DNA from: Jiangella aurantiaca
GTDB taxonomy: Bacteria; Actinomycetota; Actinomycetes; Jiangellales; Jiangellaceae
Assembly (NCBI RefSeq): GCF_004349105.1
Contig: NZ_SMLB01000023.1
Coordinates: 1 to 64,000 of the forward strand
DNA length: 64,000 bases
Direction of reading: 5' to 3'
The position numbers and the translations under genes were made by a program. Numbering within the stretch: the first letter of the stretch is position 1; the number at the start of each line of letters is the position of its first letter. Below, in pieces: positions 1 to 64,000 of this stretch. Below the pieces are notes generated by a model. The model worked only from the letters and a program-made list of their open reading frames with translations, did no database searches and was not told where the DNA came from.

Positions 1-145
1 GCGGACCGCAAACCGAAATAGAGCCACACCCCACAAGCGGGATGGGCAGCCCAGAAGAGAGCGTCCCGCCGAGCGCCTGGACCGAGTCTGGCCGGACACC
101 GGTCCTACGGGAATCGTCTAGTAGCCCAGAATGATGCGGGCGTCC

Positions 146-2161
146 CTAGCCTGGAATGAACAGCGTGCCGCGTTCGTCGATGGTCTCGGCGGTGTCGAGC
201 CACATCGTCATCGGCACATCCCCATCGCGACGCGATGCTCGCGACCATGCCAGCTCCCCGCCGAGCCTGCCGAGACCGTGCGAAACCGCTTCAAGTACGG
301 CTACCAGCGCCCCCGGCCCGGCGTACATGCCTGCCTCGACGAACGGGTGTGAGTCCTGGGCGGCTTCGACTTCGGTCATGAGCTTCTGCGCCTGAACCGA
401 CTGGTGATGGTCGTCCGGGTCTATGCGGTCCACAGTCAGCACGTGGACCCGGCCAAAGCTACCCATGTTCACCAGCGCACCCAACCGCTTGGACCAAGTC
501 TGGTGTGCCTCGAAGCGCATGGTCTGAGCGCCATCAACGTCGCCGCCGGCTCGGTTGGCCTCTTCCCATGCTCTCTCGCGTAGAGCGAGTTGGTCGGCGG
601 CCGTTTCCAGATCCTCGAGCACATTGTCGAAACGGTCACGGGTTGAGATGCCAGCAGCGATGCGCAGCACCTCGAACGTCTGCCAGGCATCTTCGACCGC
701 GGTAGGCGAAAGCGCGAGAGTCTCGATAAGGAGCGGGCTGAGCTTCGCGTACAGCTCACGCCCCGCGGGCGCATTCTCGTAGTAGATCCGCTCCGGCTCG
801 TAGAACTCCGCCAGTGACATCCGCTCGTTCGATCTGTGAGGGTGCGTTGCCGTCGTGCGGAGCATCGCTTCGAGCTCCTTCCACCGGCCGGCGGCAACGG
901 CGGAAACGCCTGCAGCGTAGAACAGCCACAGCCCCGCTACTCGACGGACACTAAGCAGACGCATGAGCCCGCTGCCGCGGGACCTGTACGTGAAACGCTC
1001 GAGCTCCGGAGCCCACCACGAGCGCGTGCCGCTTCCGCCCCAGTACGCGAGTGTCGCTGTCAGTGCAGCCGGCAGGCGAACCGACTCCTCGATGCGCGTG
1101 AGAATCGCACCGTATCCGCCAACGTTCTGTTCGTGGTTGGATTCGTGGTGCAGGAAGTCCGGATGCTGATGAAGGTCGCTGAACGCTCTGGCTAGGGCAT
1201 CGTGCACGCCCACCGCCACCGTCCGCCCTGAGAGTTCGCGCTTCGCGGTCGCGACAGCGACCGGAACCGTCAGCGGATGAGCAGCCCCACGGGCGCGAAG
1301 CGCGGTGACCGCATCAGCCAGCCTGGCGAACGCGTCGTCCGCAGTTGTCTGCAAGAACATCCCGCGCTTGAGCTGGAGCAGTGCGCTTCCCGCTTCGCTC
1401 AGCGCGAACGGTTCGACCCATGCCAGCGGGTACCTCACGAAGTTGTGCCGTGCCTCGATGGCGGCACGCAGGGCGGTGTCGTAGGTGGCGGACCAGCCGG
1501 CGACTACGAGGCCGTAGTCGTCGAGGATGCGCTCGAGGAGCTTCTGGGTCTGCGGGGCATATGTCTCCAGTTCGGCGTCGGCGTTGAGCATCGAGTCGGG
1601 GTTCTTGTAATCGCCGTGGAGGTGGATGACGACGCAGTCGAGCTGGTGGAGTGGTCGCATCCCGACGATCTCGGACGGATGGGTGATGACGGTGGGTTCG
1701 ATGCCGGCTGTGCGGAGCGCTTGTTCGATGAGCCGGTCGAAGTTCAGGGTGATAATGACCTTGATGGCGCCGTCGGCGACGAGGCGGGCGATGCCATGGT
1801 GCGCGGCGGTGGGCTGCTTGAGACCAGCTTCGCGTTCTTCGGCGGTGACCTCGAAGTAGTTCTCGAGGAGAGCCTGGCGCAGAGCTGGAGTCTTTGCGAG
1901 CTTCTCGAGGAGCCGGCCGTAGGTCGGTTCGTCGCCGCGGGTGCGTTCCCACCACTTCTCCGGTGCTTCCTGCCCCAGGTCGACGCCTTCGGCGAGCGCG
2001 ACCTGGCGGCACAGATCGACCAGAACGCCCCACGCGACGGGGATGCCGGAGGAGTAGGACGCGCCGGCGCCGATGAGGAGCGCGTAGGCCCCAGGGTTGG
2101 AGTGGAGTGCGAACGCGAGCGACAGAAGGTCGTCCCCGGGGGTGGATGCTTCGGCGGCCAT
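146..2161 (-). CDS. SIR2-domain protein, probable antiphage NADase
   Basis: A 671-residue protein with an N-terminal SIR2-like fold. Visible motifs are GAGAS (residues 31-35, NAD-binding loop), TLNFD (138-142, with N140 and D142) and HLHGDY (180-185, with H182 as the expected catalytic histidine), followed by VVAGWSATYD. The remaining ~400 residues are helical and match nothing I know. In bacterial defence proteins this SIR2 version depletes NAD after phage infection; that role is inferred. The chosen ATG is at 2161; a TTG three codons upstream is also in frame. It stands alone, beside an IS21 element and 8 kb from a CBASS operon, which supports a defence island. No partner gene such as HerA or an Argonaute is adjacent. 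Confidence 0.8.
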   Translation of the reverse strand: MAAEASTPGDDLLSLAFALHSNPGAYALLIGAGASYSSGIPVAWGVLVDLCRQVALAEGVDLGQEAPEKWWERTRGDEPTYGRLLEKLAKTPALRQALLENYFEVTAEEREAGLKQPTAAHHGIARLVADGAIKVIITLNFDRLIEQALRTAGIEPTVITHPSEIVGMRPLHQLDCVVIHLHGDYKNPDSMLNADAELETYAPQTQKLLERILDDYGLVVAGWSATYDTALRAAIEARHNFVRYPLAWVEPFALSEAGSALLQLKRGMFLQTTADDAFARLADAVTALRARGAAHPLTVPVAVATAKRELSGRTVAVGVHDALARAFSDLHQHPDFLHHESNHEQNVGGYGAILTRIEESVRLPAALTATLAYWGGSGTRSWWAPELERFTYRSRGSGLMRLLSVRRVAGLWLFYAAGVSAVAAGRWKELEAMLRTTATHPHRSNERMSLAEFYEPERIYYENAPAGRELYAKLSPLLIETLALSPTAVEDAWQTFEVLRIAAGISTRDRFDNVLEDLETAADQLALRERAWEEANRAGGDVDGAQTMRFEAHQTWSKRLGALVNMGSFGRVHVLTVDRIDPDDHHQSVQAQKLMTEVEAAQDSHPFVEAGMYAGPGALVAVLEAVSHGLGRLGGELAWSRASRRDGDVPMTMWLDTAETIDERGTLFIPG

Positions 2162-2399
2162 GGCAGTCAACGTACCGACCGGTTCCGACAGAACCCCCCG
2201 CGGCAGTCGCCGTCAGGGACCGGCGAGCCGCACTTCCTGCAAGTCCGCCATGTCGACCCTGGGCGCGTAGGGCAGCGGGGTGTCATCGTAAGCACCGGAG
2301 TCCGACCAGATGTGCGAGCGGGATTCGCCGCTTTCGACGATGCTGCCACTCACGAGGACTCACGCACCACCGACCACTACGAGCGAGCTTGAGGCAACC

Positions 2400-2558
2400 T
2401 CGACCGCAACGGCGTCCACTTCCTCACCGCCTACGTCGCCGGCGTGGCTGCGGAGGTTTCGTCCGACACCGCTTGTTGGCGAGTTCTGACACCGCCGGGC
2501 ACGTGTCGGTGCCGCGGATGTTGGTTTGCGTCGACACCGCTTCCGCGCCCGACGGGTG
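2400..2558. repeat. Candidate IS21 outer end with repeated GACACCGC motifs
   Basis: Just beyond the istB stop the motif GACACCGC occurs three times (2465, 2488, 2533); two copies extend to CGACACCGCTT (2464-2474 and 2532-2542). Inverted versions (GTGTCGG near 2503, GTGTCAG near 2556) also occur. IS21-family ends usually carry several short transposase-binding repeats, so this probably marks the istB-side end. I found no matching inverted set beyond istA, so the exact element limits and any target duplication remain undefined. The rest of 2171-2558 holds no gene that I can support. Confidence 0.35.
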
Positions 2559-3338
2559 TCAGGTTGTCCGCTGCTTTGTGGCTTGGGCCAGACGGTAGGA
2601 GTCGGTGCCGGTCTCGAGGATGGTGCCGCCGAAGGTGAGTCGGTCGACGATGGCTGCGCATAGCCGGGGGTCGGTGAAGGTCTTGGTCCAGCCGCCGAAG
2701 GACTCATTGGACGCGATCGCGACCGAGGCCTTCTCCTCACGCTCGGTGAGGACCTGGAAGAGGAGTTCCGCGCCGCGGCGGTCGAGTTGCATGTAGCCGA
2801 GTTCGTCGATGCACAGCAGGTCGACGCGGCCGTAGCGGGCGATGGTCTTCGCCAGCGTCATCTCGTCGGCGGCCTCGACGAGCTCGTTGGCAAGCTGGGT
2901 CGCCAGGGTGTACTTGACCCGGTAGCCGGCCATGGCGGCCTCGGTGCCGAGTGCGATCAGCAGATGGGACTTGCCGGTGCCGGAGTCCCCGATCAGACAC
3001 AGCGGCTGTCCCTTCTGGACCCATTCGCACTTGGCGAGGGTGTGGATCACGGCGGGATCGATGTTGGGGTTGGCGTCGAAGTCGAAGGCCCGCAGGGACT
3101 TCTCGCGGGGGAACTTGGCGGCCTTGATTCGGCGTTCGGACCGGCGTCGGGCGCGATCGTCGCACTCGGCAAGCAATAGTTCGGCGAGGAACCCGCGGTA
3201 AGACATCTGCTCACGCCCTGCCCGGTCGGCGTAGTCGGTGAAGGAGTTGCGGATGGTGGGCATTCGCAGCATCCGGCACGCTTGGTCGATCGCGGCGTCG
3301 GCTGCTTCTTCGGTCATTCCACGGCGCTTGGTGGTCAC
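2559..3338 (-). CDS. istB: IS21-family transposition helper ATPase IstB
   Basis: A 259-residue AAA+ ATPase of the IstB/DnaC type. The Walker A motif GDSGTGKSH and the Walker B region DLLCIDELGY are visible, and the C-terminus (FGGTILETGTDSYRLAQ) is typical of IstB. It assists the IstA transposase in choosing the target and in strand transfer. It follows istA directly, its start overlapping the istA stop by four bases (ATGA), as usual in IS21 elements. Length and motifs look intact, so the element may still be active. Confidence 0.95.
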   Translation of the reverse strand: MTTKRRGMTEEAADAAIDQACRMLRMPTIRNSFTDYADRAGREQMSYRGFLAELLLAECDDRARRRSERRIKAAKFPREKSLRAFDFDANPNIDPAVIHTLAKCEWVQKGQPLCLIGDSGTGKSHLLIALGTEAAMAGYRVKYTLATQLANELVEAADEMTLAKTIARYGRVDLLCIDELGYMQLDRRGAELLFQVLTEREEKASVAIASNESFGGWTKTFTDPRLCAAIVDRLTFGGTILETGTDSYRLAQATKQRTT

Positions 3339-5011
3339 GGTGCGGCTCCTTCGTTCGGGGTGTCACGTCGGCTGGCCAACAGCTGGTCGTACTTCTCCAC
3401 GCTCGGCAGCGGCCGAGTGTCGGCCGGGATGTGGGCGCGGAGCCGGCGCTCGGTCAGCGATCGCACGGCAGGGATCTCGCCTTCTCCGCGTGCCCTGTCG
3501 CCGCTCATCAGGGACTGGTGGTCCGCTGTCGTGTCGTCGGCTCCGCCATCTGCTGTGTCGTTGTACTTGCGCGCTTCCAACGCGACAGCGTCCGCGGTGA
3601 GCGCGCCTGCACGCAGCGCCGTCGCGAGTCCGGCGACGACGTGGTCGTGTGGAAGGTGCCGGTGCAGCATCAGGACCTCAATGAGGGCACGGGTGCCGTC
3701 GGCGTCACCGTGGGCCTTGCAGGCCGCGGCCCACCAGGCGTCGTGAACGGGCGTGAACCGCCCGGATGCCCTGGCCTGCTCCAGCGCTTTCGCACCGGGT
3801 AGCGCGCCCGGTTTGCGGAGGAGGACCTCGAGATAGTGGTCCAGGTCGACCCGGGTCGAGCCCTTGGTCATGAGCCGTTCGTGGCGGGCGATCTCGGTCC
3901 TGCCGTCGAACACGACCAGGTCGCTGGCGTTCAGGAGCACCCGGGCTTGACGGCCGACCATGCGCGCGGGCACGGAGTACTTGTTCATCCGGACCGTGAC
4001 CTGGGCGTACCGGTCCACGCGCGGGGTGAACCAGCGGCCGGTCGCGAACGGCTCGGTCGGAAGGGGCGCGAGGAGTGGCTGCTCGGTGGCGAAGTGTTCC
4101 CCGACCGTGCGGGCGCGGGACCCGATCCGCCGGGCGTCGTCGGCTTCGTCCCAGGCGTCGACCATAGCGTTGAGCTCGGCGAGGGAGTCGACTTCTGGGA
4201 TGGGGACGAGGTGGTTGCGTCGGAACCAGCCGATCTGCCCCTCGACGCCGCCCTTCTCGTGCGCACCTTGGATTCCGGGCTGGCAATAGAAGGCTTCGAT
4301 GCCGTAGTGGGAACGGACGGCGGTCCACCTGTCGGCCTCGACCCGCTGGCGGGAGAACCCGATCACGCTCGCGACGGCGGCCTTGAGGTTGTCGTAGCGG
4401 ATCTTCCCGGTCGGCACCCCGCCGAGCACGTTGAAGGCGTGGACGTGACCCTCGAAGAAGGCTTCCTGCCCAGCCGAGGCACTGACCCTGTGCACGGCCT
4501 TGCCCGAGTAGGAGAGCCGAAGGCTGAACAGCGCGCAGGTTACGAGCTCGCCGCGCAGGTGGATGGCGACGTCGCCGAAGTCAACCTCGGCCTCGCGGCC
4601 CGGGAGGTGCTCTTGCGGGATGAACGCGTTGGCAGGTTCCCGTCCGACCTCGACGCGAATCTCACGGCGTCGGGTGGCGACGTACTCGCGGACCATCCAG
4701 TACGACACCACCCCGGCCCCGTCATGTTCGTCAAGCAGTCGATCGAAGATCCGCTTCGCCGTGTGTCGCTGCTTCCGCGGCGCGTCGAGGTCCGAGCGCA
4801 GCCAGTCGTCGATCACCACTCGGTACGCGTCAAGCCGTGAGCCGCGTTTGGGCGGTTGCTTTCTCTCCTTCGGCCATGCAGATTCCAGCGCCGCTGTCAC
4901 GGTTCGGAAGCCGACGCCGTGCTTGCGCTGCAGCGCGCGGTTGGACATCCCAGGTCGGGCATCCCGTCGGATCGCCGCGTACAGGTCGACCCGGGAACGC
5001 GGCTGCGTCAT
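3335..5011 (-). CDS. istA: IS21-family transposase IstA
   Basis: A 558-residue transposase with an N-terminal helix-turn-helix region (YAAIRRDARPGMSNRALQRKHGV) and a DDE/RNaseH integrase core. EVDFGD carries the first catalytic Asp, KIRYDNLKAAV the second, and the HEKGGVEGQIGWFRR segment the Glu. The C-terminal beta-barrel ends with the family-typical RALIEVLMLHRHLPHDHVVAG segment. I chose the ATG at 5011 (MTQPRSRVDLY) because the open frame upstream to 5134 looks non-coding. Full length for the family and apparently intact. Confidence 0.94.
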   Translation of the reverse strand: MTQPRSRVDLYAAIRRDARPGMSNRALQRKHGVGFRTVTAALESAWPKERKQPPKRGSRLDAYRVVIDDWLRSDLDAPRKQRHTAKRIFDRLLDEHDGAGVVSYWMVREYVATRRREIRVEVGREPANAFIPQEHLPGREAEVDFGDVAIHLRGELVTCALFSLRLSYSGKAVHRVSASAGQEAFFEGHVHAFNVLGGVPTGKIRYDNLKAAVASVIGFSRQRVEADRWTAVRSHYGIEAFYCQPGIQGAHEKGGVEGQIGWFRRNHLVPIPEVDSLAELNAMVDAWDEADDARRIGSRARTVGEHFATEQPLLAPLPTEPFATGRWFTPRVDRYAQVTVRMNKYSVPARMVGRQARVLLNASDLVVFDGRTEIARHERLMTKGSTRVDLDHYLEVLLRKPGALPGAKALEQARASGRFTPVHDAWWAAACKAHGDADGTRALIEVLMLHRHLPHDHVVAGLATALRAGALTADAVALEARKYNDTADGGADDTTADHQSLMSGDRARGEGEIPAVRSLTERRLRAHIPADTRPLPSVEKYDQLLASRRDTPNEGAAP

Positions 5012-5114
5012 CGGTGGCACTCCTGACGTGAGCACGCCGTGGGCACGACTTTCGGCACCGGGCCACCGCCCGGGAACGGTGACCGCATGCGACCACAGCC
5101 CGGAATCACTGGCC

Positions 5115-5420
5115 CTACCGAGGTGCCTGGTCATGTGCTGCGCAGGGCTTCGGTGGGCGGTACTGAGTCGGCCCGGAGTGCGGGGTACGACCGACGACGG
5201 AGCCGATGAGCAGCGAGTAGGCCAGGTCGAGTCCCACTGAAGCCCAGGTCAGTACGACGGCCCGGCCTTGCGTGGTGACGAAGACGTTGGTGACGAGCAC
5301 GCCCAGGATCAGGCCTGTGATGCCGCCGACGACATCAACCTCGACACCACCTGTCCGCCCCGTGTCCCTGGCGCGACGAAGATCTGCTTGCGCGGTGCCT
5401 AATCGGTCTTCCCGCAACAC
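5115..5420 (-). CDS. Possible small membrane protein, unknown
   Basis: An open frame of 101 residues whose middle has two hydrophobic stretches (ITGLILGVLVTNVFV and VVLTWASVGLDLAYSLLIGS) that would make two membrane helices. The N-terminal 30 residues are Arg-rich and may not be translated. I recognise no family. It sits between the IS21 element and the alpha/beta hydrolase, with no ribosome binding site I trust, so it may be a fragment left beside the insertion or a chance frame. Confidence 0.3.
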   Translation of the reverse strand: MLREDRLGTAQADLRRARDTGRTGGVEVDVVGGITGLILGVLVTNVFVTTQGRAVVLTWASVGLDLAYSLLIGSVVGRTPHSGPTQYRPPKPCAAHDQAPR

Positions 5421-5432
5421 CTCGCGGGCCCC

Positions 5433-6266
5433 TCAGCGTTCGCTGCTGAAGAACCGTAGCAACAGCGGGCCGACGGTCTGTGGGTCGACGACGTGATCCG
5501 GCCCCTCGAGGGTCTCCCGTTGAGCGTGGGGTAGTAGGTCTGCAAGCTCGTCGGCCGCGCGGTCGAAGAAGTCCGAGGGCAGGCCTGCCATGTAGGGGAC
5601 CGTGATCGGTCCTCCGGTGGTGACCAGGACCGGTTGGGTGACCGTTGCCAGTCGATCGGCCGGCAATTGGTAGCGGTTGAGGAAGACGCTGTCGTGGACC
5701 AGCGTGGGCGCGAGGGCGACCGAATCCGCCCAATGCGCCGTCTGCTTGCCTGCCGCTTTCCTGGCCGCGATGTTGTCGTCGGAGGCGCCGGTCACGCGCA
5801 TGAACAGTTCGAGAACCTCCTCGTCTCGCCCGGCGTCGAAGGCGCGTCGGGTGTCCGCGATGTACTCCTCGAATCGCGGGCGTATGTCGTCCCCGACCAC
5901 GTAGGGCACCTCCCACACGGCGATCGTGTCGATGGCTGACCCGGCCGCGGCGGCTTCCAGCGCCAGCGCGCCACCAGAGGACGCCCCGAACAGGTGTGCC
6001 GAGCCGCCCGCCTCCGCGATCAAGGCATCCAGGTCCTCGATCTCCCTTTCCACGGCGTAGGGCTCGGTGAAGCCGCTCGCGCCGCGTCCCCGACGGGCAT
6101 AGTTGTAAACCGTGAAGTGCTCGGCGAGAGCAGGTACCAAGGGAGCGTTCTCGGCTCCGTCGTCCAGTCCGCCGCCTACCAGGACGACAGCCGGGCCGCT
6201 TCCCTTCCGGTCGTAGGCGATGGCGGTGCCATCGTTTGATGTCACGCGAAAGGCCATCTCGTTCAT
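5433..6266 (-). CDS. Alpha/beta hydrolase
   Basis: A 277-residue alpha/beta-hydrolase fold protein. The nucleophile elbow GASSG (GxSxG) is near residue 93-97, the VVLVGGG strand before it supplies the oxyanion region, and a C-terminal GPDHVVD supplies the His. The family covers esterases, haloperoxidase-like enzymes and lactonases, and the substrate cannot be read from the sequence. It is the last gene of the minus-strand run padR / drrA-like / drrB-like / doxX-like / hydrolase, 27 bases after the DoxX gene, so it is probably under PadR control and may help in detoxification. Confidence 0.85.
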   Translation of the reverse strand: MNEMAFRVTSNDGTAIAYDRKGSGPAVVLVGGGLDDGAENAPLVPALAEHFTVYNYARRGRGASGFTEPYAVEREIEDLDALIAEAGGSAHLFGASSGGALALEAAAAGSAIDTIAVWEVPYVVGDDIRPRFEEYIADTRRAFDAGRDEEVLELFMRVTGASDDNIAARKAAGKQTAHWADSVALAPTLVHDSVFLNRYQLPADRLATVTQPVLVTTGGPITVPYMAGLPSDFFDRAADELADLLPHAQRETLEGPDHVVDPQTVGPLLLRFFSSER

Positions 6267-6293
6267 CTCACATCTCCGTTCGAGAGGTTTGTC

Positions 6294-6716
6294 TCAGCGC
6301 CTGAGCAGCGTGCCGACGACGGCCTCGGTGCGCGACCACCGCGCCCTTGCGATCACGGCCGCCACGACGAGACAGGCGAGCGGCAGCCAAGGGCTCTGCT
6401 CGAGCACGAACTGATCGGTGATGACAGCACCGGTCAGCAATGCCGCCAACCCGAGACTGGCCAGGCCCGCCAGAGCCGGGATCAGAAGTCCAACCCCTCC
6501 CGCGACCTCCAGCGCTCCGACCAGGTACCGGAGCCACTGGCCAGCCCCGATGTCGGCGAACATGTCCACCATGACCGGGTCGCCGGCGAGCTTCGAGATT
6601 CCGCCGCCGGCGATTATCGCCGCCAGGACGACTTGCAGAATCCAGACGCCGATGCTGCTCGCCCGCCCGGGCATGTGCGCAACGGTTTCCGAGTTGTTCT
6701 TGGGGATGGTGCTCAT
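6294..6716 (-). CDS. DoxX-family membrane protein
   Basis: A 140-residue integral membrane protein with four predicted helices (ILQVVLAAIIAGGGISKLAG, YLVGALEVAGGVGLLIPALAG, LGLAALLTGAVITDQF and LPLACLVVAAVIARA). The pattern GGGISKLAGDP followed by LVGALEVAGGVGLL is typical of the DoxX/DoxD-like group. The start at 6716 is supported by an AAGGAGAG sequence just upstream. Its function is unknown; DoxX proteins elsewhere act with quinone-linked or oxidative-stress proteins. It lies in the PadR-controlled exporter operon. Confidence 0.82.
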   Translation of the reverse strand: MSTIPKNNSETVAHMPGRASSIGVWILQVVLAAIIAGGGISKLAGDPVMVDMFADIGAGQWLRYLVGALEVAGGVGLLIPALAGLASLGLAALLTGAVITDQFVLEQSPWLPLACLVVAAVIARARWSRTEAVVGTLLRR

Positions 6717-6819
6717 GCGTCTCTCCTTGTCGTGTCCGGGCTTGGTACCGGTGATGGCGTTGGCCGAGTGGGCCGGGTTGTCGGAGTTGATTTCGACCAA
6801 GTGCTCGCGGTAGCGGGAT

Positions 6820-7662
6820 CTATTTCTTGTTGCGGTAGAGGACCATGGTGATGGGACCGAAGACCGCGACGAGAAGTACTGACGAGACGAGCACCCAGCC
6901 GATTTCCCCGGCGGGCACCGAGCCGTGCATCAGGCCGCGTACCACGGTCGCCAGGTGGGTGATCGGGTTGACCTCGATGACCGCCTGAAGCCATCCGGGC
7001 ATCGTCTTCGGGTCCACGAAGATGTTGCTCACGAACGTCAGTGGGAACATCACCATCATGCTGACTCCCGCCACCGAGTTCGGCGTGCGCAGGATCAGGC
7101 TGAGCATCGTCCACAGCCACGACAGGCAGAACGAGAACACCAGCAGCAGCGCGACCGAGAGCACCACGCCGACGGCGCCACCCTCCGGCCGGAACCCTAG
7201 GACCAGGCCGAGCATGATGACGATCGCCGACCCGATCGAGTAGCGCACCACATCGCCGAGCAGGGCGCCGACCAGCGGCGACGGTCGCCACACCGGAAGT
7301 GACCTGAACCTGTCGAAAACGCCTTTCTGGATGTCGGTGTTCAGCGTAATGCCGGTGTTCATGGTGATCATGACGTTCGCCTGCACCAGGATGCCGGGCA
7401 GCAGGAACTGCAGGTACTCCTGAGTCGACCCGGCGAGCGCGCCACCGAACAGGTAGGTGAACATCAGCGTGAACATGATCGGGAACATGGTCACGTCGAC
7501 GAGCTGCTCCGGGACGTGTTTGATCTTCAGCAAAGCGCGCCAGCCGAATGTCAACGAGGTGCTCACCGGACCGGGGCGAGACGGCCGCTCGCCGGCCAGC
7601 ACACTGCGCAGCGCGTCCTCGGTGACCGGCGCCGACGCCTGCTCCGCGGACATGGCATTCAT
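6820..7662 (-). CDS. ABC-2 type drug exporter permease (DrrB-like)
   Basis: A 280-residue ABC-2 membrane subunit with about six membrane segments. The family signature region [19 protein letters not shown]...[17 protein letters not shown] is clear, as is the late segment [24 protein letters not shown]. It pairs with the ATPase encoded just upstream, and the two genes overlap by four bases. Daunorubicin-resistance DrrAB pumps are the model; the real substrate is unknown. Full family length. Confidence 0.92.
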
Positions 7663-8624
7663 GCGGCATCCTCCTCGGGTGTCTCCTCGGCGGCGTGTCC
7701 GGTCAGGGCGAGAAACACCTCGTCCAGGCTCGGCTGACCGAGCGCGAACTCGGTGACGTCGATGCCGCCGCGGGACAGCTCGGCCAGGGAACGGGCGACC
7801 CGCTCGGGGTCGGAGATCCGCGCGGACAGCGCGACCGGGTCGGCGGACGGCTCGACCTGCACCTCGAGGACGCCGGCGAGGACCCGCTCGGCCTCGGCCC
7901 GCTGCTCGGGCGCACGTAGCCGTACGTGCAGCGAGCCGGCGCCGACCGATGCCTTGAGCTGGCCGCTCGAGCCCTCGGCGACCACCTTCCCGTGGTCGAT
8001 CACCGCTATCCGGTCGGCCAGCTGGTCGGCCTCGTCGAGGTACTGCGTGGTCAGCAACACGGTGGTGCCCTCGGCGACCATGCCCCTGACGATCTCCCAG
8101 ACCTGGTTCCTGCTGCGCGGGTCGAGCCCGGTCGTGGGCTCGTCGAGGAAGATCAGTTCGGGGGTGACGACCAGGCTCGCCGCGATGTCGATGCGCCGGC
8201 GCATCCCGCCGGAGTACTTCTTCACCTGCCGGTCAGCCGCCTCGGCAAGACCGAACGCGTCGAGCAGGTCGGCCGCCCGCTCCCTGCCTCGGCGGCGTGA
8301 GTAGCCGAGCAGCCTGGCGAGCAGCAACAGGTTCTCCACCCCGGTGAGGTCCTCATCGACCGACGCGAACTGCCCGGTGAGGCCCACCCTGCTCCGCACC
8401 GCCCGGGCGTCACGCACGACGTCGTAGCCGAGCACTTGCGCCTCTCCGGCGTCGGGGCGCAGGAGCGTGGCCAGCATGCGGATCGTGGTGGTCTTGCCTG
8501 CCCCGTTCGGACCGAGCACGCCGTACACGCCCCCGGCGCTCACGGCCAGGTCCACACCGGCGACCGCGTGGGTCTTGCCGAAGCTCTTCTTCAACCCTTT
8601 CGTCTCGATCGCGAGCTTTCCCAT
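7659..8624 (-). CDS. Drug exporter ABC ATPase (DrrA-like)
   Basis: A 321-residue ATP-binding subunit. Walker A is GPNGAGKTT, the signature is [15 protein letters not shown], and Walker B is [16 protein letters not shown]. The C-terminal ~90 residues are the extra domain found in DrrA-type ATPases and end in [15 protein letters not shown]. It energises export by the permease encoded downstream. The gene starts about 45 bases downstream of a perfect palindrome (8670-8685) that is probably the PadR operator, so exporter expression is expected to rise when a ligand releases PadR. Confidence 0.93.
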
Positions 8625-8669
8625 GGGTTCGAGTCCTTCTCTCGGTGTTGCCGAACGGATTGGTTGAGC

Positions 8670-8685
8670 TAGTCAAGTTTGACTA
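8670..8685. promoter_or_regulatory. Candidate PadR operator 1
   Basis: Perfect inverted repeat TAGTCAA-GT-TTGACTA between padR and the exporter operon. PadR proteins bind short dyads of this kind and repress linked pump genes. A near copy lies 46 bases away. Confidence 0.65.
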
Positions 8686-8715
8686 CTTGGCCAGAGTACA
8701 CGAGGAGGAAACGTC

Positions 8716-8731
8716 TAGTCAAGGTTGATTA
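8716..8731. promoter_or_regulatory. Candidate PadR operator 2
   Basis: TAGTCAA-GG-TTGATTA is the same dyad as the site at 8670-8685 with one arm base changed. It overlaps the padR stop codon. The centres are 46 bases apart, which would allow two dimers to bind near the exporter promoter. Confidence 0.6.
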
Positions 8732-9322
8732 GAAGCGCATCTTGAGGGGATCGTGGACCGTTCGCCACGAACCCGGATCATCGGCCATGGTGTAGGCGCC
8801 CTCAGACAGTCGTTTGCTCAGGTTCTTCGCCCACTCCAGTTCGGTGCGTGCGTGTCCCGCCCACAGTTCGGCCTGATCGCGGACGTGTTCGGGAATGTCG
8901 GGGTTCGGGTTCTCCCACCCCTTGGCCTGCCCTACGAGCTCCGCTTCCAGGCGCGCGACCCGCTCGTTAACGTGCGCGATGGCATCTGTCCTGGTCAGCA
9001 TGGGCAACATGGCGATGGCCGCGTCGAGCATGGTGGGGTCATGGGTGCGCCGCAGACCGTCGCGGACCAGTTCGACTATCTCGTCACGTCCCCGAGCTGT
9101 CGCGCGGTACAGAACGCGCTCCGGCCCGGAGTTGCCCGGCTCGGCGTGTTCGGTGAGGAGGCCATCAGCCGCCGCCTTTTTCAGCGCGTGATAAATCGAG
9201 CCGGGCTTGATCTTGGCCCAAATCTCCGCACCCCAGCTCTGCAGTTCGGACCGCACCTGGTAGCCATGCGCGCCGCCGGAGAGGTGCACGATACCGAGTA
9301 CCAGGAGCTTCGTCGCCGACAT
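8729..9322 (-). CDS. PadR-family transcriptional regulator
   Basis: A 197-residue PadR regulator with an N-terminal winged helix (LLVLGIVHLSGGAHGYQVRSEL...GSIYHALKKAAADGLL) and a C-terminal helical dimerisation region (HVNERVARLEAELVG...RTELEWAKNLSKRL). I used the ATG at 9322 (MSATKLLVLG), which fits the family start better than a frame opening six codons upstream. It is encoded directly upstream of the drrAB-like exporter in the same direction and is expected to repress it. The two dyads downstream of it are the likely targets. Confidence 0.92.
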   Translation of the reverse strand: MSATKLLVLGIVHLSGGAHGYQVRSELQSWGAEIWAKIKPGSIYHALKKAAADGLLTEHAEPGNSGPERVLYRATARGRDEIVELVRDGLRRTHDPTMLDAAIAMLPMLTRTDAIAHVNERVARLEAELVGQAKGWENPNPDIPEHVRDQAELWAGHARTELEWAKNLSKRLSEGAYTMADDPGSWRTVHDPLKMRF

Positions 9323-9340
9323 ACGCCCACCTCCGCTCAA

Positions 9341-10111
9341 CCTGCTCGGACTCGCTCCGCTTGCGCGCCCGCCAGGGTGGTGTCAACTCCCACCAACACT
9401 AGGGTGCTCTCCTGGTCCCGGTGGTGTCAGCACTGACCTACAAACGGTGCTGGTGGAGACCTCTAAAGCCACCGGCGCCTGACCCGACTACGCGTCCTAT
9501 GCGCCCACTATGCAGCGGTTCCATTCGTGCCGTCTGGCGTCGAGTCGCAGGTGACTCGGGGTCAGCGCTTCCACGTGCGGACCACCTCGATGTGGTGTCG
9601 GTGTCAGCGGTCACGGTCCGCTCCCTTTCGGTGCAGTCAAAGTAAGGTTTGGACCGCTCTCGTGTGGATCAATCTGGGGAGTACGTGACGCCCGTGACTT
9701 GCGAGACCAGTGTGCTTGCGGTCACTGCGGCACGCGTTCCCGCTCAACCTGGCCCGATCCCCAGACCTAGGGGGTTCGCCCGACGGGGCCACAAGATGTG
9801 GCATCGAAGGTGTCCGAATGGTGTGCTTCTGTGGATAATGACATCGGTGTGATTCTGATGCCAGTCTAGGGCGAAGTTGTCGGCGGTCGCCGGTATCCTG
9901 TAGTGGAGGTCGAAGGCGACCTCGCCCAGACAGCACCAAGGCCCTGCGCCAGGACGATGTCTGAGCTCAGGGCCTGCGCGGTGATACGTGGTTGTTCGCC
10001 AGCATAGGTCGGGAGCGGCTTCTTCGGAAGAAGAACCGCCGTTCCTGTTCCAGAGGTCACATCGTCCGATTTGGGGCATTCGTCGTCAGATGACGATTCC
10101 AGAGGACGACC
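9341..10111. other. Non-coding stretch upstream of the CBASS operon
   Basis: I see no gene I can support on either strand. There are small dyads: GAGGTCG-AAGG-CGACCTC at 9906-9923 and CTTCTTC-G-GAAGAAG at 10019-10033. The latter overlaps the LexA-like site listed separately. Base composition is less GC-rich than the flanks, as is common at the edge of acquired DNA. Confidence 0.5.
10033..10044. promoter_or_regulatory. Candidate LexA (SOS) box upstream of the CBASS operon
   Basis: GAACCGCCGTTC matches GAAC-N4-GTTC, the core of the Gram-positive and actinobacterial LexA site. It lies 68 bases before the capV start. Roughly one such core is expected by chance in a window this size, so position is the main argument. 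Confidence 0.4.
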
Positions 10112-11161
10112 GTGCCCAGCGACCCCAGTGATGCCAGCGACTCGTCGGCGTTGCCGCGGTGTCCAGAGCGCTTCCAGGTGCTTGCCCTCGACGGAGGCGG
10201 CGCCAAGGCACTGTTCACCGCACATGTGCTTGCACGCCTTGAAGCCGACCTCGGCGTGCGCACCATCGACCACTTCGATCTCATCGCCGGCACCTCGGCC
10301 GGCGGGATCCTCGCGCTCGGACTCGGAGCTGGCCTGTCGCCCGCCGAGATCGTCATGCATTACACGGGCCTGGGACAGCGGGTCTTCCCTCGCTCACGCC
10401 GAGCGCCGTGGCGCCTCGGGTCGCGGGCACTCGGCCCAACTTACTCGGGCGCGGTCTTGCGGGAGGTTCTCAACGAGGTTCTGGGACAGCGCAAGTTAGG
10501 CGAGAGCGCCAAGCGACTGGTCATCCCGTCTTGGGACGTGCAGCGAGCCGAGGTGCACATCTTCAAGACGCCACATCACCCGCGTCTGCGGCGCGACGGG
10601 AAGATCTCAATGGTCGACGTGGCGATGGCGACGACGGCGGCCCCGACGTTCTTCGAGGCGGCCCATGTCGACGGGCAGCGGCTCGTCGACGGCGGGGTCT
10701 GGGCCAACAACCCGTCGGTCGTGGCGATCGGCGAGGCCGTGAGCATGCTCGGCGTCGACTTGGAGGCCATTCGGGTCCTCAACATAGGCACGATCGACCA
10801 GCGGACCAATCATGCCGAACGCCTCGACACCGGCGGCTGGCTCAATTGGGCCAAGCCCGCGGCGAACTTCATGATCACGGCCGCCAGTCGCGGGGCGCAG
10901 GGCACCGCGACGCACCTCGTCGGCAGGGAAGACTTTGTCCGCTTCGACGCTGTTGTCCCCGGCAACGTCTTCACGCTCGACCGGGCCAGCCCGAAGGCCC
11001 TCGCCGGTCTGGCAGCAGGCCAGAGCCGGGTGCTGAGCCCTCTGTTCACCGAGCGGTTCGCCGAGCACACGGCGAGCCCCTACACACCCAATCCTCTGCC
11101 TAGCACGCCCGACGCGTCCGACGAGCCCGGCAACCCGACGACGCCAGGAGGCGCATCGTGA
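10112..11161 (+). CDS. capV: CBASS effector: patatin-like phospholipase (CapV type)
   Basis: A 349-residue patatin-like phospholipase, first gene of the CBASS operon. The glycine-rich oxyanion segment is LDGGGAKAL (residues 26-34), the nucleophile is S62 in GTSAGG, and the catalytic Asp is in VDGGVWANNP (about residue 194). CapV proteins are switched on by the cyclic nucleotide made by the neighbouring CD-NTase and degrade the inner membrane, killing the infected cell. The usual GGGxxG oxyanion motif here ends in Ala (GGGAKA), a mild oddity. GTG start; its stop overlaps the CD-NTase start (GTGA), indicating translational coupling. Confidence 0.92.
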   Translation: MPSDPSDASDSSALPRCPERFQVLALDGGGAKALFTAHVLARLEADLGVRTIDHFDLIAGTSAGGILALGLGAGLSPAEIVMHYTGLGQRVFPRSRRAPWRLGSRALGPTYSGAVLREVLNEVLGQRKLGESAKRLVIPSWDVQRAEVHIFKTPHHPRLRRDGKISMVDVAMATTAAPTFFEAAHVDGQRLVDGGVWANNPSVVAIGEAVSMLGVDLEAIRVLNIGTIDQRTNHAERLDTGGWLNWAKPAANFMITAASRGAQGTATHLVGREDFVRFDAVVPGNVFTLDRASPKALAGLAAGQSRVLSPLFTERFAEHTASPYTPNPLPSTPDASDEPGNPTTPGGAS

Positions 11162-12186
11162 AGCACGCCGACTACTTCAAGAACTTCCTCGACAACACCG
11201 TCAACCTGCCGCAGTGGCAGGTCGACCTGCTCAGCAGTCGGGTCGAGTCGATCTACAAGTGCCTGACGGCCGACCCCGACCTTAAGCCGCTGATCAAGAA
11301 GAAGATCCCCCAGGGGTCGTGGCCGCAGCGCACGATCATCAAGCCCGTCAACGGCAATGCCTTCGACGGCGACGTCATGGTCCAGCTGGTCGAGGACCCC
11401 GACTGGGCCGACGACCTCAAGAAGTACGGCAACGCGATCTACGACGTCCTCCACAAGACCTCGCCGTACAAGAACATGCCGCACGGGCGGAAGTGCCGCT
11501 GCGTCTACGTCAACTACGCCGAGAACGCGATGCACGTCGACATTGTCCCGTTCGTGCTGCGCGAGGACGGAACACAGTGGATCATCAACCGCGACGACAA
11601 CAAGTGGGAGCGCACCGACACCGACGGCTTCACCGACTGGATGAAGACGAAGGACGCCATCGCCAACAAGCGCCTGCGTGAGGTCATCCGGATCATGAAG
11701 TTCTTGCGTGACCACAAGAACTCCTGGACGGGCACGAAGTCCATCCTGCTGACGACGCTGCTCGGCGAGCGGGTCGAGTCGTGGCGGAAGGTGCTCGACA
11801 GCGGCTACTACGGGGACCTCCCGACGGCGCTGTTCCACATCGTCTCCGACCTCGATGAGTGGCTCCAAGCTCGTCCTACCAAGCCGATCATCATGGACCC
11901 ATCCGGCTCTGGCACCTCCTTCGACCACCGCTGGACCCAGGAGACCTACGCCCACTTCCGCAACCGCATCCACGCCCACGCCGCCGAGATCAAGGCCGCC
12001 TACGAGGAGGAGGACTTCGACGAGAGCGTCAAGAAGTGGCAGGCGCTGTTCGGCGACGGCTTCAAGGCCCCCAAGGGCTCCGGCTCGTCGTCGAGTTCCT
12101 CGGGATCGACCAAGTTCAGCAGCGTCTCCAGCGCCGCGGCTGCGGCTTCGACGTCGACGGTCAAGCACTCCGGTCGCGCGGGATGA
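11158..12186 (+). CDS. CBASS cyclic-oligonucleotide synthase (CD-NTase)
   Basis: A 342-residue CD-NTase (cGAS/DncV-like nucleotidyltransferase). Visible are the GS motif (G53-S54 in PQGSWPQRT), the metal-binding D70-G-D72 and the third acid D128 in MHVDIVP. It senses infection and makes a cyclic di- or tri-nucleotide that activates the flanking effectors. The clade and exact product cannot be read off. The C-terminus is a flexible Ser/Ala-rich tail ending in Gly (SGRAG), as expected of a protein whose C-terminus is joined to other proteins by Cap2. GTG start at 11158 with an AGGAGG eight bases upstream. Confidence 0.93.
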   Translation: MKHADYFKNFLDNTVNLPQWQVDLLSSRVESIYKCLTADPDLKPLIKKKIPQGSWPQRTIIKPVNGNAFDGDVMVQLVEDPDWADDLKKYGNAIYDVLHKTSPYKNMPHGRKCRCVYVNYAENAMHVDIVPFVLREDGTQWIINRDDNKWERTDTDGFTDWMKTKDAIANKRLREVIRIMKFLRDHKNSWTGTKSILLTTLLGERVESWRKVLDSGYYGDLPTALFHIVSDLDEWLQARPTKPIIMDPSGSGTSFDHRWTQETYAHFRNRIHAHAAEIKAAYEEEDFDESVKKWQALFGDGFKAPKGSGSSSSSSGSTKFSSVSSAAAAASTSTVKHSGRAG

Positions 12187-12197
12187 GCGCAGGGTGA

Positions 12198-14012
12198 GTG
12201 CGTGGTGAGAGCGGCGTGAGTACAAGGCGCACCAGCGAGTGGCAGGCCAGAGTCCTCCGGGACCTGGCCGCCTTCGCGGTGGCGTACCCGGGCGAGGTCG
12301 AAATGATCGGCACGCCTCGCTACAGCGGCAAGTTGATGCACCTGCGCATGCGTGTGCACACCGCCGACATCGAGCGCGTCGATGGCGGCCTGCGCCTGCG
12401 TGACCACGAGGAGTTCCAAGTCACGGTGGGTCAGTCCGACATCGTGCCGCCGCGCGTCGAGGTCGATCACCTGCGGTTCCTCGACCACGCCCACGTGCTC
12501 CAGGGCACCCGACTGTGCCTCTACCTTGACCCGTCACGTGAATGGGACCCCGCCGACGGCTTCGGCGGCCTCGTCGACCGACTCATCGAGTGGCTCGGCG
12601 ACGCCGCTGCCGGACGCTTCGACGCCCAGACCGCGCTCTACCACGCCGTCGGCGGAGTGCTTCACGAGACGGACGGGTCCCCGAGCGTGGTCGTGCGCGG
12701 CTCGTTGCCCGCCGGCCGACTCGTCCGAAACGGCTGGCTCATCGAGCGGACGCCGTTTCGCTACGACCTGACGCTGGACCGCAACCGAGCTGCGGGCAGC
12801 ACGGTCGCCGAGCATGTGCCAGTCATGCGACTTGACGCCGCTCTGCCGCTGGGGGCGGGTAGCACACTTCTTACGCTCCTGAACGTCATCGAGGACCCGT
12901 ATGCCGGCTACCCCGCACCGTGCGAGGCCTTCACCAAGGTGCGCTGGCTGACGGGCCTCGCGGCGCCGTTCCTGACCGCCGCGGGCGCGAGCGCGATCCG
13001 CAAGCCCGACGGCACGGCACAGCGGATCGTGATCGCGGTCCCTCACCCCACCGGCGGAGCGCCGCACCTGCTCGTCGCCAGCCTTCCTGCGCCCGCCGCG
13101 GACCGACTCCGGGCCATTGCCCGGGCCAGCGCCAAGAGGAGTTCCATCATCAGTATCGACCCGGCCAAGATTGAGTCAGGCACGGACGTGGAGTGGCTTC
13201 ACGTCTCCGACGAGCGCCCCGAGGTGACGACCCGACGTGACTCCACGCGACCGGTCTCTGCGTTCGCCGACAAGACCGTACACGTGTGGGGCTGCGGTGG
13301 CCTGGGATCGTGGGTCGCTGAGTACGTCGTTCGCGCGGGCGCGAAGAAGGTCGTGCTCTGCGATCCCGGCCGCGTCACCGGGGGCCTCCTGGTCCGGCAG
13401 AACTTCACCGAAGCCGACGTCGGCGACTCGAAGGCAGAGGCCCTCGCTGTGCGCATGCGGGCGATCAGCGATACCGTCGAGGTGACGGCTCGCGACGCCA
13501 ACATGCCGGAACCCTCTGATTGGACCGACGTCGACCTCGTCATCGACGCGACAATCAGCGTGGCGATCGGACGCGTGCTCGACGGCGCAGCCGCGACCGC
13601 CGAGCGCCCGGTCCTGGCGCAGATGGCCTGCGACGTGCGAAGCGGATCGCAGGGAATCCTTACCGTGTCGATGCCGCCGGAGTCAAGCGGTTGCCTCACC
13701 ATCGATCAGCAGGCAGGCCACGTAGTGAAGGCCGATGGCACTCTGGAGCCGTTCCACGAGTTGTGGGGCTCAGAAACTGACACCAACGAGGTCATCCCCA
13801 CCCGCGGATGTTCGCCTCCGACTTTCCACGGCTCCGCGGCTGATCTGAGCGGCGTGGCGGGCAGTCTGACCAGCATCCTGGGCTCGCATCTCGCATCGAG
13901 CGACGCGGTGTCGGGGACGCACCTGATCTCACTGCCTCACGGGGAGGCGGGCCCGCTGAGGCACTTCGTGCCGGTCGCGGCTCCCATAGAGACCGAGCTG
14001 TCCGATGGCTGA
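12198..14012 (+). CDS. cap2: CBASS E2-E1 fusion conjugation enzyme (Cap2 type)
   Basis: A 604-residue fusion. The N-terminal ~170 residues are an E2-like domain with the putative catalytic C107 in RLCLYLDPSREWDP. The C-terminal half is a ThiF/E1 adenylation domain with VWGCGGLGSW as nucleotide loop and a likely transfer Cys in TRGCSPPTFHGS. Cap2 proteins prime the CD-NTase by linking its C-terminus to target proteins. The start is GTG at 12198 or, six codons later, GTG at 12216. The stop overlaps the next start by eight bases. The usual partner Cap3, a JAB deconjugase, is not encoded here, so this is a reduced type II layout. Confidence 0.9.
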   Translation: MRGESGVSTRRTSEWQARVLRDLAAFAVAYPGEVEMIGTPRYSGKLMHLRMRVHTADIERVDGGLRLRDHEEFQVTVGQSDIVPPRVEVDHLRFLDHAHVLQGTRLCLYLDPSREWDPADGFGGLVDRLIEWLGDAAAGRFDAQTALYHAVGGVLHETDGSPSVVVRGSLPAGRLVRNGWLIERTPFRYDLTLDRNRAAGSTVAEHVPVMRLDAALPLGAGSTLLTLLNVIEDPYAGYPAPCEAFTKVRWLTGLAAPFLTAAGASAIRKPDGTAQRIVIAVPHPTGGAPHLLVASLPAPAADRLRAIARASAKRSSIISIDPAKIESGTDVEWLHVSDERPEVTTRRDSTRPVSAFADKTVHVWGCGGLGSWVAEYVVRAGAKKVVLCDPGRVTGGLLVRQNFTEADVGDSKAEALAVRMRAISDTVEVTARDANMPEPSDWTDVDLVIDATISVAIGRVLDGAAATAERPVLAQMACDVRSGSQGILTVSMPPESSGCLTIDQQAGHVVKADGTLEPFHELWGSETDTNEVIPTRGCSPPTFHGSAADLSGVAGSLTSILGSHLASSDAVSGTHLISLPHGEAGPLRHFVPVAAPIETELSDG

Positions 14013-15195
14013 GCCACAGTCGACCACGCCCCCCGATGGGCGCGACACCACCGTCAAGCGCGAGCGCATCAAGGAGTCGGTGCGTAACGCTCTGTGGGCA
14101 CGCACCGCTGGTCGCTGCACGATCTGCAACCGCCGTCTCCTTGGCGACCAGCGGACGTACCTGCACTCGGTACTCCTGGCAGAACTAGCACACAACATCG
14201 GCGCCATCGACGGCGACGGCTCTCCGCGCAGAAGGGACTACCACGGGGTCGACGACAACGAGGCGGAGGAGAACCTGCTGCTCCTGTGCCACGACTGCCA
14301 CAAGATCATTGACGATCCCGGCCATATCGACTTCTTCCCGCCGGAGAAGTTGCGGCAGCTCAAGGAGTCGTTCGAGCGGCGCATCGAGATGGTCACCGAG
14401 AGCGGCGGACTCACGCGGACCGCAGCCCTGCGCCTCGGCTGCACCATTCGTGGCTCGCTCGCCATGGCCTCGCAGCGCGAGATCGCCGAGACGCTCCTAG
14501 CCGGCAATTATCTCGGGCTCGTCGAAACCCAGCGCAGTGGAGACTTCACCTGTCGCATCAGCGGCTCTGCCGGCGGCCGTGGGTTCTGGGACGCCGCCCA
14601 GCAATCGATCGATGACGCCATGACCCAGGTCCGACAGGCAGTCGAGACCGGCGACGTCGAACACATCTCGGTGTTCGCCATCGCCCCTGTACCGTTGCTC
14701 GTCTATCTAGGCTGGCATCTAGACGACAAGACTCCGACACGCCTTTTCCAGAAGCACCGCGACCAGTTCGTCGGCTGGTCATGGAGCGACCAACGCGAGC
14801 CCATCGAGTTTGAGGTTAGTTCGTCCGATGGGGACACCTCCGCCGAGCATGTCGTGCTGGTCTGCTCACTGACAAGCGAGGTGAACCGGGGCGTCTTCAC
14901 CGATGCCCTGGAGGGACAGCCGCTCATCGAGGTTAGACCCATAGGCGAGGGCCCCGGCCCGACGCTGCTCTCGCACGAGCAGTCCCTGGTCAACTTCGGC
15001 GAACAGTGGCGGACCGCGCTAGCGACAGCCGAGGCGCGATTCCCGAATGCTAGGCGCTGGCACCTGGTTGCTTCAGCCCCGGTGTCTGCCTCGATCGAGA
15101 TGGGCCGTGCCTTCGTCCGCGACATCCACCCGCCCGTCACGGTCTACGAGCGTACCGACGAGGCCTACGAGGCGGTGCTCGTCGTCAACGGATAG
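14005..15195 (+). CDS. cap5: CBASS effector: HNH-SAVED nuclease (Cap5 type)
   Basis: A 396-residue two-domain protein. The N-terminal HNH nuclease has C38-x2-C41, H63, N90 and C95/C98 with flanking His (LLLLCHDCHK). The C-terminal half (about 190-396) is a SAVED domain, which binds cyclic oligonucleotides. Cap5 proteins oligomerise on ligand binding and cut double-stranded DNA, giving abortive infection. It is the fourth gene of the operon, overlapping cap2 by eight bases. Together with the patatin phospholipase the operon therefore has a membrane-attacking and a DNA-attacking effector. Confidence 0.92.
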   Translation: MAEPQSTTPPDGRDTTVKRERIKESVRNALWARTAGRCTICNRRLLGDQRTYLHSVLLAELAHNIGAIDGDGSPRRRDYHGVDDNEAEENLLLLCHDCHKIIDDPGHIDFFPPEKLRQLKESFERRIEMVTESGGLTRTAALRLGCTIRGSLAMASQREIAETLLAGNYLGLVETQRSGDFTCRISGSAGGRGFWDAAQQSIDDAMTQVRQAVETGDVEHISVFAIAPVPLLVYLGWHLDDKTPTRLFQKHRDQFVGWSWSDQREPIEFEVSSSDGDTSAEHVVLVCSLTSEVNRGVFTDALEGQPLIEVRPIGEGPGPTLLSHEQSLVNFGEQWRTALATAEARFPNARRWHLVASAPVSASIEMGRAFVRDIHPPVTVYERTDEAYEAVLVVNG

Positions 15196-15520
15196 AGCTA
15201 CGAACGTGTGACTCGGACCCGACTAGAACTGCTGGCCCCAATCAAGCTCAGACCTCTCGCCCCCTTCGGTCGTCACGCCATGTCGCCCGCCCGTACCTCG
15301 TGACCCAGGACAGCCAGGATGAAGCCACATACCTGGTGCCTTCTGAGACGGCCGGACTGGTCGCTGCAAGGGTTAGCCGCTGCGTCATTCCGCCGCCTGT
15401 CAGGCACCGCGAGTATCGCTGGCGCTCGTGGGCCAGCATGAACCTCCAAGGCGAGCCTCGTGGTCCGGAAACGCCGTCGGGCCCTGTCCGGCGTCCGAGT
15501 TGAAGTGCCATCATCGCGTC
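15196..15520. other. Intergenic stretch behind the CBASS operon
   Basis: No gene seen. It contains one copy of the recurring motif GCGTCATTCCGCCGC at 15382-15396. No clear terminator hairpin directly follows the HNH-SAVED gene. Confidence 0.5.
15382..15396 (+). repeat. Interspersed motif GCGTCNTTCCGCCGC, copy 1
   Basis: GCGTCATTCCGCCGC, 187 bases behind the HNH-SAVED stop. Further copies lie at 15978, 20102 (first base pair altered), 22113 and 24601, all on the plus strand behind plus-strand genes. Confidence 0.55.
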
Positions 15521-15919
15521 ATGAGCGAACGCGAGGAGTTCATCAGCTGGGTGCAGTCGGTTGTCAGGGATGCGGAGATCGCCGTCCATAACGGTAACGC
15601 TGGGCCACGCCGCGCCATTTGGTCACGGAACGACCCGGTGACCGTGCTGGGTGCCTGGAAGAACGCCAGTGGGCAACAAGAGCTCGACGAGCTCTTCAAC
15701 AATCTCGCCGACAGCTTTACGGACTGCACGTCGTACGAGTTCGAGCTTCTCGAGGCCGAGGTGCTTGGTAACACCGCCTATACGGTGGGCTTCGAGCACA
15801 CCTCTGCGTCCGTCAATGGTGTTCCGCGTACCTACACCCTGCGCGCGACGCAGATCTACCGGTGGGAGGACGGCGCATGGAGGGTGGCGCACCGCCACGG
15901 GAGCGCACCGCCAGAATAG
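15521..15919 (+). CDS. SnoaL/NTF2-like small protein
   Basis: A 132-residue protein of the NTF2-like fold: an N-terminal helix (FISWVQSVVRDAEIAVHNGNAGP), the segment NDPVTVLGAWKNASG, and the C-terminal strand IYRWEDGAWRVAHRHGSAPP, typical of the SnoaL-like/DUF4440 group. Members range from isomerases to ligand binders, and no catalytic residues can be assigned. I chose the ATG at 15521 because the preceding frame looks non-coding. It stands alone, flanked by copies of the interspersed motif. Confidence 0.8.
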   Translation: MSEREEFISWVQSVVRDAEIAVHNGNAGPRRAIWSRNDPVTVLGAWKNASGQQELDELFNNLADSFTDCTSYEFELLEAEVLGNTAYTVGFEHTSASVNGVPRTYTLRATQIYRWEDGAWRVAHRHGSAPPE

Positions 15920-15977
15920 ATCGGCGAAGCCACCTCCCCAGCAGTCCATACGCTCATCAAGCAAGTGGGTGCTGTCT

Positions 15978-15992
15978 GCGTCTTTCCGCCGC
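15978..15992 (+). repeat. Interspersed motif GCGTCNTTCCGCCGC, copy 2
   Basis: GCGTCTTTCCGCCGC, 59 bases behind the SnoaL-like gene. It is followed after four bases by CGGCAGCGT, which also follows the copy at 24601. Confidence 0.55.
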
Positions 15993-16186
15993 CTATCGGC
16001 AGCGTCCGGAACTGTCGACGAGCGGATACCCTCCCGGGATCCCTCACCGCCGCACGTGCCCAATGCCTGAGCCGCCCTCGGAAGAGTTTCGGCTATACCT
16101 CTATGTCCGTTAATGGGCAAGTGTCATGATGCTGCTGGGCAGTCCAGAGCGGCTATAGCAGCCGCACAGTGCTGGGGAGGCAAGCC

Positions 16187-16819
16187 ATGTTCAACACAAC
16201 CCGGCGCCGACGCAGTGTCGTCGTTCCCATGTCGGCCCTCCTGGGGGTCCTGGCATTTTCGATATCCGCGTCGGCCGAGGCCGAACGTTCGTTATTCTTC
16301 GAGGAGACGGCCGAAGCCTTCTGGGCGGTACCGCATCAGTGCGTGGACGGCTCGACCGTGCAGGCAACGCTGCTGGTGCGCAGCACACGAGACTTCGAGT
16401 CGCCTGATACAGAGGACCCGGACCCAACGGCAAGGGTGCAGTACCTGGCCGTTTGCCCTGACGGCAGATCGTTCAGCTGGGCGGCACCGGCCGCCCCGGC
16501 GACGATCACGAGCACCGAGAACCTCAAGAGCGTCACCGCCACTGGAACGGGAATTGCCAGGGACAACCTGGGTGGTTCACACCAGGTGTCCTTCGACGTG
16601 GCGTGGACGGGCGTCGGAGAGCTGGAGACGAGTGTCAGAACGACGTCGAACCAGGGCTTCTCGGTGAACACCAGCACCAGGAAACAGCGTGAAGCCACCG
16701 CGACCGGTCGGGTGACCTTCGATGGCGATGTCTTGGTCGACGGCGCGGCGAACCACCCGACCCGGCCGGCCCCGTTCATCCGCACCGACGAGGAGCGAAC
16801 CACACGACCGCCCAGCTGA
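16187..16819 (+). CDS. Secreted protein of unknown function
   Basis: A 210-residue protein with a clear Sec signal: NTTRRRR, then VVVPMSALLGVLAFSISASA, with likely cleavage after ASA. The mature part is beta-rich, with two cysteines (HQCVDGST and LAVCPDGRS) about 40 residues apart that could form a disulphide, and a polar C-terminal tail. I recognise no family. The ATG at 16187 follows a GGGGAGG six bases upstream. Confidence 0.72.
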   Translation: MFNTTRRRRSVVVPMSALLGVLAFSISASAEAERSLFFEETAEAFWAVPHQCVDGSTVQATLLVRSTRDFESPDTEDPDPTARVQYLAVCPDGRSFSWAAPAAPATITSTENLKSVTATGTGIARDNLGGSHQVSFDVAWTGVGELETSVRTTSNQGFSVNTSTRKQREATATGRVTFDGDVLVDGAANHPTRPAPFIRTDEERTTRPPS

Positions 16820-17238
16820 CCACGCAGACGTGGCCAGTGGCGTAAGGCGAGTGGAGTTCACCAACTGGATGGACGGGACTTGCATCAGTGCCCTGTGTAG
16901 GTACCGCTTGTGCATGCGACGGATATCCCGCTGTTCCTGAATGTGGTGAGCGTCCACGTTGCGTGGCGACCGAAAGGTCTACCGCCGTCGCAGCACACTC
17001 ATCTGTTGCCGCGGGTCGCGTGCGACACCAGCGCCCCGGGGCCGTGGATCGCACAAGGCGAAACACATGGTGCGAGTTCTGTTGTCGCGTGCTGCGGGAT
17101 ACTCGTGCCATGGCTACGACGAGGAGCGCTGGGTTGGCCCGGCTCCGGGCGAGGCCCGGCCAGCGTGCTGACTGACTTGAGCCTTGACGGCGAGCCCTTC
17201 CGGTCGGTCGGCCCCGCCGACCAGCACCCGCCCACGGG
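16820..17238. other. Intergenic stretch, nothing recognised
   Basis: About 420 bases between the secreted protein and the convergent cyclase gene. No gene, repeat or convincing terminator seen. Confidence 0.4.
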
Positions 17239-18171
17239 TCAGCGTGTGACGATCACGCGGCAGGGCCCGCCCGAGCCGTCCTCCCACGGGATCGCGCCGA
17301 CGAAGACGGTGCCGTTGCGCACCGGGGCGGCCGACAGGTTGGCGAGGTTCTCGATGCCGTAACGGTCGGTGGCGAGGAACCCGAAGTGCACCGGAAAGGT
17401 CGACGAGTTGCCCGGGTCGAGGCTGGGCGTGTCCACCCCGATGCCGACCGGGTCGCGACGGGCGACCAGCCACTCGGCTGCGTCGATCGAGAACCCGGGA
17501 AAGTTCAGGTCAGGGAACCCGGCGCCGCCCAGGAAGGTGTCCGGGTCACCGAAGCGTTCCTCCCAGCCCGAGTTCATCGCCACCAGCGCTCCCCGCGGGA
17601 TGCGACCGTAGCGACGCTCCCATGCGACCAGGTCGGCCACCTCGACCATCGCGTTGGGATCCTCGTCGGCCTTGGCGGAGATGTCGACCACGACCAGCGG
17701 CGCGATCAGTTCGGCGGCCGTGAGGTCGTCGACCAGCCGGGCACCCTGCGCGAAGTGGCCGGGGGCATCCACGTGCGTGCCGATGTGCTCGGGGAAGGTC
17801 CATGACTTCGAGAAGAACCCCGTGGTGTCGAAATCGTCAGTGACCACGTCGGAGATCACCGGCTGGGTCCCGTAGAAGCTCGGAAAGTCCTTGACGAGTC
17901 GGTAAGTCAGGTCGATCATGCGATCGGGGCGACCGCGTCCGGGTGGTGGCGCGGCGGTCGCGGGCAGGGCCGACCCCATCGAGGCGAGCACCGCGCCACC
18001 GGCCGCGGTCATTCCGGACCGCAGGAACCTGCGCCGGTCCGTCATTGCCCCGTCGACGGCTCGGTCCGGGAGCCGAGGCGATGTTCGGTCCGGCTGGTGA
18101 CCGGCGCGATGCTCGGGCACGGCCGTGGCCGCGCCGCCGTGGTCGTGGTGAGTGGTTCCCGACAGGCACAT
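17239..18171 (-). CDS. Tat-secreted cyclase-family protein (kynurenine formamidase-like)
   Basis: A protein of about 310 residues. A twin-arginine signal (TDRRRFLRSGMTAAGGAVLASMGSALPATA) precedes a cyclase-fold metal hydrolase with the family motif HIGTHVDAPGHF, whose His and Asp bind metal. The family includes bacterial kynurenine formamidase and isatin hydrolase. I took the ATG at 18171 because GAGGAGG lies just upstream. An ATG at 18045 (MTDRRRFL) puts the Tat motif at the very N-terminus and is an equal alternative. Probably exported folded with its metal. The substrate is unknown. Confidence 0.83.
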   Translation of the reverse strand: MCLSGTTHHDHGGAATAVPEHRAGHQPDRTSPRLPDRAVDGAMTDRRRFLRSGMTAAGGAVLASMGSALPATAAPPPGRGRPDRMIDLTYRLVKDFPSFYGTQPVISDVVTDDFDTTGFFSKSWTFPEHIGTHVDAPGHFAQGARLVDDLTAAELIAPLVVVDISAKADEDPNAMVEVADLVAWERRYGRIPRGALVAMNSGWEERFGDPDTFLGGAGFPDLNFPGFSIDAAEWLVARRDPVGIGVDTPSLDPGNSSTFPVHFGFLATDRYGIENLANLSAAPVRNGTVFVGAIPWEDGSGGPCRVIVTR

Positions 18172-18513
18172 CGTCGTCCTCCTCGGGTCGTGTCTTCCAC
18201 CATAGGACCCGGCTGGCAGGCTGCGATTCGCCGCTCGCACATCTCCCTCCGAGCCCGGCGGGGATGAGTGCGCCTCGGCGATCATGCCGGGCGTCCGGCG
18301 GTTCCCTCAAGTGGCGCGCTGTGCCACCGGGCGGACAAGTCGGCGCCTGTGCGACCGTCCGCCTCGAAGGTGCCACATGCTGGGCAATTCATGGTCGGGT
18401 TGGCTCGTCCGCCTCGACGGTCGACCCGGGAACTGTCACAGACCGCCTGTTCACCAACCGGGTCCGGGAGCCTTGCGGTTGTCGATCCCGGTGCTCCCGT
18501 AGGAAGGGATGGA

Positions 18514-19836
18514 ATGGGTCTGACTGTAACCAGGATCGCCGCACCCGTGGACCAGCTCGACAGCGGAGAGGTCCTACGGCAGCTGGAAGGGTTGATCGCC
18601 TTCCGTGCGATTCTGCCTGCGCAGAAGTGGTTGGTGCTCGATGTCGTGCGGCGCGAGCGCAACCAGGCGAGGTTGAGCGAGATCGCGTACAAGCTGCAAG
18701 GGCTCGCCGAAACCGTCGGCATTCCGTCGCTTCTCGCTCATGTCGAGGACAGTGACTGCTCTCTTGTCCTAGTCTCCAGCGACGGCATCGTGCTGGGTCT
18801 TGACGGAACACTCACCGCAACGATCAGGCTGCGCGATGCGCATGGGGTGGAGACACGGGTTGTTCTTCGCGCCAAGGCCGGTGGCGGTGTCGAAGTCGTT
18901 CAGCCCTCCGACAAGGGCTCCGCGCCCCCGTCGCCGGCGCGGTCACTCGACGAGACCGAGGATCGCATCCGCCTCGTGACCGCGCTCGCCCGGGAGCATC
19001 TGTCCGCCCCGGCGGCAGAGGAGTTCCTCGCCATGCTTCGCCCCGCTTTGAGGCTCGTCCACGCGGGCGAAGATGACCGCGTGATCGCCCAGCTCGGCGG
19101 CTTGCCGACGCTCCCGATCAACTCCTGGCCTGTCTGGGATGGCCACGGTCCACTCAGCCACGTGCTCAGTTTCGACTGTGCACCGGTCGCGGAGTTGCTG
19201 CCCGAGCTGGGCATCCCACACGAAGGCCGCCTTACCTTCTTCTATTTCGATGGCGCATACGACGACTACCGGAGCATCGTCGGCACCTGGGACCCCTCAA
19301 CGAGCCCAGGATTCCACGTCCTTCACCTGCACCCTGAGAACAGCCGGGCCCACATCACCGACGCCGCCACGCCCGTGCGGCCCGGCCTCACTCCCTTCGC
19401 GCCCGTTGCGCTGGCGGCGGTACGCACCCTGACCTGGCCGGCGCACGAAACCCCGATGGCAGGAGCACTGTGGATGAAGCACGGCCTCGTGGACGTGGGA
19501 AGCGCACGCCCGTCAGAACCGGTCCGCGCGCTCTACGACGCTCTCTGGAAACTACCCGGCGGCGGATACGACACCCACCAGATCGGCGGCCATCCATGCC
19601 CGCAGCAGGGGCCAGTTGAGATGGAGGTCGAGCAACTTCGCCGCGGACTGGGTGGCGAGCCGTTCGCGTGGGACGACCCAGAGGTCCGATCAGCCGCCTC
19701 CACCTGGCAGTTGCTGCTGCAAGTCGCATCTGATGACGACGCCGACATGATGTGGGGCGATGTCGGCCAGCTCTACTACCTGGCCTCCGACGTGGAACGG
19801 CCCGGCGAAGCGCTCTTCACCTGGCAGTGCGGTTGA
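18514..19836 (+). CDS. DUF1963 (YwqG-like) protein
   Basis: A 440-residue protein. Its C-terminal ~260 residues match the DUF1963/YwqG fold: GLPTLPINSWPVWDGHGPLSHVLSF, EGRLTFFYFDGAY, GGHPCPQQGPVEMEVE and LLLQVASDDDADMMWGDVGQLYYL. The N-terminal ~170 residues are a separate beta-rich and helical part not usual for short YwqG proteins. The function of the family is unknown. The ATG at 18514 has AGGAAGGG upstream. It stands alone. Confidence 0.8.
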   Translation: MGLTVTRIAAPVDQLDSGEVLRQLEGLIAFRAILPAQKWLVLDVVRRERNQARLSEIAYKLQGLAETVGIPSLLAHVEDSDCSLVLVSSDGIVLGLDGTLTATIRLRDAHGVETRVVLRAKAGGGVEVVQPSDKGSAPPSPARSLDETEDRIRLVTALAREHLSAPAAEEFLAMLRPALRLVHAGEDDRVIAQLGGLPTLPINSWPVWDGHGPLSHVLSFDCAPVAELLPELGIPHEGRLTFFYFDGAYDDYRSIVGTWDPSTSPGFHVLHLHPENSRAHITDAATPVRPGLTPFAPVALAAVRTLTWPAHETPMAGALWMKHGLVDVGSARPSEPVRALYDALWKLPGGGYDTHQIGGHPCPQQGPVEMEVEQLRRGLGGEPFAWDDPEVRSAASTWQLLLQVASDDDADMMWGDVGQLYYLASDVERPGEALFTWQCG

Positions 19837-20463
19837 GCTGAGGCCGATCCGGCAACGCTCTTTCATGGTCCTGACGTCAAGGGCAACGTACTACGAATCA
19901 TCGAGCGTCAGCGGCCCACGGATCTGCGTGTTCCCCGGTAGGCGCGTGCCCGCAGAGCGGCCGTGCAGGTGTGCTGTCCGTGTTGGAGTCTGCACGACGA
20001 CGAACGCAAGGGCGGTCCATTGCCTGAACCCCTACGAACAGCGCCGGGTCGAGCGACAGCGAATCGCACGCATCTGCCGCGATCCGCGCGGTCGCGGAGA
20101 CGGGTCTTTCCGCCGCGAACACGCCCATCAGCTCGACGGCGGCGAACCTCGGACAGACGCACTCTTCAAGCCGATGAGAGACGCGGCTCGAGTGCGTCGC
20201 CCGAGTGATTGATGACAGCCGGGCATCGGTGGAGACAGGCCGTCCAACGGCGGTACCACCCCGGGGTATTCGGTCCAGGCTACGGTCCTGACGAGTTGAT
20301 ACAGGTCGAACAGTAGCCCCGATCCCGACATAGCCGCTTGCCCCAGCGCCCGCCTGAGCGAGCGCCGCCGACTGGCCGCACGACACCGAGGTCCGGCTAC
20401 GGTTGACGGTTGCACCGTCGCCGAGGTAGGGCTGAGGTAATCCCTGAGAAAGGGCGACACCTC
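19837..20463. other. Intergenic stretch of ~630 bases
   Basis: No supported gene. It holds the variant motif GGGTCTTTCCGCCGC at 20102-20116. The last 100 bases should contain the promoter of the subtilase gene, but I see no clear -35/-10 pair. Confidence 0.4.
20102..20116 (+). repeat. Interspersed motif, variant copy 3
   Basis: GGGTCTTTCCGCCGC differs from the others at one base. It lies 266 bases behind the DUF1963 gene. Confidence 0.4.
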
Positions 20464-21945
20464 ATGCGTTCATCTCGGCTCGGCGCGCCCATCCTCTGCG
20501 CGCTCCTCCTTGCGGCCGCGCCCGCCTTCGCTGCAGAACCTGACTCGGGCACGGTCTCGGCCAATGGCTCCGACCTGACCTGGCAGGGCAAGACCTACGA
20601 CGCCGCGGCGACCACCTTCGCGCCGTGCCCGTCCGCGGCCGAAGACCCGGAGGACCTGGTCTGCGACCATATTACGATCACCGCCGACGTGGCCGCCGAC
20701 TTCTGGGACCGGCGCGAGGGCGGCATGGTGGTCTCCATCGGCAGCGAAGTCCCCAGCTCCGACTTCGACCTCTTCGTGTACGACGGCTCCGGTGCACTGG
20801 TCGGCTCCTCTGAGAACCCGGACAGCCAGGAGACGGTCAACGTGCCGGATGTGTCCGGTGTCTACGAGGTCCGAGTGAAGCCCTGGCTGGTCACCGAGCC
20901 CTCGTCGTACACCGGCACCGCCGGTATCGTGATCGACCGCGGCGGGGACGGCGGCGGCGATGGTCCGTCCAAGCCGCCACGCCCCAAGCAGATCGACGCC
21001 CCGGACTTCTCCGCCCGAATGTGGAACCTCGAGGACATCCGGTCCCGGCTCGCGAACGAGACCTCCACCGGCGGTGACGCCGTCGTCGCCGTGATCGACA
21101 CCGGCATCGACATCAACCACCCGGAGTTCGAGCGCCGCATGGTCGACCCGCTGTCCTGGGTGTGCCCGGAGGGCGTCCAAGTGCCGTGCTCGGGTTTCCA
21201 GTACGTTGACGACCACCACGGCCACGGCACGCACGTCGCGGGCACCGTGGCGGCCGCTGACGACGGGGTCGGGGTCACCGGCGTCGCGCCAGACGCGACG
21301 ATCATGCCGATCCGGGTGGGCGACGACGACGGCAACATCGTGGGCGACCTCGCCGCCGCGACCCGGTACGCGACCGCGCAGGGCGCCGACGTCATCACGA
21401 TCAGCATCGGCTTCATCGTCGGCAGCGGTCCGCTGATCTCCAACCCGGTCGTGCCGCTCGACGGCGGCTGGGCGGAGGCCGTGCAGGCGGCCGCCGACGC
21501 CGGCATCCTTGTGACGTTGGCGGCAGGCAACGACGGCGTTCCGTACTGCGGACAGGGCGAATTTTGGCAGGACGCGGCGCTCTGCGTGGCGGCCTATGGC
21601 ACCGAGACCGACCCTGCGGTGTACTCCGACTGGGGCCACGAGATCGACGTAAGCGCGCCCGGTGGCGGTTTGCTCACTTGCGACGGTGGCATCTGGTCGA
21701 CTGTCCCGCTGGACCTCGAGGAGGTCGACTCCTGCACCGAGACCCCGGGCTACGCGGTCTTCGCGGGCACCTCGATGGCGACCCCGCACGCGGCCGGTGT
21801 GGGCGCAATGCTGGCCGACCTGGGTGTTTCCGGAGCGGCCGCGAGGCAGCGGATCGTGGAAACCGCCCGCGACGCGGGGACCCCGACACTGCTCGGCAGC
21901 GTCACCGGTCCACGGCTGGATGCTGCGGCCGCGGTCCAGCCCTGA
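20464..21945 (+). CDS. Secreted subtilisin-like serine protease (S8)
   Basis: A 493-residue subtilase. It has a Sec signal (LGAPILCALLLAAAPAFAAEP), then a ~150-residue region with a pre-peptidase-like beta-sandwich (SDFDLFVYDGSGALVGSSEN), a Gly/Pro linker and the catalytic domain. The triad is D212 (VIDTGID), H254 (HGHGTHVAG) and S437 (GTSMATPHAAG), and all are present. An extracellular protease for nutrient or protein turnover; the specificity cannot be predicted. The ATG at 20464 follows a GAGAAAGGG. Confidence 0.94.
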   Translation: MRSSRLGAPILCALLLAAAPAFAAEPDSGTVSANGSDLTWQGKTYDAAATTFAPCPSAAEDPEDLVCDHITITADVAADFWDRREGGMVVSIGSEVPSSDFDLFVYDGSGALVGSSENPDSQETVNVPDVSGVYEVRVKPWLVTEPSSYTGTAGIVIDRGGDGGGDGPSKPPRPKQIDAPDFSARMWNLEDIRSRLANETSTGGDAVVAVIDTGIDINHPEFERRMVDPLSWVCPEGVQVPCSGFQYVDDHHGHGTHVAGTVAAADDGVGVTGVAPDATIMPIRVGDDDGNIVGDLAAATRYATAQGADVITISIGFIVGSGPLISNPVVPLDGGWAEAVQAAADAGILVTLAAGNDGVPYCGQGEFWQDAALCVAAYGTETDPAVYSDWGHEIDVSAPGGGLLTCDGGIWSTVPLDLEEVDSCTETPGYAVFAGTSMATPHAAGVGAMLADLGVSGAAARQRIVETARDAGTPTLLGSVTGPRLDAAAAVQP

Positions 21946-22112
21946 GCGCATGCGGACCCGGCTCCGGGCCGCTCGGATGGGGATGGCCAACGTCAGGATC
22001 ACTCAGGGCATGAAGGCGTGGAGGTCCGCGATCACCGAAGACCCTGCTGACGTCTCGCGGAAGGGAAGGCCTTCATCGCATAGCCCGACGTTGCGGATGC
22101 CGTCCAAATAGC

Positions 22113-22127
22113 GCGTCATTCCGCCGC
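22113..22127 (+). repeat. Interspersed motif GCGTCNTTCCGCCGC, copy 4
   Basis: GCGTCATTCCGCCGC between the convergent subtilase and FAD-oxidoreductase genes, 168 bases behind the subtilase stop. A GGCGGC 22 bases further on could pair with it. Confidence 0.55.
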
Positions 22128-22150
22128 GTCAGCAGGTCAGAGGGCGGCTG

Positions 22151-23581
22151 TTAGTGGCCGACCCTGCTTGGCTGGATGTTCTTGTTGTTGTGGAACACGT
22201 TCTCGGGGTCGTAGGTGTCCTTGATCACGGCGAGCCGCCGGTATGTGTCGTCGCCGTAGGCCTCGTGGACGCGGTTCGTGTCGTCGGAGTCGAGGAAGTT
22301 CACGTACACGCCGGCGCGGTAGGGCTGGAGGGCTGCGAGGAACTCGTGCGCCCACGCCGTCTCGAGGGCGCCGAGCGAGACGCGCTGTTCAGGCAGCCAT
22401 ACCCCCTCTATGACGATGTTGTGGCTCACATCGCGACCGGAATATGCGGTGGCATCGCGTGGGACCCGGGCCACCGCACCGCCGAGGTGGAACATCACCA
22501 CGCACGACCTCGGCGACACCGCTCGGTAGGCGTGTTCGGCGACGACGTCGATGACCTCGTCGGACAGGTCGGTGAGGTTCGTGGACTTCCAGTAGTAGTT
22601 CCATCCGTGGGGGACCGTGTCGTTGATTCCGCTCTGGTGGTCGACGTACCGGGTTGGTGCGACGAGGTCCACAAGCGGTGTCCCGAACTCGCGGAGTGCA
22701 CGGACGGCACGGCCCCCGTCCTCGACAGGCCCGGCGTAGCAGCTGGCCACCGCGATCGCCGGCCGGAAATGCAGCTCCTCGCTGACACCCGGCCATGGCG
22801 GAATCGTGCCGAGCCGGACGACGTTGCCGAGTTCGTCTGAGGCGTCGGCCGCGAACTCTCGGTAGAAGCGCATGACGTCGACGGTGTCCTCCGCCGCCCA
22901 GAAGACCGGTCCGGCCATGACGGTTGGACCGACGGGATGCAACGCGTACCGGAACGATGTGACCACGCCGAAGTTCCCGCCGCCGCCGCGCAGCGCCCAG
23001 AACAGGTCGGGGTGATCCTCGGCCGATGCCCGGAGAATGTCGCCCTCGGCGGTGACCACCTCGGCCTCCACAAGGTTGTCGACGGTGAGTCCGTGTTTGC
23101 GCATCAGCCAGCCGATGCCGCCGCCCAGGCTGACGCCGCCGACCCCGGTGTGGCTCACGATGCCGCCGGTGGTGGCCAGGCCGTGGGCCTGGGTCTCGTG
23201 ATCGACGTCACCCCATAGGGCGCCACCCTGTACGTCGGCCGTGCGTTCGACGGGGTCGACCGATACGGCGCGCAATGCAGAGAGGTCGATGACGATCCCG
23301 TCGTCGCAGAGCGCGGTGCCGGCCACGTTGTGGCCTCCGCCCGCTACCGCGATCTCGAGGTCCCGGTCGCGCGCGAAGCACACGGCCGCGGCCACATCGG
23401 CGGCCCCGGTGCATCGGGCGATCAGGCGGGGTCGCCGGTCGACCATGTCGTTCCACACGGCCCGGGCGTCGTCGTACTCAGCGTGCCCGGCGGCGATCAC
23501 CTCGCCCCGGAACCCGGGGATCCCAAGGCGCGTCTCCGTGTCGCTCGGCCGGCGGACTCGTTCGCTGGTTGGCCTTGTCAT
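22151..23581 (-). CDS. FAD-linked oxidoreductase (BBE/PCMH type)
   Basis: A 476-residue flavoprotein of the berberine-bridge-enzyme type. The FAD-binding PCMH domain is at about 45-215, with AGGGHNVAGTALCDDGIVIDLS, VQGGALWGDVD and GVGGVSLGGGIGWLMRKHGL. The His of GGHN is the usual covalent FAD site. The C-terminal BBE segment YVNFLDSDDTNRVHEAYGDDTYRRLAVIKDTYDPENVFHNNKNI is complete. It oxidises sugars, aromatics or natural products. The ATG at 23581 follows GGAGGAGG. It is divergent from an HxlR regulator that probably controls it. Confidence 0.92.
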   Translation of the reverse strand: MTRPTSERVRRPSDTETRLGIPGFRGEVIAAGHAEYDDARAVWNDMVDRRPRLIARCTGAADVAAAVCFARDRDLEIAVAGGGHNVAGTALCDDGIVIDLSALRAVSVDPVERTADVQGGALWGDVDHETQAHGLATTGGIVSHTGVGGVSLGGGIGWLMRKHGLTVDNLVEAEVVTAEGDILRASAEDHPDLFWALRGGGGNFGVVTSFRYALHPVGPTVMAGPVFWAAEDTVDVMRFYREFAADASDELGNVVRLGTIPPWPGVSEELHFRPAIAVASCYAGPVEDGGRAVRALREFGTPLVDLVAPTRYVDHQSGINDTVPHGWNYYWKSTNLTDLSDEVIDVVAEHAYRAVSPRSCVVMFHLGGAVARVPRDATAYSGRDVSHNIVIEGVWLPEQRVSLGALETAWAHEFLAALQPYRAGVYVNFLDSDDTNRVHEAYGDDTYRRLAVIKDTYDPENVFHNNKNIQPSRVGH

Positions 23582-23642
23582 CTTTCCTCCTCCATGTGGA
23601 CGAGCCCAGCCCACCACCGGTGGACACCGCAGGGAACGCAGC

Positions 23643-23674
23643 AATCTGGACTTTGCAGTAAGGAATCTGGACTT
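23643..23674. promoter_or_regulatory. Direct repeat AATCTGGACTT x2, candidate HxlR operator
   Basis: AATCTGGACTT occurs at 23643-23653 and 23664-23674, exactly 21 bases apart (two DNA turns), between the divergent FAD-oxidoreductase and HxlR genes. Confidence 0.5.
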
Positions 23675-23707
23675 CCCCGAGGGTGGGAGAATCGCGACAC
23701 TGAAGGG

Positions 23708-24445
23708 GTGAGGACCTACGGCCAGTACTGCCCCATCGCCCGGGGCGCGGAAATCTTCGCCGAGCGGTGGACGCCGCTGATCATCCGCAACCTGCATCTG
23801 GGCTGTGACACATTCGGCGGGATCTTGGAGGGCGCGCCCGGGCTCTCTCACACCCTGCTCGCGCAGCGGCTCAAGCAGCTCGAGCGCCTCGGCATTGTCG
23901 AGTCGGTACCGAAGCCTCAGGGGCGAGGCCACCGCTACCAGCTCACCGACTCCGGCCACGACCTGTTCGGGGTATGCGAGACGCTCGGCGCGTGGGGCGC
24001 CCGGTGGCTCGAGATCGCTCCCGAGAACCTCGACCCATACCTCGCGCTGTGGTCGATGTGCAACGCACTCCGCCCGGAACGACTCCCCGAGCAACGCGTG
24101 GTGATCCGGTTCGACTTCACCGGCTTCCGGCCTCACGAGCGGTACTGGTTACTGCTCGAGCACGGCGAAACCGAGATCTGCAAGACCTACCCAGGTCTCG
24201 ACGAAGACCTCTACATCACCGCCGAAGCCGAAGCCTTCGTCAAATGGCACGCCGGCCGGCTCAGCTGGGCCGAGGCGGTTCGCGACTCACGCATCCGACT
24301 CGACGGCCCGCCGTGGCTGATCAGGGCCTTCCCGACGTGGAACGCCCGCAGCATGTTCGCCCACATCAAACCCGCGTACGATCGCGCACTCCCAAACCGA
24401 GGGGGCGGCCCGCAGCGCACCGCCGGAACACTCAACGCCGGGTGA
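23708..24445 (+). CDS. HxlR-family transcriptional regulator with C-terminal extension
   Basis: A 245-residue regulator. The N-terminal HxlR winged helix is clear: YCPIARGAEIFAERWTPLIIRNLHLG, FGGILEGAPGLSHTLLAQRLKQLERLGIVE and YQLTDSGHDLF. HxlR proteins are usually ~110-150 residues. Here another ~110 residues (from WSMCNALRPERLPEQRVVIRFDF) look like an SCP2/sterol-carrier-type ligand pocket. The GTG start at 23708 gives the best N-terminus. It is divergent from the flavoprotein gene and is probably its regulator. Confidence 0.87.
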   Translation: MRTYGQYCPIARGAEIFAERWTPLIIRNLHLGCDTFGGILEGAPGLSHTLLAQRLKQLERLGIVESVPKPQGRGHRYQLTDSGHDLFGVCETLGAWGARWLEIAPENLDPYLALWSMCNALRPERLPEQRVVIRFDFTGFRPHERYWLLLEHGETEICKTYPGLDEDLYITAEAEAFVKWHAGRLSWAEAVRDSRIRLDGPPWLIRAFPTWNARSMFAHIKPAYDRALPNRGGGPQRTAGTLNAG

Positions 24446-24600
24446 CCCTCGGGAATGATGGGGGCGCGTCGCGCGGCATCGCCACGGCGAAGTACAAGCT
24501 GGAGGTAGCTCAGCAATCGCCTCCAGAGACCAACGAGATCGGCCCGCCCATTACTGGTCTCAGCGGACCCCTGTGCCGCTATTGAGACGTTCGTGACCCC

Positions 24601-24615
24601 GCGTCCTTCCGCCGC
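24601..24615 (+). repeat. Interspersed motif GCGTCNTTCCGCCGC, copy 5
   Basis: GCGTCCTTCCGCCGC, 156 bases behind the HxlR gene, followed by GACAG and then CGGCAGCGT. The same CGGCAGCGT block follows the copy at 15978. Confidence 0.55.
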
Positions 24616-24739
24616 GACAGCGGCAGCGTGTCTTGAGCCGCGAGCAGCGGCTTCGCTGCTGAAGGTCAGGCGTTTCGTTGATCGGAGTAGCCGTGGAGAG
24701 TGAACCGCGAAGGCCGTGGGCGACCGCCGTTTCGGGTGT

Positions 24740-24912
24740 CTAGGCCGGTGATCGCGAAGCGCCTGCGGGTGCTCGAGGAGTCGGGCGTGTGCGGCGTACG
24801 ATCGAAGGCCAGACGCACCGGCTGTTAGATCCAGCCCGGCGTGCTGAGCGAAGCGGCGGACTGGATGGATCGTATACGCGCCCTGTAGGGCCGCCTGTGC
24901 GACGTCGTCGAG
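24740..24912 (+). pseudogene. Relic of an ArsR-family regulator
   Basis: Three frames together spell the C-terminal half of an ArsR regulator: AKRLRVLEESGV, then IEGQTHRLLDPAR in the next frame, then LSEAADWMDRIRAL ending in TAG, then GRLCDVVE. At least two frameshifts and internal stops show decay. ArsR genes of this kind often precede DUF899 genes, as here (24935). The rest of 24446-24934 holds only the interspersed motif at 24601. Confidence 0.7.
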
Positions 24913-24934
24913 TTCCGAAGGAGGACCGGCCACG

Positions 24935-25630
24935 ATGAAGACTCCGCCGATCGTGTCAGCGCAGGAGTGGGATGCCGCCCGTGAGGAGCTGCTGGTCGAG
25001 GAGAAGAAGCTGACCCGCGCCCGCGATGCGCTGGCCGCCAAGCGCCGCCGGATGCCGTGGACGGCTGTGGACAAGGAGTACCGCTTCGACGGCCCGGAGG
25101 GCCCGTTGAGCCTTCTCGACCTGTTCGAGGGTCGCCGCCAGCTGATTGTCTACCGCGCCTTCTACGCGCCGGACGTCACCACGTACCCGGAGGGGGGCGG
25201 CGGATACCCGGAGCGAGCCTGCGTGGGCTGTTCATTCCTCGCCGACCAGGTCGCGCACCCCGCCCACCTGAACGCGCGCGACACCACGCTCGCGTTCGTT
25301 TCGCGGGCTCCCCAGCCCGAGATCCAGGGCCTGAAGGAGCGTATGGGCTGGGAGCTGATCCCGTGGTACACGATCACCGACGACTTCGACAAAGACTTCG
25401 GAGTCGACGAGTGGCACGGAACCAACGCCTTCATCCGCGACGGCGAGCGCATCTACCGCACCTACTTCGTCGACAGCCGCGGCGACGAGGCGATGGGAAG
25501 CACCTGGAGCTACCTGGACATCACCGCACTCGGCCGCCAGGAGGAATGGGAGGACTCACCGGAGGGCTATCCGCAGACCCCACCATATGGGTGGTGGAAC
25601 TACCACGACGCGTACGGCAAACCTGCCTAA
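24935..25630 (+). CDS. DUF899 thioredoxin-like protein
   Basis: A 231-residue DUF899 protein: VSAQEWDAAREELLVEEKKLTRARDALAAKRRRMPWTAVDKEY at the N-terminus, LLDLFEGRRQLIVYRAFYAP, a CVGCSFLADQVAH motif with the C-x2-C of a thioredoxin-like site, and a C-terminal WWNYHDAYG. The members' function is unproven, and a redox role is assumed from the fold. The ATG at 24935 has AAGGAGG upstream. Its likely former regulator survives only as the ArsR relic just before it. A short hairpin (ACCGCC-GTCGT-GGCGGT, 25630-25646) directly follows the stop. Confidence 0.88.
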   Translation: MKTPPIVSAQEWDAAREELLVEEKKLTRARDALAAKRRRMPWTAVDKEYRFDGPEGPLSLLDLFEGRRQLIVYRAFYAPDVTTYPEGGGGYPERACVGCSFLADQVAHPAHLNARDTTLAFVSRAPQPEIQGLKERMGWELIPWYTITDDFDKDFGVDEWHGTNAFIRDGERIYRTYFVDSRGDEAMGSTWSYLDITALGRQEEWEDSPEGYPQTPPYGWWNYHDAYGKPA

Positions 25631-26125
25631 CCGCCGTCGTGGCGGTCTGCCATGGTCGCGTCCTCGTGGCGCCGACAGCGTCGGGTTCCAGGTGTTAGCC
25701 GCCACGTTTGATGACGACGTTGGCGCCACTGTGGTGACGACGAACTACAGCACCACCGTGGCAACTGGCCCCCTCCCGTCGGCGACGTCACCGCGCCAAC
25801 CCGACCCGGACCCGTTCACGACCCATCAACCAGTGGCGACACCATGACGTCGCCAACCGTTGGCGATCACCGGGACAGCGCAGACCAGCCTGGCCGTCGC
25901 CGACCAGCATGATCATGTTCGCTGGCGGCGTGTCAGCGACCGCCAGCGCACATGATCAAGAAATTCTCGCCGCCACCGACACTGTGGCGGAGAAGCCTGT
26001 TCGCCCTCGATGCCGACGAGCTGCGGCAGACCATCGAGACGATATTCGCCGCCCGCGCCACTCACGAACTACCCCGGGCTGTGCCGCCACACGCCGCAGC
26101 GAGCTGACCTCGTCCTCGCGATCGC
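25631..26125. other. Intergenic region with two dyads between convergent genes
   Basis: No gene. It contains the palindrome TCGCCAAC-C-GTTGGCGA (25850-25866) and the long hairpin at 25910-25958, and lies between the convergent DUF899 gene and the ABC exporter. Confidence 0.6.
25910..25958. terminator. 18-bp-arm hairpin, probable bidirectional terminator
   Basis: Arms 25910-25927 and 25941-25958, beginning TGATCATG and ending CATGATCA, pair with a single mismatch around a 13-base loop. It lies between convergent genes. The TGATCATG start links it to the dyads at 39032 and 60534. Confidence 0.6.
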
Positions 26126-27781
26126 TCACATCGTGTGGTCGTCGAGGACGATCCGTCCGTCGCGTAGCTGGATGGTGCGGTCGCAGGCGGCGATGGTCGC
26201 GGGGCGGTGGGCGATGACGAGGGTGGCTCGGGTGCTGGGGCGGCGGAGGAAGGCGGATATGGCGGCGTCGGCCTCGGGGTCGAGGGCTGCGGTGGCTTCG
26301 TCGAGGATGAGGATGGCAGGGCGGTTGACGAGGGCGCGGGCAATCGCGACGCGGGCGCGTTGGCCGCCGGACAGGGCTGCTCCGCGTTCGCCGACGTCGC
26401 TGGCCAGGCCGCGGGGGAGCCCGGCGTCGGGGGAGACGATGCCGGCTTGCTTCGCTGCGTCTTCCAGGATGTGGGCGGAGGCGGTGGGTGCGCCGAGCCG
26501 GAGGTTGGATTCGATCGTCCCAGTGAGGACCGGGGCGTCCTGCGGCACCGCGGAGACGAGTTCGCGCAGCCGGGTGTCGGGGAGTGTGGTGGCGTCATGT
26601 CCGGCGACGAGGATGGTGCCGTCGTCGGGGTCCCAGAGACGCAGGGCGAGTCGTGCGCAGGTCGTCTTCCCCGCTCCCGAGGGGCCGACGAGGGCGACGG
26701 TCTCCCCGGGCCGGATGGTGAACGAGACGCGGTCGAGGGTGGTCGTTCGCTCGTCGTAGGTGAAGGAGACGTCGCGGAACTCCAGGCCGGTGCCGAGATC
26801 GGGGAAGGGTTCGTCGGAGGGTGGGGCGTCGCGCGTGGCGGGCGGGCGGTCGAGGATCTCGACGATCCGGTGGGCGGATTCGCGCAGGGTGCCGGCGTTG
26901 CGGAGCAGGTCGGAGATCTGCGCCGCCGGTGCGAGCGCGGCGGTGGAGACGGTGAAGGCGAGCGGAACGAGTTCGGGGGCGAGGGTGTCGTGGGTGAGCG
27001 CCGCGACGGCGAGTGATCCGAGGGCTGCGAGGGCGAGCAGGGCGTCGGCGATCCCGCGTTCGAGGCCGAGTCTGGACGCGACCTTCGCCTGCATGCGGGT
27101 CATCGACGCCGTGCGCGCTGCGATCTGCCGGCGCCGCCGGTCCAGGGCATTGGCGGCGCGCAGCTCGCGAAGCCCGTGGACGGTGTCGATCATGTCGGAG
27201 CGGAGGGTGACCCCGTCGACGGCGAGGGCGGCGGCTTGTCGACGCGCGACCCGGGATGTCAGCCAGGGGGTGGCGACGCCGGCGACGAGGAGCGGGACCC
27301 AGATCAGCAGCAGCCACGGCGTGATCAGCACGGAGACCGTCACGGTGATGGCCAGCACCAGGGCGGCGGTGAGGGTCTGCGCGACGGTGTGGGCGTAGAG
27401 CCATTCGAGGGTTTCGACGTCGGCGAGGGCCGTGCTGGTCAGGTCGCCGCTGTGGCGTCGGCGCCGGCGATCGGGGAGGCTGCGGCGCAGGGCGGTGAAG
27501 ATGCGGTCGCGGAGGATCCCGATCAGCCCGTAGGCGAGGTCGTGTGAGGCCATCGACTCGCGCCAGGTCGCCAGCGCGGTGACGACCGCCGCGGCGGCGA
27601 GCAGCGCGCCGGCGACGTAGATGTCCGCCGGGTCGCCGGCGAGGGTCCGGCCGATGAGCAGGGCGAGGCCGGCCGCGAGCCCGAGCGTGCCGAGCTGAAC
27701 GACGATGTTGCAGATCAGGGTCTCGATGAGGGGGCGGGGCCGGCTCGCGATCACCGGCAGCAGCCGGCGGACGGCGCTCAT
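26126..27781 (-). CDS. ABC half-transporter (CydC/IrtB-like) of the siderophore operon
   Basis: A 551-residue fused membrane-ATPase half-transporter with about six helices in the first 300 residues, Walker A GPSGAGKTT, signature ALSGGQRARVAIARAL and Walker B AILILDEATAALDPEA. It overlaps the preceding half-transporter gene by four bases, so they form a heterodimer. The pair resembles CydDC and IrtAB/YbtPQ. The siderophore-uptake genes upstream favour an IrtAB/YbtPQ-like role in moving or processing the iron-siderophore. It is the last gene of the minus-strand operon. Confidence 0.85.
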   Translation of the reverse strand: MSAVRRLLPVIASRPRPLIETLICNIVVQLGTLGLAAGLALLIGRTLAGDPADIYVAGALLAAAAVVTALATWRESMASHDLAYGLIGILRDRIFTALRRSLPDRRRRRHSGDLTSTALADVETLEWLYAHTVAQTLTAALVLAITVTVSVLITPWLLLIWVPLLVAGVATPWLTSRVARRQAAALAVDGVTLRSDMIDTVHGLRELRAANALDRRRRQIAARTASMTRMQAKVASRLGLERGIADALLALAALGSLAVAALTHDTLAPELVPLAFTVSTAALAPAAQISDLLRNAGTLRESAHRIVEILDRPPATRDAPPSDEPFPDLGTGLEFRDVSFTYDERTTTLDRVSFTIRPGETVALVGPSGAGKTTCARLALRLWDPDDGTILVAGHDATTLPDTRLRELVSAVPQDAPVLTGTIESNLRLGAPTASAHILEDAAKQAGIVSPDAGLPRGLASDVGERGAALSGGQRARVAIARALVNRPAILILDEATAALDPEADAAISAFLRRPSTRATLVIAHRPATIAACDRTIQLRDGRIVLDDHTM

Positions 27782-29469
27782 GGTCGTCCGTCCCGGACCG
27801 GAGCGGTCGCCACCGGAACGTGTCCGGCGGGTGCGAGGCGGCCATCGTCGACGCGGAGCACTGTTCCGGCACCTCGGGTCGCGGTGTCGCGGTGCGCGAT
27901 GACGATCGTCGTGCAGCCGCGGGTGGCGCGTTCGACACCGTCGAGCACGCGCCGTTCGGCGTCGACGTCGAGCGAGGACGTCGCCTCGTCGAGGACGAGC
28001 ACTGACGGTTCCGCCACGAGTGCTCGGGCGATCGCGAGGCGCTGGCGCTGCCCGCTGGAGAGCCGGGCGGCGTGCTCGTCGAGGACGGTCTCGTAGCCGT
28101 CGGGAAGCGTGTCGATGAAGGAGGCGATGTCGGCCGCGGCGGCCGCGGCGCGGAGCTGGTCGTCGGTGGCGTCGGGCCGGTGCAGCAGGAGGTTGTCCCG
28201 CACGGACCCGGCGAACAGGTAGGCGTCCTGTGCGACGACGACGATGCTGCGGTGCAGCGCGTCGAGGGAGTAGTCACGCAGGTCGCTCCCGTCCAGGCGG
28301 ATGGAGCCGGCGTCCGGGTCGTAGTCTCGGTCGAGTAGCCGGGCCAGCGTGCTCTTGCCGGAGCCGGACGGTCCGATCAGGGCGACGGTCGCGCCGGGCG
28401 GAACGCAGAAGCTCACGTCGGTGACACCGGACGTGGTTCCCGGATAGCGGAAGTTGACCCGCTCGAAGGCCACGGCGGCACCGTGTGGTGCCTGGTTGGT
28501 TCGCGAGCCGGTATCGGTCACGGTGGGCCGGGCGGAGAGGAGGGCGTCGAGTCCGTCGACGGCGGTGAGGCCGAGGTAGCCGGCATGCCAGTGCCCGCCG
28601 AGTTCGCCGATCGGCCGGAAGCACTCGCGCGCGAGCAGGAGGATGCCGAGCAGGTACGTGCCGGCATCGGAGCCGCTGGGCTGGCTCGTGATCGCGACGA
28701 TCACCGTGAGGACGGTGCCGAGGTGCAGTGCGGCGGCGCTGATAGCGCTCTCCACCAGCGAGATCCGCAGTTGCGCCATCGTGTCTTCGTGCAACTCGTC
28801 CGACCGCGTCCGCAGGAGGTCGCCGGTGCGGGCGCCGGCGCCGAAGATCCTGAGCAGCGGGATCGACTGGATCGCCTCGAGGTAGTCGGCCGACAGGCGC
28901 TCGAAGCGTGCCCATCTGCGCCGCCCGGTCGTCAGCAGGCGGGCGTCCCAGAACCGCGGCGCGATCACGGCGACGAGCACGGCGATCCCGAGCACCAGGC
29001 CCGCGGCGGGTGACTGGGCGGCGACCGCGATCACGAGGGTCAGCGGAACGACGATCACGACGGCGAGCTGGGGTAGGTAGCGGGAGTAGTAGGCGTCGAG
29101 ACCCTCGACGCCGTCGACGAGCGTCGCCGTGATCGCGCCCGCTCGCTCGCCGCGGGTGTAGGCAGGCCCGAGAGTGACCAGGTGGGCGAGGAGCCGGTCG
29201 CGCAGCCGGGTCCGGATGGCGATGCCGCACCGGGCGGTGATGACTTCTCGGGCCCAGACCAGGACGGCGCGGGCCACGGCGGTCAGCCCCAGCCACGGCA
29301 ACACTGCGACCGCACGGTCGAGATCGCCCGCGACGAGCGCGGCGAGGGCGGCCGCGACCTGGAGCGCGAACAGCACGTGCAGGCCGGTCACGGCCAACGT
29401 GGTCGCCGCCACGAGGACGATGTGCCCGGGTACCAGGCCGGCCAGCTGCAGCAGTCGGCGGTGGATCAT
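27778..29469 (-). CDS. ABC half-transporter (CydD/IrtA-like) of the siderophore operon
   Basis: A 563-residue fused membrane-ATPase half-transporter. It has a CydD-like membrane part (DAYYSRYLPQLAVVIVVPLTLVIAV), Walker A GPSGSGKST and Walker B VLVLDEATSSLD. The signature reads LSSGQ rather than LSGGQ. The ATG at 29469 overlaps the stop of the binding-lipoprotein gene (ATGA), and much longer upstream frames are spurious. It forms a dimer with the product of the gene downstream. Confidence 0.86.
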   Translation of the reverse strand: MIHRRLLQLAGLVPGHIVLVAATTLAVTGLHVLFALQVAAALAALVAGDLDRAVAVLPWLGLTAVARAVLVWAREVITARCGIAIRTRLRDRLLAHLVTLGPAYTRGERAGAITATLVDGVEGLDAYYSRYLPQLAVVIVVPLTLVIAVAAQSPAAGLVLGIAVLVAVIAPRFWDARLLTTGRRRWARFERLSADYLEAIQSIPLLRIFGAGARTGDLLRTRSDELHEDTMAQLRISLVESAISAAALHLGTVLTVIVAITSQPSGSDAGTYLLGILLLARECFRPIGELGGHWHAGYLGLTAVDGLDALLSARPTVTDTGSRTNQAPHGAAVAFERVNFRYPGTTSGVTDVSFCVPPGATVALIGPSGSGKSTLARLLDRDYDPDAGSIRLDGSDLRDYSLDALHRSIVVVAQDAYLFAGSVRDNLLLHRPDATDDQLRAAAAAADIASFIDTLPDGYETVLDEHAARLSSGQRQRLAIARALVAEPSVLVLDEATSSLDVDAERRVLDGVERATRGCTTIVIAHRDTATRGAGTVLRVDDGRLAPAGHVPVATAPVRDGRP

Positions 29470-30485
29470 CCTCCGAACGCGTCGGGGTAGAGCTGCTCGG
29501 CGATCTGCCGCACGACCGACACGTTGCCGAGGGTGCCCGGGAAGGTGTCGGCGGAGGAGATGGCGATCATTCGGCCGTCTCGCACGGCGGGCAGGTCGGG
29601 GAACGTCGCCGTCAGGTATTCGCGGGTGGCCTGTTCGTGGGCGTCGTCGGAGGCGGCGAACACCAGGGCGTCCGGGGCCTCCGCGGCCAGCGTCTCGGGA
29701 CTGATCTGCGCCGCGAAGAACTCGGCGAATGCCGGGTCGTCGGGCCCGAACACGTTGTCGGCGCCGGCCAGCCTCAGCATGTCGTACTCGACGCCGGCGC
29801 CGATCGCGGTGAGCGTGCTGCCCTCGACGTAGACCTGCGCGACCCGAGGCCGCGGACGGCCGTCGATGGCGGCGGCCACCTCGTCGAGGTCCGACTGCGC
29901 CTGCTCGACGAGCGCCTCGGCCTCTTCCTCGACTCCGAAGATCTGTCCCAGGTTCCGCAGGTCGATGAAGAGATCGTCGACGGTTCCCTCCATGCGGCGG
30001 TCGAAGCATCCGCCGGTGGCGACGTAGGCGGCGATTCCGGCCTGGTCGAGCTGCTCGATGCTCGCGAACCCCTGCTCGGCGGTGAACTCGTAGGTCGTCG
30101 GCGAGAACACGAAGTCCGGTTCGGCGCCGAGGAGCTCCTCACGGCTGGGCGGCGTCGTGTCGCCCAGGACGGGGATGTCCGCGGCGAGCTCGGCCACATC
30201 GTCGGGGAGCGTCTTGGTGCCCACTTGGGCCTGTCCGACCATGTGGTCGGCGAGTCCGAGGCGCAGCAGGAGCTCGGTCTGTGACGGACTGAGCCCGACG
30301 ACGGCGCTGGGGGTCCCGGTGACCGTGACGTCGCGGCCGCAGTTCTGGACGGTCGTGACGTCGGCGTCGTCGTCCGCGGGGGCCGATCCCGTCACGGACG
30401 TGCCGCAGCCGGTCAGCGCGAGGGCGACGGCGAACCCCGTCGCGAGGACCGGGGTTCGGACGCGGCGGGAAGAGACGGGACTCAT
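29466..30485 (-). CDS. Iron-siderophore ABC substrate-binding lipoprotein
   Basis: A 339-residue periplasmic-type binding protein of the FepB/FhuD class. The lipobox LTGC (ALALTGCG) anchors it to the membrane. The body has the cluster-A two-lobed pattern: VVGLSPSQTELLLRLGLADHMVGQAQ, PSREELLGAEPDFVF and a C-terminal SVVRQIAEQLYPDAF. It captures a ferric chelate for the permease and ATPase encoded upstream. It overlaps both neighbouring genes, showing tight coupling. Confidence 0.92.
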   Translation of the reverse strand: MSPVSSRRVRTPVLATGFAVALALTGCGTSVTGSAPADDDADVTTVQNCGRDVTVTGTPSAVVGLSPSQTELLLRLGLADHMVGQAQVGTKTLPDDVAELAADIPVLGDTTPPSREELLGAEPDFVFSPTTYEFTAEQGFASIEQLDQAGIAAYVATGGCFDRRMEGTVDDLFIDLRNLGQIFGVEEEAEALVEQAQSDLDEVAAAIDGRPRPRVAQVYVEGSTLTAIGAGVEYDMLRLAGADNVFGPDDPAFAEFFAAQISPETLAAEAPDALVFAASDDAHEQATREYLTATFPDLPAVRDGRMIAISSADTFPGTLGNVSVVRQIAEQLYPDAFGG

Positions 30486-31303
30486 GGGGTGGTCGCTCCT
30501 TGGGGTTCGGGGCTGATATCGGCGGACGGGGACGGGTCGTGGGGGTGGCCGAACGCGAGCACCGTCCTGCCGGTCTCGGGATCGGGCAGGAACCTCGCGT
30601 CGACCTCGAAGACCTCGCGCACGAGGTCCCGAGTCAACACGTCGCGAGGCGGGCCGAACGCCACGAGCCGGCCGTCCTTGAGGACCGCGACCTCGTCGCA
30701 GTGCGCGGCGGCCAGGTTCAGGTCGTGCAGTGCGGCGATGACGGTCCGGTCGAGGGTGCCGACGAGGCGCATCTGCTCGAGCTGATGGGCGATGTCGAGG
30801 TGGTTCGTCGGTTCGTCGAGGACCAGGACCGGGCCGGCTTGGGCGAGCGCCCGGGCGAGCATGACCCGCTGTTTCTGTCCCCCGGACAGCTGTCCGACCA
30901 TGCGGTCGGCCAGATCGAGCGCACCGACGCGGACGAGCGCCTCCTCGGCGATCCGCAGATCCTCGGCCGTGTCCCGCCCGAAGGAGGAATGGTGGGGCAC
31001 TCGGCCGAGGAGCACGACCTCCAGAACCGTGAGATCGAACTCGGTCGAGGTCTCCTGGAGCATCACGGCCACCGTGCGGGCGACGTCACGCGGCCGGAGG
31101 CTGCGGACGTCGTGGTCGTTCAGCAGCGTCCGGCCCGCTCGCGGTGTGACCGCCCGGTACAGCGTGCGCAGCAGCGTGGACTTCCCGCTGCCGTTGGGAC
31201 CCAGGAGGCCGACGAACCGGCCGTCCTCGATCGCGAGAGACACCGACCGCAGCACGTCGGTGCCGCCGAGGGCGACGGTGAGGTCGTCGAACACCACCCT
31301 CAT
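30482..31303 (-). CDS. Iron-siderophore ABC transporter ATPase
   Basis: A 273-residue ATPase of the FepC/FecE class: Walker A GPNGSGKST, Q-loop VMLQETSTEFDLTV, signature LSGGQKQRVMLARAL and Walker B VLVLDEPTNHLD. It overlaps the permease gene upstream by four bases and the lipoprotein gene downstream by four. It powers uptake of a ferric siderophore, heme or cobalamin, with the first most likely. Confidence 0.94.
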   Translation of the reverse strand: MRVVFDDLTVALGGTDVLRSVSLAIEDGRFVGLLGPNGSGKSTLLRTLYRAVTPRAGRTLLNDHDVRSLRPRDVARTVAVMLQETSTEFDLTVLEVVLLGRVPHHSSFGRDTAEDLRIAEEALVRVGALDLADRMVGQLSGGQKQRVMLARALAQAGPVLVLDEPTNHLDIAHQLEQMRLVGTLDRTVIAALHDLNLAAAHCDEVAVLKDGRLVAFGPPRDVLTRDLVREVFEVDARFLPDPETGRTVLAFGHPHDPSPSADISPEPQGATTP

Positions 31304-32424
31304 CGGTCGAACCCCGCACGAGCGGCCGACCCGCGCCGCATCAGCCAGAGGAAGAACGGCGCTCCGACGAACGCCGTCAGGATGCCGAGCGGGATCTCTG
31401 TGGGAGCGGCGACCGTCCGGGCGAGCAGGTCGGCGAGCATCAGGAACGCCGCACCGCCGAGGAGCGCGACCGGCAGCATCCGGCGATGGTCCGCGCCGAC
31501 CAGGATGCGCGCCACGTGCGGGATGACCAGCCCGACGAACCCGATACCCCCGCTGACCGACACGATCGCTCCCGTGAGCAGCGACGCCACGAGCAGCAGC
31601 AGGCCTCGGAGCCGGGCCACGTTCACGCCCAGCGCCGTCGCCGACTCGTCACCGGTCAACAGCGCGTTCATCGGCCGCACCTGCGTTCCCACGACCACGC
31701 ACGCGACCACCAACGCGATCGCCGGCCCGATCAGGCTCTGCATCGTGGCCGCCGAGACACTCCCCAGCAGGAAGAACAAGACGCTCACGACGTTCTGAGC
31801 GTCGGTCGTGACCGTCAGGTAGCTCGTGATCGCGCTGAACAACGTCCCGAGGGCCACCCCGGAAAGGATCATCCGGGTCGGCGACAGTTGGCCACGCTGC
31901 CGGGCGAACAGCGCCACCAGCACACTCGCGCCGAGCGCGCCGACGAACGCCGCGGCGCTCAAGGACAGGCCGGCGACCGCCGTTGAACCGGCGACGATGA
32001 CCAGCACTGCGCCCACGCTCGCGCCCGAGGAGACGCCCAGAATGTAGGGCTCCGCTAGCGGGTTGCGGACGATCACCTGCATGATCGCGCCGGCGAGAGC
32101 CAATCCGGCCCCAGCGACGCCGGCCAGCAAGGTGCGAGGAAGCCGGAAGTTCCACACCGCCTGGTCCTGCAGCTGCGTCAGGCTCCCGTCCGTCATCCAC
32201 GGCATCCCGGGGACGAGGTGGCCCAGCACGATCCGCGCCGCGTCGACGACGCCGACCTCTACGGGCCCGACGGCGCTGGACGCCACGACCAGGCCCAGGA
32301 TCACCGCCACCAGCGCACCGCATAGCAATGGCGTCACCGCGCGACGTCGCCGTGAGACGCCCGCGCGCGACGCAGCCTCACCAGCGGCAGGCGCCTCTCG
32401 GCGCAGCAGGGAACGGGTGGACAC
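31300..32424 (-). CDS. Iron-siderophore ABC permease (FecCD)
   Basis: A 374-residue permease with about ten membrane helices. FecCD signatures are visible: GAGLALAGAIMQVIVRNPLAEPYILGVSSGASVGAV, the ATPase-contact helix ATALGVNVARLRGLLLLVASLLTGAIVSVSGGIGFVGLVIPHVARILVGADHR, and a conserved C-terminus. The start is GTG at 32424. First gene of the five-gene operon. Because only one permease gene is present, the complex probably uses a homodimer. Confidence 0.92.
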   Translation of the reverse strand: MSTRSLLRREAPAAGEAASRAGVSRRRRAVTPLLCGALVAVILGLVVASSAVGPVEVGVVDAARIVLGHLVPGMPWMTDGSLTQLQDQAVWNFRLPRTLLAGVAGAGLALAGAIMQVIVRNPLAEPYILGVSSGASVGAVLVIVAGSTAVAGLSLSAAAFVGALGASVLVALFARQRGQLSPTRMILSGVALGTLFSAITSYLTVTTDAQNVVSVLFFLLGSVSAATMQSLIGPAIALVVACVVVGTQVRPMNALLTGDESATALGVNVARLRGLLLLVASLLTGAIVSVSGGIGFVGLVIPHVARILVGADHRRMLPVALLGGAAFLMLADLLARTVAAPTEIPLGILTAFVGAPFFLWLMRRGSAARAGFDR

Positions 32425-32460
32425 AGGAGCTAGCCCTCTCGGTCGGGGAATCCGAACCTA

Positions 32461-32478
32461 AGTGATAACAGTAATCGG
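32461..32478. promoter_or_regulatory. Imperfect AT-rich dyad before the siderophore operon
   Basis: The AT-rich stretch around GATAACAGTAATC matches its own complement at 10 of 13 positions. Together with TTAGGTT just beside it (minus strand) it could be a metal-regulator (Zur- or DtxR-like) site for the operon starting at 32424. Confidence 0.25.
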
Positions 32479-32503
32479 TAGCAAACCGGGCACGTCGTTG
32501 GCG

Positions 32504-32827
32504 GTTCAGCTGCGCGCGGCGCGGTTGGACGGTGCCAGCCGGCGGCAGGCGTTCTTCTACATCACCCTGCCACTGTTGCGGCGGTCGATCGCGCTGTGCC
32601 TGATCGTCTCGGTCACCGGGTCGCTGCTGGCCTTCGACCAGTTCTTCATCCTGACCCAGGGCGGTCCGGACAATTCCACGACCACGATCGTGATGCTGAT
32701 CTACCGGACGGCGTTCCGGCAGTTCGACCTCGGAGCCGCCGCCGCGCTGTCCGTCATGGTTTTGATCGTCCTGGTAGTGATCAACATCGCGCAGTTCCGC
32801 TTCCTGCGCCGCGGGGCCGAGGAGTAG
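32504..32827 (+). pseudogene. Headless sugar ABC permease (MalF type)
   Basis: Only the last ~107 residues of a MalF-type permease remain, starting inside the EAA loop (RAARLDGASRRQAFFYITLPLLRRS, normally preceded by EA) and running through the last helices to the stop. About 190 N-terminal residues are absent, and sequence unrelated to the family lies before it, next to the promoter of the siderophore operon. It must have been cut by a rearrangement. Confidence 0.85.
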
Positions 32828-32829
32828 CG

Positions 32830-33645
32830 ATGAGAGTGGCGATCGGCCGCGCCTCGTACTACGTCTTCGCGGGCGGACTTGCGATCACGTTCCTGCTCCC
32901 GCTGGTGTGGACCGCTGTCGCCTCGGTGTCGCCGCACGCCGCCACCGCGCAGCAGAAGGGCTATGGGTTCGGCAACTACCAGGTGCTGGCCGACTATGAT
33001 GCCGGCCTGCTGAGGTACCTGTGGAACAGCTCCGTCGTCTCGGCGCTGACCGTGATCTTCACGCTGGTGCTGTCGATTCTCGGCGGCTACGCCTTCGCCC
33101 GGTTCCGGTTCTGGGGGCGGGACACGCTGTTCCTGGTGATCATCGCCATCCTGATGGTCCCGTCTGTCACCTTGCTGGTTCCGCCGTATGTGCTCTTCGG
33201 CGAGATCGGCCTGCGGAACAACCTGCTCGGTCTGGCGATCGTGATGACGCTGTATCAGCTGCCGTTCGCGATGTTCATGATGCGGACCTCCTTCGAGGCG
33301 GTGCCCCGGGAGTTGGAGGAGTCGGCGCTGGTCGACGGCTGCGGCACGTTCGCGGTACTGCGCTGGATCCTGCTGCGCGCGGTCTGGCCGGGCGTCCTCA
33401 CCGCCGGCCTGTTCGCCTTCCTGTACGCCTGGAACGACTTCATCGTCCCGTTGTTCCTCATCAACGACAGTGCGAAGTATCCGCTGCCGCTGGCGATGGC
33501 CAATCTGCGGGGCGGAACGAGCGGCGCCAACTTCGGGGTCGCCGAAGCCGGCGTCGTCGTGATGGCGATCCCGTGCCTGATCCTGTTCCTGCATCTGCAG
33601 CGTTAATACGTTCGCGGCTTCATGTCTGGAGCTCTGGACGAATGA
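32830..33645 (+). pseudogene. Sugar ABC permease (MalG type) with in-frame TAA near the end
   Basis: A MalG-type permease with six membrane helices and an EAA loop (ELEESALVDGCGTFAVLRWILLRAVWPGV). The frame stops at TAA (33604-33606) after LILFLHLQR, at 258 residues. The next twelve codons in the same frame read YVRGFMSGALDE and end in TGA at 33643-33645, which is the family's standard C-terminus. So a Tyr codon (TAC) has become TAA. With the headless partner before it and no binding protein or ATPase nearby, the uptake system is dead or dying. ATG at 32830. Confidence 0.8.
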
Positions 33646-33674
33646 GAGCCACCTGCATTGCGGGTGGCCGTCTC
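33644..33674. terminator. Hairpin between convergent genes
   Basis: GAGAGCCACC and GGTGGCCGTCTC pair with one bulge around a nine-base loop, between the MalG relic and the convergent EamA gene. Confidence 0.5.
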
Positions 33675-33703
33675 GTTCGTGGGCTGGTTCTCCATATCGG
33701 CGG

Positions 33704-34597
33704 TCAGACGTCTGCGCGGGCGGCGCGTGTGGCGCCCGCCGATGCGGCCACCACGCACAGCACCGCGATCCACTGCGACCAGTGCAGCGCCTCCTGGAGC
33801 AGGATGAGGCCGATGAGGGCCGCCATCGCGGGTTCGAGGCTCATCAGGATGCCGAACACGCGCGCTGGGATCTTGCGCAGTGCTTCCAGATCCAGCGTGT
33901 ACGGGATCACCGACGACAACAGTGCCACGCCGAGCCCCGCAACCAGGACCCACGGCTGGATCAGCGCCGTTCCGCTGTCGGCCACGCCGAATGGCACAGC
34001 CACCACTGCCGCGACGACCATTCCCAGAGCCAGACCGTTGCCTTCCGTGGTGTGTCGGCCCAGCGCCGCGCCGAGCAGGATGTACAGGCCCCAGAACGTT
34101 CCCGCGGCGAGGGCGAACAGAACGCCGGCGAGGTCGAGGTCGCCGCCTCCCTCCATTAGCAGGACGACACCGCCCGCCGCGAGTACGGCCCAGAAAGCGT
34201 CCAGCCATCGCCTCGACCCGGCCAGAGCCACTGCCAGCGGCCCGAGGAACTCGATGGTGACCGCGATCCCCAGCGGGATCCGGGCCAGCGCGAGGTAGAA
34301 GCACAGGTTCATCAAGCCGAGGATCACGCCGTAGCTGAGCACAACTGTCCACGTGCGACGATTCACGCGCAGTGACGGCCGCCACAACAGCATCAGCACC
34401 GCCGCCGCGAAGAACAGGCGCAACGCGACTGTCCCGAAGCTGCCCACCTCGCTGAACAGCTGCTTGGCCAATGCCGAGCCCACCTGAACGCTGACGATGC
34501 CGAGCAGTACCAGCGCCGGTGGCGGGATCGCATCGAAGGTACGTCCGGCCAGCGCGGTCAGCGGGGACCGGCCGCGTTGCGTCCTGTCGACGTTCAT
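33704..34597 (-). CDS. EamA-family exporter (RhtA-like)
   Basis: A 297-residue drug/metabolite transporter with ten hydrophobic helices in two EamA repeats (about 25-150 and 160-290). IPLGIAVTIEFLGPLAVAL and a later SVIPYTLDLEALRKIPARVFGILMSLEPAMAALIGLILLQEAL are family marks. RhtA homologues export threonine/homoserine and related amino acids; the substrate here is unproven. The stop of a convergent relic lies 59 bases away, with a hairpin between. Confidence 0.88.
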   Translation of the reverse strand: MNVDRTQRGRSPLTALAGRTFDAIPPPALVLLGIVSVQVGSALAKQLFSEVGSFGTVALRLFFAAAVLMLLWRPSLRVNRRTWTVVLSYGVILGLMNLCFYLALARIPLGIAVTIEFLGPLAVALAGSRRWLDAFWAVLAAGGVVLLMEGGGDLDLAGVLFALAAGTFWGLYILLGAALGRHTTEGNGLALGMVVAAVVAVPFGVADSGTALIQPWVLVAGLGVALLSSVIPYTLDLEALRKIPARVFGILMSLEPAMAALIGLILLQEALHWSQWIAVLCVVAASAGATRAARADV

Positions 34598-34754
34598 GGT
34601 GTGGCCACGCGTGGATTATCGACGATCGGGCGCGGCGCGTCATGTGGTTTCCACGTGCTCAGGCCGCAGGAGCCGCTGTCGTTTCCGTCCAAGACGGGGG
34701 CGGCGGACGGGGTCTACCGTGGGCGCGAGCGCACACGATGAAGGAGAACGGCAC

Positions 34755-35333
34755 ATGCGTGATCTGGTCTACACGGGATTCATGTCACTCGACGGCGTCG
34801 TCGACTCTCCGGGCGGCGGGCCGGGGGAGGAGCACCGCAGCGGCGGCTGGGTGTTCAAGGACCTCGAGTTCGTCCCCGAGGCGTGGTCGATCAAGGGCGA
34901 GGAGCTCGCCGACACGACGGCGCTCATGTTCGGCCGCCGCAGCTACGAGGCGTTCGCGTCGGTCTGGCCCAGCTCCGAGGACCACGCCGCCTACAAGGAG
35001 CTGCCCAAATACGTGGTGTCGACCACGCTGTCCGACGACGCCCTCGTCGACGGCTGGGGGCCGACCACGATCCTGCGCTCGACGGACGACGTCGCCGCGC
35101 TCAAGGAGGGCGAGGGCGGCGCGATCTTCATCCACGGGAGCGCGGAGCTCGCCCGGCGGCTGTCGGACGCGGGCCTGATCGACCGGTACCACCTGCTCGT
35201 CTTCCCGGTGCTGCTCGCCGCCGGCAAGAGCCTGTTCAGCAGGGTGGACAAAGAAAAGCAGATGCTGAAGCTCCGGGACTCCGAGGTCTACTCGAACGGG
35301 ATCACCAAGCTGATCTACGACGTCACCCGCTGA
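34755..35333 (+). CDS. Dihydrofolate-reductase-like protein (RibD C-terminal fold)
   Basis: A 192-residue protein of the YyaP/RibD-C group: MRDLVYTGFMSLDGVVDSPGG at the N-terminus, LMFGRRSYEAFASVWP, KYVVSTTL, IFIHGSAELARRLSDAGLIDRYHLLVFPVLLAAGKSLF. These proteins have the DHFR-like NADPH fold but usually unknown substrates. The ATG at 34755 has AAGGAG upstream. Confidence 0.88.
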   Translation: MRDLVYTGFMSLDGVVDSPGGGPGEEHRSGGWVFKDLEFVPEAWSIKGEELADTTALMFGRRSYEAFASVWPSSEDHAAYKELPKYVVSTTLSDDALVDGWGPTTILRSTDDVAALKEGEGGAIFIHGSAELARRLSDAGLIDRYHLLVFPVLLAAGKSLFSRVDKEKQMLKLRDSEVYSNGITKLIYDVTR

Positions 35334-35547
35334 CCCAGGCCGGCGGCGCGCTCAGGTACCGGCGCGGTACCGGTCCTGGTCTCGGGCCGGTGACGCCCGC
35401 GTACGCCCTGCCGGCCTGCTCCCAGAACACCAGGCCCCAGCGCACCCGCGCGACCGAGGTCATCTCGGTGACCTGCTCGCTCGTGCACGTCCAGACGCTG
35501 TCGATCCACCGTGAGTCGGACCGGCGCGTCTCGAACCGCGGTCCCAC
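35323..35547 (-). pseudogene. N-terminal relic of an AraC-type regulator (DUF6597-like)
   Basis: The minus strand encodes SRWIDSVWTCTSEQVTEMTSVARVRWGLVFWEQ...YAGVTGP, the N-terminal sensory part seen in some AraC regulators. The continuation (PETRTGTAPVPE) is in a neighbouring frame, and the DNA-binding half is missing. A frameshifted and truncated gene. Confidence 0.6.
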
Positions 35548-35584
35548 GGGCGAAGGAAACGCCGTGGCCCGGGGGCGGTGGTGA

Positions 35585-35914
35585 TCAGCTGATTCGCACG
35601 CTCGCGATCAGCCCGTCGCGCAGCTGGAACGCCATGGGACCGGTGCCGTTGAAGCCGTTGCCGGACACCTTCAGCGTGGCGACGTAGCTGTCCGGGCCGT
35701 CGCCGGGCTCGAGGCTGACCAGCTCGAAGTGCGACTGCTTGCCGATGTTGTCCGTCCGGTCCCAGCTGCGCACACCGTCGTGGCCGTGGAACTCGCGGCC
35801 CCAGTCGTTCAGGTACGCGTCGTCGGTGAACGCCGCGACGAACGCCTCGGAATCGCCGCGGTTGGTCGCGTCGATGAACACCTGGATGGGTGCGGGCGTG
35901 TCGATGCTCGTCAT
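35585..35914 (-). CDS. SnoaL-like nuclear-transport-factor-fold protein
   Basis: A 109-residue NTF2-like protein: PIQVFIDATNRGDSEAFVAAFTDDAYLNDWGREFHGHDGVRSW is the standard N-terminal half of the family, with the conserved Asp and Trp, and MAFQLRDGLIASVRIS the last strand. An isomerase-like or ligand-binding role is possible. It is encoded ten bases downstream of the HD-domain gene in the same direction, so the two are probably co-transcribed. Confidence 0.86.
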   Translation of the reverse strand: MTSIDTPAPIQVFIDATNRGDSEAFVAAFTDDAYLNDWGREFHGHDGVRSWDRTDNIGKQSHFELVSLEPGDGPDSYVATLKVSGNGFNGTGPMAFQLRDGLIASVRIS

Positions 35915-35924
35915 GGTCGGCAGG

Positions 35925-36563
35925 CTACTCGGGCCAGGCGTTGCTGAGGATGATCCGCACGAAGTCGTCGCGCACGAACCCGTCCTGGTAGTGCTCGAGC
36001 ACGTCGGCGTTGACCGTGCCGAAGGTCGAGCGCGGACGGTGGGCGGTGCCTTCGGTGAACGCGTGCAGGATGCGCTTCTTGAAGTCCGGCCGCGGATGAG
36101 CGGCCACGACGGCGGCGCGCTGGTCGTCGGTGAGATCGTGGTAGCCGATCCCGAGGACGTCCGTCTCGACGCCCGCCGTCACCAGCGCCACCACCGGATC
36201 CAGGAACTCCGGGACGCCGGGCGTGGTGTGCAGTGCGATGGCCAGCCACACCGTGCGCGCGTCCTGCTCGTCGACGCCGCACCGCAGCAGGAAGTCGCGG
36301 GCCTCCTGGGCGCCGTCGACCTCGAACCGCAGCTGTGAGTCGCGGTAGCCGGCGGTCAGGCCGACGTCGTGGAACATCGCGCCGGCGTAGAGCAGCTCCA
36401 GGTCCGGTCGCAGGCCGCGCACCCGCCCCTGGAGCGCGCCGAAGAGGAAGACGCGGCGGGAATGGTGGTAGAGCAGGTCGTCCTCGGTGTCGCGGATGAA
36501 CTCGGTCACCTCGCGGACGAGCCGGGTGTCGGGGACGGTGATGCCGGCGATGGTCTCGGTCAT
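35925..36563 (-). CDS. HD-domain phosphohydrolase
   Basis: A 212-residue HD-fold protein. Metal ligands are the His of LLYHHSRRVFLFG, the HD pair in AMFHDVGLTAG, and a later conserved IALHTTPG. The family includes nucleotide phosphohydrolases and the cyanamide-hydratase-like group, and the length and spacing recall the latter. The ATG at 36563 is family-typical. It is followed closely by the SnoaL-like gene. Confidence 0.88.
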   Translation of the reverse strand: MTETIAGITVPDTRLVREVTEFIRDTEDDLLYHHSRRVFLFGALQGRVRGLRPDLELLYAGAMFHDVGLTAGYRDSQLRFEVDGAQEARDFLLRCGVDEQDARTVWLAIALHTTPGVPEFLDPVVALVTAGVETDVLGIGYHDLTDDQRAAVVAAHPRPDFKKRILHAFTEGTAHRPRSTFGTVNADVLEHYQDGFVRDDFVRIILSNAWPE

Positions 36564-36646
36564 GGTCCCAGCGTGCGGTGCTCGAGGCGGGACGCGCGCT
36601 GTCCTGATGGACACGTATCCCTCGGTTCCGGACATAGCCTGCGGAC

Positions 36647-36739
36647 GTGCACACGTCACCGGCCAGGTTCGTCGAACAGCGGCGCATGGAGGCCGCCAAG
36701 CCGCGGCTTCAGTCCCCTGGCGGCGTGATGCGTCCATGA
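36647..36739 (+). pseudogene. Fragment of a GlxA-type AraC regulator
   Basis: Thirty residues (VHTSPARFVEQRRMEAAKPRLQ and a short tail) match the second helix-turn-helix region of GlxA-type AraC regulators, then the frame stops. Nothing of the rest of the protein is found nearby. Confidence 0.55.
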
Positions 36740-36759
36740 CGGCGGTCGTCGCCGGCCCG

Positions 36760-37115
36760 CTCGACGCCGGCTGGCCGGGCTCCGCCGCGGGCATCGTCGC
36801 CGGGTCGAGCAGCTCGGCCGGCTGCTCGTCGGGCCGGCAGTGTGCCCGGTTGGCCGCCTGGGTCGCCGCGGTCGAGGCTGCCGTGTCGGCCGAGCTGGCC
36901 TGGCGTCCTGGGCTGCGCCCGGACCACCACGTCCTCGACCTGGGGCGCACGAAATACCGGCCGACGAAGGCGTTGGCGGAGTTCATCGTGGCCCAGGACC
37001 GGACCCTGGCAAGTCCACCGACAACCCGACGGCACCACCCGATGCACCAGCCCCACCGGTCACCACTATGCCAAGTCACCACCGATCCGATGGCGAAACC
37101 ACACGGTGTGATCTC
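36760..37115 (+). pseudogene. Relic of a DUF222/13E12 HNH protein
   Basis: One frame reads HHVLDLGRTKYRPTKALAEFIVAQDRT. After a deletion that removes the HNH centre, the next frame reads HRQPDGTTRCTSPTGHHYAKSP. Both are hallmark parts of actinobacterial DUF222 (13E12 repeat) HNH proteins. The gene is internally deleted and frameshifted. Confidence 0.7.
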
Positions 37116-37150
37116 GTAGGGAGCCGCTGGCGAGAAACCGCCCGTCGTGC

Positions 37151-37495
37151 CTAGCCGAGGGGAGCGCCGCCGTAGCCGATCTCGTTGCCGTCGGGGTCGT
37201 GGTAGGTGATCTTGCGGACGCCGTTCCCGTACGTCTCGCGCAGCGCCGGCTCGATGCCGCGCGCCGTGATGCCGTCGACCACCGCGTCGAGGTCGTCGAC
37301 GAAGATCGTGACGTGGCTGTGGCCGGCGGTCTCGGGCCGCTGGTTGACCGCGATCGAGCGGTGCTCGGCCAGCTCCCACACCACCTCGGTGTCGTGCGCG
37401 CGGAACGTGAACGGCACGCCGAAGAGCTTCTCGTACCAGGCGGTCGCGGCGGCGAAGTCCGTGACCGGCATGACGACGAACAGGTCGAGGGCCAT
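37151..37495 (-). CDS. VOC-superfamily protein (glyoxalase fold)
   Basis: A 114-residue VOC protein: MALDLFVVMPVTDFAAATAWYEKLFGVPFTF, HVTIFVDDLDAVVDGITARGI and ITYHDPDGNEIGYGG. The terminal HDPDGNEI motif carries the conserved Glu of glyoxalase/bleomycin-resistance-type folds. The activity cannot be predicted. The ATG at 37495 is the family start. Confidence 0.88.
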   Translation of the reverse strand: MALDLFVVMPVTDFAAATAWYEKLFGVPFTFRAHDTEVVWELAEHRSIAVNQRPETAGHSHVTIFVDDLDAVVDGITARGIEPALRETYGNGVRKITYHDPDGNEIGYGGAPLG

Positions 37496-37613
37496 GCGCG
37501 CGATCGTAGCGATCCGGCCGTAGCTCGAGGATCCGCGCGCGCTGCCGCGGCGGCCGTCGCCGTCGGTCATCGCACCATCTTCGCCGAGGACCGCCGGGCG
37601 TGCCATCGGCGCA

Positions 37614-38426
37614 TCATCCCAGGGCGCGGACGAACTCCTCGAGCGGGGTGGCCGGACGGCCGAGCAGCCGCTCCAGGTCGGGCGTCGGCGTGCCGAACTG
37701 CGGCAGGCGCAGCAGCGGCAGGACGAACGCCATGCCGCCGGCGTCGTCGTCGGCGATCTCGCGGAAGGTCACCTGCGTCCCGGACAGCTCGCTCAGGATC
37801 CGCGCCAGGTGCGGGTAGGTCCAGCCGGGACCGCGCAGCTCGTAGACGGCGTCCTCGTGGCCGTCGCCGGTCAGCACCGCACTCGCGGCCAGCGCGAGGT
37901 CGGCGATCGGAGTGGTGACAAGCGGGTGGCCGATCGCCGGCGCGGCCAGTTCGCCGGTCTTCACGGCGGCCGACACCAGGTCGCCCGGCACCAGCTCCTC
38001 GGTGTAGAAGGTGTTGCGCAGGAACGTGTGGGTGAGCCCGGCGTCCCGGATCGCCCGCTCGGTGGTCGTGTGGTCGGCCAGGAAGCTCTGTCCGTCCTCG
38101 GCCGTGATGGCGCTGGTGTAGACGACGTGCCCGACGCCGGCGGCGGCCGCCGCGGCGACGACGTCGGCGTGCTGGCGCGCCCGTACGCCCGGCGTGGTGT
38201 CCGACGCCGACACGAACAGCAGCCGGTCGGCGCCCTTGAAGGCCCGCTCCAGGCTCGCCGGGTCGTCGTAGTCGGCCCGCCGCACGTCGACGCCGCGGTC
38301 GGCGAAGGGTTTCGCCTTCTCCGGGTCGCGTGCGACGACGGCAACCTCGCCGGCCGGCACCTTCGCGATCAGGTCCTCGACCACGACGGGCCCGAACCGG
38401 CCGGTCGCCCCGGTCACCACGATCAT
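37614..38426 (-). CDS. NAD(P)-binding protein, QorB/NmrA type
   Basis: A 270-residue atypical short-chain dehydrogenase. The Rossmann motif GATGRFG is at the very N-terminus (TGATGRFGPVVVEDLI), followed by RRADYDDPASLERAFKGADRLLFVSASD and HTTTERAIRDAGLTHTFLRNTFYTEEL, typical of the NmrA/QorB quinone-reductase group. It is divergent from an HxlR regulator, the same arrangement as qorB/qorR pairs in which quinone or thiol stress induces the reductase. Confidence 0.9.
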   Translation of the reverse strand: MIVVTGATGRFGPVVVEDLIAKVPAGEVAVVARDPEKAKPFADRGVDVRRADYDDPASLERAFKGADRLLFVSASDTTPGVRARQHADVVAAAAAAGVGHVVYTSAITAEDGQSFLADHTTTERAIRDAGLTHTFLRNTFYTEELVPGDLVSAAVKTGELAAPAIGHPLVTTPIADLALAASAVLTGDGHEDAVYELRGPGWTYPHLARILSELSGTQVTFREIADDDAGGMAFVLPLLRLPQFGTPTPDLERLLGRPATPLEEFVRALG

Positions 38427-38437
38427 GACTGTCTCCG

Positions 38438-38515
38438 TTCACTGGGGGTCTGTTCTTGCAACGGCTGTGACGTTACGCTGGAGACTCACCCAGTGAAAGT
38501 ACGTACCTTGAGGTA
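38438..38515. promoter_or_regulatory. Dyads between divergent qorB-like and hxlR genes
   Basis: TTCACTGGG (38438-38446) and CCCAGTGAA (38489-38497) are perfect inverted repeats 42 bases apart. AGTACGTACC-TTGA-GGTAAC next to the second arm is a compact dyad resembling HxlR-type operators. Confidence 0.5.
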
Positions 38516-38531
38516 ACCAACGGAGGCCGAC

Positions 38532-38927
38532 GTGAGCACCGAGGTCAGCAGCGGGCTGCAGGCACTGGAAGGTGACGTGTTCGACATCAACTGCCCGTCG
38601 CGCGGCGTCCTGGAACACGTCACCAGCCGGTGGGGCGTCCTCGTCCTGGCCGCGCTGGGGGAGCGCGAGATGCGCTTCGGCGAGCTGCACCGGCGCATCG
38701 GCGGCGTGAGCCAGAAGATGCTGGCCCAGACGCTGCGCGCGCTCGCCACCGACGGGTTCGTCGACCGCACCGTCATCCCGGCCGCGCCGCCGCAGGTCAG
38801 CTACCGGCTGACCGAGACGGGCGATCAGGTCGCGGCGCACGTCGTCGGGCTGGTCGGCTGGATCGAGCGGCACCTGCCGGAGATCCTGGCCGCTCGCGAC
38901 GTAGAGCCGGCCACGGCGGCCGGCTGA
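38532..38927 (+). CDS. HxlR-family regulator (QorR-like)
   Basis: A 131-residue HxlR winged-helix regulator: DINCPSRGVLEHVTSRWGVLVLAAL carries the conserved Cys that senses redox state in QorR-type members; FGELHRRIGGVSQKMLAQTLRALATDGFVDRTV is the DNA-binding wing region. GTG start at 38532 with CGGAGG upstream. It probably represses the divergent qorB-like gene and itself. Confidence 0.92.
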   Translation: MSTEVSSGLQALEGDVFDINCPSRGVLEHVTSRWGVLVLAALGEREMRFGELHRRIGGVSQKMLAQTLRALATDGFVDRTVIPAAPPQVSYRLTETGDQVAAHVVGLVGWIERHLPEILAARDVEPATAAG

Positions 38928-39031
38928 CAACTGGCGGCATGGTTGAGGGATCCGGGCAGCCATGGCGGCTGTTGGCCGCCGTTGTCGGTGACCATGGGTC
39001 GTCGTTGACACTGCGACGACGACCGGCACGC

Positions 39032-39090
39032 TTGATCATGGAGAAGGTCGCCTTTGGAGTCGCGGGAAACCCGACCTTCTCCATGATCAA
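39032..39090. terminator. Perfect 19-bp-arm hairpin
   Basis: Arms 39032-39050 and 39072-39090, beginning TTGATCATGGAG, pair perfectly around a 21-base loop. The same start TTGATC-W-TGGAG and the same 21-base loop length recur at 60534-60610. Confidence 0.6.
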
Positions 39091-39193
39091 CTCGGTGAGG
39101 GAGGGTGTGAGCCGCCATGGGGGGCAGGTCATACCAGGCGCTGCCCGCCGCGGGCGGCTCGCATCCCTGCCGGCGCCGGTGATGGCCGCGGAG

Positions 39194-39234
39194 GTGTTGA
39201 CATGAGCGCCAACGGTTGGCGCTGGTGTCAACAC
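39194..39234. repeat. Nested dyad GTGTTGACA ... TGTCAACAC
   Basis: Outer arms 39194-39202 and 39226-39234. The inner dyad GCGCCAAC-G-GTTGGCGC is at 39206-39222. The inner part resembles the palindrome at 25850-25866; the outer part resembles the arms at 46569-46612. Confidence 0.6.
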
Positions 39235-39426
39235 GCCCGGTTGTGATCGGTGCCCGGCCCGAGCCGGCCCAGCGTCGCGGGGGCGGCCGACGCCGTGACG
39301 ACGGCGACGTCGCCGCGCCGATCACACGACCTCGCCCGTGACCGCCAGATCCTCGTGATCAGTGACGCCATCATCGGCATTTTCAACGGCGGCTAACATG
39401 GCGGCCCAGATCCCTCACCCGTCCTC

Positions 39427-39636
39427 CTAGCGGTTCTCGTCCTCGTCCTCGTCTTCTGCCGGCGGGTTGCCGGGAGACGGTGTTTCCGGCTCGACCGGCG
39501 GGGTCGTCGGGTTGCCCGGCGACTGCGTCCCGGGCCCGCTGGGCGTCGTCGCGGGGTTGCCCGGCGACGCCGGGTCCGGCTCGTCCGGCGGGGTCGTCGG
39601 CTTGCCCGGCGACTGCGTGCCTTCGTGGTTGGTCAT
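39427..39636 (-). CDS. Small proline-rich repeat protein
   Basis: A 69-residue protein made of four degenerate repeats of the type SPGNPTTPP (SPGKPTTPP, SPGNPATTP, SPGNPTTPP, SPGNPP) joined by acidic linkers and ending in an acidic EDEDEDENR tail. No signal peptide. The ATG at 39636 has GAGGGAGA upstream. It is likely unstructured. The function is unknown, and the low complexity leaves some doubt that it is expressed. Confidence 0.5.
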   Translation of the reverse strand: MTNHEGTQSPGKPTTPPDEPDPASPGNPATTPSGPGTQSPGNPTTPPVEPETPSPGNPPAEDEDEDENR

Positions 39637-39706
39637 GGGAGTTCTCCCTCCCGTCAGTACCTGACGATCCGGTACCCGGACGGCGTGGCCTGAAACGAGG
39701 AGTCGA

Positions 39707-40543
39707 TCAGGGGAGCGGGCCGCGGCGTTCCTGGTCGCGGAAGCGGCTGGGCGGCATGCCGACCCGGCGGGTGAAGATGCGGGTGAAGTAGCCCGGGTCG
39801 TCGTACCCGGTGCGGGCGGCGACGGCCACGACGGGCAGGTCCGTGGTGGCGAGCAGCTCCTTCGCCCGGGTGAGCCGGGCGCGCAGCACGAACTCCTTGG
39901 GGCTGCAGCCGGCCGCGCGCCGGGTGGCATCGCGCAGGGCCGCCTCCGTCATTCCCAGCGTGCGCGCGTGGGCCGCGACGGTGACCGGCAGGCAGGCGTC
40001 GCGCAGCAGGGTGGCCAGCACCGGGCTGGCGGCGACGGGGTCGGGAACGGCGGCGCGGCGGGTGGCGAGGATGAGCTGGTGCAGTGCCGCTGCGGCCTCG
40101 ACGTCGGTCGACGGGTCGCCGGGGCGGCAGGCGCGGGCCAGCGCGCCGAACGCCACCTCCAGCCCGCCTGCGTCGGCGACCGAGGTGACCGGCTCGTCGC
40201 GGGCGACGTAGCCGAGGTCCTGGTAGGCGCGGGCGGCGGGGCCGTCGAACAACACCCACCACTCGTTCCAGCCGCCGGCGTCCGGACCGTACCCGTGCTC
40301 GACGCCTGGGAGCAGCCAGAACAGTGTGGGCGCGACGAGCGGCTGCTCATGCCCGCCCCACCGGAGCCGGCCGGTGCCGCGCGTCAGGAAGACGACGGCG
40401 TAGCAGTCCAGCGTGCGGGCGGGCAGCGTCGACACCTGCCCGGCCGTCGTGCCGACGCCGAGGCAAACCAGGCCGAGCCGCCGGTGCCGGGGGTCGGGCG
40501 TGAGATACCGCGTCCATGACGCGAGCCCGGGTCGGCCGCTCAT
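39707..40543 (-). CDS. AraC-family transcriptional regulator
   Basis: A 278-residue AraC regulator with an N-terminal cupin sensor (VVFLTRGTGRLRWGGHEQPLVAPTLFWLLPGVEHGYGPDAGGWNEWWVLFDG) and C-terminal double helix-turn-helix (LGMTEAALRDATRRAAGCSPKEFVLRARLTRAKELLATTDLPVVAVAARTGYDDPGYFTRIFTRRVGMPPSRFRDQ). The sensor type often binds sugars and controls nearby catabolic genes. The target here is unknown. ATG at 40543. Confidence 0.93.
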   Translation of the reverse strand: MSGRPGLASWTRYLTPDPRHRRLGLVCLGVGTTAGQVSTLPARTLDCYAVVFLTRGTGRLRWGGHEQPLVAPTLFWLLPGVEHGYGPDAGGWNEWWVLFDGPAARAYQDLGYVARDEPVTSVADAGGLEVAFGALARACRPGDPSTDVEAAAALHQLILATRRAAVPDPVAASPVLATLLRDACLPVTVAAHARTLGMTEAALRDATRRAAGCSPKEFVLRARLTRAKELLATTDLPVVAVAARTGYDDPGYFTRIFTRRVGMPPSRFRDQERRGPLP

Positions 40544-40694
40544 GGCCGCACATCGTAGAGCTCCGCCGGCGACGTACTTCGCCGGGTCGCCGCGGGCGAA
40601 TCTGTCACGGTCACCCGCGACGGCGATCCGGTCGCCGAACTCCGGCCGCTCTCGAGGCAGCCGCTGTCTGCCGGTGAGCTGCTCCGGCGGTGGC

Positions 40695-41084
40695 GAGGGC
40701 TTCGAGCCGGCCAGACTCCCCGCCGAGCCGTTGATCACCGTCGTCACGCTCGCGGAACTCTCCGTCGGTCCGCTGGTCGCGTCGACCGAGCGAGAGCGCG
40801 CGGAACGTCAGTCGCACCTCCAGCAGGCAGAAGCAGATTTCGACCCGCTGCCCTTCGACCGTGCCGCGGCTCGCGCGTTCGGCCGGGTCGCAGCATCGCT
40901 GCGTCGTGCCGGCCGCAAGCCGGCGGCTCGTGCCTACGACGCGATGATCGCGGCTGTCGCCCTCGCGAACGAACTCCCCGTCTACACCTGCAGCCCCGAC
41001 GATTTCGCCAGGGTCGACGAGCTGGAGGTCGTCGCCGTCCCGTTTCCGCAGCCGGCGAGTGAGGTGGCCGAGCCGGGCGCTTGA
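40695..41084 (+). pseudogene. Headless PIN-domain toxin (VapC-like)
   Basis: The frame carries most of a VapC PIN domain: PLITVVTLAELSVGPLVA (second acid), AARAFGRVAASLRRAGRKPAARAYDAMIAAVALANELPVYTCSPDDFARVDEL with the later Asp residues. The N-terminal strand with the first catalytic Asp (LDTS type) is missing, and the sequence before it does not supply it in any frame. No antitoxin gene is adjacent. Confidence 0.7.
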
Positions 41085-41161
41085 CCGCGCGCGGCGGAAA
41101 GTCCAAGTCCGGCGCGGGTTCGTCCATGTCGTCGGCGGGTGGTCACAGGCAGGGTGGTCGC

Positions 41162-41971
41162 ATGCTGACCTCGAACGGCTACGTGCTCGACGAGTCCGCC
41201 CGGCGGCTGGGCGAGCTGGACCCCGTCCCGGACCACGAGCGCCACGACCGCGACGCCCTGTGGGAGCGGCTGCGGCGCGACGGCTACCTGTGGCTGCGCG
41301 GCGCGCTGGATCCGGACGTCGTGAACGGCTTCCGCGCCTACTACCACGCCACGCTGGCCCCGTCGGGCGTCTGGGCCGGCGAGGAGGATCGCGCCGAGTA
41401 CCGCAGGCTGCTGTTCCAGAGGGTCGTCCCGGGTCCGGAGTACGAGGCGTTCTGCACCCAGCCGGCCGTCCGCGAGTGGTACGCGTGGTTCCTCGGCGAC
41501 GAGACGTTCCTGCACCGGCGCAAGATCATCCGGCACGTGCGGCCGGGGGAGTCCGGTGTCGGCATGGCCACCCAGGCGCACTACGACCTGGTGTACCTGC
41601 GGGAGGGAACCGATCGGGTGCTGTCGTCGTGGATCCCGCTGGGCGACTGCCCGGTGGCGCGCGGCGGGCTCACGTACCTCGAGGGCAGCCACCACAGCGT
41701 GCTCGCTCAGGAGCGGGCCGGCACGTTGCGGCACCCGGCGACGTCGATCACGGCCGACCTGCCGGCGCTGGCCGACGAGTACGACGCGCGCTGGCTGGTC
41801 GCCGACTACGCGGCCGGCGACATGGTCGTGCACTCGGCCTACACGGTGCACGCCGCCTTGGACAACGTCGACGACGACTACCGGCTCTCGACCGACATCC
41901 GGTACCAGCGGGCCACCGAGCCGATCGACTGGCGGTGGCAGCACCACTGGCACGTCGACGACGGCCTCTGA
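41162..41971 (+). CDS. Phytanoyl-CoA dioxygenase (PhyH) family protein
   Basis: A 269-residue Fe(II)/2-oxoglutarate dioxygenase-fold protein. HYDLVYLREGTDRVLSSWIPLGDCPVARGGLTYLEGSHH carries the H-x-D iron ligands and the SWIPLG...GGLTYLEGSH block typical of the PhyH family; HSAYTVHAALDN supplies the distal His, and RLSTDIRYQ the Arg for 2-oxoglutarate. It hydroxylates a small substrate. ATG at 41162. It is convergent with the amino-acid permease, with a strong hairpin between. Confidence 0.88.
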   Translation: MLTSNGYVLDESARRLGELDPVPDHERHDRDALWERLRRDGYLWLRGALDPDVVNGFRAYYHATLAPSGVWAGEEDRAEYRRLLFQRVVPGPEYEAFCTQPAVREWYAWFLGDETFLHRRKIIRHVRPGESGVGMATQAHYDLVYLREGTDRVLSSWIPLGDCPVARGGLTYLEGSHHSVLAQERAGTLRHPATSITADLPALADEYDARWLVADYAAGDMVVHSAYTVHAALDNVDDDYRLSTDIRYQRATEPIDWRWQHHWHVDDGL

Positions 41972-41973
41972 CG

Positions 41974-42010
41974 GCGCCCCTGCCGCACCGGGCCGATGCG
42001 GCAGGGGCGC
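41974..42010. terminator. 14-bp perfect hairpin, bidirectional terminator
   Basis: GCGCCCCTGCCGCA (41974-41987) and TGCGGCAGGGGCGC (41997-42010) pair perfectly around a nine-base loop, between the convergent PhyH and permease genes. Confidence 0.85.
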
Positions 42011-42023
42011 AGGCGTGACGCCG

Positions 42024-43544
42024 TCAGCGCAGCGACGGCTGGCCGGGCTCCTCCTCTGTGGACAGGTCGAGGACGGAGATACCGGTGGCCGCGTTCGCGC
42101 CGCGGCCGATCGCGTCGTACACCTCGGGGCGCGACGACTTGAGGAACAGCGCCCAGAGCAGGCCGATGAGGGCGGCGACGAGGAACAGGCCGGGCAGGAT
42201 CCACCGCTCCGGCGCGTCCGGCGCGACCCCGATGAGGATGTCGTAGTTCGCGATGGCCAGGACCACGACGATCACCAGCAGGACGGTCGCCAGCGTCGGC
42301 GCGACGATCCGCCGCCAGGGGTTCTCACCCGACGGGTGCCGCGCGAAGAACGCCAGCACCGCCACCGACGTCAGCGTCACCAGCGTCAGCACGCCGAACC
42401 CGCCCGTGGTGCCGAGGTAGAAGAACAGCTGCACCAGCGGGTCGAGGTCGAAGAGCACGTAGACGAGGATGACGACCAGGCCGACGACGCTCTGCACGAT
42501 CGACGCGGCCACCGGCGCGCCCGACGACGGCGACGTGCGGCCCAGCGCGCTGGGCAGCACCCGCTCGCGGCCGAGCGCGAAGACGTACCGGGCGACGGTG
42601 TTGTGGAACGAGATCATCGCGGCGAGAACCGAGGTGATGAAGAGAGCCGAACCGATGTCCACCCAGGTGCTGCCCAGGAACGAGTCGGCCAGCACGAAGA
42701 TCGTCTGGTCCGCGTTCTGCTGGGCGAACGCGACGATGTTGTCCGGGCCGGTGGCCACCGACATCGCCCACGACGCCAGCACGTACACCGCGGCGACGAC
42801 CGCGATCGAGATGTACGTGGCCAGGGCGATGGTCCGCTTCGGGTCGCGCGACTCCTCCGAGTACACGACCGACGCCTCGAAGCCGACGAAGCCGAGCACC
42901 GCCAGCACCAGGATCGCGCCCACGCCGGACTCGAACAGGTTGCCGACCTGCAGCGTGTCGAACGTGACCTCGCCATCGGCCGGGTTCGCGAGGCTGGCGA
43001 TCGAGTAGATGATGATGATCGCCATCTCGGTGAGCAGCAGCACCGCGAGCACCGTGCCGTTGACGTCGATGCGCAGCAGGCCGAGGAAGCCGACGATCGC
43101 CCAGGCGATCAGCGCGATCACCCACCAGTCGAGGGTGATGCCGAACCATTCCTCCAGCTGCGGCGCGGCCGCGACGCCGATGATGCCATAGAGACCGACC
43201 TGCAGCAGGTTGTAGGCCAGCAGCGCCATGTACGCCGCGGCGACGCCGGCCGGCCGGCCCAGTCCGTGCGTGACGTAGGTGTAGAACGCACCGGCATTGG
43301 TGATGTGCCGCGACATCGCCACGTAGCCGACGCTGAACAGCGCCAGCAGGGCGGCGATCGCCACGAACGCGATGGGCAGGCCGATGACGCCGGTGACCGC
43401 GAATCCGGTGGTCACGACGCCGGCGACGACGGTCAGCGGGGTGGCGGCACTGAGGACGAAGAACACGACGGCGGGAACGCCGAGCCTGTTGCTGGCGAGC
43501 GTCCGCGATACGCGGTCGGCGCCCAGGCGGCTCGAATGGGACAC
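42024..43544 (-). CDS. APC-family amino-acid/amine permease
   Basis: A 506-residue permease of the APC superfamily with about 12-13 helices. The first unwound helix reads FFVLSAATPLTVVAG, followed by NAGAFYTYVTHGLGRPAG and GFVGFEASVVYSEESRDPKRTI, which are characteristic. The start is GTG at 43544 with AAGGAGA upstream. It lies near a copper amine oxidase gene, so an amine substrate is plausible but not shown. Confidence 0.92.
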   Translation of the reverse strand: MSHSSRLGADRVSRTLASNRLGVPAVVFFVLSAATPLTVVAGVVTTGFAVTGVIGLPIAFVAIAALLALFSVGYVAMSRHITNAGAFYTYVTHGLGRPAGVAAAYMALLAYNLLQVGLYGIIGVAAAPQLEEWFGITLDWWVIALIAWAIVGFLGLLRIDVNGTVLAVLLLTEMAIIIIYSIASLANPADGEVTFDTLQVGNLFESGVGAILVLAVLGFVGFEASVVYSEESRDPKRTIALATYISIAVVAAVYVLASWAMSVATGPDNIVAFAQQNADQTIFVLADSFLGSTWVDIGSALFITSVLAAMISFHNTVARYVFALGRERVLPSALGRTSPSSGAPVAASIVQSVVGLVVILVYVLFDLDPLVQLFFYLGTTGGFGVLTLVTLTSVAVLAFFARHPSGENPWRRIVAPTLATVLLVIVVVLAIANYDILIGVAPDAPERWILPGLFLVAALIGLLWALFLKSSRPEVYDAIGRGANAATGISVLDLSTEEEPGQPSLR

Positions 43545-43611
43545 GAGGGACTCTCCTTGGGGAATCAGCGGATCTGCGTCGTTGGGGTCGGGGGTCGCGC
43601 CGTAGATCTCG

Positions 43612-44310
43612 CTAGCGGGGGCTGAGGGTGGCGTCACCCACAGCCGCTTCGGTATGGGCCAGGACCTCGCGCATCGACATGGGCATCGATCCGACCGCGG
43701 CGGCGATGTGGCGCAGCGTGACGGCGTCACCGTCCCACCACACGCCCTTGGTGAAGCCGGTGACGGCGACCAGCCCGGCCAGCATGGCGTCGTGGAAGTC
43801 GAGCGGATCACCGCGGTTGACCAGCCCGTACAGCCGGTCGCTGGGCCAGGCGGCGACCTTCGGATCGACGGGAAGGTACCGGACCGAGGACCCGAACAGC
43901 TTGCGCGTCTTGACCGGTTCGATCTCGCCCTCGCGGGCCAGCCGGACCGCGACCCGCTCGAGCGCGCTCTGGGACAGGAACGCCAGCCAGGTGCGCAGCG
44001 ACCGGGTCTGCTGGTCGGCCGTGAGCTGACGGACGATCCGGTACCCCAGGTCGTCGGGCGGCGGCTGGGCGCCAGTCAGTGACAGGGTCCCCGACGCGAC
44101 GTGCAGGTTGTTGTTGAGAATCAGCTCGCCGAGCAGCGCACCGGCCATCCCGAGCCCCGCGGCTCGAGCGTTCAGCCGGAGCTTGCCGCTGCCGACGTCG
44201 TGGACGATGTGGAAGAAGTCATTGGCCAGCAGCACTCCGCCTGCACCTCCACCCCGGCTGCGAGGACCAGGATGAGACGGGACGGCCGGGGCCATACGGG
44301 ACAGGGACAT
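43612..44310 (-). CDS. GPP34 (GOLPH3-like) phosphoprotein
   Basis: A 232-residue protein of the GPP34 family, prokaryotic relatives of Golgi phosphoprotein 3. LLANDFFHIVHDVGSGKLRLNARAAGLGMAGALLGELILNNNLHV is the family's N-terminal block. FGSSVRYLPVDPKVAAWPSDRLYGLVNRG and GLVAVTGFTKGVWWDGD form the middle. The family binds phosphoinositide-type headgroups in eukaryotes; the bacterial role is unknown. ATG at 44310. Confidence 0.9.
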   Translation of the reverse strand: MSLSRMAPAVPSHPGPRSRGGGAGGVLLANDFFHIVHDVGSGKLRLNARAAGLGMAGALLGELILNNNLHVASGTLSLTGAQPPPDDLGYRIVRQLTADQQTRSLRTWLAFLSQSALERVAVRLAREGEIEPVKTRKLFGSSVRYLPVDPKVAAWPSDRLYGLVNRGDPLDFHDAMLAGLVAVTGFTKGVWWDGDAVTLRHIAAAVGSMPMSMREVLAHTEAAVGDATLSPR

Positions 44311-44523
44311 GCGCGCTCCCACCCCTGAGGCGCGCGTTTCGGACCGGTAGCGGTGCTCGCGATGCCGCGTTCCGATTCACGCCCGGTAGTTTGTCGGCCT
44401 TTTTCCGCTGAGACAAGAGGCAATTCATCGGTAATGCGCTGAAGGTCGTTGACGCCTTACATAGTCGCTTTGCGGCCGCAATGTCTTGACGACATCGGTA
44501 CCGGGCGGCGAGTCTATGGCGTT

Positions 44524-46512
44524 GTGACGGTCACGCCCGTGCGCACGCACCCGCTCCAGCGCCTGACCGCGGACGAGATCCGCGCGGCTCGCGCCCTCCT
44601 CGACGACAACGGCCTGGTCACCGCGACCACGAAGTTCGCGCTGCTCGGTCTGGAGGAACCCGACAAGCTGACGGTGCTCGGGCACCGCCCCGGCGATCCG
44701 GTCGACCGTCGCGTGCGGGCCGTCCTGCTCGACCTCGCGACCGGCGCCTCGCGCACCGTCATCGCGTCGCTGACGCGCAACGTGGTCGACTCCGTCGAGG
44801 CGATCGACCCGGTCACCGACGGCCAGCCGCCGATCCTGTTGGAAGAGCTGGTCACCGTCGACGAGATCGTCAAGGCCGACGCCGGCTGGCGCGAGGCGAT
44901 GGCCCGCCGCGGCATCACCGACCTCGACCTCGTCCGTCCGTGCCCGCTGTCGGCCGGCAACTTCGGCATCCCCAGCCAGCGTGGCCGCCGGGTGCTGCAC
45001 GTTTTGTCGTTCCTGCAGCACCGGCCCGAGGACCACCCGTGGGCGCACCCGATCGACGGCGTGGTGGCCTACGTCGACCTCATCGAGAAGAAGGTCATCG
45101 AGCTGGTCGACGACTCCGTCCTGCCGATCCCGGAGGAGGAGGCCAACCACGACGACCCCGCGTACACCGGCCCGCCGCGCACGACGCTGAAGCCGATCGA
45201 GATCACGCAGCCCGAGGGGCCGAGCTTCACCGTCGACGACGACGTCGTCACCTGGGAGAACTGGACCTTCCGCGTCGGCTTCGACCCCCGCGAGGGCCTG
45301 GTACTGCACCAGCTCGGCTGGCGCGACGGCGACCGCGTCCGGCCGGTGATCTACCGTGCGTCGCTGGCCGAGATGGTGGTCCCGTACGCCGACCCGAGCC
45401 CCGTGCGGTTCTGGCAGAGCTACTTCGACGCCGGCGAGTACCTGCTGGGCCAGCAGGTCAACTCGCTGGAGCTGGGCTGCGACTGCCTCGGCGAGATCCA
45501 CTACTTCGACGCCGTTCTGGCCGACGGCGACGGCGCGCCGCGCGAGGTCCGCAACGCGATCTGCCTGCACGAAGAGGACTACGGCGTGCTCTGGAAGCAC
45601 ACCGACATCTTCACCGAGTCGGCCGAGACGCGACGGCAGCGGCGGCTGGTCATCTCGTTCTTCGTCACCGTCGGGGTCTACGACTACGGCTTCTACTGGT
45701 ACCTGTATCTCGACGGGACCATCCAGCTGGAGGTCAAGGCCACCGGTGTCGTGTTCACGTCGGCGTACAAGCCGGACAGCTCGTACGCCTCGGAGGTGGC
45801 GCCCGGCCTCGGCGCGCCGTTCCACCAGCACCTCTACTGCGCCCGCCTCGACATGATGGTCGACGGCCTCGACAACGCCGTCGACGAGCTGGAGGTGCAG
45901 CCGCTGCCGATCGGCCCGGCCAACCCGAACGGCAACGCGTTCACCCGGCGGACCACCCGGCTGCGCTCCGAGGCCGAGGGCGCACGCGCGGCCGACCCGC
46001 TGGCCGGGCGCACGTGGCGGATCTCCAGCTCCGACTCGACGAACCGGCTCGGCCGGCCGGTCGCCTACGAGCTGCGCCCCGAGGGCCGGCCGCTGCTGCT
46101 GTCCGACCCGGCGTCGGCGACGGCCAACCGCGCGGCGTTCGCGACCAAGTCGCTCTGGGTCACCCGCTACGACCCGGCCGAGCGCTTCCCCGCCGGCGAT
46201 CTCGTCAACCAGCATCCGGGTGGCGCCGGCCTGCCGAAGTACGTCGCCGCCGACCGCGCCATCGAGGATCAGGACATCGTCCTGTGGCACACCTTCGGCG
46301 CCGTGCACTTCCCGCGGCCCGAGGACTGGCCGGTCATGCCGGTGGAGTACTGCGGCTTCACGCTCCGCCCGGTCGGCTTCTTCGACCGCAACCCGACACT
46401 GGACGTGCCGGCCACCCCGGCCGCGCATTGCGGCCACCACGGCCACCAGCAAGGCGAGGACCACGGCGCACACGGAGGCCACGGCGGCCATGGGGAGCAC
46501 CACCACGGCTGA
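44524..46512 (+). CDS. Copper amine oxidase with altered TPQ motif
   Basis: A 662-residue copper/topaquinone amine oxidase that deaminates primary amines to aldehydes. The catalytic base is D302 (FDAGEYLLG), copper ligands are H434 and H436 (HQHLYCARLDM) and H589 (VLWHTFGAVHFPRPEDWP), and the cofactor precursor is Y386. The motif around Y386 reads TVGVYDYGFYW, with Val in place of the near-invariant Asn of N-Y-D/E. The C-terminus ends in a His-rich tail (HCGHHGHQQGEDHG and so on) likely to bind copper. No signal peptide, so it is cytoplasmic as in Arthrobacter. GTG start at 44524. Confidence 0.93.
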   Translation: MTVTPVRTHPLQRLTADEIRAARALLDDNGLVTATTKFALLGLEEPDKLTVLGHRPGDPVDRRVRAVLLDLATGASRTVIASLTRNVVDSVEAIDPVTDGQPPILLEELVTVDEIVKADAGWREAMARRGITDLDLVRPCPLSAGNFGIPSQRGRRVLHVLSFLQHRPEDHPWAHPIDGVVAYVDLIEKKVIELVDDSVLPIPEEEANHDDPAYTGPPRTTLKPIEITQPEGPSFTVDDDVVTWENWTFRVGFDPREGLVLHQLGWRDGDRVRPVIYRASLAEMVVPYADPSPVRFWQSYFDAGEYLLGQQVNSLELGCDCLGEIHYFDAVLADGDGAPREVRNAICLHEEDYGVLWKHTDIFTESAETRRQRRLVISFFVTVGVYDYGFYWYLYLDGTIQLEVKATGVVFTSAYKPDSSYASEVAPGLGAPFHQHLYCARLDMMVDGLDNAVDELEVQPLPIGPANPNGNAFTRRTTRLRSEAEGARAADPLAGRTWRISSSDSTNRLGRPVAYELRPEGRPLLLSDPASATANRAAFATKSLWVTRYDPAERFPAGDLVNQHPGGAGLPKYVAADRAIEDQDIVLWHTFGAVHFPRPEDWPVMPVEYCGFTLRPVGFFDRNPTLDVPATPAAHCGHHGHQQGEDHGAHGGHGGHGEHHHG

Positions 46513-46568
46513 GCATTTCGGGCTCTTCTGCTCGGTCCGTGGGTGGTGATCATCCACATCACGACGAC

Positions 46569-46612
46569 TTCTGGTGCGTCAACACGCTTGCAGGCGTGTT
46601 GACGCACCAGAA
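46569..46612. terminator. 19-bp perfect hairpin followed by an A-run
   Basis: Arms 46569-46587 and 46594-46612 (TTCTGGTGCGTCAACACGC and its exact complement) around a six-base loop, 57 bases behind the amine-oxidase stop. It probably terminates transcription. Confidence 0.7.
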
Positions 46613-46638
46613 AACCTCGAGATGGCTCCGGAATCGCC

Positions 46639-46842
46639 GTGAAATCTCACCACCTGGACACCGGCGAACTGGCGCCGTTGGCCCGGCGCATCCTGGCGCT
46701 TCGCCACAACTTCACGGTTGACGACGTCGCCTATGTCGCGCTGGCCGAGGTTCTCGCCGGACCGTTGCTGACCTGCGACGCGAAGTTCATCCGAGCGCCC
46801 GGGCGGCCCCATCGGGCCGAGATCCACCTCCACCCGGCGTGA
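46639..46842 (+). pseudogene. C-terminal relic of a PIN-domain toxin (VapC-like)
   Basis: Sixty-seven residues (LAPLARRILALRHNFTVDDVAYVALAEVLAGPLLTCDAKFIRAPG) match the last half of VapC toxins, with the D-x2-YVALAE and LLTCDAKF blocks. The N-terminal half with two catalytic acids is absent. The rest of 46513-47007 holds only the hairpin at 46569 and the next promoter region. Confidence 0.7.
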
Positions 46843-47007
46843 CGACGTCGGTTCGACGGAGGACGAACCGAGACGGCCGAGCTTTCGTCATCTGATGGGT
46901 GCAATGTCACCGTGCGCCCGGTAGCGTCCCTGAGCACCATTCTCGGCACGGGCCGGACCCTGTCCGGGCCCGCGTTGAGGCACGCGCACGGGTGAGACGG
47001 AGACCGC

Positions 47008-49662
47008 ATGAAGAAGATCGTCGCCGCGCTCGCGCCGGTGGCACTGGGAGCAGGGCTGCTGACGGTGCCCATGGCGGGCGTCCCGTCGGCCGACGAGGCC
47101 CTGCGGCAGTGGCCGGAGGTGGGCAGCGCGCGGGTTGTCCCGCTCCAGGAGACCGGGTCGCCGGACGAGCGGCTGAACCTGATCGTCATCTGCGACGGCT
47201 ACCAGGCCGACGAGATGCACAAGTGCGAGGAAGACGTCGACCGCAACCAGGCCATCCAGTGGGGTGTGGAGCCGTTCCGCACCTACCGCGACTACATCAA
47301 CGTCTACCTGCTGCAGATCGTGTCGGCCGACTCCGGCGTGCGCCGCGACCCAGGGGAGGACGCGCCGAACGAGGTAAGGGACCGTAAGAACACCCCGCTG
47401 CGGCTGTGGTACGACGTCGGCTTGACCGATCCGCTGGCCCGCGGCATCACGTACGGTCCAGCCCTGGACCCGGGAGGCTGCCCTGGCCATCCGACCACCG
47501 GGAACGGCGGCCCGACCTACCCGCTGGCGCCCGGCATCCTCGGTGACCTGCGCTGCAGCGGCAACCAGCAGCGGGCGATGTACCTGAACTCGTACGTCGC
47601 GCCGGTGCTGGGGCTGGCGCCGGGCGTGTTCCGGCCGACCGGTGGCTCGAACTCCGGCCCGCAGAACGTCCAGACGCTGGCGATCTCGAACACGTTCACC
47701 TACGGCGGCATCGGCGGCCGCGACGCGACGGCGTCCGGCGGCAGCCCGCAGTCGCCGCTGATCTCGCTGCATGAGCTCGGCCACTCGCTGGGCACGATGG
47801 ACGACGAGTACCCGTACCGTGACCGCCCGCGCCCCGGTGCGCCTGCCCCGGACACCGAGCCGGGCTCGTTCCACCACACCCGGATGACGTCGGAGCAGAT
47901 GGCCGCCAACCGGGTCAAGTGGTGGCGCTGGCTGGGCGAGGAGAGCCTGTCCGGCGGGGTCATCCGCGGCGCCGACCCCGACGGCTACGAGAGCGGCTGG
48001 TACCTCGGCTCGAACATCTGGCGGCCGAGCTCGCACTCGATCATGCGCTGGATCGGCTTCTACTTCGACCAAGTGGGCCGCGAGCACATGGTTGCCCGCA
48101 TCACCGGCCAGCGCGACAAGGGCCAGATGAGCCTGCTGCACACGCCCAGCGGCACCGTCCCGGGCGACGGCGTCCTCTGGCTGGAGACCACGCACCCGCG
48201 CTTCCACGACCTGCAGGTGACGTGGCGCAGCGGCAGTCCGACCGGCCCGGTCCTCGCGACCGGCACGCGCAACCTCGACCTCGCCGCGCTGAACCTGGCG
48301 CCCGGCACTGTCGTGCACGTCGAGGTCCGCGACCCGGTCGGCCCCGAGGGCATCGACTGGGTGCGCAACCCGTCGACCAACAACACGGCGACCGACTCCG
48401 GCTACAACGGCCCGCGGTTCGTCCAGACCCGCAGTTGGACGGTCGGCGAAACGACGGCCGCGGCCGACGCCGTCGCGGCGGAGATCACCGCCTCGACCCC
48501 GACGGTCCGGCCGGTGGCCGGCGACGAGGTCGTCTACGTGGAGACCACGCACCCGGCCGACCGCGTGCTGGACGTGGCGTGGACGCTGAACGGCCAGGCC
48601 GTGGCGAGCACCGGTGACGCCCGGACGCTCGACCTCGGCGCGCTGGACCTGCCGGCCGGCACACACGAGCTGACGGCGACGGTGACCGACCCGGCCGCGC
48701 CGGGGGCGTCGGACACCGTCACGTGGACCGTCGACAAAGCGCTGCCGACGGCGCCGCGCACGCTGTCCGAGCCGCTCACCACGATGACGTCCGACGACGA
48801 GCACGGCATCTACTTCGACGGCTGGGACATGCTCCTGGAGCCCCAGGACGACCGCACCGGCTACGACGGCGAGCCGTACGTCGTCGGCGAGTTCCAGCTC
48901 AACGGCGACGGCTGGTTCAACTACTTCGGGTTCCCGGAGAAGCCGCAGCCGGTGTCGCCGTTCGAGTTCCGCCACTCGGGCACCAACGTGAAGGCGCTCA
49001 CCTACGGCAACCTCGGCACCGGCGGGCTGTCGAAGGCCACGTTCGAGCAGAGCTACGGCCCTGACGACCCCAACGGCCCGTTCGTGCCCGGTTACGGCAC
49101 GCACACCGTCGAACACCGCGCCGTCGACCCGGCCGGCAACATCGGCGGGGCGGAGTCGTACACCGCGACCGTGCTGCCCGGGGCCGAGCTCGAGTGCACG
49201 CGGACCGTCACCGGGACGCACGCCGGCTCGCTGCTGGTGACCAGCGGCGTCACGTGCGTCGACGCCGCCCGAGTGGACGGCACGGTGACCGTCCGCTCCG
49301 GCGCTTCGCTGGTGGTGAAGGACAGCACCGTCGCCGGCAGCCTGCTGGCCGACGGCGCCGGCGAGATCCAGGTGCTCGGCTCGACCGTCGCCGGGCAGGT
49401 GCGGGTCTCCGGCACCGTCACCGGCGTCACCGCCGCCGGCTCCACGTTCCGCGGCTCGGTCGCGCTCAACGGCAACGGGCGGGTCCCGGGCAACGCGTCG
49501 GAGCAGCGCTACACGCAGTACGGGGAGGCCTACGGGCCGATCCTGGCCGGCAATGCGTTCGCCGGCCGGCTCAGCTGCTCCGGCAGCAGCGCGCCGGTGC
49601 GCGACTTCGGCGCGGCGAACGAGCTGCACGGCGTCGCGACGGGGGAGTGCTCCGCCCTCTGA
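47008..49662 (+). CDS. Secreted M64-family metallopeptidase
   Basis: An 884-residue secreted zinc peptidase. It has a Sec signal (KKIVAALAPVALGAGLLTVPMAG) and then a peptidase M64 domain (IgA-peptidase type) with LNLIVICDGYQADEM and the zinc site HELGHSLGTMDDEY (H255, E256, H259, D265). Beta-sandwich repeats follow (two copies around VLWLETTHPRFHDLQV and VVYVETTHPADRVLDV), and a C-terminal right-handed repeat region (GTVTVRSGASLVVKDSTVAGSL) probably binds a surface or glycan. It likely digests extracellular protein. ATG at 47008 with CGGAGA upstream. Confidence 0.92.
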   Translation: MKKIVAALAPVALGAGLLTVPMAGVPSADEALRQWPEVGSARVVPLQETGSPDERLNLIVICDGYQADEMHKCEEDVDRNQAIQWGVEPFRTYRDYINVYLLQIVSADSGVRRDPGEDAPNEVRDRKNTPLRLWYDVGLTDPLARGITYGPALDPGGCPGHPTTGNGGPTYPLAPGILGDLRCSGNQQRAMYLNSYVAPVLGLAPGVFRPTGGSNSGPQNVQTLAISNTFTYGGIGGRDATASGGSPQSPLISLHELGHSLGTMDDEYPYRDRPRPGAPAPDTEPGSFHHTRMTSEQMAANRVKWWRWLGEESLSGGVIRGADPDGYESGWYLGSNIWRPSSHSIMRWIGFYFDQVGREHMVARITGQRDKGQMSLLHTPSGTVPGDGVLWLETTHPRFHDLQVTWRSGSPTGPVLATGTRNLDLAALNLAPGTVVHVEVRDPVGPEGIDWVRNPSTNNTATDSGYNGPRFVQTRSWTVGETTAAADAVAAEITASTPTVRPVAGDEVVYVETTHPADRVLDVAWTLNGQAVASTGDARTLDLGALDLPAGTHELTATVTDPAAPGASDTVTWTVDKALPTAPRTLSEPLTTMTSDDEHGIYFDGWDMLLEPQDDRTGYDGEPYVVGEFQLNGDGWFNYFGFPEKPQPVSPFEFRHSGTNVKALTYGNLGTGGLSKATFEQSYGPDDPNGPFVPGYGTHTVEHRAVDPAGNIGGAESYTATVLPGAELECTRTVTGTHAGSLLVTSGVTCVDAARVDGTVTVRSGASLVVKDSTVAGSLLADGAGEIQVLGSTVAGQVRVSGTVTGVTAAGSTFRGSVALNGNGRVPGNASEQRYTQYGEAYGPILAGNAFAGRLSCSGSSAPVRDFGAANELHGVATGECSAL

Positions 49663-49673
49663 TCGACGCTCGT

Positions 49674-49712
49674 GACCGCCGGCCCGGGCCGCTCGTGCCC
49701 GGGCCGGCGGTC
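49674..49712. terminator. 16-bp perfect GC hairpin
   Basis: GACCGCCGGCCCGGGC (49674-49689) pairs with 49697-49712 around a seven-base loop, 12 bases behind the M64 peptidase stop. Confidence 0.85.
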
Positions 49713-49738
49713 GCAGGGCAACGACCTAGGCTGCCGGG

Positions 49739-50368
49739 GTGGGGTTCACGCGCGCGGAGCTGGAGGCGTTCCGCGACGGCACGCTGCCGGATCTGGTCGG
49801 GCCGGACCTGCGGCTGCTGCTCGTCGGCATCAACCCGGGCCTCCTGACGGTGGCGGTGCAGACGCATTTCGGCCGGCCGGGCAACCGGTTCTATCCGGCG
49901 CTGCTGCGGGCGGGCATCATCGACCGGCCGATCGACGTCGCCGGCGGGACGTCCGATGCGGATGACGCGTACCTGACCGGCCGCGGCCTGGGCATCACCA
50001 ACCTGGTCGCCCGGGGGACGGCGCGGGCGGACGAGCTGACCGCGGCGGAGCTGGTGGCCGGCGCCGCCGTTCTGGCGGACAAGGTGGCGCGGCTGGCGCC
50101 GAAGGTGGTGGCGGTGCTGGGCATCACCGCGTACCGGACCGCGTTCCGGCGGCCGCGGGCGGTGGCCGGCCGGCAGCCCGAGGAGCTCGCCGGCGCGCAG
50201 CTGTGGGTGCTGCCGAACCCGAGCGGGCTCAACGCGCACGAAACGCCGGACAGCCTGGCGGCGGCCTACCGGGAAGCGGCCGTCGCGGCCGGCGTCGTGC
50301 CCGGCATACCACCAGGTGAGAAAGCGCTTGAGGAGCAAACCGGTGGTTCACTACTGTCGCCCGGGTGA
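49739..50368 (+). CDS. mug: Mismatch-specific uracil/thymine-DNA glycosylase (Mug type)
   Basis: A 209-residue glycosylase of the Mug/TDG class: LLLVGINPGLLTVAVQTHFGRPGNRFYPAL carries the GINPG active-site motif, GLGITNLVARGTARADEL follows, and LPNPSGLNAHE is the second conserved motif. It removes U or T from G mispairs for base-excision repair. GTG start at 49739. Its stop overlaps the start of the EamA gene (GTGA), so they are translationally coupled. Confidence 0.92.
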   Translation: MGFTRAELEAFRDGTLPDLVGPDLRLLLVGINPGLLTVAVQTHFGRPGNRFYPALLRAGIIDRPIDVAGGTSDADDAYLTGRGLGITNLVARGTARADELTAAELVAGAAVLADKVARLAPKVVAVLGITAYRTAFRRPRAVAGRQPEELAGAQLWVLPNPSGLNAHETPDSLAAAYREAAVAAGVVPGIPPGEKALEEQTGGSLLSPG

Positions 50369-51366
50369 GTCGTCAGAGCCCGGCGCGCGGTGTCGCCTAC
50401 GTCATCCTCGCCGCGGTGTTCTTCTCCGTCAACGCGTCGATGTCGAAGGTCGCGCTGGAAGCGGGGGTGGAGCCCGCGGTGCTCGCCGCGCTGCGCTCGA
50501 CCGGCGCCGCGCTGGTCCTGCTGGTCGCCGTGGTCGCGGTCGCGCCCGGGCGGCTGCGCATCGGGCTGCGTGAACTGCCGTTCCTGGTCGCGCTCGGCGT
50601 GGCCGGCGGCGCGCTGGTGCAGTGGCTGTACTTCATGGCCATCGACCGGCTGCCCGTGGGCATCGCGCTGCTCCTGGAGTTCACCGCGCCGGCGATGGTG
50701 GCGCTGTTCAGCTGGGCGGTGCTGCGGCAGCGGATCCGCCGGCAGACCTGGCTGGGCATCGGGGTCGCGCTGCTCGGGCTGGCGCTGGTCGCCCAGGTGT
50801 GGACGGACATCGGCCTCGACGCCGTCGGGGTGCTGGCCGGGTTCGGTGCGGCCGCCTGCCTGGCCAGCTACTACCTGGTCGGCTCGCGGCAGTCGGGACA
50901 CCGCGACTCGCTGTCGCTGACGTTCTGGATGTTCGCGTTCGCGGCGCTGTTCTGGGCCGTCGCGCAGCCGTGGTGGACGGTGGACCTTGCGCCGCTGGGC
51001 CGCGAGACGTCGCTGCTGGGCGCGTTCGACTCGGTGTCGGTGCCCGCGTGGTCGACGGTGCTGTGGATCATCGTGTTCGGGACCATCGTGGCGTACGGGC
51101 TGAACCTCGCGGCGCTGCGGCACATCTCGCCGACGGCCTGCGGCATCATCGGCATGTCCGAGCCGGTCGGGTCCGCGGTCGTGGCGTGGGTGTGGCTCGG
51201 GCAGAGCCTCACGGTCGCACAGTTGACCGGCGGTGCCCTCGTGCTCGCCGGCATCGCACTGGCGGAGCTCGGCGGCACAGGCGTCGAGCCGTCGTCGTCG
51301 GCCCCGCCACCGGACGATGCCGGACGCGCACCGCTGTCGCCAGAAGCCGCCGCGGCACCGCACTGA
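50365..51366 (+). CDS. EamA-family exporter
   Basis: A 333-residue drug/metabolite transporter with ten helices. LPVGIALLLEFTAPAMVALFSWAVLRQRI and ALRHISPTACGIIGMSEPVGSAVVAWVWLGQSLTVAQLTGGALVLAGIALAEL are typical of EamA repeats. A Pro/Ser-rich tail follows the last helix. It is the second EamA protein in the window (with 33704-34597). The substrate is unknown. Confidence 0.9.
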   Translation: MSRQSPARGVAYVILAAVFFSVNASMSKVALEAGVEPAVLAALRSTGAALVLLVAVVAVAPGRLRIGLRELPFLVALGVAGGALVQWLYFMAIDRLPVGIALLLEFTAPAMVALFSWAVLRQRIRRQTWLGIGVALLGLALVAQVWTDIGLDAVGVLAGFGAAACLASYYLVGSRQSGHRDSLSLTFWMFAFAALFWAVAQPWWTVDLAPLGRETSLLGAFDSVSVPAWSTVLWIIVFGTIVAYGLNLAALRHISPTACGIIGMSEPVGSAVVAWVWLGQSLTVAQLTGGALVLAGIALAELGGTGVEPSSSAPPPDDAGRAPLSPEAAAAPH

Positions 51367-51377
51367 CGGGAAAGCCC

Positions 51378-51764
51378 ATGACGACGATCGACCGCGTCGC
51401 GGCGGTGCCTCCCCGCCGTGGCGCCCTGGGCGTCCTGGTGTCGGCCGGGGTGACCCTCCTGTTGACGCCCGTGCACGCGTTCCTGCTGGCCTTCGTGGTC
51501 CTGGCGGCCGGGACGTACGACGCCAGTGGACGCGGCGGTCCGTTCCGTGCCTGCACGGCCGGCTCGGTGTCGTGCACCGGTCCGCGGTACGGCGCGATCG
51601 CCGTGTGCGCCGTCGTGCTCGTCGTGCTCGCGTGGGCGGCCGCAGTGGCCGGCGCCCGTACCGGCCGCTACCGGCGCGGCTGGCGCTCGTGGCTCCTCCT
51701 GGTGCCGTTGAACGTCGTCGTCGCCGCGGGCGGCGCCATCGGGTTCTGGTGGGTGCAGCGGTGA
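51378..51764 (+). CDS. Small three-helix membrane protein, unknown
   Basis: A 128-residue protein with three hydrophobic helices (LGVLVSAGVTLLLTPVHAFLLAFVVLAAG, AIAVCAVVLVVLAWAAAVAGA and LLLVPLNVVVAAGGAIGFWW) and two Cys (FRACTAGSVSCTGPRYG) in the outer loop that could bond. No family recognised. Its stop overlaps the Nudix gene start (GTGA). The coupling argues that it is real. Confidence 0.65.
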   Translation: MTTIDRVAAVPPRRGALGVLVSAGVTLLLTPVHAFLLAFVVLAAGTYDASGRGGPFRACTAGSVSCTGPRYGAIAVCAVVLVVLAWAAAVAGARTGRYRRGWRSWLLLVPLNVVVAAGGAIGFWWVQR

Positions 51765-52162
51765 GCACGCAACGGCCGCACTTCGTCGTCGCGGCGGTGT
51801 GCTTCCTCGACGAGGCGTCACGGGTGCTGACCGTCCGCAAGCGCGACACCGACGCGTTCATGCTCCCCGGCGGCAAGCTCGAACCCGGCGAGGACGCCTC
51901 GGCGGCCGCGCTGCGCGAGGTGGACGAGGAGATCGGCGTCGCGCTGCGCCCGGCCGACCTCACCGAGCTGGGCGTCTGGACCGCGCCGGCCGCCAACGAG
52001 CCCGGCGCGGTCGTCACCGCGACCGTCTACACCGCCGCCCTGCCGGCCGCGCCCGTCGCCGCCCGCGAGATCGCCGAGCTGCGCTGGCTGCACCCTGCCG
52101 GCGGCGCCGTGGTCGCGCCGCTCCTACGCGACCACGTCTTCCCCGCCCTGCTCAGGACGTAG
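51761..52162 (+). CDS. Nudix hydrolase
   Basis: A 133-residue Nudix protein with a complete Nudix box: GGKLEPGEDASAAALREVDEEIGV (G-x5-E-x7-REuxEExGu). It hydrolyses a nucleoside-diphosphate-linked or oxidised nucleotide. GTG start at 51761, overlapping the preceding stop. Last gene of the coupled run that begins with the Mug-type glycosylase, a mild hint of a shared nucleotide-repair theme. Confidence 0.92.
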   Translation: MSTQRPHFVVAAVCFLDEASRVLTVRKRDTDAFMLPGGKLEPGEDASAAALREVDEEIGVALRPADLTELGVWTAPAANEPGAVVTATVYTAALPAAPVAAREIAELRWLHPAGGAVVAPLLRDHVFPALLRT

Positions 52163-52466
52163 GACGGCCCGGGGCGGCGACGCGGAGGGAGTTGTGCCGG
52201 CACGCGTCGGCGAGCCGGTGGTCGTAGGTGATCAGGAGGTCGGCGTCGAGCACGAACGCGGTCGCCAGGTGGATGGCGTCGAGCGAACGCAGCATCGGCG
52301 CCCTGATCCGGCGGGCCAGGCCGACGATGTCCTCGGTGATGTGGCGCTCGGCGATGCCGGCCAAGGCCTGGTCGACCCCGTCCTGCACGGCCAGGCCCTG
52401 GGTGAGGCGGAGCAGGGTGCGGCCGATCTCGAGTCCGGCCAGCGTCGACTTCAGAGCCAGGTCGCG
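52152..52466 (-). pseudogene. Headless PIN-domain toxin (VapC-like)
   Basis: About 104 residues (STLAGLEIGRTLLRLTQG ... ITEDIVGLARRIRAPMLRSLDAIHLATAFVLDADLLITYDHRLADACR) match the later part of a PIN domain with the LRSLDAIHLATA and TYDHRL blocks. The first strand with its Asp is missing: upstream in this frame lies only the out-of-frame end of the alpha/alpha-barrel gene. The 3' ends of the Nudix gene and this relic overlap by 11 bases. Confidence 0.7.
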
Positions 52467-54022
52467 GCGGCGTCGGTGCCAACGCGGTCCGGGCTCGCCG
52501 TCAGCGCCTCGTGGTAGGCGGACCAGTGCAGCAGGGCGCTGACGGCGACCGCGTTGCAGCCGGGCCAGTCCATCGTCACCAGCGGGGTGCCGAACCGGGT
52601 GTCCAGTCCCCAGGTCGAGAGCGAGCCATGCGGATTCTGGGCGGCGACGACGGCGTTGGCGGCCGCGACCGCCTTGGCGAGATAGTGCTCCTCGCCGGTG
52701 GCGCGGTGCAGGGCGAGCAGCGACACCAGCCAGTGCCCGGTGTGCACTTCCATGGGCCAGTAGCAGCGGTACTGCTCCAGCACCGTCGGGGTGGGGCAGT
52801 GCACCGGCACGGGCGACTCCTCGGGCGCCCAGACCACGAACTGGTCCTCGATGTACGCGTTGAGCTGCGCCGCCAGTCGCACCCGGTCCGGCGCGTCGCT
52901 TCGGCCGGAGAGCAGGAAGCGGATGGTCTCGTTGGTGTCCCAGTGCTGCAGGTTGCTCCACGGCGGCGTCTCCGGGATGTCCTCATACATCCCCTCCCAC
53001 CGGCCGTCGGTCACCGGGCCGGCGAGCAGCCACGCCTCGCCCTTCGCCGCGGCCGCTGCCCGAGTGGCCCGCTGCGACGGCGTCCCGGGCGCCTCGGGCG
53101 TCTCGCCGAGCAGCGTCAGCAGCCACACCGGGGTCACGACGGCGGAGGTGTAGCCGACGCTGGGCTCGCCCGTGCGCGGGTCGACGCGGAACGGCCAGGA
53201 GCCGTCCGGGTTCTGCAGGTCCACCATGACGTCGCCGACGCGGGCCGCGCGCTCGAGGTAGTGGGGCCCGCCCGTGCGCTCGAACAGCCGCAGCATGACC
53301 TCGCCGACACGCGCGGCCCGGAAGACGGTGATGTGGTCGCCCTCGACCCAGCCGCCGAACCCGCCCTCGAGCACCGTCGATGGCGCCAGCCCGCCCAGCC
53401 GCCAGTCGTCCGGGAGGTGGTGCTCCAGCAGCCACCGCCCGTACGCGAGGGCCTGCCGTTCCGCCTCGGCGGCCTGCGGGTGGTCCGGGAAGCGGTCGGC
53501 GTAGGTCAGGTAGGCGTGGATGTAACTGGCATGGTGCTGCGCCGGAAACGCCAGCCGGCCGCGCAGCCCCGTCACGCTGTCCTCGAACGAGCTCCACGCG
53601 CTGCGCGGGTAGCCGTCCTCGTAGTCGAACACCTCGTCGCGGGCCGGCTGCAGCAGGTGGCCGACGGCGCGGTGGACGGCGCCGGTCCAGTCGGCGGGGT
53701 CGGGCCGGACGCCGTCGAACCCGGGTACCTTCCAGAACTGACGGTGTTTGCGGACGGCGACCTCGCGGTCGCCGTCGAAGCCGCGGACGAGCACGTCGAC
53801 CGGGCCGAGAGGGAGCAGCGGCCACGCCTCCGCCAGGTCGGCGGCCTCGGTGGCGACCGAGCCGGTCCAGACGACACGTTCGCGGTCGGCGACGGCGACC
53901 TCGAACCGCGTGGCCGACGGCACCGGCGCCCATCGCAGCACCGGCGGCCCCACGAACCGCGGCGAGAACGCTGACGGGCCCTCGAACCGGATCACACGCG
54001 ACTGGTCGATCCAGTCACTCAT
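52451..54022 (-). CDS. Alpha/alpha-barrel protein, probable glycan-active enzyme
   Basis: A 523-residue protein. The first ~100 residues are a beta-sandwich (PVLRWAPVPSATRFEVAVADRERVVWTG). The rest shows the helix repeat pattern of (alpha/alpha)6 barrels: HHASYIHAYLTYADRFPDHP, YLERAARVGDVMVDLQNPDGSWPFRVD, VHTGHWLVSLLALHRATGEEHYLAKAV. This resembles pectate-lyase/glucuronyl-epimerase-like barrels. No catalytic residues can be named. It lies at the 3' end of the minus-strand carbohydrate run. ATG at 54022. Confidence 0.7.
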   Translation of the reverse strand: MSDWIDQSRVIRFEGPSAFSPRFVGPPVLRWAPVPSATRFEVAVADRERVVWTGSVATEAADLAEAWPLLPLGPVDVLVRGFDGDREVAVRKHRQFWKVPGFDGVRPDPADWTGAVHRAVGHLLQPARDEVFDYEDGYPRSAWSSFEDSVTGLRGRLAFPAQHHASYIHAYLTYADRFPDHPQAAEAERQALAYGRWLLEHHLPDDWRLGGLAPSTVLEGGFGGWVEGDHITVFRAARVGEVMLRLFERTGGPHYLERAARVGDVMVDLQNPDGSWPFRVDPRTGEPSVGYTSAVVTPVWLLTLLGETPEAPGTPSQRATRAAAAAKGEAWLLAGPVTDGRWEGMYEDIPETPPWSNLQHWDTNETIRFLLSGRSDAPDRVRLAAQLNAYIEDQFVVWAPEESPVPVHCPTPTVLEQYRCYWPMEVHTGHWLVSLLALHRATGEEHYLAKAVAAANAVVAAQNPHGSLSTWGLDTRFGTPLVTMDWPGCNAVAVSALLHWSAYHEALTASPDRVGTDAAATWL

Positions 54023-54040
54023 TCAGCTGCCCTCCGCGGG

Positions 54041-55210
54041 TCAGAACCAGGTCTCGACGACGTCGGTGACGACGCCGTCCGGGCCGGTCAGCGGGATCCG
54101 CCGCCACTTGTCGAACGTCGTGCAGGGGTGCGAGATGCCGAGCTGGACGCGGTCGCCCACGGCCAGGACGGTGCCGTCCGGCAGGGCCACGAACGCGTGC
54201 TGGTCGTTCAGCGCGGTGACCTCGGAGCCGTCCAGGGGCAGGACCTCCGCCGAGCCGCGGGGGAGGACGGCGAGCGGGATCGGCAGCCCCTGGTCGAACG
54301 AGGCGTCGCGGCGGCCGACGTCGAGGAAGGCGCGCCCGGGCTCCGGTGCCGACACGACGGTGCCCCAGACGGTGAGCGCGGCGCGCAGCCGGGCCGGCGC
54401 GTCCGGGCCGTCGAGCGGGGAGTTGCGGTGGAACATGCCGGAATCGTGCGTGACGTAGCAGCCGCTGCGCAGGATCACCCGGCCGCCGCCGGTCAGCACG
54501 TCCGCGACGACGTCGTAGAACATGCTCCCGCCGGCCGACAGCACAGGCGCGCCCGCGGTGTCATCTGTGTCGGCGCGCACCTCGTCGGCGGCCGCGCGCA
54601 GGGTCTCCAGGTACGCCCGGACGGCGGCCAGCGACGGCGCCGTGCGGTCGCCGGCCACCGAGCCCTCGTAGCCCGCGACGCCGGTGAGCCGGATGTTCGG
54701 CGCCCGCCCGATCGCGGACCGGACGGCGTCGCGATCGGCCTTCGTGCGGGTGCCGGTGCGCCCGCCCGGCGACCCGACCTCCAGCAGCACGTCGACGACG
54801 GTGCCGCTGGGTGCGGCGGCGGCCTGCAGGATTTCGACGCCGTCGGTGGAGTCGACCCAGCAACGGAAGCCGAACCCGCCGCCGGCCACCTCGCCGGCGA
54901 CCCAGGCCGCCTCGCCGGGCTGCACCAGCTCGTTGGCCAGCTGCACCGACGGCACACCGTGCTCGCGCATCACCCGCACCTGGGCGGGCGTCGCGGCGGT
55001 GATGCCGGTGGCGCCGGCGGCCAGCTGGCGGTGGAACAGCGCCGGCGCCATCGTCGTCTTGCCGTGCGGCTGCAGCTCGACGCCGTGCTCGCGGCACCAC
55101 GCCGCCATCGTGGCGAGGTTGTGCTCCAGCGCGGCGTCGTCGAGGACCGCGAACGGGGTGGGCAGGTCGTGGAGGGATCGACCGACGGTGGAAGGGGTCA
55201 CGAGCGTCAC
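54041..55210 (-). CDS. D-serine dehydratase/D-threonine aldolase-like PLP enzyme
   Basis: A 389-residue PLP enzyme with an alanine-racemase-type N-terminal barrel: LPTPFAVLDDAALEHNLATMAAWCREHGVELQPHGKTTMAP, where the Lys of HGKTTMAP binds PLP. The C-terminal DSD-like domain ends with GISHPCTTFDKW, whose H-x-C is the family's zinc site. It acts on a 3-hydroxy D-amino acid or a related amino compound. The GTG start at 55210 overlaps the PIG-L stop by four bases. Within this sugar locus the substrate may be an amino acid linked to a glycan. Confidence 0.88.
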   Translation of the reverse strand: MTLVTPSTVGRSLHDLPTPFAVLDDAALEHNLATMAAWCREHGVELQPHGKTTMAPALFHRQLAAGATGITAATPAQVRVMREHGVPSVQLANELVQPGEAAWVAGEVAGGGFGFRCWVDSTDGVEILQAAAAPSGTVVDVLLEVGSPGGRTGTRTKADRDAVRSAIGRAPNIRLTGVAGYEGSVAGDRTAPSLAAVRAYLETLRAAADEVRADTDDTAGAPVLSAGGSMFYDVVADVLTGGGRVILRSGCYVTHDSGMFHRNSPLDGPDAPARLRAALTVWGTVVSAPEPGRAFLDVGRRDASFDQGLPIPLAVLPRGSAEVLPLDGSEVTALNDQHAFVALPDGTVLAVGDRVQLGISHPCTTFDKWRRIPLTGPDGVVTDVVETWF

Positions 55211-56049
55211 GGTACTGGGAAAGTGCCCCGCAGGTTCACCGCGGAGTAGGCGATGTGCCTGGTCAGCGGATCGGCCGCGAGCGCGGCGTCGGTGACCGGC
55301 AAATGCGAGTGCGTCTCGTTGTACAGCCGCACGAACGCCTCGGCGAAGTTGACGCCGGCGGCCCGGCCGGCCTCGCCGTTGTACGACTCGACCAGCTTGC
55401 GGGCGAACACGCCGTGGTAGCCCTGGCTGACGAACTGGTCCATCGCCGCGAGCTTCGTCCCGACGACGTCGGTGATGTCGATGTAGCAGTCGTTGCGCAC
55501 GCCGCCGAGGCTGAGCGCGTCGAGGTTGAACACCGGCAGCCCGCCGAGGAACACCTGCCGCACCGGCACCTCGTCGCGGCCGTCGAGGTTGCGCAGGTAG
55601 GTGCCCGCCCGCGAGAGCGCCGCCAGCGCCATGCCGGTGGCGACGGAGTGCGGGTCGAAGTAGGCGGGGTTCTTCGGATGGTCGCAGATCACGATCTCCG
55701 GCTGTTCGGCCGCGATGTGCTCGGCGATCTCCTCGACGACGTCCTCGTGGACCGTCGCGTAGGTGTCCTCGTGGTCCAGCGTGATGACCTTGCCGATCCC
55801 GATGATGTCCGCGGCGCGCTCGAGCTCGTTCTTCTTGTTCGCGACGATGTCGTCCAGCCCGGCGGTCGCGATGTCGTCGTCGGGGTGGTCCTTGCGCCAC
55901 TCCTCGGCGTACTTGTTCGCGTGGATGCGCCCGCCGTGGCTGAGGATCAGCGCGACGATCTCGTCGCCGCGCTGCGCGTGCAGCGCCAGCGTGCCGCCGC
56001 AGTTGGTGATCGTGTCGGCCGGGTGGGCGTAGATCGTCATGATCTTCAT
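55207..56049 (-). CDS. PIG-L family protein with variant active site
   Basis: A 280-residue LmbE/PIG-L protein. The metal-binding motif near the N-terminus reads YAHPADTITNCGGT (H9, A11, D12). Most family members have HPDD, whose first Asp (here Ala) is the general base in MshB-type deacetylases, while H9 and D12 are zinc ligands. A later PHSVATG supplies the third ligand. It may be a variant deacetylase, hydrolase or binding protein for an amino sugar. It lies between the GH36 and DSD-like genes and overlaps the latter. Confidence 0.85.
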   Translation of the reverse strand: MKIMTIYAHPADTITNCGGTLALHAQRGDEIVALILSHGGRIHANKYAEEWRKDHPDDDIATAGLDDIVANKKNELERAADIIGIGKVITLDHEDTYATVHEDVVEEIAEHIAAEQPEIVICDHPKNPAYFDPHSVATGMALAALSRAGTYLRNLDGRDEVPVRQVFLGGLPVFNLDALSLGGVRNDCYIDITDVVGTKLAAMDQFVSQGYHGVFARKLVESYNGEAGRAAGVNFAEAFVRLYNETHSHLPVTDAALAADPLTRHIAYSAVNLRGTFPVP

Positions 56050-56064
56050 GGCTGTCTCCGGATG

Positions 56065-58176
56065 TCAGATGCGGTCGAGGACGATGAGCTCACTGGCGTA
56101 GTCGCCGATCAGGGGGACCCGAAGGCCGTGGTGCATGAGCAGTGCCCCGCTGTGCCGCGTCCCCGACGCGGCGTCGGCGTACACCGCCGCGGGGTCGAGG
56201 CCGCGCAGCCGCAGCAGCACCGTCCGGCGCAGCTGCCGCACCGACGGCGCGAACGCGAACACGGCGACCTGGTCGCCGGACGGCGCCACGTAGGCGACCG
56301 CGGTCACGTCGTCCGGTGCCCCGGACAACCGCCGCATCGCGCCGTACTGCACCGTCGCGCGGATCCGCTTGTACTGGGCGACGTACTCGGCTCCGGCGGC
56401 CAGGTCCGCGTCGGACCACGCCGCCAGGTTCCCGCCGATCCCCAGCAACCCGGTCATCGCCGAGTGGAACCGGAACCGCAGCGGGATCTCCCGCTTGGTG
56501 AGGTACGTCGGGGAGTCGGTGACCCAGGCCATCATCGTGTGCGGCGAGTGGGCGTACGCGTAGCCGTGCTGGATCGCCAGCCGCTCCAGCGCGTCGGTGT
56601 TGTCGCTGGGCCAGACCCACTCGGCGCGCGACAGGACGCCGAGGTCGGCCCGGCCGCCGCCGGACGCGCAGCTCTCGATCCAGACGTCCGGATGCAGCTC
56701 TCGCACCCGGTCGAGTACCTCGTAGAGCCCCTCGACGTGCCCGACCCAGACCGAGCCGGCGTCCTCGAGCCCGGACGACGCCTCGGTGAGCGGCCGGTTG
56801 AGGTCCCACTTCAGTGCGTCGATCGGCGCCGACGACAGCAGCGCGTCCAGCGCCTCGACGACGTGCGCGCGGACGTCCGGCCGGCTCAGCGCCAGCAGGT
56901 GGGTCTGCCGGGCCAGCGTGCGCGGGCGGGTGGGCCACTGGTAGATCCAGTCCGGATGGGCGCGGAACAGGTCGCTGTCCGGGCTGACTGCTTCCGGCTC
57001 GACCCACACGCCGAACCGCATGCCCAGCGCGTGCACCTCGTCGGCCAGTGGCTTCAGGCCGTCCGGGAAGGCGGTCCGGTCCGGCGTCCAGTCGCCGACG
57101 CCGGTGCTCTCGTCGTCGCGCCCGGCGAACCAGCCGTCGTCGACGACGAACAGCTCCGCACCCAGCGCGGCGGCCCGCCGGGCCAGCTCGAGCTGCGAGT
57201 CCGGGCGGACGTCGAAGAAGGTCGCCTCCCAGCTGTTGTAGAGCACCGGCCGGACGGTGCCGGACCTCGGCACGACGTGTGCGCGCTCGTACGCGTGCCA
57301 GCGGTCGGTGAGCTCGTCGTGCCCGGCGGCCGCGTACACGCCGACGGTGACGGGGGTGGTCCACGATCTGCCCGGCGGCAGGGGGTGGCGCAGGTCGAAG
57401 TCGTTGACGCCGGCGGTGACGTGCAGCCGGCCGTCGTTGGCCAGTTCGGCGGTCAGCCGCCAGGAGCCGCTCCATGCCAGCGCGACGCTCCACACGGCGC
57501 CGGCCCCGTCGGCGGCGCGCGCGTCGTCGCCCGCGTCGAGCGCGAGCCAGGGCTGCGCGGCGTGCCCGGGAATGCCACGACGCGACTCCAGTACCAGCCG
57601 GCCCGGCCCGAGCGGCCGCCGCGTGACCTGGGTCTCGGCGGCGTACGCACCGGCCAGCCAGGTCGCCACCCAACGCGGCTGCGACGGCAGCCCCCAGCTC
57701 GCGGAGTACGCGCGGTCCAGCACGACCGGCGTCTCGCCGTCGTTCACCAGCGTCGTCCACCGCTCCAGCGCGCCGCCGCGGACCCGGTAATGCAGCTCGG
57801 CCGCGAACGGGTAGTGCCGGTCGGCCAGCCGGATCGTCAACTCGTCGCCGCTCACGGCCGACGACTCGACGGCGAGGTCGAGCGCGCGGACGCCGTCGGC
57901 GAACTCCACCTTGAGCGCGGACTCGTCCAGCCGCCGGCCGCCGTGCGCAACCAGCTCCTCGGTATGGGCTCGCGGGCTGGACCACGTGTTCGAGCCGAAC
58001 TCGCGGGCGTCGTCGGTCAGCAGCACGCCGACGTCAGCAGGCTCGATCGGGCCACCCCAGTGCAGGTGCCGCAGGTCGCCGTCGGGGGTGACGGCGAGCG
58101 TGTAGGCGAACCCGTCGCCCCGCAGCAGGAAGGAGTTCAGGTCGCGCAAGTGCAGGATCGACGGAGGATCGGCCAC
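56065..58176 (-). CDS. GH36 alpha-galactosidase
   Basis: A 703-residue alpha-galactosidase (MelA type). The N-terminal beta-supersandwich runs to about residue 315, and the TIM barrel starts at VLYNSWEATFFDV. The nucleophile is D458 (LKWDLNRPLTE), the acid/base D525 (SDNTDALERL), and CASGGGRADLGVLSRAEWVWPSDN is the family block. It releases alpha-galactose from raffinose-type sugars or galactans. I chose the GTG at 58176: a -10-like TAGGGT (minus strand) ends six bases upstream, suggesting a leaderless message. The GTG at 58182 is the alternative. It leads the minus-strand run. Confidence 0.92.
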   Translation of the reverse strand: MADPPSILHLRDLNSFLLRGDGFAYTLAVTPDGDLRHLHWGGPIEPADVGVLLTDDAREFGSNTWSSPRAHTEELVAHGGRRLDESALKVEFADGVRALDLAVESSAVSGDELTIRLADRHYPFAAELHYRVRGGALERWTTLVNDGETPVVLDRAYSASWGLPSQPRWVATWLAGAYAAETQVTRRPLGPGRLVLESRRGIPGHAAQPWLALDAGDDARAADGAGAVWSVALAWSGSWRLTAELANDGRLHVTAGVNDFDLRHPLPPGRSWTTPVTVGVYAAAGHDELTDRWHAYERAHVVPRSGTVRPVLYNSWEATFFDVRPDSQLELARRAAALGAELFVVDDGWFAGRDDESTGVGDWTPDRTAFPDGLKPLADEVHALGMRFGVWVEPEAVSPDSDLFRAHPDWIYQWPTRPRTLARQTHLLALSRPDVRAHVVEALDALLSSAPIDALKWDLNRPLTEASSGLEDAGSVWVGHVEGLYEVLDRVRELHPDVWIESCASGGGRADLGVLSRAEWVWPSDNTDALERLAIQHGYAYAHSPHTMMAWVTDSPTYLTKREIPLRFRFHSAMTGLLGIGGNLAAWSDADLAAGAEYVAQYKRIRATVQYGAMRRLSGAPDDVTAVAYVAPSGDQVAVFAFAPSVRQLRRTVLLRLRGLDPAAVYADAASGTRHSGALLMHHGLRVPLIGDYASELIVLDRI

Positions 58177-58182
58177 GCGCAC

Positions 58183-58213
58183 ACCCTAGACGTGGGACGA
58201 CGTTCCATGTCAA
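58183..58213 (-). promoter_or_regulatory. GH36 promoter overlapping a LacI-like operator
   Basis: Minus strand: TTGACA (58213-58208), then the dyad TGGAACG-T-CGTCCCA (58207-58193, one mismatched pair) and TAGGGT (58188-58183). Thirteen bases (TTGACATGGAACG) are identical to the site at 60626-60638. Confidence 0.6.
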
Positions 58214-58252
58214 GGTTCTCCCTCGTCCGGCACCGACGGGAGGACGGCACCT

Positions 58253-60484
58253 GTGCAGAACCCACGGCTGGTCCGCGACGGCGACACCGTGCGGGTCGTC
58301 GCGGGGTCCTACATCTGGACCTGGACCTCGTCCGACGACGTGGTCGTCCTGGCCGATCCGCACGGCCGGACGATCGTCGCCGGGCCGATGCAGCCGGCCG
58401 TCATGACCCGCGCCGGCCAGGGCGAGGCGCAGTCGGCATGGGCACTCGGTCGCGTCGTCGGTGTCGTCGTCGCGGACCACCTGGTCACCGTGCGCTACGC
58501 GAGCGTGAACGGGACCGACGAGCTGGAGCTGCGCTGGCGGTTCGAGCCGGAGCGATGCTGGCTCGAACCGGTCGGCTACACGATGGCCGGCGCCGCCGAC
58601 GTCGTCTCGCTGCACTGGTTCGCGCGCCAGTCCGGCACCGGCGGCGGCCGGCCGGCCCCCGGACTCCGATGCCGGTACTTGGTCCACCCCGGCGTGTCCG
58701 GCTCGGCGTTGGTGAGCCCGGTGATCCAGACCCAGGCCAAGCTCGACACGACCACGTGGCTCGGCCGCGGCGGCGGCGGCGAGGTCCGGATGCGCCAGCA
58801 ATGGGCGCTGCCGGCGCACTACGTCGCCGGCCTGGACTCCTCGGCCCACCCCGTCGAGGTGGGTGCGATGACGTCGAAGCTGAGCGACGCGTTCTGCCTG
58901 GGCCTGGCCGACCTGCCGGCCGGCGACCTCCTGCTCCGGTTGCACGACGAGCGGTTCTCGCCGGTGCTCCAGCTGCGTGGCGACCTGTGGGGCCACCTGC
59001 GCGGTCCGGGACGCTTCGAGCTGGGCGCGCCCATGGTGTGGACGTTCGGGCCCGACTACCCCGAGGCGATCCGCGCCTACCAGCGGGCGCTGGTCGAGAG
59101 CGGGATCGTCACGGTGCCCACGCCGTCACCGGCGAAGCTGGCGGCGGCGACGGCGTCGCAGTTCAACACATGGGGCGCCCAGCTCGCCGCGGGCACAGCG
59201 GCGCAGCGGTTCGGCCAGGCGAGCCTGGATGCGATCCACGCCCAGCTCCTCGACTCCGGGCTCGAGGTCGGCATGGTCGTCGTCGACGACAAGTGGGAGG
59301 GCGAGTACGGCAAGCTCGAACACGCGGGCGACCGCTTCCCCGAGTTCGAGCGGACGCTGGCGAGCATCCGCAGCCACGGCCACCGCGTCGGCCTGTGGGC
59401 GGCGTTCCTGCGGTGTGACGACCCCGCGACGCACGGGCTGTCGAGGGCGGACCTGCTCCGCGGACTCGACGGCGAGCCGATCGTGCTCGGCCCAGCCGAG
59501 GCGCCGTACTTCCTGTTCGACGTCACCCTCGCCGGCGTGCGAGCCGTGCTGCGCGAGCGGATCGCCGCGTTCGTCGCGAGGTACCGGCCCGCGCTGGTGA
59601 AGTTCGACTTCGGCTACGAGATCCCGGACCTGTCGCTGTGCGCACCGGCCGATCTCGACTACGCGGGCGAGCGGCTGCTCGGCCTCGCGCTCGAGGTCGT
59701 CGTCGGTGCCCTGCGGGCGGCCGATCCCGACATCGTGGTCATGTACTACGCGCTCTCCCCGTTGTTCGCTCCGTATGTCGACCTCCACAGCGTTGACGAC
59801 CTCTGGATGAACGCGTCGGAGTACCACGCCGAGGTCAACCGGCGGCTGTTCTTCGGCCGGCTGCTCGGAGAGCTCGGCGTCGCCAGCTACGGCTCCGGCG
59901 GATACGACTGGGTGAACCAGGCCGACATCTGGTTCGACTCGGTCGCCTGCGGTCCGCTCGGCATGCTGGGCAGCTTCACGGGCGACCTCTCCGACAGCAC
60001 GTGCCCGCCCGAGCTGGTGGCGCTGCACAACGGACTGACCCGGCTGTCGCGCCGGCGGACCCGTTTCCGGGTCGACGCCATCGGCGCGTCCCGGCTCGGG
60101 CCGGTCACCGGCGCCCGATCGTCGTCGTGGGTGCGGGTCGAGAACGGTGAACCGGTGCTGGTCGTGCTGCGGCCGGGCGGGTTCCTGGGGGCGCCGGGCG
60201 TGCGCCAGTTCGGCGGCCTGCTCAGCACGGACGTGAACGTGGCGGTGGGCTCCCTCGACGCCGGCGGACTGGCGGCGGCACGACGTATCGGCGTGGTGCC
60301 GCGCGGCGACGGCGAGCTGGTTCTGAATTTCCTGCCCGACGGAGAGCGGGTCGCCGTCGTCGTGCACACGCTCGGCGGCGATCGGCACGAGTCGTCACGC
60401 GCGGCGCGGGGCGGCCGGTTCGTCCTCCCGCTGTCGACGACCGTCGACGAGGCACCCGTGACCTGGGTGGAGCTGGTCCGCTGA
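58253..60484 (+). CDS. Clan-D glycoside hydrolase-like protein
   Basis: A 743-residue protein with a beta-rich N-terminal part (~250 residues) and a TIM barrel of the GH31/GH36 type: FNTWGAQLAAGTAAQRFG, VVVDDKWEGEYGKLEHAGDRFPEFERTL, nucleophile candidate D452 in ALVKFDFGYEIPD, and HSVDDLWMNASEYHAEVNRR. It is probably cytoplasmic because it has no signal. Sugar specificity is unknown, and it is distant from the GH36 protein next to it. The GTG start at 58253 has GGGAGG upstream. Divergent from GH36, sharing the operator region at 58193-58207. Confidence 0.78.
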   Translation: MQNPRLVRDGDTVRVVAGSYIWTWTSSDDVVVLADPHGRTIVAGPMQPAVMTRAGQGEAQSAWALGRVVGVVVADHLVTVRYASVNGTDELELRWRFEPERCWLEPVGYTMAGAADVVSLHWFARQSGTGGGRPAPGLRCRYLVHPGVSGSALVSPVIQTQAKLDTTTWLGRGGGGEVRMRQQWALPAHYVAGLDSSAHPVEVGAMTSKLSDAFCLGLADLPAGDLLLRLHDERFSPVLQLRGDLWGHLRGPGRFELGAPMVWTFGPDYPEAIRAYQRALVESGIVTVPTPSPAKLAAATASQFNTWGAQLAAGTAAQRFGQASLDAIHAQLLDSGLEVGMVVVDDKWEGEYGKLEHAGDRFPEFERTLASIRSHGHRVGLWAAFLRCDDPATHGLSRADLLRGLDGEPIVLGPAEAPYFLFDVTLAGVRAVLRERIAAFVARYRPALVKFDFGYEIPDLSLCAPADLDYAGERLLGLALEVVVGALRAADPDIVVMYYALSPLFAPYVDLHSVDDLWMNASEYHAEVNRRLFFGRLLGELGVASYGSGGYDWVNQADIWFDSVACGPLGMLGSFTGDLSDSTCPPELVALHNGLTRLSRRRTRFRVDAIGASRLGPVTGARSSSWVRVENGEPVLVVLRPGGFLGAPGVRQFGGLLSTDVNVAVGSLDAGGLAAARRIGVVPRGDGELVLNFLPDGERVAVVVHTLGGDRHESSRAARGGRFVLPLSTTVDEAPVTWVELVR

Positions 60485-60533
60485 AGAACGCGCACACGTC
60501 GCCCTCCAGCACCAACCACCGACAGGCCCTCCC

Positions 60534-60610
60534 CTCGTTGATCTTGGAGTTGTTCGGCCATTGCGGGCGATATGTCCGATAGATGGCCGAACAACTCCAA
60601 GATCAACGAG
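60534..60610. repeat. Perfect 28-bp inverted repeat
   Basis: Arms 60534-60561 and 60583-60610 are exact complements around a 21-base loop; the first arm starts CTCGTTGATCTTGGAG. It lies between two co-directional genes and may end transcription of the first. It shares TTGATC-W-TGGAG with the hairpin at 39032. Confidence 0.75.
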
Positions 60611-60625
60611 CCGAACCATCGGTTC

Positions 60626-60646
60626 TTGACATGGAACGGCGTTCTG
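60626..60646 (+). promoter_or_regulatory. Shared promoter/LacI-like operator before the propeller gene
   Basis: TTGACA (60626-60631) followed by TGGAACG-G-CGTTCTG (60632-60646; GAACG and CGTTC pair perfectly). TTGACATGGAACG is identical to the GH36 promoter block. It lies 48 bases before the start at 60694. Confidence 0.6.
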
Positions 60647-60693
60647 CGCATCGTTCGACGACGCATCCCGCACCGTCGAACCGGGAGTCGCCC

Positions 60694-62718
60694 ATGAATC
60701 GCCATCCCCGTCTCGTCCGCGCCACCGTCCTGGCCGGCGCCGTCACCGCCGCCGTCGGGCTGTCGTCTGTCCTGCTCGTCTCCGCCCAGCCGCTGCCCCA
60801 GCCCGTCGTCGGCAAGCCCGGCCTGCTCCTGCAGAACGGTGCCTTCGACGTGGGGAACCGCAGCGGCCACCCGATCGGCTGGGGCGTGGAGGGCAATGCC
60901 GACGGCGCCAACATCGTCAACCTGCGGGCCTACCGGACCGCCGGACTGGGCTCGCTGGAGATCAACGACGTCGCCGGCTCGGCGGTGTCGGTGCGCAGCG
61001 AGCGCATCGTCGCCACCGCGGGCGACGAGTACACGCTCACCGCGAACGTCAAGGGCCGCAGCGGCACGCCGGCCTGGCTCTATCTGGAGTTCTGGGACTT
61101 CGACCGCAACCGCATCGGCGTCACCAACGTCGAACCGGCCTTCAGCACGGACTGGCAGGAGGTCACCGTCACCGGCGTCGCCCCGCCCAACACCGCGCAC
61201 GTGACGGCGCACGTCTACGGCTCGCAGGCGGCCGCGGGCATCTCGTACTGGGACGAGGCCGTGCTGACGGCCGCGCCGCCGCCGTACGACCCGCAGCTGG
61301 GCTCCGAGCGCGAGCTGTTCCTCGACGACTACCGGATCGAGTCCGCCCACGACGTCGAGCGGGTGGTCCACCCGGGCGACAAGCTCCAGCGCCCGGTGCT
61401 GCGGCCGGACCAGCCGTGGGAGGCAAGCGCCTACACCTACGGCTCGGTCTACGTCATCGACGGCCTCTACCGCATGTGGTACACGTGCTACAACGACCAG
61501 GCGCCGCACTACCACACGTGCTACGCCGAGAGCACCGACGGAATCACCTGGGACAAGCCGGTGGGCCGCTCCACCGTCTCCGGCGTGGGCTACAAGGACA
61601 TCCCGGCGTCGCAGACCAACATCGTGCTGGCCGGCAGCGGGGCACACGTCACCTACAACCCCGACGCCCCCGCGGACCGGAAGTACTTCCTGATGAAGAG
61701 CCAGCCGGCGCCCGGCGTGCCCGGCGGCAACGGCTACTACGGCTGGAAGTCGCCCGACGGCTACAACTGGACGCCGCTGCAGGCGGCGCACCTGCTCAAC
61801 GACGGCGACGTCGTCCAGACCACCTGGGACCCGGATGCGAAGCTGTACATCGCGACGATCAAGAAGCGGATGTTCACCTCGCGCACGCCCGGCATCTACG
61901 AGCGGTCGGCGTTCGTCTCCACCAGCCCGGACCTGGTGAACTGGACGACGCCGCAGCTGGCGGTCATGGGTGACTCCGCCGACGACGGCGCCGCCGAGGC
62001 CATCGGCGGCGTCGAGGGACAGATCTACGGCATGCCCGTGCTGCCCTACGAGAGCACCTACATCGGCGTCCCATGGGTCTTCCTGACCACCGACTTCACC
62101 TCCGGCGAGTACGCCACAGCCGCCGACGGCCCGGTGCTGCCGCAGCTGGCCACGTCGCGTGACCTGCTGCGCTGGGAGCGGCCGGTGCGCGACCCGCTGC
62201 TCGAGCCCAGCCGGGGCGGCGCCTGGGACGACGGCGCCCTCTACACCGCCTCGAACATCCTGGTCGACGACGAGAAGATCTCGATGTACTACGCCGGCTT
62301 CCAGAACGGCCACGGCGGCGCCGACTCCGACGACCCCAACCGCGACCACCACTTCGGCCAGGTCGGCCTGGCGACCTGGCGCCGCGACGGCTTCGCGTCG
62401 ATGACCAACGCCTCGCTGCCCGGCCTCGGCGACCCGGGAGAGATCACCACCAAGCCGGTGGTCTTCGGCGGCGGCCAGCTGAACGTCAACGCCGTCGTGC
62501 ACGAGGGCGGCAGCCTGGTGGTCGAGGTCCTCGACGCCGAGGGGACTCCGATTCCGGGCTTCACCGCCGCCGACGCGGTGGCGATCAAGGGCGACCAGCT
62601 GGCCGCCCAGGTGAAGTGGAAGGGCAACGCCTCGCTGGCCGGCCTGGCCGGACAGCAGGTGAAGTTCCGCTTCCACCTGGTCAACGTCGACCTCTACTCC
62701 TACTGGATGAGCAACTGA
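60694..62718 (+). CDS. Secreted jelly-roll plus beta-propeller glycosidase-like protein
   Basis: A 674-residue protein with a signal peptide (LVRATVLAGAVTAAVGLSSVLLVSA), then a CBM4/9-like jelly roll at about 45-200 (NGAFDVGNRSGHPIGW ... AWLYLEFWDFDRNRIG ... GISYWDEAVL), then a five-bladed-propeller-type domain (LFLDDYRIESAHDVERVVHPGDKLQRPVL, YRMWYTCYND, YAESTDGITWDKP, RTSRTPGIYERSAFVSTSPDLVNW). Such propellers belong to GH32/43/68-like enzymes, and no catalytic triad can be fixed. Probably releases sugars outside the cell for the neighbouring glycosidases. ATG at 60694. Confidence 0.82.
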   Translation: MNRHPRLVRATVLAGAVTAAVGLSSVLLVSAQPLPQPVVGKPGLLLQNGAFDVGNRSGHPIGWGVEGNADGANIVNLRAYRTAGLGSLEINDVAGSAVSVRSERIVATAGDEYTLTANVKGRSGTPAWLYLEFWDFDRNRIGVTNVEPAFSTDWQEVTVTGVAPPNTAHVTAHVYGSQAAAGISYWDEAVLTAAPPPYDPQLGSERELFLDDYRIESAHDVERVVHPGDKLQRPVLRPDQPWEASAYTYGSVYVIDGLYRMWYTCYNDQAPHYHTCYAESTDGITWDKPVGRSTVSGVGYKDIPASQTNIVLAGSGAHVTYNPDAPADRKYFLMKSQPAPGVPGGNGYYGWKSPDGYNWTPLQAAHLLNDGDVVQTTWDPDAKLYIATIKKRMFTSRTPGIYERSAFVSTSPDLVNWTTPQLAVMGDSADDGAAEAIGGVEGQIYGMPVLPYESTYIGVPWVFLTTDFTSGEYATAADGPVLPQLATSRDLLRWERPVRDPLLEPSRGGAWDDGALYTASNILVDDEKISMYYAGFQNGHGGADSDDPNRDHHFGQVGLATWRRDGFASMTNASLPGLGDPGEITTKPVVFGGGQLNVNAVVHEGGSLVVEVLDAEGTPIPGFTAADAVAIKGDQLAAQVKWKGNASLAGLAGQQVKFRFHLVNVDLYSYWMSN

Positions 62719-62724
62719 CAGCCC

Positions 62725-62761
62725 GCCCCAGGCGGTGGCCGTTCCCGCCACCGCCTGGGGC
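62725..62761. terminator. 15-bp perfect hairpin
   Basis: GCCCCAGGCGGTGGC (62725-62739) pairs with 62747-62761 around a seven-base loop, just behind the propeller gene and 35 bases before the next start. It may lower read-through into the paralogue. Confidence 0.8.
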
Positions 62762-62796
62762 GATCCTCCACGCCACGCGCGACCCCGGGAGGCACG

Positions 62797-64000
62797 ATGA
62801 CGATTCGCCGCGGAGTACCGTTCCTGGCCGCCGGGCTCGCCGCCGCGGCCGTGTTCCTGCCCTCGACGCCGTCGTCGTCCGTCGCGACGGACGACGTCTC
62901 GACGACGGCGGCGACGTCGACCCGGCTGGTCCCGAACGCGGGGTTCGAGGAGACGCAGCCCGGGCCGGCCCGCTGGACGGTCGACGCGCCGGGCGGGTCC
63001 GCGCAGGTGACCGACCAGCAGCCGATCCGCACGGGCACCAGGGCGGTCCGGACCGTGGACACCAGCGCCACCGCAGGCGTGAGCGTGCGTAGTCAGCGGC
63101 TGGCCGTCGCGCCCGGCGAGACGCTCACCGTGGCCGCCTACGCCCAGCGGATCAACACCGGAGCGGCGGCGGGCTCGCTCTACCTGGAGTTCTGGGGTGC
63201 CGATGGCGCGCGGCTCGACCCCGGCGACCCGGCCGGCACGGTGCACAACGGTGTCGTCGCCACGCCGGTCGCCGACGTGAGCGGCTGGCAACGGGTCGAG
63301 GTGAGCGGGGTGGCGCCCGTCCACGCCGTCGCGGCCACCGTCCTGCTCTACAGCAGCCAGGCCGAGACCGGCACCACAGCGTGGGACGACGTCAGCGCCA
63401 CCACCCTGCCCCCGCCCGAACGGATCCAGCCGCCCAACGGGAACTTCGAGGAGAACCGCGGGAACCCGATCACGTCGCACTGGTCGCTGGGCTCGGGCGC
63501 CACCATCGTCACCGGCGGGCAGCGCACCGGCCGCCAGGCGCTGCGCACCGTCGACACCAGCACCGGCGCCGGCGTCAGCGCCTACAGCCGCCGGGTGCCG
63601 GTGACGCCCGGCTGGACGGTCAGCGCGTCGGTCTGGGCGAACGCCGACTCGGGCGGCGCCGGCTGGCTGTACCTGGAGTTCCGCGACGCCACCGGCGCGG
63701 CGCCGAATACAGCGGAGTGGCGGCCGCACGTCCAGCTCCCCGACGTCTCCGGCTGGCAGCGGCTCAGCGTCCAAGGCGTCGCTCCGGCCGGGGCCCAGAC
63801 GGTGGACGTCCTCGTCTACTCCTCGTACGCGGACGTCGGCACGACGGTCTGGGACGACGTCGAAGTGCGCACCAGCGCCGACGCTGCCTACTCCCCGTCG
63901 ATCGGCGGCGGCAGCGTGCTCTTCGTCGGCGACGAGCGCATCGAGAGCTACTCCGGCATGACCCGCGCCGTCGTCCCGGGTACTCCCGACGGCGACCCGG
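62797..64000 (+). CDS. Secreted protein with two jelly-roll domains and a propeller start (cut by window end)
   Basis: Open from ATG 62797 (GGGAGG upstream) to the window end, at least 401 residues. It has a signal peptide (VPFLAAGLAAAAVFLPST), then two consecutive CBM4/9-like domains: NAGFEETQPGPARW ... GSLYLEFWGADG ... TTAWDDVSA and NGNFEENRGNPITSHW ... AGWLYLEFRDATG ... TTVWDDVEV. Each is related to the single domain of the preceding protein. It ends with VLFVGDERIESYSGMTRAVVPG, the same opening as that protein's propeller (LFLDDYRIESAHDVERVVHPG). It is therefore a paralogue with a duplicated binding domain; the catalytic part lies beyond the window. Confidence 0.82.
   Translation, partial: MTIRRGVPFLAAGLAAAAVFLPSTPSSSVATDDVSTTAATSTRLVPNAGFEETQPGPARWTVDAPGGSAQVTDQQPIRTGTRAVRTVDTSATAGVSVRSQRLAVAPGETLTVAAYAQRINTGAAAGSLYLEFWGADGARLDPGDPAGTVHNGVVATPVADVSGWQRVEVSGVAPVHAVAATVLLYSSQAETGTTAWDDVSATTLPPPERIQPPNGNFEENRGNPITSHWSLGSGATIVTGGQRTGRQALRTVDTSTGAGVSAYSRRVPVTPGWTVSASVWANADSGGAGWLYLEFRDATGAAPNTAEWRPHVQLPDVSGWQRLSVQGVAPAGAQTVDVLVYSSYADVGTTVWDDVEVRTSADAAYSPSIGGGSVLFVGDERIESYSGMTRAVVPGTPDGDP

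Follow-up and report, generated by a model that had tools for sequence, protein, structure and literature searches.

In a sugar locus of Jiangella aurantiaca, two promoters carry the same sequence in their −35 region, and the question is which regulator uses this shared site. The window, that is, the whole stretch of 64,000 nucleotides of contig C18 that was analyzed, contains TTGACATGGAACG exactly twice, at positions 58213-58201 on the minus strand upstream of a GH36 gene and at 60626-60638 on the plus strand upstream of a gene for an exported propeller-like protein, with no further exact copy. The first-pass annotation had described this string as a −35 box fused to a LacI-like operator. The shared operator within both promoters was confirmed and is a larger phenomenon than first noted, while the interpretation that came with it was right in part: the regulator is most likely a member of the IclR family and not of the LacI family.

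Two promoters with a shared operator

The −35 hexamer TTGACA of the GH36 promoter is located at 58208..58213 on the minus strand; it was read directly, and its identity in the other TTGACATGGAAYG sites follows from the way these were searched for. Operator 1 (ACGTGGGACGACGTTCCATGT, 58190..58210), a 21-bp pseudo-palindrome with a score of 27.0 in a symmetric position weight matrix (PWM), overlaps this hexamer, and the −10 element TAGGGT (58188-58183, minus strand) is positioned 19 bp from TTGACA. At the propeller gene, TTGACA was read directly at 60626..60631 on the plus strand, followed by operator 2 (ACATGGAACGGCGTTCTGCGC, 60629..60649, plus strand), also a 21-bp pseudo-palindrome, with a PWM score of 23.6. 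The −10-like CATCGT at 60649..60654 on the plus strand, with a spacing of 17 bp, is weak and has the position of a TNTNNT signal in the sequence logo of 83 sites described below; ATCGTT at 18 bp is an alternative. PWM scores of 15 or higher arise 0.2 times per 100 kb in simulated sequence. The propeller-like gene under operator 2 (60694..62718, plus strand) has a GGGAG about 9 bp before its ATG, and its match to the GH32 N-terminal domain stayed below the Pfam cut-off (19.6 versus 22.1 bits).

The GH36 gene (56065..58176, minus strand) was identified by the Pfam Melibiase domain and the GH36 N- and C-terminal domains, and its start was assigned by comparison. As noted in the first-pass annotation, a GTG at 58176-58174 follows six bases after TAGGGT; a second GTG at 58182, which is included in the open frame, abuts TAGGGT directly. 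The start at 58176 is 12 bp from the first T of TAGGGT with no Shine-Dalgarno leader, and a distance of about 12 bp between TANNNT and the start is that reported for leaderless genes (PMC3160421). The arrangement TTGACA-N19-TANNNT-N5/6-GTG is kept in seven of the eight Jiangella genomes with a GH36 start that was read, and the eighth gene, in G008, differs by a longer leader with GAGGAG. The GH36 message is probably leaderless, as had been proposed. GH116 messages are perhaps leaderless, too: by eye, several congeners possess TG[TAG]GGT, six bases, and ATG (L028 4727-4766 and congeners).

Operator 1 ends 42 bases before the start of the divergent gene at 58253..60484 on the plus strand, an arrangement also kept in G008. 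No plus-strand promoter could be named with confidence, and the gene is possibly controlled by operator 1. Its product had no Pfam or NCBIfam match and a weak match to structures of GH31 alpha-galactosidases (E = 1.4e-5). A perfect 28-bp inverted repeat is located between this gene and the propeller gene, with arms at 60534-60561 and 60583-60610 of the window (60534-60610 in total) and a loop of 21 nt, and it ends 15 bases before the −35 hexamer of the propeller gene. It may serve as terminator of the 58253 gene. Two loci of contig C16, L073 and L074, share part of the arm, so the repeat may be a dispersed palindromic element.

Both copies of the string run into a dyad of the TGGAACG-N-CGTTCCA type, as had been described, but the dyads are imperfect. 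The dyad next to the GH36 gene (TGGAACG-T-CGTCCCA, 58207-58193) agrees with the degenerate pattern TGGRACG-N-CGTYCCA without mismatch, that of the propeller gene (TGGAACG-G-CGTTCTG, 60632-60646) with two mismatches. The window alone could not settle whether the operator is real because the counts within it were near chance: with up to three mismatches, the dyad pattern was not enriched (15 found versus 18.98 expected), and 12 of 100 shuffles reached two matches of the 13-mer at two or fewer mismatches, both real matches being exact. The whole genome contained 13 matches of the 13-mer with at most one mismatch versus 1 in the reversed control; a looser pattern was less clean (54 versus 25 in the control at up to two mismatches). 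The genome search for TGGRACG-N-CGTYCCA, which the first-pass annotation had suggested, did recover the pattern, but at only one exact place and at nine places versus four in the control when one mismatch was allowed. The 15-bp dyad was dropped as a genome-wide unit, and the 13-mer and later the 21-bp form were used. TTGACATGGAAYG is present in 91 exact copies in 12 of 12 Jiangella genomes (reversed control, 0), with one copy in the 28 other genomes searched, and a scan of 393 genomes of the class with the long pattern gave matches in no genome besides the 12 of Jiangella (control, 0).

With their flanks, 91 sites were distinct, 90 from Jiangella and 1 from a genome of another genus (G016); one further Jiangella site was not distinct. 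Eight sites were omitted by eye to give the logo of 83: six antisense over the start of a conserved trypsin-like gene, one without a downstream frame, and one inside a coding frame. Following the 13-mer, the logo reads N-C-G-T-T/G-C-C/T-G/A-T/C-G-T and then a weak TNTNNT, which begins 23 bases downstream of the first T of TTGACA and leaves a spacing of 17 bp. In 36 nonredundant sites (including index 51, which was omitted from the 35 sites of the symmetric PWM), 6.22 of the 10 positions in the right arm agree with the left, versus 2.70 ± 0.23 in within-site shuffles, with a maximum of 3.47 in 2,000 shuffles and 4.06 in the next best register. The conserved unit is therefore a 21-bp pseudo-palindrome, ACATGGAACG-N-CGTTCCATGT, which overlaps the −35 hexamer, sharing the ACA of TTGACA as its first three bases, and reaches the −10 element. 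The logo overstates the rigidity of the left arm because this arm was fixed by the search; stretches that were picked via the IclR gene instead also carry the TTGACATGGAACG form (L432, L433, L434, and L435). The antisense sites, with TTGACATGGAATG over the start of an exported trypsin-like gene (L027, G000:C23:74700-74688), have flanks conserved in six distinct sequences and were dropped from the motif.

Genes downstream of the operator

In 80 of the 83 sites, a reading frame, judged by its earliest start codon, opens no more than 100 bp from where TTGACA begins. The 91 sites led to 89 downstream frames, which were clustered. Pfam matches named 33 of the 89 as BNR/sialidase-like exported proteins, 10 as GH116, 6 as PIG-L, and 5 as GH36, and the aminotransferase among the targets was also named this way. 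Matches below the cut-off named seven propellers and three ceramidase-like proteins, while nine RidA-like proteins, three D-2-hydroxyacid dehydrogenases, and two proteins of the alcohol dehydrogenase type were named by eye, leaving nine singles and a spurious pair. Other copies of the operator recur before genes of the sugar locus in this genome and in its relatives. The GH116 gene and the IclR gene discussed below occur in an identical set of 11 Jiangella genomes; GH116 is in none of the 11 other genomes searched, and an exact site precedes 10 of the 11 orthologs, G006 being the exception.

Further sites on contig C18 form a divergent pair at 72027 (minus strand) and 72056 (plus strand). The exported BNR proteins of this region are encoded at G000:C18:71966-74353, 68535-70802, and 70792-72225; two of the three contain F5/8-type C domains, and the one C18 BNR protein searched against solved structures gave no match. 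At 76800 and 76892, two weaker sites, scoring 19.6 and 20.3, lie between an aminotransferase gene and a Gfo/Idh gene, and these sites were found in nine Jiangella genomes. The site at 76892 is upstream of same-strand genes leading to the IclR gene; as it overlaps a start codon, part of its conservation may come from the protein sequence.

An IclR-family protein as candidate regulator

The first-pass annotation had suggested looking for a LacI gene beyond the right edge of the window. A regulator gene is indeed there, 23 kb to the right, but it belongs to the IclR family: the protein encoded at C18:87177-88040 on the plus strand contains an N-terminal HTH_IclR domain (PF09339, 2.4e-14) and a C-terminal IclR_C domain (PF01614, 1.8e-34), both above the cut-off. 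The genome encodes 57 IclR helix-turn-helix (HTH) domains, one of them on C18. With 57 such genes in a genome, an IclR gene within about 30 kb is nothing unusual and proximity by itself says little; it is the co-occurrence of gene and sites that carries the argument for IclR. Of the 11 other Jiangella genomes, 10 carry an ortholog with 89 to 97% identity. In 8 of the 11 carriers, J. aurantiaca included, the gene is on the same contig as the site cluster at a distance of about 15 to 32 kb, and in the other three (G005, G006, and G011) it is on another contig of a fragmented assembly. No strong operator is located directly before this IclR gene in Jiangella, and the sites at 76800 and 76892 are the only ones in the stretch L024 to reach the cut-off.

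The twelfth Jiangella genome (G003) has one exact 13-mer and an IclR homologue with 46% identity, and three operator-like sites with scores of 25.5 to 28.7 are within 10 kb of this homologue. No match to the C18 IclR protein at E ≤ 1e-50 was found in 10 genomes of the family outside Jiangella, and the search widened to the order returned the same 22 genomes. G016 has an exact TTGACATGGAATG before an aminotransferase homologue, with a poor right arm, and despite this site no IclR match at E ≤ 1e-50.

The layout of the dyad also points to this family. Operators of IclR group 2 are given as TGRAACA-N1-2-TGTTYCA in PMC8222616, and TGGAACG-N-CGTTCCA fits this sequence save for the pair adjacent to the center, which is G/C instead of A/T. 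KdgR of gamma-proteobacteria, an IclR-family protein that controls pectin use from the box RWWGAAACGNCGTTTCAKKA, also has the G/C pair beside the center (PMC8222616), and it shares the odd-centered dyad with the core ACG-N-CGT, the family, and the use of a sugar polymer. It differs by GAAAC instead of GGAAC and by its other target genes. The box of Escherichia coli IclR, TGGAAATNATTTCCA (PMC8222616), shares the TGGAA-N5-TTCCA spacing and the family; its inner bases are different, and E. coli IclR controls the glyoxylate bypass. The candidate protein belongs to none of these characterized groups in NCBIfam: it scored 105.7 bits with the KdgR model, far under the cut-off of 275, and 111.7 bits with the IclR model, with a cut-off of 380. 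Its best match was BhcR, another member of the IclR family, with 172.4 bits over residues 20 to 264, which is half of the model cut-off of 350, so that the protein is not a BhcR.

A bound IclR dimer on the 21-bp operator would cover the core promoter between −35 and −10, and its action at both promoters would therefore most likely be repression. The inducer might then be a small molecule produced by the pathway. The predicted regulon would comprise the exported BNR/sialidase-like and propeller proteins, GH36, GH116, PIG-L, the ceramidase-like protein, the aminotransferase, and Gfo/Idh. It is unlikely that the IclR protein acts as an activator at both promoters instead. Some members of the family, such as PobR and PcaU, do activate, but the operator fills the space between −35 and −10, and a dimer in this place would be in the way of RNA polymerase.

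Other proteins might recognize the same sequence. Sugar genes are often under LacI repressors bound at such a position, and the genome encodes 61 LacI HTH domains, none of them on contig C18. A hidden Markov model (HMM) built from the LacI proteins of this genome, which recovered 30 of 30 loci in the positive control (16 of 16 among the non-seeds), found no LacI in the 49 site- or IclR-bearing stretches scanned. No LacI gene was linked to the sites in these searches, and the layout of the dyad is shared with IclR group 2 and KdgR boxes, so the designation of the operator as LacI-like is not supported; binding by a LacI-family repressor, an unlinked one included, is very improbable. A TetR-family regulator similar to SCO7222 of Streptomyces coelicolor is scarcely more plausible. 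The footprints of SCO7222 cover three TGGAACG-N-CGTTCCA repeats (PMC3511530) and thereby the same inner 15 bp of the operator described here, which means that the dyad alone is not diagnostic. The SCO7222 repeats are perfect and located in one intergenic region (PMC3511530), while the unit conserved here is longer than 15 bp and is tracked by the IclR clade; the 20 frames around the IclR genes and sites of Pseudolysinimonas and G003 contained no TetR domain.

The XRE-cupin regulator encoded divergently to the RidA-like gene has a close homologue adjoining the RidA-like site in most genomes with this site. As master regulator it is nevertheless hardly credible, since G002 has seven sites and a best match of only 49%, although in a fragmented assembly, and G015 has a homologue with 69% identity and no site. 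The GGAAC of the motif resembles the −35 boxes of ECF sigma factors, and it could mark such a promoter without any operator. The logo speaks against this and leaves it next to no probability, since TNTNNT stands as a −10-like signal at a 17-bp spacing to TTGACA and the two arms of the motif mirror each other. We put the probability that both promoters carry the operator of an IclR-family factor, with the protein encoded at C18:87177-88040 as the best candidate, at about 0.85, as judged from sequence comparison.

Operator and IclR clade in other Actinobacteria

Because the long pattern was found within the class only in Jiangella, the wider spread rests on a scan of contigs with TTGACATGGAAYGNNNTKCYR, from which 80 loci of at least 115 stretches were listed. 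Among these 80 matches, 9 were from Jiangella, 21 from other Actinobacteria, and 50 from other organisms. The 50 non-actinobacterial matches listed were taken as chance: tblastn with those locus proteins that served as queries gave no hit at E ≤ 1e-8 in any of them. Of the 21 actinobacterial loci listed, 16 have a homologue of a locus protein, or IclR itself, adjoining the site. In the listed locus L307, the adjoining homologue is the divergent neighbor and the downstream gene is off the stretch; in L296 of the same list, the homologue is about 700 bp from the site, and L268 has its site at the stretch edge. Three of the listed loci (L303, L313, and L314) have no locus homologue by the site and low dyad scores of 14.2 to 16.7, and they were recorded as misses before their genomes were searched for IclR.

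This search covered the 17 other actinobacterial genomes behind the matches listed. All 14 of these with a good dyad encode an IclR homologue with 41 to 67% identity (56 to 67% in 12 genomes, 41 to 42% in Leucobacter and Pseudolysinimonas), and the best matches in the 3 with a poor dyad reached 32 to 35%, the level of other IclR paralogues. The recognition helix PKSTL[VL]RLL[ASG]V is kept in 14 of 14 homologues from the matches listed and in the 21 Jiangella proteins aligned versus 0 of 16 background IclR proteins read. The 246 kb around the 14 IclR genes contain 28 operators with a score of 15 or higher, compared to about 0.5 expected from simulated sequence of the composition of the window. 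An operator with a score of at least 20 is near 12 of these 14 genes and near none of the three controls; without the four stretches that overlap motif-found loci, this was the case for 8 of 10 genes. No operator was found in the IclR neighborhoods L439 and L440. In Leucobacter, 13 nt separate the end of the operator from the downstream ATG of the IclR gene; a sialidase-like gene is on one side, and on the other is a homologue of the amidohydrolase whose gene follows that of IclR in Jiangella, too. Comparison of the genomes thereby establishes the operator, its targets, and its co-occurrence with an IclR clade, and from these we infer binding, the sign of regulation, and the inducer.

Six Jiangella genomes (loci L237, L239, L251, L253, L255, and L256) encode a second IclR protein, IclR-B, with 43 to 46% identity to the first and the same recognition helix. 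About 200 bp upstream of its gene is a conserved site, TTGACATGGCAYS-N-GATTCCATAT. Right of the center, this site has a G in six of six cases, compared to a C in 66% of the 83 sites of the first type; left of the center, it has a C in four and a G in two of the six.

Together, these data suggest, with somewhat better than even odds, a catabolic regulon in at least 11 actinobacterial genera that would be run by one IclR clade with the helix PKSTL[VL]RLL and would serve the breakdown of a glycan attacked by exported sialidase-like propellers, GH36, and GH116. The −35 hexamer and the operator half-site would be selected as one 13-bp string, and the Jiangella paralogues would use sites that differ beside the dyad center. 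Literature searches returned no account of an IclR-controlled sialidase regulon, nor of IclR in Jiangella, and by these searches alone the regulon is undescribed.

The assignment to LacI, which would send an experimenter after the wrong gene, is corrected by these results. The two site types and the paralogous IclR proteins form a natural pair for reading IclR recognition. The outcome is a testable pair of regulator and operator together with a list of co-regulated genes, and such lists often lead fastest to a function for unassigned glycosidases and BNR propellers.
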